Source of the DNA: Sphingomicrobium lutaoense
Lineage (GTDB): Bacteria; Pseudomonadota; Alphaproteobacteria; Sphingomonadales; Sphingomonadaceae
Assembly: GCF_014195685.1 (NCBI RefSeq)
Contig: NZ_JACICF010000001.1
Location: 342,992-406,991 of the forward strand
Direction of reading: 5' to 3'
Length of the DNA stretch: 64,000 nucleotides
Positions within the stretch are counted from its first letter, which is position 1. Each line of letters begins with the position of its first letter. Below the pieces are notes generated by a model. It did not search any database. It was not told the DNA's origin and worked only from the letters and a program-made list of their open reading frames with translations. The position numbers and the translations under genes are program-made. This document shows positions 1 to 64,000 of this stretch, piece by piece.

Positions 1-1029
1 GAGCAGCCGAGCCTCGCCGATGCGTTCGGGCAGGACCAGGGTGGCGGTTCGACCATCGCTTTTCTTGTCGCGGAGCATATGAGGAAGAAGCGTGGTGCCC
101 TTGCCGGCGAGGCCCAGTGCGCCAAGATTGGTGGGAAGGCCCAATCGGTCGAGAAGTTGCACGAGGCGTTTGGGCACATCGGGCGCGCAATATTCGGTGG
201 CGGCGGCAAATTGCGAAGCGAGCACCATGCCGGCGGCGACCGCTTCGCCATGAAGCAGCGTGCCAAGACCCGCGACGCTTTCGAAGGCATGGCCGAAGGT
301 ATGACCGAAGTTGAGCAGAGCGCGGCGGCCTTTCTCATCGCGAAGGTCGCCTGCGACGGCATCGGCCTTCATGCGGATGCACTGTTGCGCGGCCTCTGCG
401 CAGGCATGCGCGTCGGCGGCGATGACCGTTTCGCCATGCGCCTCCATCCAGCGGAAAAAGCCTTCGTCGGCGATCATCCCATATTTGACGATCTCGGCCG
501 CACCCGCGCGCATCTGTCGCCGGTCGAGCGTGGCAAGGAGCGCGGGGTCGGCAAGGACCAGCATGGGCGAGTGGAAGGTGCCCACGAGGTTTTTCTGCCC
601 CTCGGCATCGATCGCTGTCTTGCCGCCGACCGCGCTGTCGACCTGTGCGAGGAGAGTAGTGGGGATCTGGATGACCGGAGTGCCGCGCATATATAGCGCG
701 GCGGCCAGCCCCGCGACATCTCCGACACTGCCGCCTCCAAGGGCGAGAAAGGGTCTCGACCGAGGGTGGCTGCGTGCCGCCAGTGCGGCAATCAGCGAAA
801 TGAGGATATTCCACTGTTTGGCGGCCTCGCCGCGCGGCACGAAGATCGGATCGACCGCGATGATGTCCTTCAACAGATGGCCGTGCAGCTTCCAGACATG
901 CTCGTCGGTGATGCAGGGCAGGGCTGCGCCGTCGGCCGCGCTGGCCAGGAGATCGGCATGGTCGGAAAGCGGGCCGATCGCGGCCCTGCCGGTCCCTCCG
1001 ATCCCGTCATCCAATTCAATGAAGCTCAT
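1..1029 (-). CDS. aroB: 3-dehydroquinate synthase AroB (3' end beyond window)
   Basis: Cytoplasmic enzyme of the shikimate pathway that cyclises DAHP to 3-dehydroquinate using NAD and a divalent metal. The reading frame is open from the ATG at 1029 to the window edge, so the C-terminal few residues and stop are missing; 343 codons are visible. The NAD-binding GGGSVGD loop lies near residues 98-104, and the metal-site His motifs are seen as FGHTFGHAFE and LHGEAVAAGM. The start codon overlaps the aroK stop by ATGA, so the two genes are translationally coupled; aroK-aroB is the usual pairing for consecutive genes of this pathway. Confidence 0.96.
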   Translation of the reverse strand, partial: MSFIELDDGIGGTGRAAIGPLSDHADLLASAADGAALPCITDEHVWKLHGHLLKDIIAVDPIFVPRGEAAKQWNILISLIAALAARSHPRSRPFLALGGGSVGDVAGLAAALYMRGTPVIQIPTTLLAQVDSAVGGKTAIDAEGQKNLVGTFHSPMLVLADPALLATLDRRQMRAGAAEIVKYGMIADEGFFRWMEAHGETVIAADAHACAEAAQQCIRMKADAVAGDLRDEKGRRALLNFGHTFGHAFESVAGLGTLLHGEAVAAGMVLASQFAAATEYCAPDVPKRLVQLLDRLGLPTNLGALGLAGKGTTLLPHMLRDKKSDGRTATLVLPERIGEARLL

Positions 1030-1580
1030 TGCTTGCCTAGATGTCTCGTAAGGGCCTTGATGATCGCTTCGACGACATTGGCATGAGCCCCGCTCCCTGA
1101 GCGCACGTGGAGGTGTGCCTCGCGGTAGCTGTCGCCGCGTTCCTGCGCGATTTTCTGCAATTTTTCGCGCCGCTCTTCAACCGGTCCGTTGAGGAGAGGG
1201 CGGGTGTCGGGACGGGCGGTCCTCTGCGCCAGCGTATCCAGGTCCGCATCGAGCCACACGGTGATGGTCTTGCGGTTGAGCAGATCGCGCGTTCTCTTGT
1301 CGATATAGGCGCCGCCGCCCGTCGCGATGACCTGCACCTTCCCTTCGCGGACCAGTCGCGCCACCAGCCGCCGCTCGCCGTCCCGGAAATCCTTTTCCCC
1401 GAAACGTTCGAACACCTCGGCGGGAGTGAAGCCCGAAGCGTCCTCGATCGCCGAATCGCTGTCGATGAAGGGAATGCCGAGACGCTTCGCGAGGCGCCTG
1501 CCGACCGTCGACTTGCCCGCGCCCATCATGCCGACGAGAACGATCGGGCGGTCAAGACGGGTCGTAAGCGGGTGGGTCAT
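1026..1580 (-). CDS. aroK: Shikimate kinase AroK
   Basis: Phosphorylates shikimate at the 3-OH with ATP. The 184-residue length is normal. The Walker A motif GMMGAGKST lies near residues 17-25, the shikimate/Mg site is in IDSDSAIE, FRDGERR and the GGGAYID loop bind substrate, and the lid arginines are in TARPDTRPLL. The ATG at 1580 is only 47 bases from the divergent small gene at 1628, so promoters for both directions must share that gap. It overlaps aroB by 4 bases and probably forms a two-gene transcript with it. Confidence 0.97.
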   Translation of the reverse strand: MTHPLTTRLDRPIVLVGMMGAGKSTVGRRLAKRLGIPFIDSDSAIEDASGFTPAEVFERFGEKDFRDGERRLVARLVREGKVQVIATGGGAYIDKRTRDLLNRKTITVWLDADLDTLAQRTARPDTRPLLNGPVEERREKLQKIAQERGDSYREAHLHVRSGSGAHANVVEAIIKALTRHLGKQ

Positions 1581-1627
1581 GGCAAAAGGCCTATACTGAA
1601 GCGGCAGGCTAGGGCAAAAGCCTTCTC

Positions 1628-1789
1628 ATGAGAATCCAGCCTAGCCGCCCGCCCCGTAGACCGCGCGGGCCCATCTACCTCCTGATCTTCGTCCTCCTCG
1701 TTGCAGGCGTGCTCTATTTCCTGTCGCGCAGTGCCAGCGAGGTTCCTCTCGAACCGGTCGAGACCGAGATCATGGTCAATGCGGAATAA
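1628..1789 (+). CDS. 53-residue single-pass membrane peptide, function unknown
   Basis: A short open frame not matching any family I can name. It begins MRIQPSRPPRRPRGP, a very basic N-terminus, followed by a hydrophobic helix from about residue 17 to 32 (IYLLIFVLLVAGVLYF) and a short acidic tail ending at TAA 1787-1789. The positive-inside rule predicts a cytoplasmic N-terminus and a periplasmic C-terminus. It overlaps the start of the next gene by 11 bases and lies 47 bases from divergent aroK, which argues that it is a real leader gene of the transcript running to xerD. No strong Shine-Dalgarno is visible. Coding status is inferred from the membrane profile and tight packing. Confidence 0.7.
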   Translation: MRIQPSRPPRRPRGPIYLLIFVLLVAGVLYFLSRSASEVPLEPVETEIMVNAE

Positions 1790-3581
1790 GAAGAAACTGC
1801 TGTGCGCTTCGGCGTTCGCAGCGCTGCTGTTCGGCGGGGTCGCGATTGGCCAGGACCGGCCCGAATCGCTGCTTCCGCCCGGTTTTGACGAGCCGCCGCC
1901 ACCGCCACCGCCGCCTTCGCCTGAGCCCGCACCGCCGCCTGCGCCGCAGCCGCGAGTGACGCCCCCCGCATCGACGGGAGAGGCTTCGCCTGTCGCGGAC
2001 GAGGACGGAGGCGACGAAGAGGAAGGGCTTGCCGCTCGGGACGGCTTGGAAAACAGCGAAGTCGACGCGGATGACGACGACCTGTCGCTCGTTGCCGCGC
2101 CGGGCGGCGCGCTTCGCTTCGAGGAAAATCTATTCGCCCGCTCGCCCGCGCGGATGGCGGTGAGCCTGATGCGCAAGCTCGAACTGCCGCTGGCTTCGCG
2201 CTGGGGACATATCGCGCTTCGCAATGCGATCCTGTCGGCAGCGGTCCCGCCGAAGGGCATTCGCCCCTCGGACTGGGTCGCCGAACGCGCATGGTTGCTC
2301 GTCAGGATGGGCGAGGCCGATGCGGCGCGGCTGTTGCTGGCCTCGGCACCCGACCGTCGCTCCAACGCCCGCCTTGCGCAGGTGCGGCTTCAGGTGGCGC
2401 TTGCTTCTTCCGACATGGGGAGCATGTGCCCGACCGGTCCGGCACTCGATGACAATGAGCCCAAGGTCGCGGCTTTGGTCGAGGCCTTCTGTTCCGCCAT
2501 GCTCGGTCAACCCGAACTGGCGACCGAAACGCTTCGCCGCGAACGGCGGCGGGGCCGCCTTGCGGGTATCGACCTGTCGCTCGCCGACAAGCTGATCGGA
2601 GCGGGCTCGGGAACGGGTCGCTCGGCAACGATCGAATGGGACAATGTCGATACGATCACGAGCTGGCGTTACGGCCTTGCCACCGCGTCCGGAATGTCGA
2701 TCCCCGAGCGCCTCATGGAGCCGGCACGGCCGCGCGTGCATGCATGGTATGCGCGCAATCCGTTGATCGCTCCCGAGGAGCGCCTGCCATCGGCACGGAT
2801 TGCTGCCGGAACGGGGGTATTCTCGGGCCAGGCGATGCTGGATCTGTTCGGGCTGGCCTATGCGGACACCGATCCCGATGCCCTGGGCGAAAGCCCGGCC
2901 TTCCGCTTGCGCCAATCCTTCGTGGGCGAGACCCCCCAGGCGCGGGTATCGGCCATGCGGCAATTCTGGAGCGGATCCGGCAGCGCCGAGATCGAACAGG
3001 TCGGCGGCTGGGTGACGACGTCCAAGGCAGCCGCGCTGATTTCGCCCGCTTCGGTGAGCGAAAGCGATGCCGCGCCCCTTCTCGCCTCGATCCTGACCGC
3101 AGGCTATGATCGCCGGCTCATGCAATGGGTGCCGGCCGTCGAGGAGATGGACGAAGACGAGGTCGATCTGGCTTGGGGGCTGGTTGCGCTGGGTGCGCCG
3201 TCGGTCGCGGGCCTCGATCTCAGCGAGGACCGCATCCGCGATTTCATCCGCCGTGACGACAGCCGCGCAAAGCAGCGCTCGCGCCTGCTCGTCGCCGGAT
3301 TGGCGGGACTGGGGCGTATCGACGCGCGGCTCGCCGCCGAACTGGAGGAGGCCTACGCGCTGGGCGTGGTCAAGGAGAGCAGTGCGACGAGGCTGATGGC
3401 GCGCGCATCGAGGCTGAACGACATGGGAAGCGTGTCGATCCTGTCGGCGCTCCTCCTCCAGGCGCCCAGTGTCGATGCGCTCAATCCCCATTTCCTTCGC
3501 TCTGCCGTGACGGCGATGCGCGAAGCCGGACAGCCTTTCATTGCCCGAATGATCGCCGCCGAGGCGCTGAGCCGGGCGTGA
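1779..3581 (+). CDS. Secreted protein of unknown function upstream of xerD
   Basis: 600 residues from the ATG at 1779, chosen because it is followed directly by a classical signal peptide (basic MRNKKKLL, hydrophobic core, probable cleavage after the AIGQ region near residue 25). The mature N-terminus is strongly proline-rich (about residues 30-62), then acidic and Asp-rich to about residue 105; the rest is mostly helical and Ala/Leu-rich with no catalytic motif I recognise. It overlaps the 53-residue gene upstream by 11 bases, and its stop overlaps the xerD GTG start. I do not recognise the family. Export to the periplasm is predicted; a helical-repeat scaffold is only a guess. Confidence 0.8.
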   Translation: MRNKKKLLCASAFAALLFGGVAIGQDRPESLLPPGFDEPPPPPPPPSPEPAPPPAPQPRVTPPASTGEASPVADEDGGDEEEGLAARDGLENSEVDADDDDLSLVAAPGGALRFEENLFARSPARMAVSLMRKLELPLASRWGHIALRNAILSAAVPPKGIRPSDWVAERAWLLVRMGEADAARLLLASAPDRRSNARLAQVRLQVALASSDMGSMCPTGPALDDNEPKVAALVEAFCSAMLGQPELATETLRRERRRGRLAGIDLSLADKLIGAGSGTGRSATIEWDNVDTITSWRYGLATASGMSIPERLMEPARPRVHAWYARNPLIAPEERLPSARIAAGTGVFSGQAMLDLFGLAYADTDPDALGESPAFRLRQSFVGETPQARVSAMRQFWSGSGSAEIEQVGGWVTTSKAAALISPASVSESDAAPLLASILTAGYDRRLMQWVPAVEEMDEDEVDLAWGLVALGAPSVAGLDLSEDRIRDFIRRDDSRAKQRSRLLVAGLAGLGRIDARLAAELEEAYALGVVKESSATRLMARASRLNDMGSVSILSALLLQAPSVDALNPHFLRSAVTAMREAGQPFIARMIAAEALSRA

Positions 3582-4459
3582 GCGCCGACGACCTCGCGCT
3601 GGTCGACCGCTTTCTCGAAATGATGGCGGCGGAGGCCGGGGCCTCGCGCAACACCCTGCTTGCCTATCGATCCGACCTCAAGGCGGCGCGCGAAGGCCTT
3701 GGCGGCGCGCTTGCCACGGCGGACAGCGAGGCGCTTAAGGCCCTGCCCCTTCAATGGCAGGGTCTGTCCTCGGCCACCGTGGCGCGCAGGGCAGCGGCGC
3801 TCCGTCGCTTCTACGCCTTTCTCAGCGAGGAAGGGTTTCGCGACGACGATCCGTCGAGCGCCTTGCCTCGCCCGCAGCAGCGGCGTCCCTTGCCGAAAAT
3901 CCTTTCGCCCGACGAGGTCGAGCGGCTGCTGCGCCGCGCCGAGGAGCTGGCGGAAGAACATGGCGGCCGCGCCTTGCGCAACCTCGCCCTCATCGAACTG
4001 CTCTACGGGTCGGGCCTGCGGGCCAGCGAATTATGCAGCCTGCCACGGGCGGCGATGGCGCGGCGCAAACAGCCGTTCCTCATCCTGAGGGGGAAAGGCG
4101 ACAAGGAAAGGCTGGTGCCGGTCAGCGAGCGTGCAAGGCAGGCGGTCGATGGCTGGTTGCCGCACTGCCCCGAGCAGCGCTGGCTGTTCCCGGGAGGAAA
4201 GAGCCACCTTTCGCGGGTCCGGCTGTTCCAGATCGTCAAGGCGCTGGCCGCCGACGCGGGATTAGCGCCCGACCGGGTCAGTCCGCACGTGCTTCGCCAT
4301 GCGTTCGCCACGCACCTATTGTCGGGCGGGGCGGATTTGCGCGCATTGCAGGCGCTTCTTGGGCATAGCGACATCGCGACCACGCAGATCTATACCCATG
4401 TCGACAGCGCAAGACTGGTCGAACTGGTCAATCAGCGGCACCCGCTTGCGCGCGGCTGA
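3578..4459 (+). CDS. xerD: Tyrosine recombinase XerD
   Basis: Site-specific recombinase that, with XerC, resolves chromosome dimers at dif under FtsK control. 293 residues with an N-terminal SAM-like core-binding domain (about 1-95) and a C-terminal catalytic domain. The active-site set is complete: R148 (GLRASEL), K173 (RGKGDKE), H237 and R240 (HVLRHAFATH), H263 (LLGHSD) and nucleophile Y272 (TQIYTHV). The C-terminal motif favours XerD over XerC. The start is GTG at 3578, overlapping the upstream stop as GTGA, so it is probably translated by coupling to the secreted unknown. Confidence 0.93.
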   Translation: MSADDLALVDRFLEMMAAEAGASRNTLLAYRSDLKAAREGLGGALATADSEALKALPLQWQGLSSATVARRAAALRRFYAFLSEEGFRDDDPSSALPRPQQRRPLPKILSPDEVERLLRRAEELAEEHGGRALRNLALIELLYGSGLRASELCSLPRAAMARRKQPFLILRGKGDKERLVPVSERARQAVDGWLPHCPEQRWLFPGGKSHLSRVRLFQIVKALAADAGLAPDRVSPHVLRHAFATHLLSGGADLRALQALLGHSDIATTQIYTHVDSARLVELVNQRHPLARG

Positions 4460-4498
4460 TTGACGAAGCGGCCTGCCCAAACTACCGCCAAGCCCGAC

Positions 4499-5440
4499 AT
4501 GATGAGCTATCTCGATTTCGAACGGCCGATTGCCGAACTGGAAGCCCGCGTTGCGGAGTTGCGTGAGACCGCCAATGGCGGAAAGATCGATGTCGGACAG
4601 GAAGTCCACCGGCTCGAGGTCAAGGCGCGCAAGCTGCTTCGCGATACCTATGCGAAGCTGACGCCCTGGCAGAAAGCGCAGGTCGCCCGTCATCCCGAGC
4701 GGCCGCATTTCAAGGAATATGTCGCCGGGATCGCCGAGGATTTCATGCCCTTGGCGGGGGACCGGGCCTTTGCCGACGATCACGCCATCATCGGCGGCCT
4801 GGCGCGCATCGACGGACGCAAGGTGATGCTGATGGGGCATGAGAAGGGCAATGATACCGCCAGCCGCCTCAAGCATAATTTCGGCATGGCCAAGCCCGAG
4901 GGTTATCGAAAGGCCATCCGCCTGATGGAATTGGCGGACCGCTTCGGGTTGCCGGTGGTCTCGCTCGTCGATACGCCCGGTGCTTTCCCTGGCGTGCAGG
5001 CCGAGGAACGTGGTCAGGCCGAGGCGATTGCCCGGGCGACCGAAAAGTGCCTCGAACTCGGCGTGCCGATGGTCGCGACCATCGTGGGCGAAGGCGGCTC
5101 GGGCGGTGCGGTGGCGATCGCCGCGGCCAACAAGGTGCTGATGTTCGAACATGCCATCTATTCGGTGATTTCGCCCGAAGGCTGCGCCTCGATCCTGTGG
5201 CGGACCGCCGACAAGGCCTCTGATGCTGCCGAGGCAATGCGCATCACCGCCAGGCATCTGGAGGAATTGAAGGTCATCGACCGGGTGGTGAAGGAGCCTT
5301 TGGGGGGTGCGCACCGCGCGCCGGACAAGGCGATCGACACGCTCAAGAGTGCGATCGTCGAGGAACTGGACGGCCTGTCGAGCCTTTCGCGCGACGAACT
5401 GATTGCCCAGAGGCGCGCCAAATATCTGGCGATTAGCTGA
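4499..5440 (+). CDS. accA: Acetyl-CoA carboxylase carboxyltransferase subunit alpha
   Basis: With AccD it transfers carboxyl from carboxybiotin to acetyl-CoA, making malonyl-CoA for fatty acid synthesis. The frame is open from a TTG at 4460 right after the xerD stop, but AccA proteins begin at the [14 protein letters not shown] motif, so I place the start at the ATG pair 4499/4502 (313 residues, normal length). The crotonase-fold oxyanion region [17 protein letters not shown] and the downstream [11 protein letters not shown] stretch are typical. It follows xerD in the same direction and likely shares its transcript. Confidence 0.93.
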
Positions 5441-5445
5441 GGCGC

Positions 5446-5471
5446 GGAACCAGCCGCGCACATCTTCCGTT
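5446..5471 (+). promoter_or_regulatory. Candidate EcfG (general stress sigma) promoter
   Basis: GGAAC at 5446-5450, a 17-base spacer, then CGTT at 5468-5471. This matches the GGAAC-N16/17-CGTT consensus of the alphaproteobacterial general stress sigma factor EcfG. It lies directly after the accA stop and about 48 bases before the start of the M48 protease gene, a sensible distance for a promoter. No transcription data are available here. Confidence 0.55.
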
Positions 5472-5519
5472 CACGACACTGATCGCCTTGTGGCGAGTGT
5501 CTGTCGCGGGAGAAATATG

Positions 5520-6986
5520 ATGAAGATTCACCGGTTTATGGTCGCGAGTGCAACGCTGGCGCTGGCGTCGTGCATGACGCCGACGGCGGACCCCGCGATC
5601 AGTCCTCAGGAAGCGCAAAAGGCCAACGACCAGCACCAGGCGGTGGTCGCCGAATTCGGCGGCGAGGTCGGCGGTAGCCGTGGTTCCTATGTCGAACGGG
5701 TCGGCGATAGCGTGGCCGTCTATTCGGGCACGCCCGGCGCGGCGTCGGCCTATGATTTCACAATCCTCAACTCCGCTGTGGAAAACGCCTTCGCGGTGCC
5801 CGGCGGGCGCATTTACATTACGCGCCAACTCATGGGCCTGATGGACAATGAAGCCGAACTGGCTTTCGTCCTCGGCCATGAAGTCGGTCACATCGCAGCT
5901 GACCATGCCCAGCTGCGCCAGTCGCGCGCCCAACGTAACACCATTCTCGGCGTGCTTGGCGCCGTCATCGGCGGCGTTGTTGGCGGCGACAGCGGTCTTG
6001 GCAACCTGCTTTCGCGCGGAGCGATGCAATATTCGCAGCTCAATACGCTGAGCTACAGTCGGGACCAGGAATATGAATCCGACTCGCTCGGTCTGGGCTA
6101 TATGACGCAGGCAGGTTACGATCCGCGCGGCGGTGCCGGTATGCTGGCAGCGCTCGGCAGGGCCAGTGCTCTTGAGGCGCGGATCCAGGGCCGGGACAAC
6201 CGGACCACGCCCGAATGGGCGCGCACCCACCCGCTGAGCGAGAATCGCGTTGCCCGTGCGGCCCAGATCGCACGTGACATGCCCAATGCGGGAACTCGCG
6301 TGAACCGCGATACCTTCCTCGGGCAGGTCGATGGCATGATCTTCGACGACGATCCCGCGCAGGGCGTGATCGAAGGCCGTAATTTCATTCATCCCGACCT
6401 TCGCCTGCGCTTCACCGTGCCGAGCGGGTTCACCATGCAGAACAGCACGCGCCAGGTCGGTATCCAGGGTTCGGGTGGCCAGGCCATCTTCACGATGCGC
6501 GGCTATAACGGCAATCTCGACAGCTATGTCGTCGCCGCGATGCGCGACGTGCTGGGCCAGCAGGCGCAGCAAGTGAACATTCCTTCGCCGCGCTCGACGC
6601 GGGTGAACGGACTGCCGGCGGCTTACACCACGACGCGGGTGAATACGCAGAATGGTGCGGTCGACCTGTCGGTCTTTGCCTACCAGTTCAGCAATGACCG
6701 GGCCTATCATTTCGCGATGATCACCCAGGCCGGTGCGGGCATCGGGCCCTTCCAGTCGATGGTGGGATCGGTCCAGCGCCTCAGCGCGCAGGAAGCCGCC
6801 AATGTCCGGCCGCGCGTGATCGATGTCGTGACCGTGCAGCGGGGCGATACCGTCCAGTCGCTGGCACGCCGGATGGCCTACAATAATTTCCAGGTGGAAC
6901 GGTTCCTCAGCCTCAACGGTCTGGCCTCCAACGCCTCGTTGCAGGCGGGCCAGAAGGTGAAGCTGGTGGTGTACGGACGCCGCTGA
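5520..6986 (+). CDS. Periplasmic M48 family metalloprotease, lipoprotein with C-terminal LysM-like region
   Basis: 488 residues. The N-terminus is a lipoprotein signal ending in the lipobox LASC (Cys near residue 18). The zinc protease motif HEVGH is at about 120-124, and the third ligand is probably the Glu in DQEYESDS. This is the BepA/YfgC-like class that handles outer-membrane protein quality control. After a long middle region, the last 60 residues read as a LysM-like peptidoglycan-binding module (VQRGDTVQSLARRM to LQAGQKVKLVV). The ATG at 5520 has GGGAGA 7 bases upstream; the adjacent ATG at 5517 is the alternative. It follows a candidate EcfG promoter, so stress induction is plausible. 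Confidence 0.9.
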   Translation: MKIHRFMVASATLALASCMTPTADPAISPQEAQKANDQHQAVVAEFGGEVGGSRGSYVERVGDSVAVYSGTPGAASAYDFTILNSAVENAFAVPGGRIYITRQLMGLMDNEAELAFVLGHEVGHIAADHAQLRQSRAQRNTILGVLGAVIGGVVGGDSGLGNLLSRGAMQYSQLNTLSYSRDQEYESDSLGLGYMTQAGYDPRGGAGMLAALGRASALEARIQGRDNRTTPEWARTHPLSENRVARAAQIARDMPNAGTRVNRDTFLGQVDGMIFDDDPAQGVIEGRNFIHPDLRLRFTVPSGFTMQNSTRQVGIQGSGGQAIFTMRGYNGNLDSYVVAAMRDVLGQQAQQVNIPSPRSTRVNGLPAAYTTTRVNTQNGAVDLSVFAYQFSNDRAYHFAMITQAGAGIGPFQSMVGSVQRLSAQEAANVRPRVIDVVTVQRGDTVQSLARRMAYNNFQVERFLSLNGLASNASLQAGQKVKLVVYGRR

Positions 6987-7011
6987 TCCCTCGATCGGCA
7001 GCAAAATATGA

Positions 7012-7042
7012 GGCCGGTGCCTTTCGGGGCGCCGGCCTTTTT
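7012..7042. terminator. Rho-independent terminator after the M48 gene
   Basis: Ten-base GC-rich stem (GGCCGGTGCC pairing with GGCGCCGGCC, one G-T pair) followed by TTTTT on the plus strand. It sits between the convergent M48 protease and Flp pilin genes; on the other strand the stem is followed by a short T-rich stretch, so it may stop both transcripts. Confidence 0.8.
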
Positions 7043-7223
7043 ACATCACGTTGGCGATGTCGGAATTGATGCTTGTCCACATGCCGCCGGCGCCGCCCCC
7101 CATGGCGCGCAGCCCCGTCATCATCGCGATGACGATAAGAGCGGCAATAAGCCCATATTCGATCGCGGTCGCGCCGCGTTGATCGCCGCGAAGCTTGCGC
7201 AGCATTGTTCGGATAGCGTCCAC
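7041..7223 (-). CDS. Flp-type pilin precursor
   Basis: 60-residue major subunit of the Flp/Tad type IVb pilus. The leader MDAIRTMLRKLRGDQRG is followed by the conserved prepilin site and helix ATAIEYGLIAALIVIAM; a TadV/CpaA-type peptidase would cut after the Gly before ATAIEY. The start is GTG at 7223 with an excellent AAGGAGG 5 bases upstream. No other pilus assembly gene adjoins it, although a cpaF ATPase gene lies about 30 kb away at 37664-39205. Confidence 0.92.
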   Translation of the reverse strand: MDAIRTMLRKLRGDQRGATAIEYGLIAALIVIAMMTGLRAMGGGAGGMWTSINSDIANVM

Positions 7224-7315
7224 GCCACCCTCCTTCTGGTCTGGTCCACAGTGCCATGTTTAGGGGGGAAAGGTTAACAAGCCGCCCAAGGCGGAGGGTT
7301 AATGCCGCCTTGCCC

Positions 7316-8092
7316 CTATTCGGGCGCCCATCCCATGAAATGCAGGATTTCGACTTGCTCGGTGAACTTTCCATCGGGCTCGCGATGGTCGTCGATCCAT
7401 TGCTGCGCTGCTGCCAGCCCCGCACGGGTAAGCGATCCTTGCGCTTTCTGGCGTAGGATGTTGGTCCCGCCCATCGCCCTCAGGTCGGCCACGAGCTTTT
7501 CGAGCGAGGGATAGCGCAAGCGGACGCGATCCACGTCCACGACCGGCATCTGGAAGCCCGCATTGGTGAGAAGGCTGGTGAGCGAAGCCGGGTCGATGCG
7601 TGGATGCACATGGGGGCTTGCGCCGCCTTGCGCCTGATCGGCCGCGCGCATCGCCGATCGAAGCATGGGAAGGCTGTCCCCGCCTGCCATGGCTCCAAGG
7701 AGAAAGCCTCCGTCGGTCAAGGCGAAGCGGAGACGCAAGAGGGTGTCGGGCAGCGCATTGACGGTGTCGAGCGTGCCGATCGCGATGATGCAGTCGAAGC
7801 TCTGCGGATCGACTGCAAGCGCCTCTTCACGGTGCGCATCGCCGCCTGCGGCTTCGGCAAGGGCCGCGGTCGGATCGATCACGCGAACCGTCGCCCCGCT
7901 GGCCGAGAGCTTATCGACCCAGTCCGGATTGAAGGCGCCGAGCAAGAGGATGCTGGCGACGGGACGCTCGATGAGAGCGAGGCGATCCAGGATGTCCTCG
8001 AAGGCGCGGTCGTGGAGGAAGGTCTCCCGCCCCGATCGCAGGGCGCGGGCGCGGCGCAGGTCACGCAGGTCAAGATCGAAGAGGTCGGCCAT
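7316..8092 (-). CDS. SAM-dependent methyltransferase, BioC/NDUFAF5-like
   Basis: 258 residues from the ATG at 8092 (MADLFDLDLRDLRRARALR). The glycine-rich SAM site is degenerate (ILLLGAFNPDWVDKLSASG), followed by VRVIDPT and DCIIAIGTLDTVNALPDTL, then the DGGFLLGAMAG strand. This pattern matches the BioC-like proteins related to mitochondrial complex I assembly factor NDUFAF5, widespread in alphaproteobacteria. The reaction is unproven. The start lies 45 bases from divergent comF, so both share one promoter gap. The open frame extends further upstream, but that part is antisense to comF. Confidence 0.8.
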   Translation of the reverse strand: MADLFDLDLRDLRRARALRSGRETFLHDRAFEDILDRLALIERPVASILLLGAFNPDWVDKLSASGATVRVIDPTAALAEAAGGDAHREEALAVDPQSFDCIIAIGTLDTVNALPDTLLRLRFALTDGGFLLGAMAGGDSLPMLRSAMRAADQAQGGASPHVHPRIDPASLTSLLTNAGFQMPVVDVDRVRLRYPSLEKLVADLRAMGGTNILRQKAQGSLTRAGLAAAQQWIDDHREPDGKFTEQVEILHFMGWAPE

Positions 8093-8137
8093 GGGATGTG
8101 GCTTGTGAAACAGCTTCGCGCGGGCAACAAGGGGCTC

Positions 8138-8875
8138 ATGGGGTTCATCGAGAATTTCGGCCGGTCGGTCGTCGACTTCGCGCTGCCGCCGCGCTGCGCG
8201 GGTTGTGGAGCGATCGTAGTCGAGACGGGAACCTTCTGCCCGCCTTGCTGGACCGAGATGGACTGGCTGACCGACCGGGTCTGTACGCACTGTTCCCTGC
8301 CGCTCGAAGGCACCGAGGAAGAGACGTGCGCTGCCTGCCTGGCCGATCCGCCGCGCGTAGCGAAGCTCCATGCGGCGACGAAATATGGCGCGGCGAGCAA
8401 GACGCTTGCGCTGCGCCTCAAGCATGGTCGGCGGGTCGCTTATGCGCGGGTGATGGCCAAGGCCATGGCGCGGCGGCTCGAAGAAGGCGAATGGGAGGAA
8501 GCACCGCTTCTCCTTCCGGTGCCGCTGCATCGCGGGAGGATCTGGCGGCGCGGCTTCAACCAGGCAAGCCTGCTGGCCAGCGAATTGTCGCGCCGGGTGG
8601 AATGGCGATGGTCGCCCGATATCCTGATGCGCGATCGGGCGACGCCGTCGCTGGGCGGTTTGAGCGGCAACCAGAGGCGGCGGGCCGTGCGGGGTGCCTT
8701 CAGGGTGGTGCGGCCCGAGGAGATCGCCGGAAAGACCGTGATGCTCGTCGACGATGTCTATACCAGCGGAAGCACGGTTGACGCCTGCGCCATTGCCCTT
8801 GAGAAAGCCGGCGTCCGGCGGGTCGATGCCATCGTGTGGGCGCGCGTGCAGCGACCGAGGGTCGTTATGCGTTAG
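8138..8875 (+). CDS. ComF family phosphoribosyltransferase-like protein
   Basis: 245 residues. An N-terminal zinc-binding part has the Cys pairs CAGCG, CPPC, CTHC and CAAC within about the first 75 residues; the C-terminal half is a type I phosphoribosyltransferase fold with the PRPP loop VMLVDDVYTSGSTVDAC. ComF proteins support DNA uptake in competent species but are near-universal and their enzymatic role is unknown. I chose the ATG at 8138 (AAGGGG just upstream) over 8096, which would leave only 3 bases between divergent start codons. Confidence 0.88.
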   Translation: MGFIENFGRSVVDFALPPRCAGCGAIVVETGTFCPPCWTEMDWLTDRVCTHCSLPLEGTEEETCAACLADPPRVAKLHAATKYGAASKTLALRLKHGRRVAYARVMAKAMARRLEEGEWEEAPLLLPVPLHRGRIWRRGFNQASLLASELSRRVEWRWSPDILMRDRATPSLGGLSGNQRRRAVRGAFRVVRPEEIAGKTVMLVDDVYTSGSTVDACAIALEKAGVRRVDAIVWARVQRPRVVMR

Positions 8876-8908
8876 TAGGACAAAGCGAGACAGATGATGG
8901 AAGATCCG

Positions 8909-9169
8909 ATGCCGAAGATTGAGATTTACACGAAGTCCACCTGCCCTTTTTGCATTCGCGCCATGCGGCTCCTCGACATGAAGGGTGTCGAATATGTCGA
9001 ATATGAAGTGAGCGGTGGCGGCGAGAAGAAAGCCGAAATGGTCCAGCGGGCCGGTGGGCGAACCACGGTGCCGCAGATCTTCATTGACGACGAACATATC
9101 GGCGGATGTGACGAGCTGATGTCGCTCGAAATGGATGGCAAGCTGGACGAGCGTCTGAAAGCTGCCTGA
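8909..9169 (+). CDS. grxC: Glutaredoxin 3
   Basis: 86 residues, normal for GrxC. The dithiol active site is CPFC (residues 12-15 after MPKIEIYTKST) and the glutathione-binding parts are TVPQIFIDD and GGCDELM. It reduces protein disulfides and glutathionylated targets in the cytoplasm. The ATG at 8909 has a GGAAG about 6 bases upstream; an in-frame ATG pair at 8894 is the alternative. It lies downstream of comF, and its stop overlaps the next gene's start (TGATG), so it forms an operon with the amidase gene. Confidence 0.93.
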   Translation: MPKIEIYTKSTCPFCIRAMRLLDMKGVEYVEYEVSGGGEKKAEMVQRAGGRTTVPQIFIDDEHIGGCDELMSLEMDGKLDERLKAA

Positions 9170-9993
9170 TGGCCCGGATCGCGCTTTACCAGGCCCGGAC
9201 CGGCATCGATCCTCAGGCCAACGCTCGCGAGATTGCGGATGCCATCGGCCAGGCCGCCGATGGCGGGGCGGACATGCTGTTCACACCCGAAATGTCCGGC
9301 CTGCTTGATGGAAATCGCGACCGGGCCGCCCGCTCGATCCGGACCGAGAAGGACGACCCGACCCTGGCAGCCGCGTGCGAAGCGGCGGCCAAGCATGGCA
9401 TCTGGGTCCACCTGGGTTCTCTGGCACTCGACCGCGAGGACGGGCGCTGGGTCAACCGGGCTTTCGTGATCAACAGCAGCGGCCGCATCTGTGCCCGCTA
9501 CGACAAGATGCATTTGTTCGACGTCGATCTCGATACGGGTGAATCCTGGCGCGAAAGCGCGGTCTATGCGGGCGGCGACAAGCCGGTGATCGTCGAGGGT
9601 ACGCCCGTCGGACGTCTGGGGCTGACGATCTGTTACGATCTGCGCTTTCCGGCACTCTTCGCCGCACTGGCCGAAGCGGGCGCGGATTGCATCGCGGTTC
9701 CCGCGGCCTTCACCGTGCCGACCGGCAAGGCGCATTGGCATGTGCTCCAGCGGGCGCGCGCGATCGAGGCCGGGCTTTTCGTGATCGCGGCCGCCCAGTC
9801 AGGCGAGCATGAGGACGGGCGCGTGACCTTTGGGCACAGCCTCGTGGTCGACCCGTGGGGCGAAGTGCTGCTCGACATGGGCGAGGGGACGGGATTGGGC
9901 TATGCCGAAATCGCGCTCGAGCGGATTGGCGAAGTTCGGGCGAGGGTGCCGGCATTGAGCCATCGGCGGGCGATCGGGCCGGTCAGCGATTGA
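9169..9993 (+). CDS. Carbon-nitrogen hydrolase (nitrilase superfamily, Nit1-like)
   Basis: 274 residues with the complete Glu-Lys-Cys triad: E41 (FTPEMSGL), K113 (YDKMHLFDVD) and nucleophile C155 (LTICYDLRFP). The pattern matches the Nit1 / omega-amidase branch; family members hydrolyse deaminated glutathione or alpha-keto amides. Coupling to grxC through a TGATG overlap fits a role in glutathione by-product repair, but this is inference from context. Confidence 0.9.
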   Translation: MARIALYQARTGIDPQANAREIADAIGQAADGGADMLFTPEMSGLLDGNRDRAARSIRTEKDDPTLAAACEAAAKHGIWVHLGSLALDREDGRWVNRAFVINSSGRICARYDKMHLFDVDLDTGESWRESAVYAGGDKPVIVEGTPVGRLGLTICYDLRFPALFAALAEAGADCIAVPAAFTVPTGKAHWHVLQRARAIEAGLFVIAAAQSGEHEDGRVTFGHSLVVDPWGEVLLDMGEGTGLGYAEIALERIGEVRARVPALSHRRAIGPVSD

Positions 9994-10026
9994 TTGGAAG
10001 GCGCGATCACCATATTGGGGGCATGT

Positions 10027-10103
10027 GGCTCCGTAGCTCAGTTGGATAGAGCGTCGGTTTCCTAAACCGCAGGCCGCAGGTTCGAATCCTGCCGGGGCCA
10101 CCA
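10027..10103 (+). tRNA. tRNA-Arg (anticodon CCT)
   Basis: A 77-base cloverleaf with encoded CCA. Acceptor GGCTCCG pairs with CGGGGCC (one G-U), D stem GCTC/GAGC, anticodon loop TTCCTAA (reads AGG), T arm GCAGG-TTCGAAT-CCTGC. The first anticodon-stem pair (27-43) is a T-C mismatch, the only irregularity. Confidence 0.96.
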
Positions 10104-10132
10104 ATTTTTCTTGGGTTATCAAGGGGTTTGTC

Positions 10133-10363
10133 ATGTTGCGCCAAATGTTCACCGAGCATCCCCGCAGCATCGGCATGAGCTGGGGCGAGCATGGTCGCGG
10201 GGCGGCGCGGATGGGCGTGGCGATGATCCTCGGCGGGCTGGCCTGCCTCGTCCATGCGCTCATCCCCGGCCTGTTCGTGCGCACGACGAGCCGGTTGGTC
10301 GACGATTTGCACGCTAAGACCCGTCATCGCAACGCGCGCTTCCTCAATGATTACGAGATCTGA
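10133..10363 (+). CDS. DUF6356 family small membrane protein
   Basis: 76 residues; the pattern RSIGMSWGEHG followed by GGLACLVHALIPGLFVRT is that of DUF6356, a small alphaproteobacterial family of unknown function. One hydrophobic segment (about residues 27-49) should span the membrane. A clear AAGGGG lies 7 bases before the ATG. It sits between tRNA-Arg and folE and is followed by folE after 6 bases, so the two are probably co-transcribed. Confidence 0.85.
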   Translation: MLRQMFTEHPRSIGMSWGEHGRGAARMGVAMILGGLACLVHALIPGLFVRTTSRLVDDLHAKTRHRNARFLNDYEI

Positions 10364-10369
10364 TTTTCC

Positions 10370-10984
10370 ATGAGCAATGACAGCCCCGCCAACGGCGACC
10401 TGGTTTCGCCCCCGCCGCGCCTTCCGGTGCCCGACGAGGTGCAGGACGCGGTCCGCACGCTGATCCGCTGGGCGGGCGACGATCCCGATCGCGAAGGCCT
10501 GCTCGACACGCCGGCGCGGGTGGCACGGGCGTGGAAGGAATATGCCCGCGGCTATCAGGAAGATCCCTCGCTGCACCTGTCGCGCACCTTCGAGGAAGTG
10601 GGGGGCTATGACGAGATCGTGCTTCTTCGCGACATTCCCTTCCAGTCGCATTGCGAGCATCACATGGCGCCGATCATCGGCAAGGCCTCGATCGCCTATC
10701 TGCCTAGCGACCGAGTGGTGGGGATCAGCAAGCTGGCGCGGGTGCTGCACGGATTTGCGCGCCGCCTGCAGGTGCAGGAACGGCTGACCGCGCAGGTTGC
10801 CGACTGTATCTGGGAGCATCTGTCGCCGCAGGGGGTGGCGGTGGTCGTCGAAGCGAGCCATGCCTGCATGACGGCGCGCGGGGTGAATACGCCGGGCGTG
10901 ATGATGACCACGAGCCGGATGATGGGGACCTTCCGTGAAGATGAGCGTAGCCGCAAGGAAGTGCTTGCGCTAATGGGTTATTGA
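10370..10984 (+). CDS. folE: GTP cyclohydrolase I FolE
   Basis: First step of tetrahydrofolate synthesis: GTP to 7,8-dihydroneopterin triphosphate. 204 residues. Zinc ligands are in [12 protein letters not shown] and in HACMTARGV; the substrate loop [23 protein letters not shown] and the C-terminal GTF motif are standard. It follows DUF6356 by 6 bases. There is an extra proline-rich N-terminus of about 20 residues before the conserved domain. Confidence 0.97.
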
Positions 10985-10998
10985 TCTGAAACCTATGT

Positions 10999-12576
10999 AT
11001 GGGGCACATTGCCCTTAGAATGGCGTCTCCCGTAAAAAACCCCTTCACTCCCGCAAGCGCGCAGGCTGAGCCGCAGCGCCCCTGGTCTCCGGGGGACGAA
11101 CTGCATCGTCTTCAGATCCTCGACCAGCATGAATTGCACCGGATCGAGGACGACCCGATCCTCAACGAGATCACGTCCTTCGCCGCGAAGCTGTGCGACG
11201 CGCCGATCGCGCTCGTCAGCCTCGTCGAGGAAGCGCGGCAGCGGTTCCTGTCGCGACAGGGGGTCGAAGTGGGCGAGACCGCCCGATCGGCGAGCTTCTG
11301 CCAATATGCGATGATCGAGAGCGACGTGATGGAAGTGTCCGACGCCACCAAGGACGGGCGTTTCGCGCATACCGAACTGGTGATGGGCGATCCCAACATC
11401 CGTTTCTATGCGGGGGCGCCGCTGACCTCGGAGGAAGGCGCGCCGATGGGGGCGCTGTGCGTGATTTCGCCCGAGACCCGCGCGGGGCTCACCGATTTCC
11501 AGCGCGAGGGGTTGCGGGTGCTGTCGCATGCGGTGATCAACCGCCTCAACATGCATCGGCACGACATTCTGCGCGAGCGCCGGCAAGCCGAAGTCGAGAA
11601 TGTGCTGGGCGAAGGCGAGCGCCGCTTCCGGACCCTTGCCGATGCCATTCCGCACCTTGCCTGGTCGGCGAGCGCCGACGGTCTGATCGATTATTACAAC
11701 CTTCGCTGGTACGAGCGCACGGGCGGCGAAGGACAGGAGCATTATGGTCTTGGCTGGCTCGAGCTCGTTCATCCCGACGAGAAGGAAGCGCTGGCCCGGC
11801 AATGGAGCGAATTGATCGCCAAGGGCGAGCCTTTCGATGTCGAGTTCCGGCTGCGCGACGAGCAGGGCGAGTATCGCTGGGTGCTGGGTCGCGGGCTTCC
11901 CATCCGCGGCGAGAATGGCCGGATCAGCCGATGGTTCGGCACGACCACCGATATCCATCGCACGCGCCTGCTCCTCGAAAGCCAGGAGCTTCTGAGCCGC
12001 GAGCTTTCGCACCGCATCAAGAATATCTTCTCGGTGGTGGCCGGGCTCGTCAATTACTTCAGTCGCTCCTATCCCGAGGTGCAGGGCGTTTCCCAAATTC
12101 TGGCCGACCGGATCGCGGCGCTGGGCCGCGCGCACAATTATGTCCGGCCGGGCGACAAGGGTGCCAACCACGCCTTGCCCATCAAGGGACTGCTAGGCGA
12201 TATCTTTGCCCCTTATTCGAGCGAGCAAGGACCGCGGATCCGGGTCGAGGGCGAGGATTTCGATGTCGGCGAGCGGGCGGTTACGCCGATCGCGCTGGCA
12301 TTTCATGAGCTGGCGACCAATGCGGTCAAATATGGCGCGCTTTCCATCGAGGGTGGTCATGTCGATCTTGGCGTGTCGGTCAGCGAAGAGCAGGTAAGGT
12401 TGGATTGGGAGGAAAAGGGCGGGCCAGCCGTGGTTGCACCCCCTGAACGCAAGGGATTTGGTAGCGATCTTGTCGCAATGAGCATCGAGCGCCAGTTACG
12501 CGGCAAGGTGCGGCGCGACTGGTCTGAAGAAGGGCTTGCCGTCACCGTCAGCCTCCCGAAGGAACAATTAAAATAG
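10999..12576 (+). CDS. GAF-PAS sensor histidine kinase of the HWE family
   Basis: 525 residues with no membrane segment, so cytoplasmic. The order is a GAF domain (about 40-195, CQYAMIE and FYAGAPL), a PAS domain (about 205-330, with a PAC-like EFRLRDEQGEYRWVLGRG), and an HWE kinase core with the His in ELSHRIKNIF, the N box FHELATNAVKYGAL and the diagnostic Trp-Glu in RLDWEEKG. HWE kinases often signal to single-domain receivers or the general stress response. ATG at 10999 and a second in-frame ATG at 11020 are both possible; neither has a good Shine-Dalgarno. It follows folE by 14 bases. Confidence 0.92.
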   Translation: MGHIALRMASPVKNPFTPASAQAEPQRPWSPGDELHRLQILDQHELHRIEDDPILNEITSFAAKLCDAPIALVSLVEEARQRFLSRQGVEVGETARSASFCQYAMIESDVMEVSDATKDGRFAHTELVMGDPNIRFYAGAPLTSEEGAPMGALCVISPETRAGLTDFQREGLRVLSHAVINRLNMHRHDILRERRQAEVENVLGEGERRFRTLADAIPHLAWSASADGLIDYYNLRWYERTGGEGQEHYGLGWLELVHPDEKEALARQWSELIAKGEPFDVEFRLRDEQGEYRWVLGRGLPIRGENGRISRWFGTTTDIHRTRLLLESQELLSRELSHRIKNIFSVVAGLVNYFSRSYPEVQGVSQILADRIAALGRAHNYVRPGDKGANHALPIKGLLGDIFAPYSSEQGPRIRVEGEDFDVGERAVTPIALAFHELATNAVKYGALSIEGGHVDLGVSVSEEQVRLDWEEKGGPAVVAPPERKGFGSDLVAMSIERQLRGKVRRDWSEEGLAVTVSLPKEQLK

Positions 12577-12807
12577 CCAAATGGCGAAATGAGCGTGGGA
12601 TATTCGCGCTATTTAGGCACATTCTTGGTCTCGGTAGTCGGCTATCGGCTAGCCCACAGCCGGAAGCTTTGTGGATGTCGAGTCGCGCTCGGCTTTCAGC
12701 CAAGGTACTTGCCGCTTTCCGATCGCATGGATTGATTGCCACCTGATCCGGGCTTGATGTGGGGGCGGACCTTGCCGATAGTGAGGCTCCAAGGGGAAAG
12801 GTCGGGC

Positions 12808-13248
12808 ATGGATTGGCGTAAGATCGGCAAGGTAGCATTCGCTGCGTATCTTTTTGCGGCGCCTCTCGCGCCGGCGACGGGGCAGACAGGCGACCCGTCA
12901 AGCGAGGTCCCGGCGGGGCCGTTTCTCATCTTCTTCGAATGGGACGGTCGCACGATCAGTCGCGACGGGCGAGCTATTCTGGACGAGGTTCTCAAGGCTT
13001 ACCGGGAGAATGGCGGTGTTGCAGTTCAGCTGATCGGTCATAGCGACCGATCCGGACCTGCGAACGTCAATCTTGCCATATCGCGCCGCAGGGCGATGGT
13101 CGTGAAGGACATGCTCGTCAAGGAAGGTGTGCCGGAAGAGCTTATCCATGTCGACGCGGCGGGAGAAACCCGGCTTCTCATCCATACCGAAGATGGCGTG
13201 CGTGAGGCGCAGAACAGGCGCGTGGAAGTGCATTTCAAGCCGCGCTGA
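12808..13248 (+). CDS. OmpA C-terminal-like domain protein, secreted
   Basis: 146 residues: a signal peptide (MDWRKIGKVAFAAYLFAAPLA) and then an OmpA-like peptidoglycan-binding domain covering nearly all of the mature protein (VQLIGHSDRSGPANVNLAISRRRA and the closing NRRVEVHF). There is no beta-barrel, so it would be a soluble periplasmic or wall-attached protein. The ATG at 12808 follows AAAGG; the open frame extends to 12736 but the signal peptide fixes the start. Confidence 0.87.
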   Translation: MDWRKIGKVAFAAYLFAAPLAPATGQTGDPSSEVPAGPFLIFFEWDGRTISRDGRAILDEVLKAYRENGGVAVQLIGHSDRSGPANVNLAISRRRAMVVKDMLVKEGVPEELIHVDAAGETRLLIHTEDGVREAQNRRVEVHFKPR

Positions 13249-13251
13249 AAC

Positions 13252-13276
13252 TGAACCACTTGTCTTATGCGGCGTT
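13252..13276 (+). promoter_or_regulatory. Possible EcfG-type promoter for sodC
   Basis: TGAAC (one mismatch to GGAAC), 16-base spacer, then CGTT, ending 26 bases before the sodC start. A stress-sigma promoter would make sense for superoxide dismutase, but the -35 mismatch lowers confidence. Confidence 0.3.
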
Positions 13277-13302
13277 ACGCTTGCCTATCGAAGGAGTATT
13301 TC

Positions 13303-13856
13303 ATGCGAGTCATTGTCTTGGCCCTGGCCGCTTCGGCCTTGGTGGCCGGTTGCAGTTCTTCCGGCGAAGAGGAGCAGCAGTCCGGACGGGAAGCGAATGT
13401 TGCGGAAGAACCGTTCAGCGTTCCCTTGTCCGACGGGAAGGGCAATCTCGTCGGGACGGTCGAAGTCCGCTCCGAGAGCAGCGGCCTCAATATCACCCTG
13501 TCCGTCGCCGGATTGGCTCCCGGCGTAAAAGCGGTCCACCTCCACGAGACGGGAATTTGCGACGCGCCCGAGTTCAAGCAGGCGGGTGGACATTGGAATC
13601 CGGAAAACAAGCAGCACGGACGGGATAATCCCGCAGGATATCACCTCGGCGACCTGTCGAACATGGTCGTTAGCGACGATGGCTCGGGCAAGAGCCAGTT
13701 CCTTGTCGCTGGCGCCAGCATCGGAGGACCTTCGCCGATGCTGGAAGACCCGGACGGCACTGCCTTGGTTATCCATGAGGGAGCGGACGATTATTCGACC
13801 GATCCTACCGGCGATGCCGGTGCTCGCGTAGCTTGTGCCGTGCTGGCGCGACCTGC

Positions 13857-13860
<4 letters not shown>
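13303..13860 (+). CDS. sodC: Cu/Zn superoxide dismutase, lipoprotein
   Basis: Periplasmic dismutation of superoxide. 185 residues from the ATG at 13303, which has AAGGAG 7 bases upstream; the lipobox LVAGC predicts lipid anchoring. Copper/zinc ligands are visible in [14 protein letters not shown] and [14 protein letters not shown], and the disulfide Cys and active-site Arg in ARVACAVL. The stop TAA overlaps the stop TAG of convergent uvrA (bases 13857-13860). Confidence 0.95.
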
Positions 13861-16772
<2,912 letters not shown>

Positions 16773-16785
16773 AGCCTGCCAGTTT

Positions 16786-16800
16786 GTTCCATATTTGTTC
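16786..16800. promoter_or_regulatory. LexA (SOS) operator of uvrA
   Basis: Direct repeat GTTC-N7-GTTC (16786-16789 and 16797-16800, spacer CATATTT). This is the SOS box form known from alphaproteobacteria. It lies 14 bases upstream of the uvrA start codon, where LexA would block transcription. uvrA is a classic SOS gene. Confidence 0.85.
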
Positions 16801-16867
16801 TAGCGGCGCAAGTGCGGCGCGCATCTACCTAACGCGAGCTTGGCAGATGGGGGTCCATCGCCAGCGT

Positions 16868-17404
16868 TCAAGCGCCTAGCGGATATTGCGCGACTGCGCG
16901 GTATAGCGGCCCGGCATGGCCCAGCTCGCTTTCGAACAATGTGAAGCGATCGATCCTCATCGCGGGGCTCGACAGCCCGCCGTGCCGCTCGCTCCAGCCA
17001 CGATGCTCGACCACGCGCCCGCTCCATCGTGCCAGCGTGACATGCGGCAGAAAGGCGCGCCGTTCGGGCGGCAGTCCGCAGGCGGTGACCGCGCGGTCGA
17101 TCTTGTGGTGCAGGGCCTCGATCGGTTCGCGCGGCGCCATCCTCGCCCATAAGGCGCCCCGCCGCTCGCGATCGAACGCCCCCACGCCGTCCAGCCGGCA
17201 TTGCAGGGCGGGTGCGCGCACGTGGGCCAGCAAATGGGCCAGGTCCTCGGCCACCGGCCTTTCCACTTCTCCGATGAAGCGCAGGGTGCAATGCAACTGC
17301 TCCTCGCTGATCCAGCGCAGCCCCTCGGGTTCGCCGTCCATCACGGTGACGAGGCGGTCGATCATCGGCTCGGGCGGGACGAATGCGACGAACAGGCGGT
17401 GCAT
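16868..17404 (-). CDS. thpR: RNA 2',3'-cyclic phosphodiesterase (ThpR, 2H family)
   Basis: 178 residues with the two signature tetrapeptides of 2H phosphoesterases: HCTL at about 38-41 and HVTL at about 121-124. The family hydrolyses RNA 2',3'-cyclic phosphates and was first described as a 2'-5' RNA ligase. The start at 17404 (MHRLFVAFVPPE) is the family's usual N-terminus; the open frame extends to 17467 without conserved sequence. Confidence 0.88.
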   Translation of the reverse strand: MHRLFVAFVPPEPMIDRLVTVMDGEPEGLRWISEEQLHCTLRFIGEVERPVAEDLAHLLAHVRAPALQCRLDGVGAFDRERRGALWARMAPREPIEALHHKIDRAVTACGLPPERRAFLPHVTLARWSGRVVEHRGWSERHGGLSSPAMRIDRFTLFESELGHAGPLYRAVAQYPLGA

Positions 17405-17529
17405 GGGATGAGGCTCTAGCGCAATCGGGCGCCCCGGCGCATCCGGTTTCGCTTGAAAGTCGGGCACGATATCCCGATATTGGCGTTCAATGAGGGCAAA
17501 AAGTGACGTCTTCGGACGAAGGAGAGACG

Positions 17530-18273
17530 ATGCAGAACCAGTTTGACGAACGGACCCGGCAGACCGGCTTCACGCCGGGCGCAACGGCCAGCGTTCCGCG
17601 CGCCGCGCGCGATGCGGGCCTGCGCAGCTACATGCTGAAGGTCTATAATTACATGACGTCGGGCGTCCTGCTGACGGGCATCGTCGCGATGCTCTTCTAC
17701 AGCTCGGGCATGGCCGCCACCGTATTCATGGGCGGGGGCTTCCTGCCCTGGCTCATCATCCTGTCGCCGCTCGCGATCATCTTCGCGATGAGCTTCGGGA
17801 TGAACCGCATGTCCACGGGCACGCTCCAGATGATGTTCTGGGGTTTCGCGACCCTCATGGGCCTGTCCATGTCGACCATCTTCCTGCGCTACACGGGTAT
17901 CTCGATCGCGCAGACCTTCTTCGCCGTTTCGGCGGCCTTCGCGGGCCTCAGCCTGTGGGGCTACACCACCAAGAAGGACCTGTCCGGATGGGGCACCTTC
18001 CTCATCATGGGCGTGGTTGGCCTGATCGTGGCGCTGCTGCTCAACGCCTTCATCTTCCAGTCGGGCGCCATGTCGATGGCCATCTCGGCGATCGGCGTGC
18101 TGATCTTCGCGGGCCTCACCGCCTATGACACGCAGAAGATCAAGAGCATCTATTTCCACGTGGCGGGCACCGACATGATGGGCAAGGTGGTCATCATGGG
18201 CGCGCTCAACCTCTATCTCGACTTCATCAACATGTTCCAGTTCCTCCTGACCTTCATGGGCAGCCAGGAATAG
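17530..18273 (+). CDS. Bax inhibitor-1 / YccA family membrane protein
   Basis: 247 residues with about seven transmembrane helices after a hydrophilic N-terminus. The conserved TAYDTQKIK region near the C-terminal helix and LNLYLDFINMFQ are typical of BI-1/YccA proteins; relatives act as pH-gated calcium leak channels or modulate FtsH. The ATG at 17530 has GAAGGAGA 5 bases upstream. A strong terminator follows. Confidence 0.92.
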   Translation: MQNQFDERTRQTGFTPGATASVPRAARDAGLRSYMLKVYNYMTSGVLLTGIVAMLFYSSGMAATVFMGGGFLPWLIILSPLAIIFAMSFGMNRMSTGTLQMMFWGFATLMGLSMSTIFLRYTGISIAQTFFAVSAAFAGLSLWGYTTKKDLSGWGTFLIMGVVGLIVALLLNAFIFQSGAMSMAISAIGVLIFAGLTAYDTQKIKSIYFHVAGTDMMGKVVIMGALNLYLDFINMFQFLLTFMGSQE

Positions 18274-18299
18274 GAACGGCTGACAAGTCGATGAAAGAA

Positions 18300-18328
18300 G
18301 GCCCGGCGGGAAACCGCCGGGCCTTTTT
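18300..18328. terminator. Bidirectional rho-independent terminator
   Basis: Perfect ten-base stem GGCCCGGCGG / CCGCCGGGCC with a GAAA loop, then TTTTT; on the minus strand the stem is followed by CTTCTTTC. It separates the convergent BI-1 and GST genes. Confidence 0.9.
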
Positions 18329-18939
18329 CATTGCTGCTTGCCCAATTTCTCGTCGATCGCCTTGGCCTCGCGATAGGCGGGCCTCGTGACGAGCCGCTCC
18401 GAATAGGCGCGCAATGCCGGCCGGTCGGGCAACGTGCCGAACTGGATGCCCCAGCTGACATGGCTGCCCACATAGACATCGGCCATGGTGAAACGCTCGC
18501 CCGCGACATAATCGGTCCCGCCCAGGTGCTGCTCTAGGACCGCGACGGCTTCGTCATAGCTGCCATAGCCCGCCATCCGCCGCTGCTCTTCCTTGGGCTC
18601 GAAGCCCATCGCATGGTTGGAGATCGCGCTCTCGAGCGGCCCCGCGGCAAAGAAGAGCCAGCGGTAATAGTCTGCGCGATTGCCGTCGTCGGGGCCCAGC
18701 CCGGCCTCGGGAAAGCGGTCGGCCAGGTAGGCGCAGATCGCGGCGACCTCCGTGACTACGCGGCCGTCATCGACGATGGCGGGCACCTTGCCCATCGGGT
18801 TGATCGCCCGATAGGCCTCGGACTTCATCTCGGGGCCATAGGCGATGATCTTCTGTTCATAGTCGGCACCCGCTTCGTGCAGAGCCCAGCGCGCGATCTG
18901 ACCACGTGAATGCGGATTGGTATAGAATTGGATGGCCAT
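18328..18939 (-). CDS. Glutathione S-transferase family protein
   Basis: 203 residues: thioredoxin-like N-terminal domain (MAIQFYTNPHSRGQIARWAL, the cis-proline in MGKVPAIVDDG, and the glutathione-contacting EVAAICAYL) and an all-helical C-terminal domain with the N-capping motif FTMADVYVG. The start at 18939 has GGGG 6 bases upstream. The substrate cannot be deduced. Confidence 0.9.
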   Translation of the reverse strand: MAIQFYTNPHSRGQIARWALHEAGADYEQKIIAYGPEMKSEAYRAINPMGKVPAIVDDGRVVTEVAAICAYLADRFPEAGLGPDDGNRADYYRWLFFAAGPLESAISNHAMGFEPKEEQRRMAGYGSYDEAVAVLEQHLGGTDYVAGERFTMADVYVGSHVSWGIQFGTLPDRPALRAYSERLVTRPAYREAKAIDEKLGKQQ

Positions 18940-19003
18940 GGCCTGCCCCTTTCCCATGCTCGGAAAAGGGGCAGGCTGGACCTCGTGGGTCCGGCTGGCA
19001 AGC

Positions 19004-20653
19004 CTAGTCGCGCTGGTCGGCGCTCTGGTCGCGCACCGCGCGGAATTCGCTGCCCTCGGCCCAATTGGGCCATTCGCTCGAATTGGCGAGCTTCTCGCCG
19101 ACGCGGTGAAGCAGGAGGGCATTTTCGGCAATGCCGCTGAAATCCCACTCGCGCGACCATTCATCGCCCTGCTGGTGATAATGGTTGGCGACATATTCGC
19201 GCGCGATCTCGGCGGCCCGCTCGGCACCGCCCTTGCTCAGCGCCTGTCCCGACCGGAAGCTCACCGCCGGAACGCCTGCCTGCGCGAAGGGGAAATGGTC
19301 CGACCGGAAAAAGCCGCCGGCCTCGGGGCGCGGGTCGGGGGAGAAGCTCTTGCCCATCGCCTTGGCGTCGGCGATCAACAGGTCGAGAAGGTCGAGCCGC
19401 GCGGTGCCGCTGATCGAGAAATCAGACGCCGGGCCGAACACGCCGAGGCTGTCGGTATTGATCACCGCGGCGGTGGTCGACAGCGGGTAAAGCGGATTGG
19501 CGGCATAATATTTGCTGCCCAAGAGGCCACGTTCCTCGGCACCCACCGCAAGGAAAATGACGCTGCGTTCCTGCGGCCCCATCTCAGCAAAGGCGCGCGC
19601 CTGTTCGATGAGGTGGGCCAGCCCGGTGGCATTGTCGAGCGCGCCGTTGAAGATGGTGTCGCCATGTTCGTCGGGATCGCCCATGCCCAGGTGGTCATGA
19701 TGCGCGGTGTAGATGACATATTCGTCGGCGCGCGTGGTGCCCGGCAGGATGCCGACCACATTCTTGGCCTCGACCTTCTGCAATTCGGTGAGCACGGTGG
19801 CATCCAGCTTGGCGTTGAGCGTGACCGGCTGGAAATTCTTGCGCTTGGCGGCGTTCTTGGCTTCCTCGAAGCTCATTCCGCTCGCCTCAAAGATCTTTGC
19901 CGCAAGGTCGCGCTGGATCCAGCTTTCGAGGCCCGTGTGCGCCTTGGCGGGATCGTCGCGGACGATGTCGAAGGTGGTATTGTTCGAATTGCGGACAGTG
20001 GCCCAGCCATAGCTGGCGGGCTCGGTTTCATGGATCACCATCACGCCCGCCGCGCCGCGCTTGGCCGCTTCTTCATATTTGTATGTCCAGCGGCCGTAAT
20101 AGGTCATTTCCTTGCCGCCGAAATCGCCTTCGCCGCCCTCGAAATCGGGATCGTTGATGAACAGGACGACGATCTTGTCCTTGACGTCCACGTCCTTGTA
20201 ATCGTCCCAGCCGCGCTCGGGCGCGGTCACGCCATAGCCCACGAAAACCAGCGGCTTGTCGGCCATCTGGACCTGCGCCATGCCGTTCATCGGCGCGCGC
20301 ACCGCGATTTCCTCGCCCTGGGTCAGCTGGATCCGCTCATCGCCCATGGTGAGGTGGACCAGCGGCTCGTCGACCATGCTCGACTTCATCAGCGGCACGT
20401 CCTGCGTCCAGCTCTTGAGACCATGCTCGTCGGGCTCGCCGCCGGGCTGGAGGCCCGCGGCGGCAAAGGCACCGGCCAGATAGGCAACGGTCTTGGCTTC
20501 GCCGAGGCTGTCGGGCGCGCGGCCCTCGAAGGCATCGGCCGACAGGGTGCGGACATGGGTCGACAGCTTGTCCGAATCGAAGACCGGGTCATGGGCAGGG
20601 GCAGGGGCGGCGCTCAGCGCGATGAGGCTGGCGGCGGTCAGCAAACGTGTCAT
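19004..20653 (-). CDS. M28 family zinc peptidase with PA domain, secreted
   Basis: 549 residues with a signal peptide (MTRLLTAASLIALSAAPAPA). A protease-associated insertion lies in the middle (about 130-270), then the di-zinc aminopeptidase core: HHDHLG, the bridging Asp in GALDNATG, the Glu pair in AVGAEERGLLGS, the Asp in NTDSLG and the His in RSDHFPF. It probably trims peptides in the periplasm or outside. The ATG at 20653 has GGAG 6 bases upstream; a frame extension to 20716 lacks a signal sequence. Confidence 0.92.
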   Translation of the reverse strand: MTRLLTAASLIALSAAPAPAHDPVFDSDKLSTHVRTLSADAFEGRAPDSLGEAKTVAYLAGAFAAAGLQPGGEPDEHGLKSWTQDVPLMKSSMVDEPLVHLTMGDERIQLTQGEEIAVRAPMNGMAQVQMADKPLVFVGYGVTAPERGWDDYKDVDVKDKIVVLFINDPDFEGGEGDFGGKEMTYYGRWTYKYEEAAKRGAAGVMVIHETEPASYGWATVRNSNNTTFDIVRDDPAKAHTGLESWIQRDLAAKIFEASGMSFEEAKNAAKRKNFQPVTLNAKLDATVLTELQKVEAKNVVGILPGTTRADEYVIYTAHHDHLGMGDPDEHGDTIFNGALDNATGLAHLIEQARAFAEMGPQERSVIFLAVGAEERGLLGSKYYAANPLYPLSTTAAVINTDSLGVFGPASDFSISGTARLDLLDLLIADAKAMGKSFSPDPRPEAGGFFRSDHFPFAQAGVPAVSFRSGQALSKGGAERAAEIAREYVANHYHQQGDEWSREWDFSGIAENALLLHRVGEKLANSSEWPNWAEGSEFRAVRDQSADQRD

Positions 20654-20664
20654 CAAACTCTCCG

Positions 20665-20705
20665 AAAATGGGATTGGCGCGGCCTTCCAGGAGGCCACGC
20701 CAATC
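20665..20705 (-). terminator. Terminator between clpA and the M28 gene
   Basis: Long hairpin (GATTGGCG ... CGCCAATC with an inner GGCCT/AGGCC stem, 20672-20705) followed on the minus strand by CCCATTTTC. It lies just after the clpA stop and just before the M28 ribosome-binding site, so it should end or attenuate clpA transcripts. Confidence 0.65.
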
Positions 20706-20720
20706 ATTGGGTGCAAAAAT

Positions 20721-23087
20721 CTATTTCTTGTCGCCCGCGGACGGCTCCTTGGGCGGTGCCTTCTTCTTGCTCGCCGCGGGCTTCTTGGCCTTCTTCTTGG
20801 GCGGCTTGCGCTTGGGCTTGGGCGGGGTCGGGACGATCTCGAAGGCAGGCTTGCCGTTCTTCAGATGCACCTTCACCTCGCCGCCATCTACCAGCTTGCC
20901 AAAGAGCAGTTCCTCGGCAAGCGGCTGCTTGATCTTCTCCTGCACGAGCCGCGCCATCGGCCGCGCCCCATAAAGCTTGTCATAGCCCTTGGTGACCAGC
21001 CAGTCGCGCGCTTCCTCGTCCAGTTCGATATGCACGTCGCGATCCGCCAGCTGCAGTTCGAGCTGCAGGATGAACTTGTCGACCACGCGGCGCACGACGG
21101 CAGGCGGCAGGTAACCGAACGGCACCACCGCATCGAGACGGTTGCGGAATTCGGGCGTGAACATCTTCTTGACCGCATCTTCCTGCGCATCCTCGCGGGT
21201 GGCATTGCCGAACCCGATGCTCTCGCGCGCCATGTCCGCCGCCCCCGCATTGGTCGTCATGATGAGGATGACGTTGCGGAAATCGACCGTCTTGCCGTGA
21301 TGGTCGGTCAGCTGGCCATTATCCATCACCTGCAGAAGGATGTTGAACAGGTCGGGATGCGCCTTCTCGATCTCGTCGAGCAGCACCACCGAATGGGGGT
21401 TCTGGTCGACCGCATCGGTCAGGAGCCCGCCCTGGTCATAGCCCACATATCCCGGCGGCGCGCCGATGAGGCGGCTGACCGAGTGGCGCTCCATATATTC
21501 GGACATGTCGAACCGCTTGAGCTCGATTCCGAGGATCGACGCCAGTTGGCGCGCCACCTCGGTCTTGCCCACCCCGGTGGGCCCGCTGAACAGATAGTTG
21601 CCGATCGGCTTGTTCGGCTCGCGCAGCCCCGCCCGTGCCAGCTTGATCGCGCTGGCGAGCTTCTCGATCGCGATATCCTGCCCGAACACCACCCGCTTCA
21701 GGTCGGTCTCGAGCGTCTCGAGCACGCGCTTGTCATCGCTCGACACGCTCTTCGGCGGAATCCGCGCCATGGTCGCCACCACCGCCTCGATCTCGGCGAC
21801 GCTGATGGTCTTCTTGCGGCGGCTGGGCGGCTTGAGCATTTGCATCGCGCCCACCTCGTCGATCACGTCGATTGCCTTGTCGGGCAGCTTGCGGTCATGG
21901 ATGTAGCGATCCGAAAGCTCGACCGCGCTCTTGATCGCGTCGGGCAGATAGCGGACTCCGTGATGCTCTTCGAAATTGGGCCGCAGCCCGGTGAGGATCT
22001 TGATCGTGTCCTCCACCGAGGGTTCGACCACGTCGATCTTCTGGAACCGCCGCAACAGCGCCCGGTCCTTCTCGAAATGGTTGCGGAATTCCTTGTAGGT
22101 GGTCGAGCCGATGCAGCGGATCGACCCCGACGACAGAGCAGGCTTCAGAAGGTTCGAGGCATCCATCGCACCGCCGCTCGTCGCCCCCGCACCGATGACG
22201 GTGTGGATCTCGTCGATGAAGAGAATCGCGTGCGGCAGCTTCTCGAGCTCGTTGACGACCGACTTCAATCGCTCCTCGAAATCCCCGCGATAGCGCGTCC
22301 CGGCAAGCAGCGCCCCCATGTCGAGCGCATAGATTACCGCTTCGTTCAGCACGTCGGGCACGTCGCCCTCGACGATCTTGCGCGCCAGGCCCTCGGCGAT
22401 GGCGGTCTTCCCGACGCCCGGATCGCCGACATAAAGCGGGTTGTTCTTGGACCGGCGGCACAGGATCTGCACCGTGCGATCAACCTCGTCGCTCCGGCCG
22501 ATCAGCGGATCGATCTTGCCCTCGCGCGCCTTGCGGTTGAGATCGACGGTGAATTGCTGAAGAGCGCTTTCCTTCTTCTCGCCGCCTTTCGCCTCGACCT
22601 TTTCGTCGGGCGCCTCGGCACCTTCGGGCGGGCTCGGCTCGGCGCTGCCGCCCTTGCCCACGCCATGCGAGATGAAGGTCACCGCATCGAGGCGGCTCAT
22701 GTCCTGCTGCTGGAGGAAATAGACTGCATAGCTCTCGCGCTCCGAAAAGAGCGCGACCAGCAGATTGGCGCCGGTCACCTCGTCGCGCCCCGACGACTGG
22801 ACGTGAAGGATCGCGCGCTGCACCACTCGCTGGAAACCGCTGGTGGGATTGGGGTCGGTCGCGGCATCGCTCACCAGCGCCCCCAATTCGGTGTCGAGAT
22901 AATTCTTGACGGTGGTGCGCAGTTCCTCGCGCTCGACCCCGCAGGCATTCATCACCTGCGCGGCATGTTCGTCGTCGATCAGCGCGACGAGCAGATGTTC
23001 CAGCGTCGCATATTCATGACGCCGCTTGCTTGCCTCGCCCAACGCATTGTGAAGCGTCTGTTCAAGTTCGCGGGCAAAACTGGGCAT
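20721..23087 (-). CDS. clpA: ATP-dependent Clp protease ATPase subunit ClpA
   Basis: Hexameric unfoldase feeding ClpP. 788 residues: N-terminal Clp repeat domain (about 1-145), an acidic/Lys linker (about 150-175), first AAA module with GDPGVGKTA and second with GPTGVGKTE, and the C-terminal small domain. The last ~38 residues are an unusual Lys/Pro/Ala-rich tail. No clpS gene adjoins it. The ATG has AAGGAG 9 bases upstream. The DUF1192 gene lies 73 bases upstream on the same strand. Confidence 0.96.
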   Translation of the reverse strand: MPSFARELEQTLHNALGEASKRRHEYATLEHLLVALIDDEHAAQVMNACGVEREELRTTVKNYLDTELGALVSDAATDPNPTSGFQRVVQRAILHVQSSGRDEVTGANLLVALFSERESYAVYFLQQQDMSRLDAVTFISHGVGKGGSAEPSPPEGAEAPDEKVEAKGGEKKESALQQFTVDLNRKAREGKIDPLIGRSDEVDRTVQILCRRSKNNPLYVGDPGVGKTAIAEGLARKIVEGDVPDVLNEAVIYALDMGALLAGTRYRGDFEERLKSVVNELEKLPHAILFIDEIHTVIGAGATSGGAMDASNLLKPALSSGSIRCIGSTTYKEFRNHFEKDRALLRRFQKIDVVEPSVEDTIKILTGLRPNFEEHHGVRYLPDAIKSAVELSDRYIHDRKLPDKAIDVIDEVGAMQMLKPPSRRKKTISVAEIEAVVATMARIPPKSVSSDDKRVLETLETDLKRVVFGQDIAIEKLASAIKLARAGLREPNKPIGNYLFSGPTGVGKTEVARQLASILGIELKRFDMSEYMERHSVSRLIGAPPGYVGYDQGGLLTDAVDQNPHSVVLLDEIEKAHPDLFNILLQVMDNGQLTDHHGKTVDFRNVILIMTTNAGAADMARESIGFGNATREDAQEDAVKKMFTPEFRNRLDAVVPFGYLPPAVVRRVVDKFILQLELQLADRDVHIELDEEARDWLVTKGYDKLYGARPMARLVQEKIKQPLAEELLFGKLVDGGEVKVHLKNGKPAFEIVPTPPKPKRKPPKKKAKKPAASKKKAPPKEPSAGDKK

Positions 23088-23160
23088 GAATTTTTCTCCT
23101 TGTTCCAGCTACATCGGAACGGGTGGGGAGGGGTTCAAGGGCAGGATGGCCACCACTGGC

Positions 23161-23355
23161 TCAACTCTTCCTGAACAGCTGGTCAGCGGCGGACAGATGG
23201 CTCGACTTTCCGGCCTTGTGGCTTTCGACCCGGGCGATTTCGGCCTTCAGCCGGGCAATGCGCTGGTCGAGTTCGTCCAGCGACAGGGGGTCAAGGTCTT
23301 CCCGGCCGATTTCCACGATCGGGTCGCCGGGGGCAAAATCGTCATCCTCTTCCAT
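23161..23355 (-). CDS. DUF1192 family small protein
   Basis: 64 residues: acidic N-terminus MEEDDDF, then a short coiled coil (SLDELDQRIARLKAEIARVE) and a C-terminus with AADQLFRKS. This is the DUF1192 pattern, an alphaproteobacterial family of unknown function. It lies upstream of clpA on the same strand and 72 bases from the divergent oxidoreductase gene. Confidence 0.88.
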   Translation of the reverse strand: MEEDDDFAPGDPIVEIGREDLDPLSLDELDQRIARLKAEIARVESHKAGKSSHLSAADQLFRKS

Positions 23356-23427
23356 CCTTCTCAGCGTTGACCCTCATCGCCCCCAAGTCAATAAGTCGAA
23401 TCGCCCCAAGACCGGACGAAGGAAATT

Positions 23428-24423
23428 ATGCCGCTCCCCGATGTCATGCGTGTCGTCGCCATCGCCCAGCTGGGCGGGCCGGAAATGCTCAGGCTCGAAC
23501 AGAGGCCGCTGCCCTCGCCGGGCCCGGAAGAGGTGCTGATCAAGGTGGCGGCGGCAGGCGTCAACCGCCCCGACATCCTCCAGCGCATGGGCCTCTATCC
23601 CCCTCCGCCGGGGGCCAGCGACATCCCGGGCCTAGAGGTCGCCGGCGAAGTGGTCGCGGCGGGCGAGCTCGCCCAGTCTATGATGGGCAAGAGGGTCTGC
23701 GCCCTCGTGTCGGGCGGCGGCTATGCCGACTATTGCATCGCCGATCGCGGCACCTGCCTCGTCGTTCCCGAGATCCTCACCGACGCCGAGGCGGCGGCGA
23801 TGCCCGAAACGCTCTTCACCGTCTGGATCAACCTTTTCGAACGGGGCTTCGCGGCCGAGGGCGACCACGTCCTCGTCCATGGCGGGACAAGCGGCATCGG
23901 CACCATGGCAATCCGGCTCGGCAATCTCTTCGGCCTTGACGTCGCGGTGACCTGCGGAAGCGATGAAAAATGCGCCGCCGCGCTCGACCTGGGCGCGGCG
24001 CTGGCGATCAATTACAAGGACAGCGACTTCGTCGACGCGATCGAACGGTGGACCGAGGGACGCGGTGTCGATGTCGTGCTCGACATGGTCGGCGGCGATT
24101 ATCTGCCGCGCAATCTGGCCTGTCTCGCCGAGGATGGCCGCCATGTCTCGATCGCCTTCCAGCGCGGCAAGGATGCGACCCTCGACATCATGGACATGAT
24201 GCGCCGCCGCCTGACGCTCACCGGATCGACGCTTCGCCCCCGCGAAAATGCCTTCAAGACGATGGTCGCCGACGAACTGCGCGGCACCGTCTGGCCCTAT
24301 GTCGAGGGCGGGCGCCTCAAGCCGGTGATGGATGAGGCCTTTCCGCTCGCCGAGGCCGCCAAGGCCCATGCGCGCATGCAGGCGGGCGAGCATATCGGCA
24401 AGATCGTGCTGCTCACCGGCTGA
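23428..24423 (+). CDS. NAD(P)H:quinone oxidoreductase, PIG3/zeta-crystallin-like
   Basis: 331 residues, medium-chain dehydrogenase fold without the zinc Cys set. The N-terminal domain has NRPDILQRMGLYPPPPGASDIPGLE; the NADPH-binding loop is VHGGTSGIGTMAI, and GRHVSIAFQRG with the RPRENAFK segment are typical of the PIG3/QorB-like group that reduces quinones or acts on 2-enoyl substrates. AAGGAA precedes the ATG by 5 bases. A terminator follows 85 bases after the stop. Confidence 0.88.
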   Translation: MPLPDVMRVVAIAQLGGPEMLRLEQRPLPSPGPEEVLIKVAAAGVNRPDILQRMGLYPPPPGASDIPGLEVAGEVVAAGELAQSMMGKRVCALVSGGGYADYCIADRGTCLVVPEILTDAEAAAMPETLFTVWINLFERGFAAEGDHVLVHGGTSGIGTMAIRLGNLFGLDVAVTCGSDEKCAAALDLGAALAINYKDSDFVDAIERWTEGRGVDVVLDMVGGDYLPRNLACLAEDGRHVSIAFQRGKDATLDIMDMMRRRLTLTGSTLRPRENAFKTMVADELRGTVWPYVEGGRLKPVMDEAFPLAEAAKAHARMQAGEHIGKIVLLTG

Positions 24424-24507
24424 TGCGGCGGCGCCGGACGCCCGTTCGGACCGCGCCAAGGTATTGCCCTCAGGGCCGCAAAGGCCTACATCGGCTCTCA
24501 CAACATT

Positions 24508-24542
24508 GGCCGCTCCGGAAAGGGGCGGCCCTTTCTATTTTT
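24508..24542 (+). terminator. Rho-independent terminator after the quinone oxidoreductase gene
   Basis: Stem GGCCGCTCC / GGGGCGGCC (one G-T pair) with loop GGAAA, then CTTTCTATTTTT. It ends 11 bases before the TrcR start codon, so the T-tract abuts its GGAG ribosome-binding site; it may act as an attenuator as well. Confidence 0.75.
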
Positions 24543-24553
24543 GGAGTTTGCTC

Positions 24554-25261
24554 ATGGCCCAGCCCCTGATGCCCCACGCAACCGCCGCCTGGCTCGTCGA
24601 GAACACGGCACTCAGCTTCGAACAGATCGCCGAATTCTGCGGGCTTCACATCCTCGAGGTGCAGGCCATTGCCGACGATACCGCGGCGACCAAGCTCACG
24701 GGCCGCGACCCGCTGCGCGCGGGCGAACTGACTCATGAGGAAATCGAGAAGGGCCAGAAGGACCCCGATTACCGCCTCAAGATGATCAAGGCGCCCGAAG
24801 CGGTCACCCGCACCAAGGGGCCGCGCTACACACCCGTTTCCAAACGGCAGGACAAGCCCGACGGCATCGCCTGGATCATCAAGAACCATCCCGAGGTGAC
24901 CGACGGCCAGATTTCCAAGCTCATCGGCACCACCCGCACCACTATCGGCGCGATTCGCGATCGCACCCATTGGAACATGGCCAACATCCAGCCCAAGGAT
25001 CCGGTCACCCTGGGTCTGACCACCCAGCGCGAACTCGATGCCGCGGTGGCCAAGGCCGCCAAGGCCGCGGGCAAGGAAGAGGCGCCTGCCGACACCGGGA
25101 TGGAGCATGATCGCGAAGCGCTCATCGAACAGCTGCGCGCCGAACGCGAACAGGCTGCGCGCGACGCCGAAGCCGCGCTCGCTGCCGAAGCCGCCGAAGC
25201 CGCGGGTGAGGACAAGAGCGACGAGATCGTTCCCGGCATCAAGGACCCGTTCAAGCATTGA
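24554..25261 (+). CDS. trcR: Cell cycle transcriptional regulator TrcR (DUF1013)
   Basis: 235 residues. The N-terminal half is the DUF1013 domain ([28 protein letters not shown] ... [27 protein letters not shown]) containing two helix-turn-helix-like elements; the C-terminal third is an Ala/Glu-rich, probably coiled segment ending GIKDPFKH. The family is conserved in alphaproteobacteria and is linked to cell-cycle transcription in Caulobacter. The ATG at 24554 has GGAG 7 bases upstream. Confidence 0.88.
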
Positions 25262-25293
25262 TAAGTGCGCGCCCCCGCGCCACAGTCATGCCC

Positions 25294-25536
25294 ATGAACG
25301 AACAGCCTGTCGAACAGATGGATTTCGAGACCGCGCTGGCGGAGCTCGAAACCATCGTGCGTACCCTCGAACAGGGGGATGAACCGCTTGACCGCTCGAT
25401 CGCGCTCTACCAGCGCGCCGAGACGCTCAAGAAACATTGCGAAACCCGTTTGAAGTCCGCGCGCGAACGGATCGAGAAGATCACTCTCGACGCCGATGGC
25501 AATCCCGCGGGGGCCGAACCCTTCGATGCCGGCTGA
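25294..25536 (+). CDS. xseB: Exodeoxyribonuclease VII small subunit
   Basis: 80 residues; the helical hairpin motif [20 protein letters not shown] and [20 protein letters not shown] is diagnostic. XseB coats XseA in the nuclease that degrades single-stranded DNA. The start is ATG 25294 or 25288; neither has a strong Shine-Dalgarno. It overlaps ispA by 11 bases, the common xseB-ispA arrangement. xseA is not in the window. Confidence 0.92.
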
Positions 25537-26440
25537 GCCATTGGACCAGCCCGTCCTGACCCTTTCCGAAGAGGCTGGCCGTGTCGCCGCCCGGGTCGAC
25601 GAACTGTTCGACAAGCTGCTCACGCCGCCGGGCGACCGGCGCGACCGCCTGTTCAAGGCGATGGCCCATGCCGCGATCGGCGGAGGCAAGCGCATGCGCC
25701 CCCTGCTCACCGTCGCTGCCGCCCGCCTGTTCGGGATCGACGAGAAAAGGGCAATCCGCGTCGGCACCGCGATCGAGGCGATCCATGTCTATTCGCTCAT
25801 CCATGACGATCTGCCCTGCATGGACGATGACGATCTGCGCCGCGGAAAGCCTGCCACTCACAAGCGTTTCGACGAAGCGACCGCGGTGCTCGCGGGCGAC
25901 AGCCTTCACGACCTCGCCTTCGAAATCCTTTCCGATCCCGCGACCCACGAACGGCCGGCGGTGCGATTGGAACTTATCGCCGCGCTTGCGCAGGCCTCGG
26001 GGCCGGCGGGAATGGCGGGCGGGCAGATGATGGACCTTGCCGCCGAAGGCGAGGCACTCGATCTCGGCGCGATTACCCGACTCCAGCAGCTCAAGACCGG
26101 CGCGCTCATCGAATATTCGGTCGAGGCCGCCTGCATCATGGCGCGGCTCCCCGAGGACCGGCGCACGCCTTATCGCGGCTATGCCCGCAATGTCGGGCTG
26201 GCCTTCCAGATTGCCGACGATCTCATTGATCATTCGGGCGACGAGGAGAGGGCGGGCAAGCGCGTCGGCAAGGATGCCGATGCGGGCAAGGCGACGTTCG
26301 TCTCGCTCCTGGGCGAGGAACGTGCCCGCGCCCAGGCCAACATGCTGGTCGAGCAGGCCGGCGAACATCTCAAGGGGCATGGCGAGGAAGCCGATCTCCT
26401 GCGCGCCATCGCGCGCTTTGCCGTGGAAAGGGACCGTTAA
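25526..26440 (+). CDS. ispA: Farnesyl/polyprenyl diphosphate synthase
   Basis: 304 residues, all-helical isoprenyl synthase. The first Asp-rich motif DDLPCMD has the four-residue insertion of bacterial farnesyl diphosphate synthases; the second is DDLID. It condenses isopentenyl and dimethylallyl/geranyl diphosphate to farnesyl diphosphate for quinones, carotenoids and bactoprenol. The ATG at 25526 lies inside the end of xseB, so translation is coupled; the coaD start codon follows its stop directly. Confidence 0.93.
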
Positions 26441-26935
26441 ATGCGCATCGGCGTCTATCCTGGAACCTTCGATCCCATCACGCTGGGACATCTCGACATC
26501 ATCCAGCGCGCCTCGGGTCTCGTCGACAAGCTCATCATCGGGGTGACCACCAATCCCGCCAAGGCGCCGATGTTCTCGGTCGAGGAACGGCTCGAGATGG
26601 TCCGCCGAGAAACCGCGTCGCTGGGCAAGGGGATCGAGGTGGTGGCCTTCAACTCGCTGCTCATGGACTTCGCGCAGGAACAGGGCGCGGCGATGATCAT
26701 CCGCGGGCTGCGCGCGGTCGCCGATTTCGAATATGAATATCAGATGGCGGGCATGAACCAGCAGCTCAACGACGAGATCGAGACTGTCTTCCTGATGGCC
26801 GATGTTTCGCTCCAGCCGATTGCCTCGCGGCTGGTGAAGGAAATCGCGCGCTACGGCGGCCCCATCGACAAGTTCGTTCCGGCAGAGGTGGTCAAGGATG
26901 TCGCCCGCCGCCTCGCCGAGGAAAATGGCAGCTAG
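26441..26935 (+). CDS. coaD: Pantetheine-phosphate adenylyltransferase
   Basis: Penultimate step of coenzyme A synthesis. 164 residues with the nucleotidyltransferase motif GTFDPITLGH, the KLIIGVTTNPAK segment, IRGLRAVADFEYEYQMA and the C-terminal region around PIDKFVP. Its ATG follows the ispA stop with no gap, so it is the third gene of an xseB-ispA-coaD operon. Confidence 0.97.
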   Translation: MRIGVYPGTFDPITLGHLDIIQRASGLVDKLIIGVTTNPAKAPMFSVEERLEMVRRETASLGKGIEVVAFNSLLMDFAQEQGAAMIIRGLRAVADFEYEYQMAGMNQQLNDEIETVFLMADVSLQPIASRLVKEIARYGGPIDKFVPAEVVKDVARRLAEENGS

Positions 26936-27031
26936 CGGCCATCGACCATTTATCTCGCGCCCCTAAAAGGGGTGGCAAGCGGTCCATGCCTCTGATAGGC
27001 GGACCATCCAGACTTTCCGTGGAGGGGATAT

Positions 27032-27667
27032 ATGTTCAAGGCGTTGGTTCGATTGGCTTTTTGCGGGGCTGCCATGACCATGGCACTGCCTGCCTCGGCC
27101 GAGGTTCTCACCCATCGCGCTCCGGCGCATATCGCCGAGGATCCGGCGAACCAGCTGACCTTGGAACTGTCGAATGGCGGCACGGTGGTGATCCAGCTTC
27201 GCCCCGACGCCGCGCCCCGCCATGTCTATCGCATCCAGCAGCTCGCCAGCTCGGGTTTCTATGACGGCGTCATCTTCCACCGCGTCATTCCGGGCTTCAT
27301 GGCGCAGGGCGGCGATCCGACCGGCACCGGCCAGGGCGGCAGCCCGCTTCCCGATCTCGAGGCCGAGTTCAATCGCCTTCCGCACGTTCGCGGGGTCTTT
27401 GCGATGGCGCGCGCCGAAGACCGCAACAGCGCCAACAGCCAATTCTACATCGTCCTCCATCCGCGCTTCAATCTCGACCATGAATATACCGTTCTGGGCC
27501 GGGTGAAGTCGGGCATGTCGGCGGTCGATGCCATCGCGCCCGGCGAACCGCCCGCCAACCCGACGCGGATCGTCCGCGCTTCGCTCGGCGGCCCGTTGCC
27601 CGCCGCTCCCGCTGCCCCTGCCGCGCAGGCAGAGGCGGTGGCCGAAGAGAGCGCCCCGGCCGAATAA
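27032..27667 (+). CDS. Periplasmic peptidyl-prolyl cis-trans isomerase (cyclophilin)
   Basis: 211 residues: signal peptide (about 1-23, ending ALPASA), then a cyclophilin domain with [39 protein letters not shown] and the [16 protein letters not shown] strand, and a 30-residue Ala/Pro/Glu-rich tail that may be disordered. It speeds proline isomerisation in exported proteins. GTGGAGGGG precedes the ATG. The stop overlaps the queA start (TAATG). Confidence 0.93.
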
Positions 27668-28701
27668 TGAAAGTCGACCTGTTCGACTTCGACCTGCCGC
27701 CCGAACGCATCGCGCTGCGCCCCGCGCGCCCGCGCGATGCCGCGCGCATGCTGCTCGTGCGCGGCGAGGAGATGGTCGACAAGGGCGTGCTCGACCTGCC
27801 CGACCTGCTCGATCCGCGCGACGTGCTCGTCTTCAACGACACCCGCGTGATCCCCGCCCAGCTCGAAGGAAAAAGAGGGGAAGCCCGCATCGGCGCGACC
27901 CTTCACAAGCGCAAGGGGCTACGCTCCTGGTGGGCCTTCGTGCGCAACGCCAAGCGCGTGCGCGACGGCGACCGCATCGACTTCGGCAAAGGCGTCACCG
28001 CGATCGCCGAGCGCCGCGACGAGGCCGGTGCGATCCTGTTGGATTTCGAAGGCGAGGAACCCGTCGAGATCCTCCTTGAACGCGCCGGCACCATGCCGCT
28101 TCCCCCCTACATCGCCTCCAAGCGCGGCACCGACGAGAAGGACCGCGACGACTATCAGACCATCTTCGCCCAGCAAGACGGTGCAGTCGCCGCCCCCACC
28201 GCTTCGCTGCATTTCACCGATCGCCTCGTCAAGGCAATCGACGACGCAGGCATCGCCCGCGAAACGCTCACTCTCCACGTCGGCGCCGGTACTTTCCTGC
28301 CGGTGAAAGCCGACGACACCGAAGACCATCGCATGCATTCCGAATGGGGTCGCATCGACCAGGCGACGGCCGACCGCCTCAACGCCGCGAGGCAGAGCGG
28401 CGGGCGTCTGATCGCGGTGGGCACCACCGCGCTTCGCCTCCTCGAAAGCGCCGCTGACGAGGATGGCAGGATCCATCCCTTTGAAGGCGACACCGACATC
28501 TTCATCACCCCGGGCTATCGCTTCCGCGCGGTCGACGGGCTGATGACCAATTTCCACCTGCCCAAATCGACGCTCTTTATGCTGGTCTCGGCGCTGATGG
28601 GCCTCGATGTGATGAAGGCGGCCTATGCCCATGCGATCGAGCATCGTTATCGCTTCTACAGCTATGGCGACAGCTCGCTGCTACTCCCGGCCTCGCGTTG
28701 A
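27667..28701 (+). CDS. queA: S-adenosylmethionine:tRNA ribosyltransferase-isomerase
   Basis: Transfers and isomerises the ribosyl group of SAM onto preQ1-tRNA, forming epoxyqueuosine. 344 residues with the N-terminal [38 protein letters not shown] and C-terminal [16 protein letters not shown] motifs. It is coupled to the cyclophilin gene by a TAATG overlap. tgt, the earlier enzyme of the same pathway, lies 1.6 kb downstream on the same strand. Confidence 0.97.
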
Positions 28702-28765
28702 TCTCTGCCGCTTCGGCCTGTAGGCCGCGCGGCATCCTTCCACCTATTGAAACGGAGCGCAATTC

Positions 28766-29673
28766 GTGACGCGGACGATCGCCCTTGGCCTCATTCTTCT
28801 TGGCGCAGCACCGGCCGGCGCCGCCTTGCCCGAGCCTGTGCGCGAGATGATCGATGCCGCGGTCGCGACCGGCGATCCCGCCAAGGTCAGCGTCATTCTC
28901 GACCTCGCTCGGCAAACCAATCCCGAGGAGAGGGCCGAGCTGGACGCGATCGCGGCCCGCTTTGCCGAGCAGCAGGCGGCGAGGGCCGCGGCCGAAGCGA
29001 AGCGCAAGCAGGAGGAAATTCGCGAAGCCGGGATGCTCGAACGTTGGAAGGGGCGTGGAGAATTGGGCGCCTTTCGCGCGACGGGCAATAGCAATGACCT
29101 CGGCGTCACCGCAGGCCTGAAGCTCAAGCGTGAAGGCATCGACTGGCGCCACAAATTGTCGGGGCTCGTCGATTATCGCCGCAGCGATGGCAGCACGACG
29201 CGCGAACAATTTCTCGCGGCCTATGAGCCGCATTACAAGATCGAGGATGGGCTGTTCGCGTTCGGCCTTGCCCAATATGAGCGCGACCGTTTCCAGGGCT
29301 TTGCCGCCCGGACGACCCTGTCCGGTGGCCTGGGCTATCAGCTGGTCGACAGCGAACGATTGCAGGTCGCGGTTAAGGGCGGGCCGGCATGGCGTCGTAC
29401 CTCGCTGATCGGCGGCGGTACCGAGAACCATCTGGCGGGACTGGCCGCACTAGATCTGGATTATCAGCTTACCGACCGGCTGGCGCTAACGGAAAGCGTC
29501 GAGGCCTATCTGGAAAGCGGCAGCACGACGCTCAAGTCGGTTACGGGCTTGGAGGCCGACCTGGGGGGCAGCCTGATCGGGCGGGTGGCCTATGTCGTCG
29601 AACATGAGACCGACCCGCCCGCCGGCGCGGTCAAGACCGACACGCTGACACGCGTGACAATCGTCTACGACTT

Positions 29674-29677
<4 letters not shown>
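28766..29677 (+). CDS. DUF481 family outer-membrane protein
   Basis: 303 residues: signal peptide (MTRTIALGLILLGAAPAGAA), an Ala/Arg/Glu-rich coiled stretch (about 60-95), then the DUF481 domain of alternating beta strands (GELGAFRATGNSNDLGVTAGLKL) ending in an aromatic residue (IVYDF), as in beta-barrel proteins. The role of the family is unknown. The start is GTG at 28766 with GGAG 8 bases upstream. The stop shares CTAG with convergent LysM. Confidence 0.85.
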
Positions 29678-32770
<3,093 letters not shown>

Positions 32771-32858
32771 TCAAAAATCCGGAAAAAGGAACGCGGGGAA
32801 GCCCGCTCACACACGGTTAGCGGCCCTGCCGCCAAGGCGCGAAAAAGTCAAGGAAAGC

Positions 32859-33308
32859 TCAACCCCCGCGGCGTGGCTCGAGAAGATGGAATTTCTCGAT
32901 CTTGCAGCTTCCGCCCATGCGGGTGCGGATGACATCGCGGTCGGCGCATAGCTGCTCGTCGCTCGGCTGGAGGTAGAAGCCGCCGTAGAAATCGAGGGTG
33001 GGGCAGTCGCTGTCCATCTCGACCCGAAGGCGCTGGCGGTTGGCCAGTACGAAATCGACCGAGCGCGGCCCGCTGATGAGGGCACCCGCGATGCGGCGCG
33101 AAGGCAGGCAGCGCGGCCCGTCGCGAAGAAAGAAGGCCTGGGGACTGACGGTGCGGCTGCGGGGGCGGACGGGAACACGGACGATGAGCTGGCCACGGAT
33201 GATCACGCGCCGGACCGTCGGCGGTTCTGCCTCTGCTGTCGGCGGAGCCGGGGCAAGGCCAAGGCTGCTCAATGCCAAAAGCGGGAAATATCCCAGCGTA
33301 AAGATCAA
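32859..33308 (-). CDS. Secreted protein of unknown function, Cys-containing
   Basis: 149 residues. A hydrophobic N-terminal signal (MIFTLGYFPLLALSSLGLA) precedes a basic mature protein with four Cys: one in GPRCLPSRR, then CPTLDFYGGFYLQP, QLCADRD and GSCKIEKFHL, which could form disulfides in the periplasm. I do not recognise a named family. The start is TTG at 33308: an in-frame TAA lies three codons upstream, and GTGGAG lies 9 bases upstream, which supports it. Downstream of it on the same strand is the helicase gene. Confidence 0.72.
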   Translation of the reverse strand: MIFTLGYFPLLALSSLGLAPAPPTAEAEPPTVRRVIIRGQLIVRVPVRPRSRTVSPQAFFLRDGPRCLPSRRIAGALISGPRSVDFVLANRQRLRVEMDSDCPTLDFYGGFYLQPSDEQLCADRDVIRTRMGGSCKIEKFHLLEPRRGG

Positions 33309-33538
33309 AGATTATGCTCCACGATGCCACAAAGATTGTGCCACCGGACGGTTGAACCGCAAATGAATTGCGGGCGCAAGGCCGGCAGGGTCGGCGCGTC
33401 TCGGGGGCGCTCCGTCACAACGATGCTTGCAAGCCAGCGGGGAGGGGCTTAGAGGGTGCGCCATCGAAATCCACGCTGGACACATGAGCCGCGCGTAGGC
33501 GCGTGAAGCCCGGCCAATCCTTTGGGAGAATGATCGAC

Positions 33539-34351
33539 ATGGCGAGCCAAGCGCCGAATCCGCAACTGCCCCCGCTGTACCAGGGGCTCGAACCCATCAA
33601 TTCGTCCAAGCATGCCGACTGGAATGTCCGCCAGCTGATGAAGGTCCCGCACGCGGCCACCGTGCATGCCGTGCCTGCCACCGTCGATGAATTCGCGATG
33701 CTGCAGAAGACCTACCCGATCATCTTCTCGGCAGGCGACAATCCGGTTCCGCTGGTGCTGATGGGCCTCAACGAAGGCGTGAACTGCTACCTCGACGAGG
33801 AAGGCGGTCTCATCGATCAGGAAACCTATCTTCCGGCCTATCTGCGCCGCTATCCCTTCATGCTGGCCAAGCTGCGCCCGGACAGCGACGAACTGTCGCT
33901 CTGTGTCGATCCGACCTCGGGTGGCATCGGCGAGTTCGACGAAGGCGAGCCGCTGTTCGACGGCAAGGAGCCGAGCGCCGCGACCAAGAACATCCTCAAC
34001 TTCTGCGAGCAGTTCGAAACCGCCGGTCAGCGCACCCAGACCTTCATGAACGCGCTCAAGGAACATGATCTCATCATGGACGGCGAAGTCGCGATCCAGC
34101 CCGCCGGCCTCGAGAAGCCGTTCGTCTATCGCGGCTTCCAGATGGTCGACGAGAAGAAGCTGCGCGACCTGCCCGGCGACAAGCTGCGCAAGCTCAACCA
34201 AGAAGGCATCCTGCCCCTGATCTTCGCGCACCTTTTCTCGCTCTCGATGATCCGCGACCTGTTCGCGCGCCAGGTGCGCCAGGGCAAGGGTCCGGTGGAC
34301 GAGAAGGACATCGCTGCGGCCCAGCAGTCGCCTGCTTCGACCGAAGCCTGA
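33539..34351 (+). CDS. SapC family protein
   Basis: 270 residues with the SapC pattern: QGLEPINSSKHADW at the N-terminus, PLVLMGLNEGVNCYLDEEG, YLPAYLRRYPFML and FVYRGFQMVDEKKLRDLPGDKL. The family is named after an S-layer-associated gene of Campylobacter, but its function in alphaproteobacteria is unknown. No signal peptide is present. ATG 33539 is preferred; ATG 33530 is closer to the GGGAGA and is an alternative. A terminator follows. Confidence 0.85.
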   Translation: MASQAPNPQLPPLYQGLEPINSSKHADWNVRQLMKVPHAATVHAVPATVDEFAMLQKTYPIIFSAGDNPVPLVLMGLNEGVNCYLDEEGGLIDQETYLPAYLRRYPFMLAKLRPDSDELSLCVDPTSGGIGEFDEGEPLFDGKEPSAATKNILNFCEQFETAGQRTQTFMNALKEHDLIMDGEVAIQPAGLEKPFVYRGFQMVDEKKLRDLPGDKLRKLNQEGILPLIFAHLFSLSMIRDLFARQVRQGKGPVDEKDIAAAQQSPASTEA

Positions 34352-34373
34352 TTGTCTTAAGTCCGATGAATTG

Positions 34374-34407
34374 GCCCGGTGCACCTCAGGGGTGCGCCGG
34401 GCTTTTT
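34374..34407. terminator. Rho-independent terminator after sapC
   Basis: Stem GCCCGGTGCACC / GGTGCGCCGGGC (one G-T pair) with loop TCAG, then TTTTT on the plus strand. It separates convergent sapC and the N-formylglutamate amidohydrolase gene. Confidence 0.85.
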
Positions 34408-34412
34408 CGTGT

Positions 34413-35276
34413 CTATTCGGCGGCGGCCAGCCCGTGGCGCGGCCAAGCCGCCACGATCGCGCCGGCAATCCGCTCGATAAGCGTGCGCGTCCGCGCAAAT
34501 CCGGGGCCGGGCCCGCGCATCAGCGGGTCGAGATAGGCCGAGCGGCAGAATTCCAGCTGCAGAACATGGATATTGGCGGCGGGATTGCCGTGGGCCCTGG
34601 CGATATGGCCGCCCGCGAAGGGATGGTTGAAGGCGACGGGCATCTTCATGCTGCGCGCCTGCTCTCCGGCGAGGGCGGATAGCCATGGCGCGGCGCTGCT
34701 GCCGTGGCGGTCGCCGATCACCAGTTGCGCATCCATGCCGCGTTGGCGGGGCATCGAATGACAGTCGAGCAGGACGACGCCCCCATGCCGGGCCGCCACA
34801 CGGTCGATCATTGCGGCGAGGGCGTCATGATAGGGCGCCCATCCGGTTCGGATGCGCTGTGCGAGGGATTTTTCGTCAAGCGGCGGCCACAGGAGGCCGG
34901 GGCGGGAGGTGCGGGCCGGGATGAGGCCCAGTCCATGCGCGGCGCGGGCCCCTGACGGCGGAGGCGGCGCGCGCGCGACGACCGCCGGGTCGAGATCGTC
35001 GGGCGCACGATTGCAATCGATGATGCCGCGCGGATTGCGCGCGATGACCGCGCCATGCCCCTGCACGACCAATCCATCGACCAGCCGGTCAACCAGCGGA
35101 TCGGCAAGAGCCATGATCGCTTTGCGGCCACCATTTGCCGTCCGTTCGAACGCACGATCGATCTCGCGCCCGCTGTGCGGCACCGAGAGGATCAGCGGCA
35201 GCGCATCGGCCGGCGGATGGATGGCGGGGGGGAGGAGTGGAGGTTCGCGCAAGATGGTGCAGATTAACCGTGCCAA
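34413..35276 (-). CDS. N-formylglutamate amidohydrolase family protein
   Basis: 287 residues. The family is recognised from LILSVPHSGREI, the Glu/His-containing NCNRAPDDLDP-like region (DCNRAPDDLD), VVLLDCHSMPR, the NHPFAGGHIARAHG zinc motif and LQLEFCRSAYL. It hydrolyses N-formylglutamate or related acyl amino acids. The start is uncertain: no in-frame ATG or GTG precedes conserved sequence, and TTG at 35276 has no clear Shine-Dalgarno. It is divergent from cpdR, with 70 bases between. Confidence 0.87.
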   Translation of the reverse strand: MARLICTILREPPLLPPAIHPPADALPLILSVPHSGREIDRAFERTANGGRKAIMALADPLVDRLVDGLVVQGHGAVIARNPRGIIDCNRAPDDLDPAVVARAPPPPSGARAAHGLGLIPARTSRPGLLWPPLDEKSLAQRIRTGWAPYHDALAAMIDRVAARHGGVVLLDCHSMPRQRGMDAQLVIGDRHGSSAAPWLSALAGEQARSMKMPVAFNHPFAGGHIARAHGNPAANIHVLQLEFCRSAYLDPLMRGPGPGFARTRTLIERIAGAIVAAWPRHGLAAAE

Positions 35277-35346
35277 TATGCAACATCAATCGCGATTGCC
35301 CTCAGGCCATCTGGTAAAAGCGCGGGTAAGGGCGCATATAGGCGGC

Positions 35347-35724
35347 ATGTACAAGATCCTGCTTGCCGAAGACGACCAGTCCATGCGCGAATATCTTGCG
35401 CGGGCGCTCGAACGCGTCGGATATGAGGTGGTCGCCGTGGGGTGCGGCACCGAAGCTATGCCTCTCCTGGAAAAGGATCGCTACGATCTTCTCCTGACCG
35501 ACATCGTGATGCCCGAGATGGACGGGATCGAACTGGCGCAGAAGGCAAGCGCGCTCGACAGCGAGATTCGCGTGATGTTCATCACCGGATTCGCCGCCGT
35601 CGCGCTGCAGGGTGGGAAGACCGCGCCGGAGGCCAAGCTGCTCTCGAAGCCCTTCCATCTCAAGGACCTGGTCGCCGAAGTCGACCGCATCTTCCAGACC
35701 GAAGACCAGCACGGCCGACTTTAG
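35347..35724 (+). CDS. cpdR: Response regulator CpdR
   Basis: 125-residue single receiver domain, no output domain. Acidic pocket EDD near residues 8-10, phospho-Asp in LLLTDIVMPEMDG, Thr in MFITGFAAVAL and Lys in LLSKPFHL. The MFITGFAAVAL and SKPFHLKDLV segments identify CpdR, which in Caulobacter, when unphosphorylated, primes ClpXP for degradation of cell-cycle proteins. The divergent N-formylglutamate amidohydrolase gene lies 70 bases away. The Shine-Dalgarno is weak. Confidence 0.88.
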   Translation: MYKILLAEDDQSMREYLARALERVGYEVVAVGCGTEAMPLLEKDRYDLLLTDIVMPEMDGIELAQKASALDSEIRVMFITGFAAVALQGGKTAPEAKLLSKPFHLKDLVAEVDRIFQTEDQHGRL

Positions 35725-35803
35725 GCCTTGGCAAGCCGTGATTCGGGCCTTAAAGGCCCCTTCCAGCCACTCGGATCGCGTAAGGCGGACCGATAGGAAA
35801 TGT

Positions 35804-35878
35804 GGGCGTGTAGCTCAGTGGTAGAGCACTATGTTGACATCGTAGGGGTCGCAAGTTCAATCCTTGCCACGCCCACCA
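35804..35878 (+). tRNA. tRNA-Val (anticodon GAC)
   Basis: A 75-base cloverleaf with encoded CCA. Acceptor GGGCGTG/CACGCCC, D stem GCTC/GAGC, anticodon stem CTATG/CGTAG with loop TTGACAT (anticodon GAC, reads GUC and GUU), T arm GCAAG-TTCAATC-CTTGC. Confidence 0.97.
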
Positions 35879-35969
35879 TTTCCTCCTGATTTTCCAAGAA
35901 AAATGACACAGAGACGCCGCCCCCGCGAAGGAGGCGGGCCACGCCCGTCGATGCGCGAACCGTCCGCGC

Positions 35970-36344
35970 TCAATCGTCGTCGGAAATGAGCATCTCGATC
36001 GTTTCGAGAAGGGTCTTGTGGTCGAACGGCTTCTGCAGCCGGGGTCGCGGTTCCCATTCCTTGGGCATCGACCAGTCGGCATAGCCCGAGATGATCACGA
36101 AGGGGATGTCGCGGTCATCGAGGATCTGGAGGATATCGAAGCTCTTCTCGCCGCGGATGTTGAGATCGACCAGCGCGGCGTCGATCTGCTCGTTGCGCGC
36201 AAGGTCGATTGCGGCGGCCATGTCATAGGCGGGCCCCACCACGAAATAATCCGCTTCCTTCAGCCGGTCCTCGGCTTCCATCGAAATCACGGGGCTGTCC
36301 TCGACCAGGAGGATCCGCCCGCGATGGCTCCGTTTATCGTTCAC
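35970..36344 (-). CDS. Single-domain response regulator
   Basis: 124 residues, receiver only: LLVEDSPVISMEAEDRL, phospho-Asp in AALVDLNIRGEKSFD, Ser in FVIISGYADW and Lys in LQKPFDHKTLLE. Such receivers commonly partner HWE-type kinases in alphaproteobacteria, and one is encoded at 10999-12576, but the pairing is only a guess. It is transcribed on the same strand as, and 71 bases downstream of, the DksA-like gene. Confidence 0.9.
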   Translation of the reverse strand: MNDKRSHRGRILLVEDSPVISMEAEDRLKEADYFVVGPAYDMAAAIDLARNEQIDAALVDLNIRGEKSFDILQILDDRDIPFVIISGYADWSMPKEWEPRPRLQKPFDHKTLLETIEMLISDDD

Positions 36345-36415
36345 TTAAAGTTCCCTGTCGGCCGTCTTTTGCGGCGTCTGTAGTGTGAATCTTCGGGCAA
36401 GGCGAAGGTTCCCTC

Positions 36416-36739
36416 TCACCGGGCGCACCCGATGCAGTGGGTGGCGGCCGGATCATGCTCGAGCCGCTTCTCGGCAATGGCTTCACCGCATTCGAGGCAG
36501 AAGCCATAGTCGCCTTCCTCGATCCGGCGAAGCGCGGCATCGATCCGCAGCTTTTCCTGCTCGCGGCGACGATCGAGCGCCTGCGCCATTGCCTGGACCT
36601 GGAGCGCATCCATGCGCGAAAGGCGCCCGACGCTTTCCTGGTCGAGGGTCACGGGCTTGCGCCCTTCCTCGTCGAGGCGCTGCTCCTCCTCAAGCGCGCG
36701 GCGGCGCGCCAGCAATCGCTCGCGCGCCTCTTCGCTCAT
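36416..36739 (-). CDS. TraR/DksA family zinc-finger protein
   Basis: 107 residues: a helical N-terminal coiled coil (residues 1-70) and a C-terminal four-Cys zinc finger CLECGEAIAEKRLEHDPAATHCIGC. It is shorter than canonical DksA (about 150) and closer to TraR-like regulators, which bind the RNA polymerase secondary channel. The start overlaps the upstream methyltransferase stop as ATGA, so the two are coupled. Confidence 0.9.
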   Translation of the reverse strand: MSEEARERLLARRRALEEEQRLDEEGRKPVTLDQESVGRLSRMDALQVQAMAQALDRRREQEKLRIDAALRRIEEGDYGFCLECGEAIAEKRLEHDPAATHCIGCAR

Positions 36740-37557
36740 TCGGGCTTGCGGAATTTCAGGGTCATGCGATCCGATTCCCCGATCGCCTGATATTTCTCGC
36801 GATCCTTGTCCCCTTCGGCAAGCCGTGGGGGAAGGGTCCAGACGCCTTTCTCGTAGTTCGCATTGTCCTTGGAATTGGCGTTGATTTCGCTGGTGTCCAC
36901 CAGTTCGAAGCCCGCGGCTTCGGCCAGTTCGATTACCCGGCTCTGCTTCATATAGCCCGACGTCCTCATCATCTCGTCAGGGCGATTTTCTGGCAGGCGA
37001 TGGTCGACCACCCCCAAGGTGCCGCCCGGGCGCAGCATGCGGAACATCGAGGCGAAGAATTCGGCGCCATAGGGCTTGTCGCCCATCTCCCAATTATGGA
37101 CGTTGCGGAAAGTGAGCACCACATCGGCGCTTTCCGCCGGGAAGCTGGTCGGCGAGGACGGGCTGTCCATGGGCGACAGGATCACCGAGCGGTAGGTTTC
37201 GGGATCCTTTTCCATCATCTTGCGCACGCTCGACAGGCCGCGTTCGCTGGCGACGAGGGCAAGGCTACCTTCCTCGGCGAGATAGGGCGCGAGGATCTCG
37301 GTGTACCAGCCGCCGCCCGGCCATATCTCGACCACCATGTCATCGGGCTTCACGCCGAAGAATTCGAGCGTTTCGGCCGGATGGCGGTACTGGTCCCGCG
37401 CGACATTGTCGGGATCGCGGTGCGGCGAGGCGATCGCGGCGGCAAGCGCGTCCTTCTGGCTCGCGGCGGTATTGACGGTGGCGTTGGTCTGTTCGGCGGG
37501 TGCGCAGGCGGCGCCCCCCAGTGCGAGAAGGGCGATGGTATAAGCGATCGGCCGCAT
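36736..37557 (-). CDS. Class I methyltransferase-fold protein with lipoprotein signal
   Basis: 273 residues. The N-terminus MRPIAYTIALLALGGAACAPAE reads as a lipoprotein signal with lipobox near GAAC (Cys 18). The rest is a Rossmann methyltransferase fold: DDMVVEIWPGGGWYTEIL (SAM loop), ADVVLTFRNVHNW, and MLRPGGTLGVVDHR. Export of such a protein is odd because SAM is cytoplasmic. It is coupled to the DksA-like gene by an ATGA overlap. The substrate is unknown. Confidence 0.85.
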   Translation of the reverse strand: MRPIAYTIALLALGGAACAPAEQTNATVNTAASQKDALAAAIASPHRDPDNVARDQYRHPAETLEFFGVKPDDMVVEIWPGGGWYTEILAPYLAEEGSLALVASERGLSSVRKMMEKDPETYRSVILSPMDSPSSPTSFPAESADVVLTFRNVHNWEMGDKPYGAEFFASMFRMLRPGGTLGVVDHRLPENRPDEMMRTSGYMKQSRVIELAEAAGFELVDTSEINANSKDNANYEKGVWTLPPRLAEGDKDREKYQAIGESDRMTLKFRKPE

Positions 37558-37663
37558 GAATATATTCCCCTGTTGATATGCGTTGGCATATCAGATGGGG
37601 CTCGCGGCGCGGCTTGGCAAGCGCGAGGCACCCGCCGGGGCAGGCGCCTTGCACGCGATCTTC

Positions 37664-39205
37664 CTAGAGGCAGGCCTCGAGATAAGGCTGGTCGAAGCCG
37701 AACTGCTTGGCCTTGTCGATCGTGTAGGGACGAAGGCCCATCGAAGCATATTCGCCGATGATCTTACCGTCGGGCGTCTCGTCATGATATTCGAACTTGA
37801 ACAGTTCCTGCGTGACGATGACTTCGCCTTCCATCCCGATCACCTCGGTGATGTTGGTGGTCCGGCGCGTACCGTCGCGAAGGCGTTTCACCTGCACGAT
37901 GAGGTCGACCGAGTCGGCGATCTGGCGCGAAATGGCTTCCTTGGGGATCTTGATGTCCCCCATCATCACCATGTTTTCCATACGGGCGAGACATTCGCGC
38001 GGGCTGTTGGAGTGCAGCGTCGCCATCGAACCGTCATGGCCAGTGTTCATCGCCGCCAGGAGGTCGAAACATTCCTGGCCACGGATTTCGCCGAGAATGA
38101 TGCGGTCGGGACGCATACGCAGCGCGTTGATGACGAGGTCGCGAATGGAAATCGCGCCCTGGCCTTCGAGGTTGGCAGGCCGGGTTTCGAGCGGCAGCCA
38201 GTGCGGCTGCTGCAAGCGAAGTTCGGCGGCGTCTTCGATGGTGATCACGCGCTCGCCCGGGTCGATCATCTTCGACAGGGCGTTGAGCATGGTGGTCTTA
38301 CCCGAACCCGTACCCCCCGAGATGACGATGTTCATCCGGCTTGCGCCCGCGATCTTGAGGACGGTTGCCATCTGCTCGGACATCGAGCCGAAACCGCGCA
38401 TCATGTCGATGGTGATTGGCTTGTCGGAGAATTTACGAATCGAGATGGCGGTGCCCTTGAGGCTCAGGGGCGGGATGATCACGTTGACGCGGCTGCCGTC
38501 CTGCAAGCGGGCGTCGGCCAGCGGCGTGGTCTGGTCGACGCGGCGACCGACCTTGTTCACGATGCGCTGGGCGATCTGGAAAAGATGTTCCTCGTCGCGG
38601 AAGCGGATCTTCGAAAGTGACAATTTGCCCTTGCGCTCGACGAAGGTCTGGTCGGGGCCGTTGACCATGATATCCGAGACCGCCGGGTCGGCCAGCAATT
38701 CTTCGAGCGGCCCGAGACCGAGCAATTCGTCGACCAGCACCTTTTCCAGCGCGAATTGTTCGCGGCGGTTGAGGGTGATCTTGAGTTCGGCGAGGACCTC
38801 CGAAATGATCGGCCGGAATTCCTCGGCAAGCTCGTCCTTCCCCAGCGTGGCCGCGGCCTCGGGATCGACACGCTCGAGGAGGCGCGGGAGGACCTGTTCC
38901 TTGATCTTATGAACCGAGGCCTCGAAACCGTCGCCATCGTCGCCTTCGTCCGATTCCTGGTTGTTCATGCGTTTGTTCAGCTTGTCCATGGCGGTCAAGC
39001 TGGCGGCAGGAGAGGGGGAGCTAGGATTTGCCAACGGGTCTGCAGACGACACTTCTTCCTCGCCCAGATCCTCGACCGGGGGGAATTGCTTCCCGCCCTC
39101 GTCGCTGTCCTTGGGTTTGGGCACGCCGCTGCCCTTCATGGGCTTGGCCGAACCGAAACTGGGGCGTCCGCCGCCCATGCCACCGCGCTTACCGAAAGCG
39201 TTCAT
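37664..39205 (-). CDS. cpaF: CpaF/TadA-type secretion ATPase
   Basis: 513 residues. A disordered, acidic N-terminus (1-95) precedes the GspE/VirB11-type ATPase with Walker A GGTGSGKTT (about 297-305), ITIEDAAELRLQQPH, the His box LHSNSPRECLARMENM and RQIADSVDLIVQV. CpaF powers Flp (Tad) pilus assembly. No other tad/cpa gene adjoins it here; the only other pilus gene in the window is the Flp pilin at 7041-7223. Confidence 0.92.
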   Translation of the reverse strand: MNAFGKRGGMGGGRPSFGSAKPMKGSGVPKPKDSDEGGKQFPPVEDLGEEEVSSADPLANPSSPSPAASLTAMDKLNKRMNNQESDEGDDGDGFEASVHKIKEQVLPRLLERVDPEAAATLGKDELAEEFRPIISEVLAELKITLNRREQFALEKVLVDELLGLGPLEELLADPAVSDIMVNGPDQTFVERKGKLSLSKIRFRDEEHLFQIAQRIVNKVGRRVDQTTPLADARLQDGSRVNVIIPPLSLKGTAISIRKFSDKPITIDMMRGFGSMSEQMATVLKIAGASRMNIVISGGTGSGKTTMLNALSKMIDPGERVITIEDAAELRLQQPHWLPLETRPANLEGQGAISIRDLVINALRMRPDRIILGEIRGQECFDLLAAMNTGHDGSMATLHSNSPRECLARMENMVMMGDIKIPKEAISRQIADSVDLIVQVKRLRDGTRRTTNITEVIGMEGEVIVTQELFKFEYHDETPDGKIIGEYASMGLRPYTIDKAKQFGFDQPYLEACL

Positions 39206-39273
39206 ACTCTTGGTCCCGTTCCTTCAATAGGAGGTTCGGAATGGTGAATAAGGGACTAACCCCTAAGAAATAG

Positions 39274-40569
39274 CTAATCGTGGTTAACAATGGTCCTGCT
39301 GCTGGGATCATGGCGCGAAGCAAGCGCAATCGAGCCGCCAAGCGCGAAGAAGGCCATTGGCAGGGTATCGTAGAAGGGCCCGTCAAGATGACCGAGCGTG
39401 AAAAGGCTCACTAGGATCAGCAGGCCCGCTAGTTTCGTTTCGGGCGCCGCGCGCGTGGATCGAAAAGCCTTCCAAAGTAGAAGAAAGAGCAGGAGAATGG
39501 CCAAGCTGCCTGCGATCCATCCCCATTGGAAAAGAAGCTGAAGTTCGACATTGTGAGGAAACGCGAGCCGCGGGCGCAAATCCTTCGCGATGTGGAAGAA
39601 CTGACCGTCGCCATAGCCCCAGAGAGGCATGACTGAAACATAGTCGAGCGTTCTAAGCCACACCTCAAGCCTCCCGGAGCTAATATCGGCATTATCCACA
39701 GCTCTCGCGACCGACTGGAAACCGACCGCTCGCCAAAGACCAAACATGCTGTTGGGGACGACATGGATGAAGGAGAGAAATGCCGCGGGGATCGCCGCGC
39801 CCATCGCCAGAGCGACCAGCCTCGCGCCCTTGCGTAGTCCGAGCGCGGCCGCGCCGACCGCGGTCGCCGCCAGAAAGCCGAGAAAGGGTCCGCGCGATCC
39901 CGACCAGAACAGAAGCGAAAGGGCAATTACCAACATCGCGACCGCAGCGATGCGCCATCGGCCCCGGAAGACCATCCCGCAAGCGAGCGCGAACACCGCG
40001 ACCGTCATCAGATGGCTGCCGAGGTTACGGATATTCTGCGCGGTCATCCCGAAGAAATGCCAGCGGAAGCCTTCGGGCGCGGTCGCGATAAAAGCGATAA
40101 CCGTGAGGAGATAGACGCCGAGCCCGACCAGGAGAAAACGTAGGAACGTAAGGCGATGGTCGTGCCAGTCACGGCTCAGCAGGCTGCACAGCGCGAAGGC
40201 AAAGAGCAGGTGCCACAGATTGATCAGCGTCTTCACCGTGGCGTAAAGCGGCGCGTGCTGCGCTTGCGTGGCGCCGAACAATGCCAGGGCGATCGTCACG
40301 ATCAGCGCAGCTCCCACGGGCCGCGACAGCCGCGCCACGCTGGGCCCGAGACTGCGAAAACGGAAAATCGCCAACGCCATCACCGCCGCTTCGACCAGAA
40401 GCACGGGAAAAGCGAACTGGCGCATCGGATAAAGCGCCTGCGACCCGCCATGGTCCCAGGTCGCCCAGGCATAGAAAGCGGTCATCCCGGCAATAAGCGC
40501 CATCGCTAGTCGGTCGACGAGGCCCGGTTGGCGGGAAGAGGCGGCTTCAGGCAGGGGTGCGAGTGACAT
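39274..40569 (-). CDS. O-antigen ligase/polymerase family membrane protein
   Basis: 431 residues with about ten predicted transmembrane helices. The periplasmic-loop motif of WaaL/Wzy proteins is seen (RLEVWLRTLDYVS, GYGDGQFF and AFPHNVELQLLFQWGWIAG), together with FWSGSRGPFLGF. It would ligate or polymerise a lipid-linked glycan at the outer face of the inner membrane. No glycan synthesis cluster adjoins it; it lies between the atp operon and cpaF. Confidence 0.85.
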   Translation of the reverse strand: MSLAPLPEAASSRQPGLVDRLAMALIAGMTAFYAWATWDHGGSQALYPMRQFAFPVLLVEAAVMALAIFRFRSLGPSVARLSRPVGAALIVTIALALFGATQAQHAPLYATVKTLINLWHLLFAFALCSLLSRDWHDHRLTFLRFLLVGLGVYLLTVIAFIATAPEGFRWHFFGMTAQNIRNLGSHLMTVAVFALACGMVFRGRWRIAAVAMLVIALSLLFWSGSRGPFLGFLAATAVGAAALGLRKGARLVALAMGAAIPAAFLSFIHVVPNSMFGLWRAVGFQSVARAVDNADISSGRLEVWLRTLDYVSVMPLWGYGDGQFFHIAKDLRPRLAFPHNVELQLLFQWGWIAGSLAILLLFLLLWKAFRSTRAAPETKLAGLLILVSLFTLGHLDGPFYDTLPMAFFALGGSIALASRHDPSSRTIVNHD

Positions 40570-40680
40570 GCTGTCCCTTCATGCGGCAAATGTCGCGGAG
40601 GCCATCCTGCAGCCATGCGTGACAGGCTTGAAAGCGCTGGCTTGTCATCGATGTCCCCCGGAGTGTCGCCCGGAGCATAA

Positions 40681-40711
40681 GCAAAATCGCCAGCAGGTCA
40701 CGCCCGCTGGC
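40681..40711 (-). terminator. Terminator of the atp operon
   Basis: On the minus strand, stem GCCAGCGGG / CCTGCTGGC (one G-T pair) with loop CGTGA, followed by GATTTTGC. It lies 53 bases after the atpC stop. A second hairpin (CGAGGAG/CTCCTCG, about 40738-40755) lies closer to atpC without a T-tract. Confidence 0.6.
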
Positions 40712-40763
40712 GAGGATCACAGAGATTTTCGTTGAGACGAGGAGCAGACTCCTCGGTAGAAGC

Positions 40764-41021
40764 TCAGCCTTCGATGCTTTCGGCCAGGATCGTGAGACCC
40801 TTGTCGCCCACTTCGGCGAAGCCGCCCGAGACCGCGATGCGTTCGGGTTCGCTGCCGGCGCTCGCATAGATTTCGATGGCACCGTCCTTCAGCGTCGTCA
40901 TGAAGGGCGCATGGCCTTCCATCACGCCGAAATCGCCCTCGACGCCCGGCACCACGACCATATGGGCTTCGTCCGAGCGGACGAGCTTTTCGGGGGTCAC
41001 CAGTTCGAACTGTAGCGCCAT
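40764..41021 (-). CDS. atpC: ATP synthase F1 subunit epsilon (short form)
   Basis: 85 residues, only the N-terminal beta-sandwich ([43 protein letters not shown]). The C-terminal inhibitory helices of E. coli-type epsilon (about 139 residues) are absent. Short epsilons occur in other alphaproteobacteria, where a separate zeta subunit can inhibit the enzyme. The start overlaps the stop of the TRASH-like gene (TAATG). Confidence 0.95.
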
Positions 41022-41209
41022 TATTTCTGTCCCTCGATCGCCGCGTCGAATGCGTTCACGGCTTTCTCAAATTTTTCCCGGCACCCGGGATTGCAGAAGC
41101 CGACGGTCTTTCCCTTGTAGCGGGTCAGGCTGTCGGCCTGGACGGGTCTGCCCGACCATGGGCAGACCCGGTTGAGGCAATCTTCGAGACGAAGATCGCC
41201 GCCAGCCAT
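41021..41209 (-). CDS. TRASH/YHS-like Cys protein embedded in the atp operon
   Basis: 62 residues. Three Cys are arranged C16-X22-C39-X3-C43 ([10 protein letters not shown] ... GFCNPGC), which fits the TRASH metal-binding spacing C-X19-22-C-X3-C; a fourth Cys is at 11. The helix after C43 ([15 protein letters not shown]) resembles YHS proteins. It starts at the base next to the atpD stop and its stop overlaps the atpC ATG, so it must be made with F1 subunits. The function is unknown; metal binding is inferred. Confidence 0.85.
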
Positions 41210-42688
<1,479 letters not shown>

Positions 42689-43567
42689 TTAGAGCGCTTC
42701 GGCGCCCGAAATGATTTCAACGAGTTCGGTGGTGATGGCAGCCTGGCGCTGCCGGTTATATCTGATCGACAATTTGTTGATCATGTCGCCGGCGTTGCGC
42801 GTGGCATTGTCCATCGCGGTCATCTGGCTGCCGTAGAAACCGGCCTGGTTTTCCAGCATGGCGCGGTAGATCTGGATGGCGACATTCTTGGGCAGGAGAT
42901 CCGCGAGGATTTCCTCTTCGCCGGGTTCATATTCGACCGCCGCCGAAGCGCCCTTACCTTCGTCGGCCTCGGCCGGGACGACCGGGATCAGCTGGTCGAC
43001 CTGCGGAACCTGGCTGAGCGTCGACTTGAACTCGGCATAGGCGAGGTGCGCGACGTCGAAACGGCCGCTTTCGAAGCGGTCGATGATATCGTCGGCAATC
43101 GCCTGCGCATCGCTATAGGCGGGGTTCTTGATCGCCGAGGTATCGTGCTGGCCGATGATCTTGCCCGGGAAGAAACGGTTCAGGATCGGGCGCGACTTGC
43201 GGCCGACGACATAGAAATAGACTTCCCTGCCGTCCGCGATCAGTTCTTCCGCCTTGGCGCGTGCGGCCTTGACGATGTTGCCGCTGAACGCCCCCGCGAG
43301 GCCCTTGTCGGCGGTCGCGACGATGATGAGATGCGTCTCGTCCTTGCCGGTGCCGGCGATCAGCTTGGGGCTCTGCGGCCCGACCGTGATCCGGCTGGCA
43401 AGCGAGGACACCACGCTCTGCAGGCGCGTCGCATAGGGACGGCCCGCCTCGGCGCGCTCGGTCGCGCGGCGCAGCTTGGCCGCGGCGACCATCTTCATCG
43501 CCTTGGTGATCTTCTGGGTCGACTTGACCGAGTTGATCCGGAGTTTGAGATCCTTGAGGCTGGCCAT
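42689..43567 (-). CDS. atpG: ATP synthase F1 subunit gamma
   Basis: Central rotor shaft. 292 residues with N-terminal helix SLKDLKLRINSVKSTQKITKAMKMVAAAKLRR (partly conserved in all gammas), the DKGLAGAFSGNI segment and the C-terminal helix NKLSIRYNRQRQAAITTELVEIISGAEAL. It lies 26 bases after atpA. Confidence 0.98.
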   Translation of the reverse strand: MASLKDLKLRINSVKSTQKITKAMKMVAAAKLRRATERAEAGRPYATRLQSVVSSLASRITVGPQSPKLIAGTGKDETHLIIVATADKGLAGAFSGNIVKAARAKAEELIADGREVYFYVVGRKSRPILNRFFPGKIIGQHDTSAIKNPAYSDAQAIADDIIDRFESGRFDVAHLAYAEFKSTLSQVPQVDQLIPVVPAEADEGKGASAAVEYEPGEEEILADLLPKNVAIQIYRAMLENQAGFYGSQMTAMDNATRNAGDMINKLSIRYNRQRQAAITTELVEIISGAEAL

Positions 43568-43593
43568 GCCAGTCTATCTCCCGTCAGCGACGA

Positions 43594-45123
<1,530 letters not shown>

Positions 45124-45127
45124 GAAA

Positions 45128-45682
45128 TTAGCCTTTCATCGCCTGAGCGAGGGTATTGAGTTTGGTGCGAACGGAAGCATCGATCAGCTGGCTGCCCATC
45201 TGGACCTTGATGCCGCCGAGAATATCGGGGTCGACCGTGGCATCCACGGTCACGTCGCGGCCGACGCGGGCCGACAGTTTCTTCTGGAGGGCGTCGAGCT
45301 GCGCCTTGGAAAGCTTGTGCGCGCTGACGACTTCGGCGCGGGCCTCGCCGCGATGGTCGGCGACCAGCAGCGCGAAGGCCTTGGCCGCAGCGCTGAGCTG
45401 GTCGAGGCGGCCATTCTCGGCAAGCACGCCGAGGAAGTTGGCCGTCAGCCGGTCCAGCTTGAACTGGTCGGCAATCGCCTTGACCGCCCGAACCGCATCG
45501 TCGCGGCCCAGCGCGGGCGATGCGATGATCGCGCGCAATTCTTCTGATTCGCCGAGCGCGGCGTTCAGCGAATCGAGGTTCGCCGCCACCGTGTCGATCT
45601 GATTTTCGTCTCGCGCCAGGCCGAACAGGGCCGAGGCATAACGCCCCGCCAAGCTGGCCCGGATGCCGCCGGAATTATCCAC
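45128..45682 (-). CDS. atpH: ATP synthase F1 subunit delta
   Basis: 184 residues, peripheral-stalk attachment to the F1 head. I place the start at GTG 45682 because the protein then begins [23 protein letters not shown], the usual N-terminus, and has family length; the open frame to 46012 is non-conserved. The C-terminal [20 protein letters not shown] is diagnostic. It is the first gene of atpHAGDC; F0 genes are elsewhere, as usual in alphaproteobacteria. The promoter should lie in 45683-45926. Confidence 0.95.
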
Positions 45683-45926
45683 GCGTCTCTCAAGCTCCAG
45701 ACTAGAACATGACCCATGCAGTGAACGGGGCGCGGCGGTCCTCGCATGAAAACCGTGCGCCCCCCCATGGGTTGGCGCGCCCCTAGCAAGGGGTGGGAGA
45801 GGATGCAAGGCAGTGCGACGGCTTGGATGAAAAAGGCTGTGCTTTCCATGCCCGGGAGCCGCCATCTGCCGTTGTTTTCGGGCGCGCTTGCCCGCGCGCG
45901 CGAATCGCGGCACCTTCCTGAAGGTG

Positions 45927-46733
45927 ATGCGCCGGACCTCGCGAATCCTCTTGCGGCTGTTGATCGCCGCGCTGATTGCTGCTGCACTCTCGCTCGCCAT
46001 GCTCACTGCCATGCAACGCCAGATGATCTATCCGGGAGCGGGCAGCGATGCATCGCCCTGGCAACAACCGCCCGCCCGTTTTGACGTCGTCGAACTGGCG
46101 ACCCGTGACGGGCTGGTGCTCAAGGCGCTTTTCCGGCCGCCCGAGGTGGGCCAGCCCACGCTTCTTTTCTTTCACGGCAATGGCGACAGCGCCTTTTCCT
46201 CGGCGCATTGGCTCGCCCCGCTGATGCAGGACGGGCGCGGTGCCCTGCTGGTCAATTATCGCGGCTATCTCGGCAATCCCGGCAGCCCTGACGAAGCGGG
46301 CCTCTATGCCGATGCCGAAGCCGGCGCAGGCTATCTCTCCGAACGCGGCATCGACCGCAGTGCCATCGTGGTCGGCGGTTTTTCGCTGGGGACGGGAGTG
46401 GCCAGTCATGTCGCTTCGTCAGGCGGCTACAAGGGCCTGTTCCTCGTTGCGCCCTTCACTTCGATGCAGGACGCGGCACGGCACCATTTTCCCTGGGCAC
46501 CGGTGTCCTGGCTGATGCGCGACCGTTATCCCACGGTCGAACGGATTGCCGCGATCGATGCGCCGCTTTTGATTGTTCATGGCAAGGAGGACCGGATGAT
46601 CCCCGCCGAACATTCGCTCCGGCTGGCACAGCTTCGCCCCGACACGCGCCTCCGCCTTGTCGAGCGGGCCGGACATAATGACATCGCACGCCCGGCCACG
46701 CCGCTGATCGCCGAATGGCTCGATACGCTTTGA
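45927..46733 (+). CDS. Membrane-anchored alpha/beta hydrolase (ABHD13/Bem46-like)
   Basis: 268 residues. N-terminal membrane anchor (about 6-27). Oxyanion FFHGNGD, nucleophile Ser in VGGFSLGTGVAS, Asp in VHGKEDRMIP and His in RAGHND form the catalytic set. The family (Bem46/ABHD13) has unclear substrates. The start is placed at ATG 45927, which precedes a basic stretch and the anchor; the frame is open to 45888. It diverges from the atp operon. Confidence 0.85.
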   Translation: MRRTSRILLRLLIAALIAAALSLAMLTAMQRQMIYPGAGSDASPWQQPPARFDVVELATRDGLVLKALFRPPEVGQPTLLFFHGNGDSAFSSAHWLAPLMQDGRGALLVNYRGYLGNPGSPDEAGLYADAEAGAGYLSERGIDRSAIVVGGFSLGTGVASHVASSGGYKGLFLVAPFTSMQDAARHHFPWAPVSWLMRDRYPTVERIAAIDAPLLIVHGKEDRMIPAEHSLRLAQLRPDTRLRLVERAGHNDIARPATPLIAEWLDTL

Positions 46734-46782
46734 GCGCAAGATTCGGGAAGCGGAGGGCGCGCCCCCCGGCTACACTAACCCC

Positions 46783-47820
46783 ATGATGAACCGGATGAAT
46801 GACGAACAATGCTGGCAAAGCGTCCTTGCCCGTGACCGGCAGGCCGACGGGCACTTCGTGACGGGCGTGCTGACGACTGGCATCTATTGTCGCCCCTCCT
46901 GTCCCGCGCGCCACCCCAAGCGGACCAATGTGCGTTTCTTCGCCGAGCCGACCGAAGCGCGCGAAGCCGGATTGCGGCCCTGTCGCCGTTGTCATCCCGA
47001 TGCGGTCGCTCCCGACGAACAGGCGGTGGCGTCTGCCGTACGCAGGCTTGATGAAGGGCCCGCCACGCTGGACGAATTGGCGCAGCTGACGGGTTATTCG
47101 CCCGGCCATCTGCAGCGCATCTTCAAACGCGCGCTCGGCGTCTCGCCCGCGGCCTACGCCCGCGCAAGGCGCGCCGAAAAAGGGCAAAGGGCACTGGCGA
47201 ACGCCGACACGGTCACCGATGCAATCTATGACGCGGGATATGAAGCGCCGAGCCGCTTCTATGCCGATGGAAGGAGAATGGGGATGGCACCTTCGGCTTG
47301 GCGCAAGGGAGGCGAGGGCGTGACGATCCGCTATTCGATCGTCGAAAGCGCGCTTGGGCCCATGCTGGTCGCCGCGACCGACGAGGGTATCTGCCGCTTG
47401 AGCTTCGACGAGGATGCAGAGACGCTCCGCCGCGCTTTTCCCAAGGCCGATATCCGCGAGGATGACGGAAGGATCGCCGCCTGGGTCGAAGGCGCGCTCG
47501 AAGCGGTGCGCGCGCCGCTCACGATGCCCGACCTTCCGCTCGACGTGGCAGGCACCGCTTTCCAGGAAGCGGTCTGGCAGGAATTGCGCAAGATTCCGCC
47601 GGGCGAAACCCGCACCTATGCCGACATCGCCGCCGCGATCGGGAAGCCCGGTGCGGTGCGTGCCGCGGGCAGCGCCAACGGCGCCAATAATGTCGCGGTG
47701 CTCATTCCCTGCCACCGCGTCATTCGCTCGGATGGCGGGCTGGGCGGCTATGCTTACGGGGTGGAACGCAAGGAAAAGCTGCTGGCAGCCGAGGGAGCGA
47801 GCGAGAAAACGCTTCTCTAG
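46783..47820 (+). CDS. ada: Ada: methyltransferase and transcription activator for alkylation damage
   Basis: 345 residues with the full Ada layout: N-terminal zinc domain with C36, C40, C67 and C70 (GIYCRPSC, RPCRRC), an AraC helix-turn-helix (about 85-170, ATLDELAQLTGYSPGHLQRIFK), an RNase H-like linker, and a C-terminal O6-methylguanine methyltransferase with the acceptor Cys in VLIPCHRVI. Methylation of the N-terminal Cys turns Ada into an activator. The stop shares CTAG with the convergent photolyase gene. Confidence 0.95.
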   Translation: MMNRMNDEQCWQSVLARDRQADGHFVTGVLTTGIYCRPSCPARHPKRTNVRFFAEPTEAREAGLRPCRRCHPDAVAPDEQAVASAVRRLDEGPATLDELAQLTGYSPGHLQRIFKRALGVSPAAYARARRAEKGQRALANADTVTDAIYDAGYEAPSRFYADGRRMGMAPSAWRKGGEGVTIRYSIVESALGPMLVAATDEGICRLSFDEDAETLRRAFPKADIREDDGRIAAWVEGALEAVRAPLTMPDLPLDVAGTAFQEAVWQELRKIPPGETRTYADIAAAIGKPGAVRAAGSANGANNVAVLIPCHRVIRSDGGLGGYAYGVERKEKLLAAEGASEKTLL

Positions 47821-49367
47821 CGCGCCCAGCCGTCCTCGGCGGGTTCGAGCGTCGCGAGGAAATTCTCGGCGCTTTGCCGATATTCCTCGCGGCGCGCCTC
47901 GTGCATCCGGTCCCATGTCGAATAGACCCGCGACAGGCGGTGATTGTTACCGAGCTTGTCGCGGTGGCGGTCGAGGAAATGCCAGTAGAGCGCATTGAAC
48001 GGGCAGGCGTCCTCGCCGACCTTTTTCGACACCTTGTAGGGGCAGGACGGGCAGTAATCGCTCATTTTGTTGATGTAATTGCCGCTCGCGGCATAGGGCT
48101 TGGATGCCATCTTCCCGCCGTCGGCGAACAGCGCCATGCCCACGACATTGGGCATCTCGACCCATTCATAGGCGTCGGCATAGACGACGAGGAACCAGTC
48201 CTGCACCGCCTTGGGGTGCGTGCCCGCCAGCATCGCGAAATTGCCGAGCACCATCAGGCGCTGGATATGATGCGCATAGGCATGGTCGCGGGTCGAGCGG
48301 ACGGCCTCGGACAGACACAGCATGTCGGTTTCGCCGGTCCAATAGAAGGCGGGGAGGGGGCGGTCGTCGCCAAGGAAATTCTCCTCGCCATAGCCGCGAC
48401 CCTCCCACCAATAGACCCCGCGGATATATTCGCGCCATCCGAGGATCTGGCGAATGAAGCCCTCCACTGCCTCGATGGGGGCCTTCCCGTCGCGATAGGC
48501 CTGCTCCGCGCAGCGGCAGCAATGCATCGGGTCAAGCAGGCCGAGATTGATCGAGGTCGAAAGCAATGCATGGTTGAGGAAATCCTCGCCGATCAGCATC
48601 GCGTCCTGCGTCGCACCGAAGCCCGGAAGGCGACAGGCGATGAAATGGTCGAGTGCTTCTGCGGCTTCGCTCGCGGTGACGGGCCATGCGAACTTCTCGA
48701 GCGAGCCGAAATGATCGGAAAAGCGTTCCTCCACCAACGCGAGCACTTCCTTGGTGCAGCTATCGGGTTCGAAGCGTGGCGTCTCGGGAAAGGTCGCGTC
48801 GTCGGGGGCGCTCGACCGGTTTTCCTTGTCGAAATTCCACCGGCCTTCGACGGGCTCCTCGCCGTCCATCAGAAGCCCCGTGCGGCGGCGCATCTCGCGG
48901 TAGAAATATTCCATCCGCAGCCCGTCGCGCCCCTGCGCCCAGGCAAAGAATTCGTCGAGAGTGCAGAGGAAGCGCGTGTCCGGCAGGATCGTGACGGGCA
49001 GGCCGAACCGGTCCTCCCATTCGCCGATCGCGTCCATCACGCGATATTCGCCCGCCTCGGTGATACGGATGGCATTCGCTTCGTGCCGCTCGCAGGCCCG
49101 CTGGACCTCGCCCGTCAGGCTGCCTGAATTGGCGGGATCGTCGAGCCGGACATAATCGACGCGATAGCCCTTCTCCTCCAGCTCGGCGGCGAAATGGCGC
49201 ATCGCCGAAAAGATAAGCGCGATCTTCTGGGGGTGATGTTTGACGTAACGCGCTTCGTCCCACACCTCCATCATCAGGACGACATGGTCGCCATCCTCGG
49301 GCGCCTCGGGCAGAGAAGATAGGTCGTGGCTCAGCTGGTCGCCTAGGAGGGGGATGAGGGTGGTCAT
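47817..49367 (-). CDS. FeS-cluster photolyase/cryptochrome (PhrB-like, (6-4) type)
   Basis: 516 residues. An N-terminal DPRP domain (TLIPLLGDQLSHDLSSL) and a C-terminal FAD domain with AYAHHIQRLMVLGNFAML. Cys for the 4Fe-4S cluster are in MHCCRCAEQ and YCPSCPYKVSKKVGEDACPFN. This matches bacterial FeS-BCP proteins such as Agrobacterium PhrB, a (6-4) photolyase. The start at 49367 fits the family N-terminus; a terminator lies upstream at 49414-49445. No Shine-Dalgarno is visible on this strand. The stop shares CTAG with ada. Confidence 0.92.
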   Translation of the reverse strand: MTTLIPLLGDQLSHDLSSLPEAPEDGDHVVLMMEVWDEARYVKHHPQKIALIFSAMRHFAAELEEKGYRVDYVRLDDPANSGSLTGEVQRACERHEANAIRITEAGEYRVMDAIGEWEDRFGLPVTILPDTRFLCTLDEFFAWAQGRDGLRMEYFYREMRRRTGLLMDGEEPVEGRWNFDKENRSSAPDDATFPETPRFEPDSCTKEVLALVEERFSDHFGSLEKFAWPVTASEAAEALDHFIACRLPGFGATQDAMLIGEDFLNHALLSTSINLGLLDPMHCCRCAEQAYRDGKAPIEAVEGFIRQILGWREYIRGVYWWEGRGYGEENFLGDDRPLPAFYWTGETDMLCLSEAVRSTRDHAYAHHIQRLMVLGNFAMLAGTHPKAVQDWFLVVYADAYEWVEMPNVVGMALFADGGKMASKPYAASGNYINKMSDYCPSCPYKVSKKVGEDACPFNALYWHFLDRHRDKLGNNHRLSRVYSTWDRMHEARREEYRQSAENFLATLEPAEDGWAR

Positions 49368-49413
49368 AGGAGGAGAACCTCCCGCGGCGCCCCTTTTCTC
49401 CGGATGCGCCCAT

Positions 49414-49445
49414 AAAAAAGGCGGCGAACCCGTCGGTCCGCCGCC
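49414..49445 (-). terminator. Terminator after the gluzincin-TPR gene
   Basis: On the minus strand, stem GGCGGC / GCCGCC with an inner ACC/GGT pairing, followed by TTTTTT. It lies 30 bases after the stop of the gene at 49475 and before the photolyase start. Confidence 0.85.
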
Positions 49446-49474
49446 TCCCATTTCCATGATGCGATCTGCCGCGA

Positions 49475-51049
49475 TCAGCCTTCTTCGGCTTCCTCGGCTT
49501 CGACTTTCGCCTTGGCATATTGCTGGTCGATGATCGCGGTGCCTTCCTCGGCCTTGCCCTCGGCGAGCAATTCCATCGCCTTGCGCAACTGTTCGACATC
49601 GTCATTGCCATGCGGCGCGAAGACGAGCGGGTTGAGAAGGCGCGCGGCAATCTCCGCCTTTCCTTCGCGCGCAAGCTGGCGAACGAGGATGAAACGTACC
49701 TGGCTGTCATAAGGCGACAGGCGATAGGCGGTTTCGAGCGCGATGATCGCGTCCTCGGGCGGCTCGACCCCTTCATCGAGGTAGGTCATGTAATATTCGA
49801 AGAAAGGCCGGGCATCGGACCGATCGCGGTCGGCGGCGGCGATGAAGTGACGCCGCGCGGTTTGCCAGTCGCCCTGGCCGTCCTCGGCATGTTCGACGGC
49901 GATCCGCGCGAGATAGAGATGGCCCTCCGATATGTCGTCGTCGAGCGCGATGACGCGCCGTGCGGCCGCTTCGGCGCGGTCATATTCGCGCGCGTCGAAC
50001 TCGGCCTCGGCCAGCGTCAGGGCGACCAGCGGCGAATTGGTCTGGAGGCTTGCCTTGTCGCGCACCGCACGGGCGATGCTGCGCGCTTCGTCGCGATCCA
50101 CGCCGCGCTTCGAGCGCATGCGATATTCGATGATATCCTCTTCCTCGTCGGTCAGCTTGCGCAGCTCGACCTCGGGCTCGCTGTAATTGGCAGGTATCAC
50201 GTCATAGCCGGGCAGGTCATCACCCAGATAGGAACGCACGTCGCCGTTCAATTTGTCGAGATCGCCAAAGGCCTGCTTCGCGGCGTCCATGCTGGCGACG
50301 CCTTCGTTGATGAGCTTGAGGAAAGTGCCCAGCTGCCCCTGCCGTTCGGGCGCGAAGGTGAGATAATGCACGAGTAGCCAGCCCGTGCTGTACCAATTTG
50401 CCTGGTCGAGGCCGGTCAGCTTGCGCTCGGTCTCGAAAATGCGCTTCACCGGATAGGGCGGACCCGACTTGAGAAATTCCCCGCGATATTGCGGCGGGTT
50501 GCCGAGGTGGAAACTGCCGTCATCGTCGAAGGTCATCTGGCCGTAAAATTCGGCAAAGCCCTCGCGATACCAGCCGGGATAGGTGGCGGCGAAATGCTGG
50601 AACATGAAATGATGCGCATATTCATGGAGCAGGATGCTGTTCACATCGAGCTTCACCCGCTTCTTGTGCGCTTCGCGGCTGCCGACGCGCCGATCGCCCC
50701 TGAGCGGGGAAAATGCCACCGAACCGCCCGCGCGTGGAATGTAGAAGCCGCGCACCCCCGAAGCGCGTGACCCTGCCAGCGCGGCGATGTCCCGCCCGTC
50801 GCCCCAATGGAAGACGGTGACGCGCTGGGCATCGCTGTCGGCGGGCTTGAAGGGAATATTCTGCACCGATCGCATCGAGCGGTCGTAGCGCTCGAGAAGT
50901 CCCGCGAAGCGCTCGGCCTGCGACTTGGAACCGGCGGAATAGACCACGAACTGATCGGTCCTGGCTTCGTACCAGTCCGCCATGGCCGCCCCCGGCACCA
51001 TGGTCGCTGCGACCGTCGCCGCCAGAAAATGCAACTTCAAACCCCGCAC
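49475..51049 (-). CDS. Secreted gluzincin-like (DUF1570-type) protein with TPR repeats
   Basis: 524 residues. Signal peptide (1-24, ending AAMA). Zinc motif HEYAH at 142-146 and a probable third ligand in GWYREGFAEFYG (about 159-170), the gluzincin arrangement. The C-terminal half (about 335-500) is a run of TPR-like helical hairpins, with a final Glu/Ala-rich tail. Substrates are unknown. The start is GTG at 51049, with GGAG 7 bases upstream. It lies 95 bases after priA on the same strand. Confidence 0.85.
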   Translation of the reverse strand: MRGLKLHFLAATVAATMVPGAAMADWYEARTDQFVVYSAGSKSQAERFAGLLERYDRSMRSVQNIPFKPADSDAQRVTVFHWGDGRDIAALAGSRASGVRGFYIPRAGGSVAFSPLRGDRRVGSREAHKKRVKLDVNSILLHEYAHHFMFQHFAATYPGWYREGFAEFYGQMTFDDDGSFHLGNPPQYRGEFLKSGPPYPVKRIFETERKLTGLDQANWYSTGWLLVHYLTFAPERQGQLGTFLKLINEGVASMDAAKQAFGDLDKLNGDVRSYLGDDLPGYDVIPANYSEPEVELRKLTDEEEDIIEYRMRSKRGVDRDEARSIARAVRDKASLQTNSPLVALTLAEAEFDAREYDRAEAAARRVIALDDDISEGHLYLARIAVEHAEDGQGDWQTARRHFIAAADRDRSDARPFFEYYMTYLDEGVEPPEDAIIALETAYRLSPYDSQVRFILVRQLAREGKAEIAARLLNPLVFAPHGNDDVEQLRKAMELLAEGKAEEGTAIIDQQYAKAKVEAEEAEEG

Positions 51050-51144
51050 ACCCGCTCTCCAAAAAGTTGTTCAATGACCAAGGGATAACGGATGGGGAGC
51101 ATTTGGAAAGGGGGTCTTGGGTCCACCCTCTTTCGACGAACGGG

Positions 51145-53310
51145 TCAGACGAAACTGTAAGGATCGACATCCACCGCGACGCGCACCTTGGCGGGCCAGT
51201 CGACGCCGGACAGCCACTCACGGATTACTGCCTGCACGTCGAGCTTGCGCTCCGCATGGACGAGCAATCTTTGCCGATGGCGACCGCGCAGCATCGCGAG
51301 CGGGGCCGGGGCCGGGCCGTAAATTGCAACTCCGTCGATCTTCGGGCGCGCATGGCCAATCGCGGCAGCGGTGCGCTCTGCATCGGTCTGGTCCTCGGCC
51401 GAGACGATGATGGCCGCGAGCCGGCCGAATGGCGGCATCGCAGCGCTTCTCCGCGCTTCGGTCTCGGCCTCGAAAAAGGCAGGACCGTCGCCCGACACCA
51501 GCGCCGCGATCACCGGCGCGTCGGGATCATGCGTCTGCACCAGCACGCGGCCCGGCCGCTCACCACGTCCGGCGCGCCCCGCGACCTGGCTGATCTGCTG
51601 GAAAGTGCGCTCGGCTGCACGAAGGTCGCCGCCCTGCAGGCCAAGGTCGGCATCGACCACGCCGACCAGCGTGAGGTTGGGGAAATGATAGCCCTTGGTG
51701 ACCAATTGCGTTCCCACCACGATGTCGATCTCGCTTGCTTCCATCGCGCGCACGAATTCGGCGGCGCGCGCAGGACTCCATACCGTATCGGAGGTGACGA
51801 TCGCGGTGCGCGCCTCGGGGAACAGCTGCTGCACTTCGTCGGCGATCCGCTCGACCCCTGGCCCGCAGGCGACGAGGCTATCTTCCTCCTCGCACTCGGG
51901 GCACAGACGCGGTGGTGGCATGACATGGCCGCAATGATGGCAGGCAAGGCGGTGCATCAGCCGATGTTCGACCATCCACGCCGTGCAATTGGGGCAATTG
52001 AAGCGATGCCCGCAATGGCGGCACAAGGTCAGCGGGGCAAAGCCGCGCCGGTTGAGAAAGAGGAGCGATTGCTCGCCCGCCTCCAGATTGGCTTCCAGTT
52101 CGCGCACCAGGCGGGGCGCCAGCCAATTGCCTCGCGCCGGAGGGTCATGCGTGAGGTCGACGGCCTCGATATCGGGCAGCTGCGCGCCTGCATGTCTTTC
52201 GCGCAGACAGACCTCGTCATAGCGGCCGATTTCGACCATGTGCCGCGTCTCGATTGCCGGCGTGGCCGAAGCGAGGATCACCGGAAATTTTTCGAAATGC
52301 CCGCGCATCACGGCAACGTCGCGGGCATGATATTGGACGCCTTCCTCCTGCTTGAAACTCGCTTCATGCGCTTCATCGACGATGATCAGCCCGAGATCGC
52401 GATAGGGAAGGAAAAGGCTCGACCGCGCGCCCACCACCACCTTGGCCGACCCGTCGGCAATCGCTCGCCACGCCCGCCGCCGCTCGGACGCGCGAAGATC
52501 CGAGTGCCAGGATACGGGCGCGCATCCGAACCGTTTCTCGAAGCGCGAAAGAAAAGGCTCAGTCAGCGCGATTTCCGGCAGGAGGACGAGCACTTGCCGA
52601 TCCTGCCGCAGAGCCTCTGCAATCGCTTCGAAATAGACTTCGGTCTTGCCCGACCCGGTCACGCCGTCGAGCAGGATGGGGTCGAACCCCTTGCCAAGCG
52701 CCGAGCGTAGCCGATCGGCCGCCGCGCCCTGCTCCGCGCTCAATGTCGGGGGGGCATGGTCGGGATCGGGAAGAGAGAAGGGCGCATCGGCCTCGACCGC
52801 GACGGCCTCGAGCGCGCCATGGTTGACCAGCCCGCGAATGACCCCGTCCGACACGTCGGCCAGCCGCGCCAGTTCGCGCACACTGCCCTGGCGCCCCTCG
52901 ATTTTCTCCATTGCCTGTCGCCGCTGCGGCGTCATGCGGTCGGGGAGGCTGCCGGTCGGCCGATATTCGGTCAGCTGGCGAGGCGAAGCGAAGGCCGCGC
53001 CCGGAAGGATCATGCGCAGCACGCTCGCCAGCGGCGAGAGATAATAGTCTGCGGTCCACTCGGCGAGGCGGCGAAGCGGCTCGGCGATCGGCGAGACGTC
53101 TTCCTTGGCAAGGAATGGGCGCAAGCGGTTGTCGCCGACTTCCTCGGTCGGAAGCCGTTCGGGCTCCCACGCCACCCCGATCAGCTGTCGCGGACCAAGC
53201 GGCACCGTCAGGATATCGCCCGGTTGCGCCACCACGCCCTGCGGCACGCGATAGTCGAGCGGGCCGAGCGCGGCATTCAAGGTTACCACGCGCACACGCG
53301 GGAGCGCCAT
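51145..53310 (-). CDS. priA: Primosomal protein N' (replication restart helicase PriA)
   Basis: 721 residues. The 3'-DNA-binding N-terminal domain is followed by helicase lobes with DGVTGSGKTEVYF and VDEAHEASFKQ, and a double zinc site (CRHCGHRFNCPNC, CHHCGH, CPEC). PriA reloads DnaB at stalled forks. The ATG has AGGAG 8 bases upstream; the gene lies 87 bases after purC on the same strand. Confidence 0.97.
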   Translation of the reverse strand: MALPRVRVVTLNAALGPLDYRVPQGVVAQPGDILTVPLGPRQLIGVAWEPERLPTEEVGDNRLRPFLAKEDVSPIAEPLRRLAEWTADYYLSPLASVLRMILPGAAFASPRQLTEYRPTGSLPDRMTPQRRQAMEKIEGRQGSVRELARLADVSDGVIRGLVNHGALEAVAVEADAPFSLPDPDHAPPTLSAEQGAAADRLRSALGKGFDPILLDGVTGSGKTEVYFEAIAEALRQDRQVLVLLPEIALTEPFLSRFEKRFGCAPVSWHSDLRASERRRAWRAIADGSAKVVVGARSSLFLPYRDLGLIIVDEAHEASFKQEEGVQYHARDVAVMRGHFEKFPVILASATPAIETRHMVEIGRYDEVCLRERHAGAQLPDIEAVDLTHDPPARGNWLAPRLVRELEANLEAGEQSLLFLNRRGFAPLTLCRHCGHRFNCPNCTAWMVEHRLMHRLACHHCGHVMPPPRLCPECEEEDSLVACGPGVERIADEVQQLFPEARTAIVTSDTVWSPARAAEFVRAMEASEIDIVVGTQLVTKGYHFPNLTLVGVVDADLGLQGGDLRAAERTFQQISQVAGRAGRGERPGRVLVQTHDPDAPVIAALVSGDGPAFFEAETEARRSAAMPPFGRLAAIIVSAEDQTDAERTAAAIGHARPKIDGVAIYGPAPAPLAMLRGRHRQRLLVHAERKLDVQAVIREWLSGVDWPAKVRVAVDVDPYSFV

Positions 53311-53397
53311 CAGGAGGCTCCTGCCGGAAGAATGGGAAACAAGCCGCTCACCCGCGCCAAGGTGGGGCAGCGACGAGAGGCAGGCAAGACTTTGCTC

Positions 53398-54186
53398 TTA
53401 TTTGTCGCGCTTCTTGCGATGCTCGTCGAGATCGAGAACCGCGCCCGCTTCCTCGCCATCCTCGGGGTTGAGAAGCCCCAGGCGCCGCGCCACTTCCTGA
53501 TAGGCTTCGCCCACTTCGCCAAGATCCTGGCGGAAGCGGTCCTTGTCGAGCTTGCGGTTGGTCTTGACGTCCCACAGGCGGCAGCTGTCGGGGCTGATCT
53601 CGTCGGCGAGGATCACGCGCGAGAAATCGCCGTCCCAGACGCGCCCGAACTCGAGTTTGAAATCAACGAGCTTAATGCCGATCCCCGCGAACATACCGCA
53701 CATGAAATCGTTGATGCGGATCGCCATGTCGGCAATGTCGTTCATCTCGTCCTGGCTAGCCCAGCCGAAGCAGGCGATATGCTCGTCGGCGATCAAGGGA
53801 TCGCCCAGCGCATCGTCCTTGTAATAATATTCGATGATGGTGCGCGGCAGCTGAACGCCTTCCTCGAGCCCGAGCCGCTTGCACAGCGTGCCCGCCGCGA
53901 CATTGCGCACCACGACCTCGATCGGAATGATCTCGGCCTGGCGGACGAGCTGCTCGCGCATGTTGAGGCGACGGATGAAATGGGTCGGCACGCCGATCGT
54001 CGCGAGCGAGGAGAAGATATGCTCGGAAATGCGGTTGTTGAGCACGCCCTTGCCCGCGATCTGGCCCTTCTTCTGGGCGTTGAAGGCAGTCGCATCATCC
54101 TTGAAATATTGGATGATCGTGCCGGGCTCTGGTCCTTCGTAGAGGATCTTGGCCTTGCCTTCGTAAATCTGCCGACGTCGTGCCAT
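53398..54186 (-). CDS. purC: Phosphoribosylaminoimidazole-succinocarboxamide synthase
   Basis: Purine synthesis step joining CAIR and aspartate. 262 residues: [47 protein letters not shown] and [13 protein letters not shown] are all diagnostic. ATG 54186 has AAGGA 5-6 bases upstream; an ATG at 54198 is in frame but less likely. Confidence 0.97.
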
Positions 54187-54265
54187 GCCGTCCTTCATCG
54201 CTTGAGTGAGCGCGGGCTATACGGCAGGGCGGCGGACCAAGCAATCGTAGCTTTGAGCCAAGCAC

Positions 54266-54306
54266 AAAAGGATGCCCCGGCATCCTCGACGAGAGAATGC
54301 CGGGGC
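54266..54306 (-). terminator. Terminator after the PRC-barrel-like gene
   Basis: Perfect ten-base stem GCCCCGGCAT / ATGCCGGGGC (54274-54283 with 54297-54306) with a 13-base loop, followed on the minus strand by CCTTTTG. It lies 22 bases after the stop at 54329. Confidence 0.75.
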
Positions 54307-54328
54307 CACCACGATCTGTCGCGAGCGG

Positions 54329-54847
54329 TTACTCGCCAGCGAGATAGGTCGTGGTGATCACCTCACCGGAAATGGCGAGCTTCGACGCGGGAATCTCTAC
54401 CACATCGCCATTTTCGAGCGTGACTTCGAGGCCGACGACAGCGCCGGTCTTTTCGTTGACAATGAGATCCGAGACCGAGCCAATCGCGGCACCGTCGCCA
54501 TCCACAACGGCGGACCCCGTGGTCACCGCGGACAGGTCTACGCCCAGAGCGGCGAGCGCGCTGTTACCCGATGCATTGGCGAGACCCCATACATTGGCGT
54601 GGGCCTTTCCTTGGCTCGTCGCCCGCTGTTGCACCATTGGATCGGGCATTTCGACCTTCGTGTCCACTTGCGTGTCGGCATTGGCCCGCGCCCTGGCATC
54701 AGCATTGGCCGGAGGCGTCTTGATCTTGGCCCCGGCGCCAACGCCGACATTGACCTTCGCCTGCGGGACGCCGGAGACGACCTGCGCTGCGGCAGGCAGG
54801 GTCGCGAGCCCACCAAGAGCGAGTGCAATGGGTAGATGCTTAAACAT
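54329..54847 (-). CDS. Secreted PRC-barrel-like protein
   Basis: 172 residues. Signal peptide (MFKHLPIALALGGLATLPAAA), an Ala/Asp/Lys-rich linker (about 25-85), then a C-terminal PRC-barrel-like beta domain (DGDGAAIGSVSDLIVNEKTG, VVGLEVTLENGDVVEIPASKL). The PRC-barrel fold binds RNA, proteins or metals; the role here is unknown. ATG 54847 has GGAG 6 bases upstream. Confidence 0.78.
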   Translation of the reverse strand: MFKHLPIALALGGLATLPAAAQVVSGVPQAKVNVGVGAGAKIKTPPANADARARANADTQVDTKVEMPDPMVQQRATSQGKAHANVWGLANASGNSALAALGVDLSAVTTGSAVVDGDGAAIGSVSDLIVNEKTGAVVGLEVTLENGDVVEIPASKLAISGEVITTTYLAGE

Positions 54848-55144
54848 GGTAACTCCATCTTTTTCGCCGGCAATCATGGCCGTGCGGGGTTCAGAACCTC
54901 TGCCGATGGGGCCCAGTTTCCTGCCGTTTATGTGCCGTTCAGCTATTAATGGCGGTTCGGTTCGGTTTAGCGGCGAGGTGCCGAGCGGTTAATTGCGGGT
55001 CACGCCAAGCCGAGGGGCCGAGCGGACATACGGAATCTGGCGGGAAAGGGGATTGCCGACACCGCGCGCGTCCCGGGGGCGACAGGCGCTTGCTCGGTAC
55101 GCCGCGTTGTGGTGGGGTGCTTTCTTCACGATCCCTGTGGGTGA
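54848..55144. other. Intergenic region with no recognised feature
   Basis: 297 bases between two divergent genes (PRC-barrel-like leftwards, DUF2939 rightwards). It must carry both promoters, but I see no clear consensus element, hairpin, small gene or repeat. Confidence 0.6.
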
Positions 55145-55651
55145 ATGTCGATGCGCAAATTGATTGCCTTGTTGCTGGTTATCGCAATTGCAGTGGGCGG
55201 CTGGTGGTACGCCAGTCCGCTGATGACGCTGAAATCGATGCGTGATGCGGGGTTGGCGGGTGATGCAGAGGCCGTGTCCGCGCATATAGACTATCCTGCA
55301 CTGCGCGAGGACATGAAGAAGGAAATGTCCCTACTCATCGCGCGCCAGGCCCAGACCGATCCCGGCCCGCTGGGCGAGGCAGGCACGGCCTTCGCCCAGT
55401 CGATCATCAGCCCGATGGTCGATCGCTTGATCACGCCTGAATCCATGGCCGAAATGTTTGATGCCACCCGTCAGGCCCAAGGCGCCCCGCTCCCTGCCCT
55501 AGGCGGCGAAAAGGAACTTGAGATCGACCGCCAAAGCCTGAACCGCTTCACCGCCCGAGCCGAAGGCGAGGAAGCGGGGCTGGAGTTCGCCCGCGACGGC
55601 TTGAGTTGGAAATTGGTCGGTGTGGACGTTGGTGAGGGCAGCAGCCTTTAG
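55145..55651 (+). CDS. DUF2939 domain protein
   Basis: 168 residues: N-terminal hydrophobic anchor or signal (MRKLIALLLVIAIAVGGWWYA), then the DUF2939 pattern SPLMTLKSMRDAGLAGDAEAVSAHIDYPALRE. A periplasmic or membrane-anchored protein of unknown function. ATG 55145 or 55151; no strong Shine-Dalgarno. Confidence 0.82.
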   Translation: MSMRKLIALLLVIAIAVGGWWYASPLMTLKSMRDAGLAGDAEAVSAHIDYPALREDMKKEMSLLIARQAQTDPGPLGEAGTAFAQSIISPMVDRLITPESMAEMFDATRQAQGAPLPALGGEKELEIDRQSLNRFTARAEGEEAGLEFARDGLSWKLVGVDVGEGSSL

Positions 55652-55876
55652 GCCTTCGCATCGAGCGCGTAGAAGCTGCCGCTTTGCCGCGCATCGTGCA
55701 TTATCTGCGCGACAGCATTCAACAATTCAGTTTCGGCTTGGGCGCGACAAAATTGCGCCACGGGCCTATATGTTGTGGGGTTCCCTCGCGTGGGAGCGCC
55801 GCAAGGACGCCGAGGAAAATGAGACCTTGTCCAAGTTCGGGATGACGCCCCACACACCGCTTGCTAACCCACTCCC

Positions 55877-58126
55877 ATGACCACCGAACTCGATTCCATC
55901 ATCGACGAACCTTTCTCCAGCGCCCTCTCCGAGCGCTACCTCGTCTATGCCCTGTCTACCATCACCGCGCGTTCTCTTCCGGACGTTCGCGATGGGTTGA
56001 AGCCGGTGCATCGCCGCTTGCTCTGGGCGATGCGGCTTTTGAAGCTTGATCCGGCAGGGGCGTACAAGAAATCGGCTCGCGTGGTGGGCGATGTCATCGG
56101 CAAATATCATCCGCATGGCGACCAGTCGGTCTATGACGCGATGGTGCGGCTCGCACAGGATTTCTCGCTGCGCTATCCGCTGGTCGAAGGGCAGGGCAAT
56201 TTCGGCAATATCGACGGCGATAATGCCGCCGCCTACCGCTATACCGAAGCGCGGCTGACCAAGACCGCGATGCGCCTGATGGCGGGGCTCGACGAAGGCA
56301 CGGTCGCCTTCCGCCCCACTTATAATGGCGAGGAAGAGGAGCCCGAGGTCTTTCCGGGCCTCTTCCCCAACCTGCTCGCCAATGGCGCGGCGGGGATCGC
56401 GGTGGGCATGGCAACCTCCATTCCCCCGCACAATGTCGGCGAACTGTGCGACGCCACCGTCCACCTCATCGACAATCGCCGCGCTGACGATGGCGAACTG
56501 ATGCAATTCGTCAAAGGCCCCGACTTCCCGACCGGCGGCCTGCTCGTCGATGACGAGGCGATCATTGCCAAGGCCTATGTCACGGGGCGGGGCTCCTTCC
56601 GCATCCGTTCGCGCATCGAGCAGGTGAAGGAAAAGGGCGGGGCCTGGCACCTGGTGGTGAGCGAAATTCCCTATGGCGTCTCCAAGGGCAAGCTGATCGA
56701 ACAGATCGCGGGCCTCATCGCCGACAAGAAGCTGCCGATCCTTGCCGACGTGCGCGACGAAAGCGCCGAGGACATCCGCATCGTCCTCGAACCCAAGAGC
56801 CGGACGGTCGATCCCGACCTGCTTCTCGAAAGCCTGTTCAAGCTCACCGATCTCGAAAGCCGCTTCGCGCTCAACCTCAACGTCCTCGAGGACGGGCGCA
56901 CGCCGGGGGTGATGAGCCTCAAAGAAGCGTTGCTCAGCTGGATCGACTTCCAGATTGACGTGCTGGTCAACCGCTCGAACCATCGCATCAACAAGATCGA
57001 TGCGCGGCTCGAACTTGTGGAAGGTTTCATTATCGCCTTCCTCAACCTCGACCGGGTGATCGAGATCATCCGCACCGAGGACGAGCCCAAGGCCGTGATG
57101 ATGGCCGAATTCAAGATCAGCGACCGCCAGGCCGAGGCGATCCTCAACATGCGGCTGCGCAGCTTGCGCAAGCTCGAGGAAATGGCTTTGAACGAGGAGC
57201 GCGATGCGCTCATCAAGGAGAAGGAAGGCCTCGAACAGCTGGTCGCCTCGCCCGCGCGGCAAAAGACGCGGCTCAAAAAGGATCTCGCCGCGCTCGCCAA
57301 GGAATATGCCGACGACAAGCGCCGCACCGGCCATGAAGTCGCCGAGGTCGCCAAGGATCTCGACTGGACCGCGATGATCGAGAAGGAGCCGATCACCGTC
57401 ATCCTGTCGAAAAAGGGCTGGATCCGCGGGATGAAGGGCCATGTCGATCTGGCCGGCGTCGCCGACATGAAATTCCGCGAAGGCGACGAAGCTGACATCC
57501 ACTTCCACGCCTACACCACCGACCGCATCGTCATCATGGCGGCCAACGGACGCGTCTTCACCATCGGCGGGGACAAGCTGCCGGGCGGACGCGGCTTCGG
57601 GGAGCCGGTGCGCCTGATGATTGACTTGGATGGCGAAGTCGAAATCGTCGCGGCGATGCCCGTGGCGGCCGAAACGAAATTGCTCGTTGCCGCCGACGAT
57701 GGCCGAGGCTTCCTGACCAGCGGGGAAGCGGTGCTCGCCGAAACGCGCAAGGGCAAGCAGCTGATGAACCTCCGCAAGGGCGCGAAAGTGCAACTGCTCA
57801 AGCCCGTCGCCGACGATGCCGACGCGATCGCCGTGGTGGGCGAGAACCGCAAGCTGCTCGTTTTCATGGCCGAGGAAATGCCCGTCCTCGCGCGCGGAGC
57901 AGGGGTGCAGCTCCAGCGCTATCGCGATGGTGGCCTGTCGGACGCGATGGCGTTCAAGCTCGAAGAGGGGATCAGCTGGGCGATGGGCGGCGGCAATCGC
58001 AACCGCACCGAAAGCGACATGCGTCCATGGAAGGTCGCGCGCGGCGCCGCGGGGCGCATGGCACCGACCGGATTCCCGCAAAACAACCGCTTCGTTCCGC
58101 CCGTCGTCAAATCGGATGATGATTGA
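55877..58126 (+). CDS. parC: DNA topoisomerase IV subunit A
   Basis: 749 residues. Decatenates sister chromosomes with ParE. Catalytic Tyr is Y124 in [11 protein letters not shown]; the quinolone region reads [12 protein letters not shown] at 78-89, so the residue matching E. coli ParC Ser80 is Q83 and the Glu84 match is D87. The C-terminal blades ([33 protein letters not shown]) identify ParC rather than GyrA. The 225 bases upstream have no feature I recognise. Confidence 0.95.
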
Positions 58127-58186
58127 TCTACATTAATTGACGCGAAAACGTGAAATTAACTCCTTTGGGCGTAGGGCCGCCAGGCG

Positions 58187-59914
58187 ATGCAGCTAGCGCG
58201 ACCGATCTCGAATGTCCCCGCAAGGGAGGCGAAGATTCCTGAAACAAGGGATGACGGCCTCCTCCTTCATGCTCTTCCGCTGGCGGCCGCCATCGTCGGC
58301 CTGCGCGAAGGCAATCTGTGGGTGCACGACATCAACGAGCATTTCCGCAAGACGCTGATGGAGATGAATTCGGAGGAGAGCGAGCTCCAGATCTTCAAGC
58401 GCCATGCCGCCGGTCCGCTCGGGGACTTTCTTCACGCCTATCTCCAGGATCCGATGAATGCGCAGGACGAAAGCCAGGCCACCGATGGCGAGGGGCTCAA
58501 CCAGCGCTTTTTCACTTTCAAGCTCGCGCCGCTCGATCCCGCCGCCGACGGATCGCCGCGCTGCCTCGTCAGCCTGGTCGATCGAACGATGGAAAAGCGC
58601 GCCGAGCGTCACCTGCGCGCCGAACGGCTGCGCGACAGCCTCACGGGCCTGCCCAACCGGCTGAGCTTCGCGGAATCGATTGCCGACCTCGCGGAAGGCG
58701 AAAAGACCGACTATGCGGTGATGGTCGTCGACATCCTTCGCTTCTCGCGCATCAACGAAAGCATTGGCAGCCTCGCGGGCGATGAGCTTCTCATCACCTT
58801 CGCGCGGCGGCTGATGAGCACGCTTCGCAGCGGGGATCTCCTGGCCCGCACCGGAGGGAATGAATTCGGCTTGCTCATCAAGGCGCGCCAGGGCGCGAGC
58901 GATGCCCTCCGCGCGGCCGAACGGATCCAGGCGCAGCTTGCCGATCCCTTCAAGCTTAGCGAGTTGGAAATCCGGGTCGACTGCGGCATCGGCATCGCCC
59001 TCGTCGATGCCGACAGCCACGCCGAAGAGCTGTTCCGCAACGCCCAGTTCGCGGTGAAGCAAGCCAAGCAGCAGGGCCGGCCCAACATCTACGAACCGCG
59101 CGAGGCAAGCGCCGCGCGCCGCCGCTTCTCGCTCGAGACCGAATTGCGCCGCGCGCTCGACCGCGACGAACTCGAACTGGCGTTCCAGCCGCTCGTCGAC
59201 CTGCGCAGCGGCGAGGTCACCGGCTTCGAGGCGCTGTCGCGCTGGCACCATGAGGATCGCGGCCCGATTAACCCGTGCGAATTCATTCCGGTCGCCGAGG
59301 AATCGGGCCTCATCATCGAACTGGGGCGCTGGGCGCTCTGCAAGGCAGCGGAAACGCTCAGCCGCTGGGACAAGCAGGCGGGGCAGAAACTTCCGCTGCA
59401 GGTCGGCGTCAACATGTCGGCGATCCAGATGGCGCGCGACAATATCGCCCATACGGTGCAGGAAGCGTTGAGCTGCAGTGGCCTCGGCGGCGACCGGATG
59501 ATCCTCGAACTGACCGAAAGCGCGATCGTCCAGGACCCGGGCCGCGCCACCCGCGTCTTCGAGGCATTGAAAGGCCTCGAGGCCACCGTCGCGATGGATG
59601 ATTTCGGAACGGGCTATTCGAGCCTCGCCTATCTGCAGCGTCTGCCGATCGACGTCCTCAAGATCGACCAGAGTTTCGTGCGCGCCATGCACCAGGACGC
59701 GGACAGCATCGCCATCGTGCGCGCCATTCTCAGCCTCGCCGATGCGCTTGGCATGAAGACCACTGCCGAAGGCATCGAAAGCCTCGAACTGGCGACCACG
59801 CTGGCAGCGCTGGGCTGCTCGACCGGGCAGGGCTTCCACTTTGCCCGCGCGCTCTCGCCCGACGATGCGCTGGCCTATTGGGACAATCGGCGCGGCAAGG
59901 GGCTCGCGGGCTAG
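58187..59914 (+). CDS. c-di-GMP phosphodiesterase with degenerate GGDEF domain
   Basis: 575 residues, soluble. PAS-like N-terminal domain (about 25-140), GGDEF domain (about 145-305) whose motif is GGNEF (223-227) with an intact I-site RSGD at 214-217, and a complete EAL domain (about 315-565): EAL at 348-350, NMSA, ELTESA, DDFGTGYSSLAYL, catalytic Lys in DVLKIDQSF, and AEGIES. The cyclase is probably inactive and the hydrolase active. The stop shares CTAG with the convergent TIR gene; a PilZ gene lies 2 kb further. Confidence 0.9.
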   Translation: MQLARPISNVPAREAKIPETRDDGLLLHALPLAAAIVGLREGNLWVHDINEHFRKTLMEMNSEESELQIFKRHAAGPLGDFLHAYLQDPMNAQDESQATDGEGLNQRFFTFKLAPLDPAADGSPRCLVSLVDRTMEKRAERHLRAERLRDSLTGLPNRLSFAESIADLAEGEKTDYAVMVVDILRFSRINESIGSLAGDELLITFARRLMSTLRSGDLLARTGGNEFGLLIKARQGASDALRAAERIQAQLADPFKLSELEIRVDCGIGIALVDADSHAEELFRNAQFAVKQAKQQGRPNIYEPREASAARRRFSLETELRRALDRDELELAFQPLVDLRSGEVTGFEALSRWHHEDRGPINPCEFIPVAEESGLIIELGRWALCKAAETLSRWDKQAGQKLPLQVGVNMSAIQMARDNIAHTVQEALSCSGLGGDRMILELTESAIVQDPGRATRVFEALKGLEATVAMDDFGTGYSSLAYLQRLPIDVLKIDQSFVRAMHQDADSIAIVRAILSLADALGMKTTAEGIESLELATTLAALGCSTGQGFHFARALSPDDALAYWDNRRGKGLAG

Positions 59915-61884
59915 CGGGCTGCCTGGACGGGGTGGATCGGAAGCCCGTTGGTTATCCCCGCCTTGCGCCGGTATTCGATCACTGCCTTGAAGCGCGGCAC
60001 CTCGAAGATCGCATGATAACGCGGGTCCGAACGCACATGTTCGGGAAAGACCAGCCGCCCGGGCCGGGTCAGTAACAAAATCTCGTCGGCCTGCATGTCA
60101 TCGATGCTGCGATCGATTACTTTGAAAGCATCGTCGATGTGGCCAAAGTGAGCGAGGAGGATGGCATAGGGAAAGCCACGCCCCGAGCCATCGTCGCCAG
60201 AGATATGACCTTTTTCGCCCAGAACGAAATACCTAGCAACTGTACGCATTTCAGACCTGATCTTGTCATCAAATTCGTCTCCCCCCAGAGTGATGATGGT
60301 GTCGAGATCCTGTTTTAGATCAAAAGGGGTTCCATACCCGGCAAGCGCATCGAACCATTCCCACGCTGCCCCAGGGCAGGGCCGTACACATTGAGACGCT
60401 TCGGCCTTGATCGCCTGATAGTCTTGCAGCTCGTGATAGGCGAGTATTCGGAAAATCTTCTGCACGAGATTGAAGGGGTCCGCAGCAATCGCGCGGTCAT
60501 AATGGAGAAGCGCTTCTTGGGGACGCCCGGCCATCAACAGCGAGGAGCCCATCGAATAATGTGCGAGACCGCTATTGGGATCGAGCTCGAGCGCTCGTCG
60601 GGTAAACTTGAAGCTGGCGTCGATATCGCCATGGTAATTGTGCGCGGCATTGGCCCGGGCAAGTATCGCCATGACATTGTCGGGATCGAGTTCGAGCGCG
60701 CGATCATTTGCAGCTTTCTGCTGCGCCATGATCGTATCGAGGCTCAACGGAAAGTGATACGAAGTCGATAGCGAGAGGACGTAGGCAATCCCCGCGTGCG
60801 CGGCCGCGAATTCGGGTTCGATATCGGCGGCAATCCGGAACTGCCGTAGCGATTCGGCTCGCTTTTCCCGGTCGAAGCGCACCGACAGATGCTCCATGCC
60901 CCGAAGATAGGCGTCATAGGCGCGGGGGTCGATATTCTCATGGCCGCGGAAATCGCCGCCGCTGAGGCCCAGGCGGGCCTTCACCGCCGCTGCCAGCTGG
61001 TTCCCGATGCGCCGTTCCAGGTCGGGCAGATTGCCGCGCTCGCCCGCAAAGGCTTCGCTCCACAGCTGCCTTTCGGTGCGCGCGTCGATCAAGCGGAGCG
61101 TCGCATTCACTCGCTCCCCGTCGATACGGATATCGCCTTCGACGAAATGGGTCGCACCCAACGCATCGCCAATCTCGTTGGTCGGCAACTCGCGATCAAC
61201 GACCGCCTGTGTAGAAGTCGTCGAAATCAGTGTCAGTCCATGCAGTACCGAGAGGCCGTTCGAAAGCGCGATGGCCAGCCCCTTGCCAAGATGCGCAAGT
61301 TCATCATCGCCGCCCACCGAGAAAGGCAGGATGGCCAGCGTGGCTTTCTGTTCGGCAGGGCCCTCGAAGAAGCCGCGCAACCCATCCGATCGCCATAGCG
61401 AGAGCGTCCCCGCCACTAGGAGAAGGCTGATCATCGCCAGGAGGAGAAGTGGCAAACCTTTCCTCCCCCTTGGAAGCGAGGGATCGGCATCCTGCGGCGC
61501 TGCGGAAACGACGCCGAGCGCCGCCGCCACTTCGGGCGGCAGCCCGCCTTCGCCAATCGGCCGGGATGCCAGGTCGATATAGTGGAACTGGCGAAAGCCG
61601 AGCGGGGGCGGGGTGCCATCGAGACTGACTGAGACCAGCCGACCGCTGTCGGCCGCCACGCTGGCCTCGTCGCGCACCCAGCGCGAGCGTACCGAATGCG
61701 CCGACCAGAGAACGATGATCTTGCGGGCGGCTTTCAGCTGGTTTTCGATCTCGGAGGAAAATTCGGAGCCACCGACGATATGCCGGTCCCACCACACCGT
61801 CCGGCCCGAGACCTCGATCGCCCCGGCAAGGCGCTCGGCATCGGGCTGGTCCTCGCGGGCGTAGGATAAAAAGACGTCGGCCAC
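59911..61884 (-). CDS. TIR domain, transmembrane and TPR protein
   Basis: 657 residues. N-terminal TIR domain (1-110, DVFLSYAREDQPDAERLAGA, WWDRHI, KIIVLWSAHSVRS), a proline/arginine linker, one transmembrane helix (143-164), a FlgO/TolB-like domain (about 180-310, LAILPFSVGGDDELAHLG, THFVEGDIRIDGERVNATLRLID) and TPR-like repeats (about 325-520). Basic residues before the helix place TIR in the cytoplasm. The start is GTG at 61884 with GGGGG 5 bases upstream. TIR domains can be NADases, but I could not assign the catalytic Glu. It may be a signalling receptor. Confidence 0.85.
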   Translation of the reverse strand: MADVFLSYAREDQPDAERLAGAIEVSGRTVWWDRHIVGGSEFSSEIENQLKAARKIIVLWSAHSVRSRWVRDEASVAADSGRLVSVSLDGTPPPLGFRQFHYIDLASRPIGEGGLPPEVAAALGVVSAAPQDADPSLPRGRKGLPLLLLAMISLLLVAGTLSLWRSDGLRGFFEGPAEQKATLAILPFSVGGDDELAHLGKGLAIALSNGLSVLHGLTLISTTSTQAVVDRELPTNEIGDALGATHFVEGDIRIDGERVNATLRLIDARTERQLWSEAFAGERGNLPDLERRIGNQLAAAVKARLGLSGGDFRGHENIDPRAYDAYLRGMEHLSVRFDREKRAESLRQFRIAADIEPEFAAAHAGIAYVLSLSTSYHFPLSLDTIMAQQKAANDRALELDPDNVMAILARANAAHNYHGDIDASFKFTRRALELDPNSGLAHYSMGSSLLMAGRPQEALLHYDRAIAADPFNLVQKIFRILAYHELQDYQAIKAEASQCVRPCPGAAWEWFDALAGYGTPFDLKQDLDTIITLGGDEFDDKIRSEMRTVARYFVLGEKGHISGDDGSGRGFPYAILLAHFGHIDDAFKVIDRSIDDMQADEILLLTRPGRLVFPEHVRSDPRYHAIFEVPRFKAVIEYRRKAGITNGLPIHPVQAAR

Positions 61885-61992
61885 GCTGTCCCCCAGGCTG
61901 ATAGAGGAAGCATGACGACTTTTTTAACTTGTATCAAGCTAAGGGGAAACAGGGTAAGCAGACCTTAACCGTTTGCGGAGTAGAGAAAAGTC

Positions 61993-62262
61993 ATGCGTGA
62001 ACCGGGACAGATCAAAAGAGGACCACGGGTGGCAGTTCGCCACACGGGCAGGCTGGTGGACAGCGAAGGCGTGGAAAGCGAGGTCACCGTGATCGACATT
62101 TCCAGCGAAGGCTGCCGTGTGCAGACCGACGGGTCGCCGATGATCGGCGAACATGTCCGCCTGCGCGTGGGCCGTATGGGAGACTATCCCTGCCAGGTGC
62201 GCTGGGCGCTCGGCAACGAAGCCGGGCTGGTGTTCACGGGCCCGGTCGAAACGCTCGACTGA
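61993..62262 (+). CDS. PilZ domain protein
   Basis: 89 residues, one PilZ domain. Both c-di-GMP motifs are intact: RxxxR at 12-16 (RVAVR) and DxSxxG at 35-40 (DISSEG). It should bind c-di-GMP and relay it to a partner. It diverges from the TIR gene (108-base gap) and abuts the convergent cca stop. Confidence 0.9.
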   Translation: MREPGQIKRGPRVAVRHTGRLVDSEGVESEVTVIDISSEGCRVQTDGSPMIGEHVRLRVGRMGDYPCQVRWALGNEAGLVFTGPVETLD

Positions 62263-63444
62263 TTAACCGACCCGCTTTTCGACGATGGCCTCGAACGCAG
62301 GGCCATCCGGAAAATCGGCTTCGATCCAATCCTTTTCGATAGCGCGCAAGATCGTCGCCACCTCGGGGCCTTTCGGCACGCCCCGCTCGATCAGTTGGCC
62401 ACCCTTGATGGGAAGCTGCGGCATATCCCAGTCCCTGATTTGCGCTATGCTCTTCTCGCGGTCGCCCGACCAGGCGGGGGTGAGCGCAATCCGGTCGATC
62501 GCGATCTCCTTTCCGTCCCGATAGGCCATCGCGCGTGCATCGCCCGATGCGGGATCGAGGATCGACGCAAGATGATGGCGCTGCTGGCGGGAAAATTTGA
62601 GGCGTGCGGCAATGTCGCGCCCGACCTCCGGATCGGCGGGAAGCAGCGCGGCCAGCCGCCGCAGCGGGGAAGGGGCGAGAGAAGCGCGCCGTTCGAATTC
62701 GAGCAGTTCCCGCAGCGCCGTGACATTCGCCACTTCGGGCAGGACGGGACGGAAAATCCCCCGTTCGACCATCAGTTCGACCGTATCGCCGGGCGCGGGC
62801 AGCCCGAGCAGCTTGAGAAGCTCGTCCGCCACCCGTTCGCGCGACAGCGCCATCAGGTCATTGGCCCGCTTGGTGCAGGCATCCAGCCCCTCGGCATCGG
62901 GAAGCCCTTCTCCGAAGCGCGCATGGAAACGGAAGAAACGCAGGATGCGCAGATGGTCTTCCGCGATGCGGCGCCACGCATCGCCGATGAAGCGCACGCG
63001 TCGCGCTTCGAGATCCTCCTGCCCCCCGAAATAGTCGAACAGCTCGCCCGTTCGCGGATCGGCATAGAGCGCATTGAAGGTGAAGTCGCGCCGCGCCGCA
63101 TCCTCCTTCCAGTCGCTCGTGTAAGCGACGGTGGCGCGGCGCCCGTCAGTGGACACGTCCGAGCGGAGCGTCGTCACCTCGACCACCGTCCCATTGCTTA
63201 CAGCCGTCACCGTCCCATGGTCGATGCCCGTCGGCACCGCCTTGATACCGGCCTGTTCGAGACGCTCGATGACCGTGTCGGGCGAATGGACGACCGCGCA
63301 GTCCACATCGGCGACTTCCAGTCCCAGGAGGATGTCGCGCACTGCCCCGCCGACGAAGCGGACATGGCCTTTCTCCTCGCCCAGAGCGGCGAGCAGCTTC
63401 TTCATTCCGGGCCGCTCCCTCAAGGGGCCGGGGTCAAAGCGCAT
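62263..63444 (-). CDS. cca: CCA tRNA nucleotidyltransferase
   Basis: 393 residues. Adds or repairs the 3' CCA of tRNA. Class II nucleotidyltransferase with FVGGAVRDILLG, the metal Asp pair in ADVDCAVV, RRDFTFNALYAD and RILRFFRFHARF. The start overlaps the Nudix stop by 11 bases. Both tRNA genes in the window already encode CCA, so repair may be the main role. Confidence 0.95.
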   Translation of the reverse strand: MRFDPGPLRERPGMKKLLAALGEEKGHVRFVGGAVRDILLGLEVADVDCAVVHSPDTVIERLEQAGIKAVPTGIDHGTVTAVSNGTVVEVTTLRSDVSTDGRRATVAYTSDWKEDAARRDFTFNALYADPRTGELFDYFGGQEDLEARRVRFIGDAWRRIAEDHLRILRFFRFHARFGEGLPDAEGLDACTKRANDLMALSRERVADELLKLLGLPAPGDTVELMVERGIFRPVLPEVANVTALRELLEFERRASLAPSPLRRLAALLPADPEVGRDIAARLKFSRQQRHHLASILDPASGDARAMAYRDGKEIAIDRIALTPAWSGDREKSIAQIRDWDMPQLPIKGGQLIERGVPKGPEVATILRAIEKDWIEADFPDGPAFEAIVEKRVG

Positions 63445-64000
63445 GGCGCAGCCGGTGTGACAGGTTGACGATCATGCCAGCGGTGGCCCCCCAAATCTCG
63501 CGGTCCTCATAGTCGATTTTCCAGTAATGGCGGCTCCGGCCCCGCCATTCAACGCTTTCGCGACGATGGCGCGCGGGATCGATCAGTTGTGCCAGAGAGG
63601 CTTCGAACCATTCGGCCACTTCGGCGGGTTCGGGAAACAGTTCGATATCCGGATCGACCAGTGCGACGACGGGCGTGACATGAAAATCGGTCCCGGTCCG
63701 ATAGGCGTCGATTGCGCCCAACACCCGCAAGGCATCGGCCGAGATACCCAATTCCTCCTGCGCTTCGCGCACCGCGGCTTCCTCGGCGGTTTCGCCCGCA
63801 TCGATTTTTCCGCCGGGAAAGGCGACCTGCCCGGCATGGGTGCGCATGTCGCCCGCGCGCACGGTGAGAAGGAGCATCGGCTCGCGGCGTGCGATGATCC
63901 CCACCAGCACGGCCGCCGGCGTGGTGTTTCCCTCTTCGTGCGGATCCACGTCATCGCGCGAAGGTTCGCTTGGCGTGGGCGCGGCAATCGCGGCGCGCAA
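63434..64000 (-). CDS. CoA pyrophosphatase-like Nudix hydrolase (5' end beyond window)
   Basis: At least 188 codons visible; the frame is open to the window edge and the only in-window start would be a TTG at 64000, so the true start probably lies outside. The Nudix box GGKIDAGETAEEAAVREAQEELGI is complete, and the preceding RAGDMRTHAGQVAFPGG is the CoA-Nudix signature. It would hydrolyse coenzyme A derivatives. It overlaps cca by 11 bases. Confidence 0.9.
   Translation of the reverse strand: MRAAIAAPTPSEPSRDDVDPHEEGNTTPAAVLVGIIARREPMLLLTVRAGDMRTHAGQVAFPGGKIDAGETAEEAAVREAQEELGISADALRVLGAIDAYRTGTDFHVTPVVALVDPDIELFPEPAEVAEWFEASLAQLIDPARHRRESVEWRGRSRHYWKIDYEDREIWGATAGMIVNLSHRLRHAL

Follow-up and report, generated by a model that had tools for sequence, protein, structure and literature searches.

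The junction between atpD and atpC of Sphingomicrobium lutaoense holds a gene for a 62-residue protein that, on profile alignment, we place in the YHS/TRASH superfamily even though it scores below the threshold of the Pfam YHS model. It represents an alphaproteobacterial family that is kept by selection and has no NCBIfam model. Its product is less likely to belong to the ATP synthase than to be a small protein of general thiol or metal chemistry, and the reading that we favour, if guardedly, is that of an autonomous thiol- or metal-binding mini-protein expressed from housekeeping operons.

Gene and operon layout

In the window (the whole stretch of 64,000 nucleotides that was analysed), the F1 genes lie on the minus strand in the order atpA, atpG, atpD, 62-residue ORF and atpC. 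The alpha subunit gene atpA (43594..45123, minus) matches Pfam ATP-synt_ab together with ATP-synt_ab_C, the gamma subunit gene atpG (42689..43567, minus) matches PF00231 at 319.1 bits, and the beta subunit gene atpD (41210..42667, minus) matches ATP-synt_ab and has homologues that adjoin the small gene in related loci. The epsilon subunit encoded by atpC (40764..41021, minus) has 85 residues and consists, by Pfam, of the beta-sandwich domain alone, without the C-terminal helical domain. The small gene (41021..41209, minus), an ORF with an ATG start, follows the atpD stop immediately, with a gap of 0, and its TAA (41023..41021) has one base in common with the atpC ATG, giving TAATG. A GAGGGA inside it, 8 nt 5' of the atpC ATG, together with the overlap geometry suggests translational coupling of the two genes. 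Promoter and terminator scans stayed at shuffle level (promoters 1 versus 0.9 in shuffled sequence, terminators 7 versus 5.5).

The 62-residue translation carries the family signature N-x2-C-P-W-S-G-x-P-V ... G-F-C-N-x2-C-R-D-K-F, with its cysteines spaced as C16-X22-C39-X3-C43 and a fourth at C11. The codons of interest, all on the minus strand, are those of N13 (41171..41173), C16 in C-P-W-S-G (41162..41164), C39 (41093..41095) and C43 (41081..41083). An earlier note on this DNA, which left the strand unstated, had described the ORF, its zero upstream gap, the TAATG overlap and the cysteine spacing exactly, and had rightly taken the epsilon subunit to lack its inhibitory helices.

Selection and residue conservation

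A scan of genome_contigs gave 519 matching stretches, and 460 of them code for relatives; the closest 80 of these 460 were kept as named loci and lean towards the atp context. In a sample of 149 genomes of the family, 16 genomes had a match, the source genome included, and in 14 of them it lay between atpD and atpC. Across 16 genomes of the same genus, pN was below pS for the small gene in all 120 pairs, with a median pN/pS of 0.301, nearly that of atpC in the same genomes (0.304). The ORF is thus a real gene under purifying selection comparable to that on atpC. That the ORF is a neutral passenger or mere spacer at a junction that tolerates insertions, an idea that could draw on the 149-residue ORF and the palindromic repeats which this junction takes in sister genomes, is disfavoured by these pN/pS values and, in view of residues that are near-invariant across orders, is very improbable.

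For residue conservation, 250 matching loci were reduced to 171 distinct sequences and 170 were aligned, one with an X being dropped; the alignment takes in two domain-fusion rows (L017 and L018). N13 is Asn in 168 of 170 rows, C16, P17 and G20 are invariant in the 169 ungapped rows, and residue 19 is Ser or Thr in 168 of 169. C39 is kept in 160 of 170 rows and C43 in 158, with His in two; C11 is not conserved (Cys in 111 of 170). Over the 170 rows the net charge of the core averages -1.56 (sd 1.58), that is, slightly acidic.

An origin as a phage or plasmid gene was considered and rejected: 12 stretches of viral_contigs matched the pattern and none was confirmed as a relative. One plasmid record matched, through a glutathione S-transferase (GST) with a related domain, and the best PHROG match of the small protein had an E of 0.02. 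Neither a 15-residue protein string nor GFCNPGCR occurred in the papers searched, and among the matches listed for YHS, ATP synthase and atpD/atpC, none concerned this gene by title or abstract start.

Relationship to the YHS/TRASH superfamily

YHS/TRASH domains are defined by the spacing C-x19-22-C-x3-C, with which C16-x22-C39-x3-C43 agrees. The Pfam YHS model (PF04945) hits the protein at 25.5 bits (E 1.4e-5), below its gathering cut-off of 30.3, and matches 13 of the 14 rows of a family alignment that includes the source protein (E up to 0.01, best 7.8e-6). When the family was compared by hhalign with a template of 23 segments chosen by a YHS-like pattern from other fetched loci, the local run gave a probability of 97.6 and an E of 2.8e-12 (the value for one comparison, not a database search) over 40 gapless columns covering residues 15-54. 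The profile alignment puts C16 on the first Cys of YHS, and in the end-to-end run (probability 97.1) N13 falls on the Asp of the YHS 'DPVC', the proposed fourth ligand position. Profile homology with the ligand positions in register thus speaks for the TRASH/YHS kinship that the earlier note had read from spacing; the sub-threshold Pfam score is what qualifies it. The protein matched no NCBIfam model.

The AF2 model is confident (pLDDT 91.2, pTM 0.74), and its first three Foldseek rows are ribosomal large-subunit particle chains, presumably of L24e type, at a non-significant E of 0.5-0.76. Other weak and non-significant fold matches included a named TRASH domain (2das) and a toluene/o-xylene monooxygenase hydroxylase, and no family stood out confidently in the fold searches with the predicted model, a result that counts against none of them. 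Among solved structures, sequence searches gave one unrelated row (E 0.35) for the protein and no match for the 14-row alignment.

Elsewhere in the source genome, the sole other YHS match is in a 795-residue ORF (L187, G000:C1:1302630-1302761), at 55.2 bits and hence above the Pfam cut-off. Described YHS bearers include Cu-transporting P-type ATPases, toluene hydroxylase and an adenylyl cyclase of Mycobacterium phlei, whose YHS cysteines are C181, C204 and C208 and which is activated by Cu (PMC4626032). A YHS domain selenoprotein appears in selenoprotein surveys (PMC2398784 and PMC13188914); its NCBIfam model matched none of the 14 rows of the family alignment, and these surveys are therefore not used as evidence here.

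Genomic contexts across Alphaproteobacteria

Among the best 80 of the 460 relatives, 42 lie in an atp operon, 21 directly upstream of ffh, six near gshA and 11 elsewhere. Within the atp group, L085 follows atpC and L023 precedes it by ~760 nt, and for L048 and L057 just one of the two neighbours was seen. By record title the atp loci belong to six orders (Sphingomonadales, Parvularculales, Caulobacterales, Maricaulales, Hyphomonadales and Hyphomicrobiales), with one record lacking an order and one further locus, L053, titled Rhodobacteraceae; the latter title may be a misassignment, since its apparent counterpart, G1145, belongs to the Hyphomicrobiales sample. The distance to the atpC start ranges from -20 to 6 nt among the rows listed, except in L053 (57 nt).

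Profile searches of larger samples scored at most 16 first-look candidates per genome, so their counts are lower bounds. At least 37 of 396 Sphingomonadales genomes match at E 0.001, and 31 of the 35 strong matches (≥60 bits, source genome included) are in the atp operon, the other four not. The Hyphomicrobiales sample (the order of G786, with Microvirga) has a match in at least 101 of 397 genomes, and its 66 strong matches (≥56 bits) are distributed over the gshA/rsmE neighbourhood (28), the position before ffh (24), the atp operon (6, spread over five family codes) and other sites (8). An even sample of the class gave at least 26 of 385 genomes with a match; of its 12 strong matches besides the source genome, one lies before ffh and 11 fall outside all three contexts. 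With 60 of 66 strong Hyphomicrobiales matches outside the atp operon, the gene is not tied to the F1 operon everywhere, as a dedicated F1 accessory factor would be. At the same time, an atp slot in six orders and in five family codes of the Hyphomicrobiales sample is more than random placement would suggest.

Neighbours of the relatives were identified as ffh, rpsP, gshA (glutamate-cysteine ligase), an rsmE-like gene and dapF. Five of the 27 listed gshA/rsmE loci lie 38-80 nt after gshA and the others 0.8-2.8 kb from it; five are on the opposite strand, and in one only rsmE was seen. Because rsmE shares this neighbourhood, the glutathione link may be incidental. The ffh, rpsP and rsmE-like neighbours, like the non-significant ribosomal rows in Foldseek, might instead point to a small L24e-like zinc finger that works in translation or secretion and is placed beside ffh-rpsP and rsmE for that reason. 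Such a finger would leave the atpD-atpC site and a GST fusion unexplained, and the slightly acidic average core and the loss of two cysteines in 20 genomes also tell against it, so that we think it improbable.

Epsilon subunit and zeta inhibitor

The epsilon subunit beside the small gene has 127-135 residues in 14 rows, which make up 13 distinct loci when L006 and L042 are counted as one, and 83-90 in the other rows. The source genome carries a zeta-type inhibitor gene outside the atp locus (PF07345, 142.9 bits), and PF07345 was not among the Pfam matches of the 62-residue protein up to E 10. According to PMC9317440, the epsilon subunit of most Alphaproteobacteria is truncated at its C-terminus, and the gene for zeta is found outside atp operons. 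The earlier suggestion that the small protein compensates, as an inhibitor, for a short epsilon subunit was rejected: with long as well as short epsilon partners and a zeta-type gene in the genome, the substitute-inhibitor idea is left without support.

Presence, absence and probable movement of the gene

A search for atpC found it in 55 of 61 same-genus genomes and returned 30 loci. Their atpD-atpC junctions hold the small gene in 16 cases, are closed in nine, contain a palindromic repeat in four and another ORF in one. The closed junctions measure 3-6 nt by extrapolated start, with start codons at most 4 nt from, or overlapping, the atpD stop. In L143, L149, L153 and L156 the place of the gene is taken by ~124-133 nt that include palindromic, GC-rich repeats, and the junction of G316 (L132:1763-2212, minus) contains a different, hydrophobic 149-residue ORF, for which Pfam gave no match at E 1e-5.

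All candidates were then scored in 19 same-genus genomes, namely the 14 without the gene at the junction and five more that were unmatched in the order sample, two of the 19 being less than 80% complete. A single strong copy was found, at another site in G312, whose atpD-atpC junction is closed; all other matches were weak, with E values of 0.002 or higher, and 18 of the 19 genomes are without the gene genome-wide. The F1 ATP synthase of these gene-less relatives does without the small protein. The presence of the gene between atpD and atpC in Sphingomonadales, which the earlier note had proposed to check, was thus borne out for most strong matches of the order sample and not for 14 of the 30 same-genus junctions.

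The atp copies of Aureimonas (L093), Aliihoeflea (L068), L229 and L244 have as nearest relatives the pre-ffh copies of Hyphomicrobiales (82-86% identity), so that, judging from protein similarity, moves of the small gene between operons are likely. L232 is nearest to atp copies of Sphingomonadales, and L217 is equally close to one atp copy and one ffh copy. A tree of 102 proteins over 62 columns (103 were chosen and L024 was dropped for an X) left 48 of 99 inner branches open; on it the atp label needs seven changes, versus a shuffled mean of 34.2, and a single clade for all atp rows was not rejected (p-AU 0.26; 0.183 without L098). Over 73 atp rows, distances within the family correlate with AtpD distances (Mantel r 0.42, 0 of 2000 permutations).

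This correlation, together with the tight spacing to the atpC start and the recurrence of the position in six orders by record title, is what a lineage-specific F1 accessory factor would predict, an assembly, redox-protective or regulatory protein made beside beta and epsilon and acting on them. We regard that reading as unlikely, since 52 of the 66 Hyphomicrobiales-sample genomes carry the gene before ffh or near gshA/rsmE, it is missing from almost half of the same-genus junctions and from nearly all whole genomes checked, and its occurrence is independent of epsilon length in a setting where a zeta-type inhibitor gene is present. From the earlier proposal that co-translation links the protein to the ATP synthase, the coupling geometry stands; a dedicated F1 link does not, given the ffh and gshA contexts and the same-genus absences.

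Loss of the cysteine pair and the question of thiol or metal

In 20 of the 66 genomes of the Hyphomicrobiales sample, the signature continues without C39 and C43 (for example GFADRQARDTF). By family code, 18 of these belong to one family and one each to two others, and 18 of the 20 copies lie near gshA or rsmE. All 20 retain N13, C16, P17, L28, Y31, G33, G37, F38, R44, D45 and F47 and have Thr or Ser at residue 19, with W18 and G20 varying; the 17 distinct cores of the group have pairwise identities down to 0.51. A plasmid search with the Cys-pair-lost variant gave no match. The cysteine conservation among relatives that the earlier note had set out to check therefore holds for C16 and for most rows at C39 and C43, and fails in this group.

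A simple metal role does not readily account for these genomes. As no more than a member of a metal-binding trio, C16 might have been free to drift after C39 and C43 were lost; its persistence, together with the GST fusion and the occurrence near gshA, suggests that it may act as a thiol. The fusion is that of Rhodobacter sp. CZR27 (L018:5278-6153), where a GST-like protein has a related domain, CPYSGKPV...FCNPFCRDK, at its C-terminus. Building on this, we tentatively propose, as a possibility that falls well short of probable, that a metal-finger fold has turned into a thiol-active mini-protein, with N13-x2-C16-P-x-[S/T]19 together with Y31 and R44-D45 as its functional centre; it would take part in glutathione-linked chemistry, and its placement in operons for ATP synthase, SRP or glutathione synthesis would tie its dose to the growth rate.

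A second fusion was seen in G057, where a 1416-residue ORF (L292:2027-6277, minus) has a galactose-oxidase-like early-set domain and, at its end, the small-protein domain twice over, each time with His for C43. In a record titled Candidatus Binatia (a 4.2 Mb chromosome), a copy (L065:4998-5186) lies just before a putative Cu/Zn efflux gene, whose product resembles SO_0444-type Cu/Zn efflux transporters at 69.1 bits, versus a cut-off of 300. The His substitution would suit a metal site, and with the TRASH spacing, the aligned ligand positions and the putative efflux neighbour of L065 it is consistent with a strictly metal-dependent Cu/Zn sensor or chaperone without an F1 link. The 20 genomes in which C39 and C43 are gone from an otherwise retained signature argue against strict metal dependence, none of the three recurrent contexts is a metal-homeostasis operon, and we accordingly give this reading a low probability.

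Proposed role and significance

For the favoured general thiol or metal protein, the existence of the gene, its homology, contexts and selection, its presence or absence within a genus and the survival of C16 without C39 and C43 are observed, whereas we infer the metal or thiol chemistry, the cytosolic place, the translational coupling and the expression logic. On the thiol side this reading draws on the GST fusion and the gshA neighbourhood, on the metal side on the His substitutions in the galactose-oxidase-like fusion and the Cu-activated, YHS-bearing adenylyl cyclase. Weighing against it are the recurrence of the atp slot, the correlation with AtpD distances, the looseness of the gshA link, the 11 strong class-sample matches outside the three contexts and, for a simple metal role, the 20 genomes without C39 and C43. 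The product would be a cytosolic YHS/TRASH mini-protein acting on thiols, on a soft metal (Zn or Cu) or on both via N13, C16, C39 and C43, being neither an F1 subunit nor an F1-specific inhibitor. Its gene may be viewed as a small accessory cassette within housekeeping operons, situated at atpD-atpC in Sphingomonadales and several other orders; most Hyphomicrobiales with the gene carry it directly ahead of ffh or in the vicinity of gshA/rsmE. Since relatives also occur in unrelated housekeeping operons, the protein probably uses the atp operon for expression. In the source genome it would be translated by coupling to atpD and hand translation on to atpC, so that its level would follow that of F1, and hence growth.

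The family occurs in a few essential operons and repeatedly at the atpD-atpC junction, and is present or cleanly absent within one genus. Sister genomes with and without the gene, and homologues with and without the Cys pair, thus constitute natural experiments that can separate metal from thiol function. The case also cautions that operon position alone is no basis for inferring function.

Comparison with known systems

With YHS (PF04945) the family shares a gapless alignment, the placement of C16, C39 and C43 on the three YHS cysteines and an F-C-x3-C core. It differs in having Asn instead of Asp and C-P-W-S-G-x-P-V instead of C-G-M, in standing alone at ~60 residues with a sub-cut-off score, and in including one group without C39 and C43. 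TRASH and ribosomal protein L24e have the C-x22-C-x3-C spacing in common with it, whereas the first ligand position is Asn in the small protein, not Cys, and the structural matches are non-significant. The C-terminal domain of the GST-like protein of Rhodobacter sp. CZR27 bears the same kind of signature (CPYSGKPV...FGFCNPFCRDK) but is fused to GST, with a shorter loop and a different C-terminus. The alphaproteobacterial F1 zeta inhibitor (PF07345) resembles the protein in being small, in coming from the same bacterial class and in having the inhibitor role that the earlier note had proposed for the protein; it is a different family, encoded elsewhere in the source genome.
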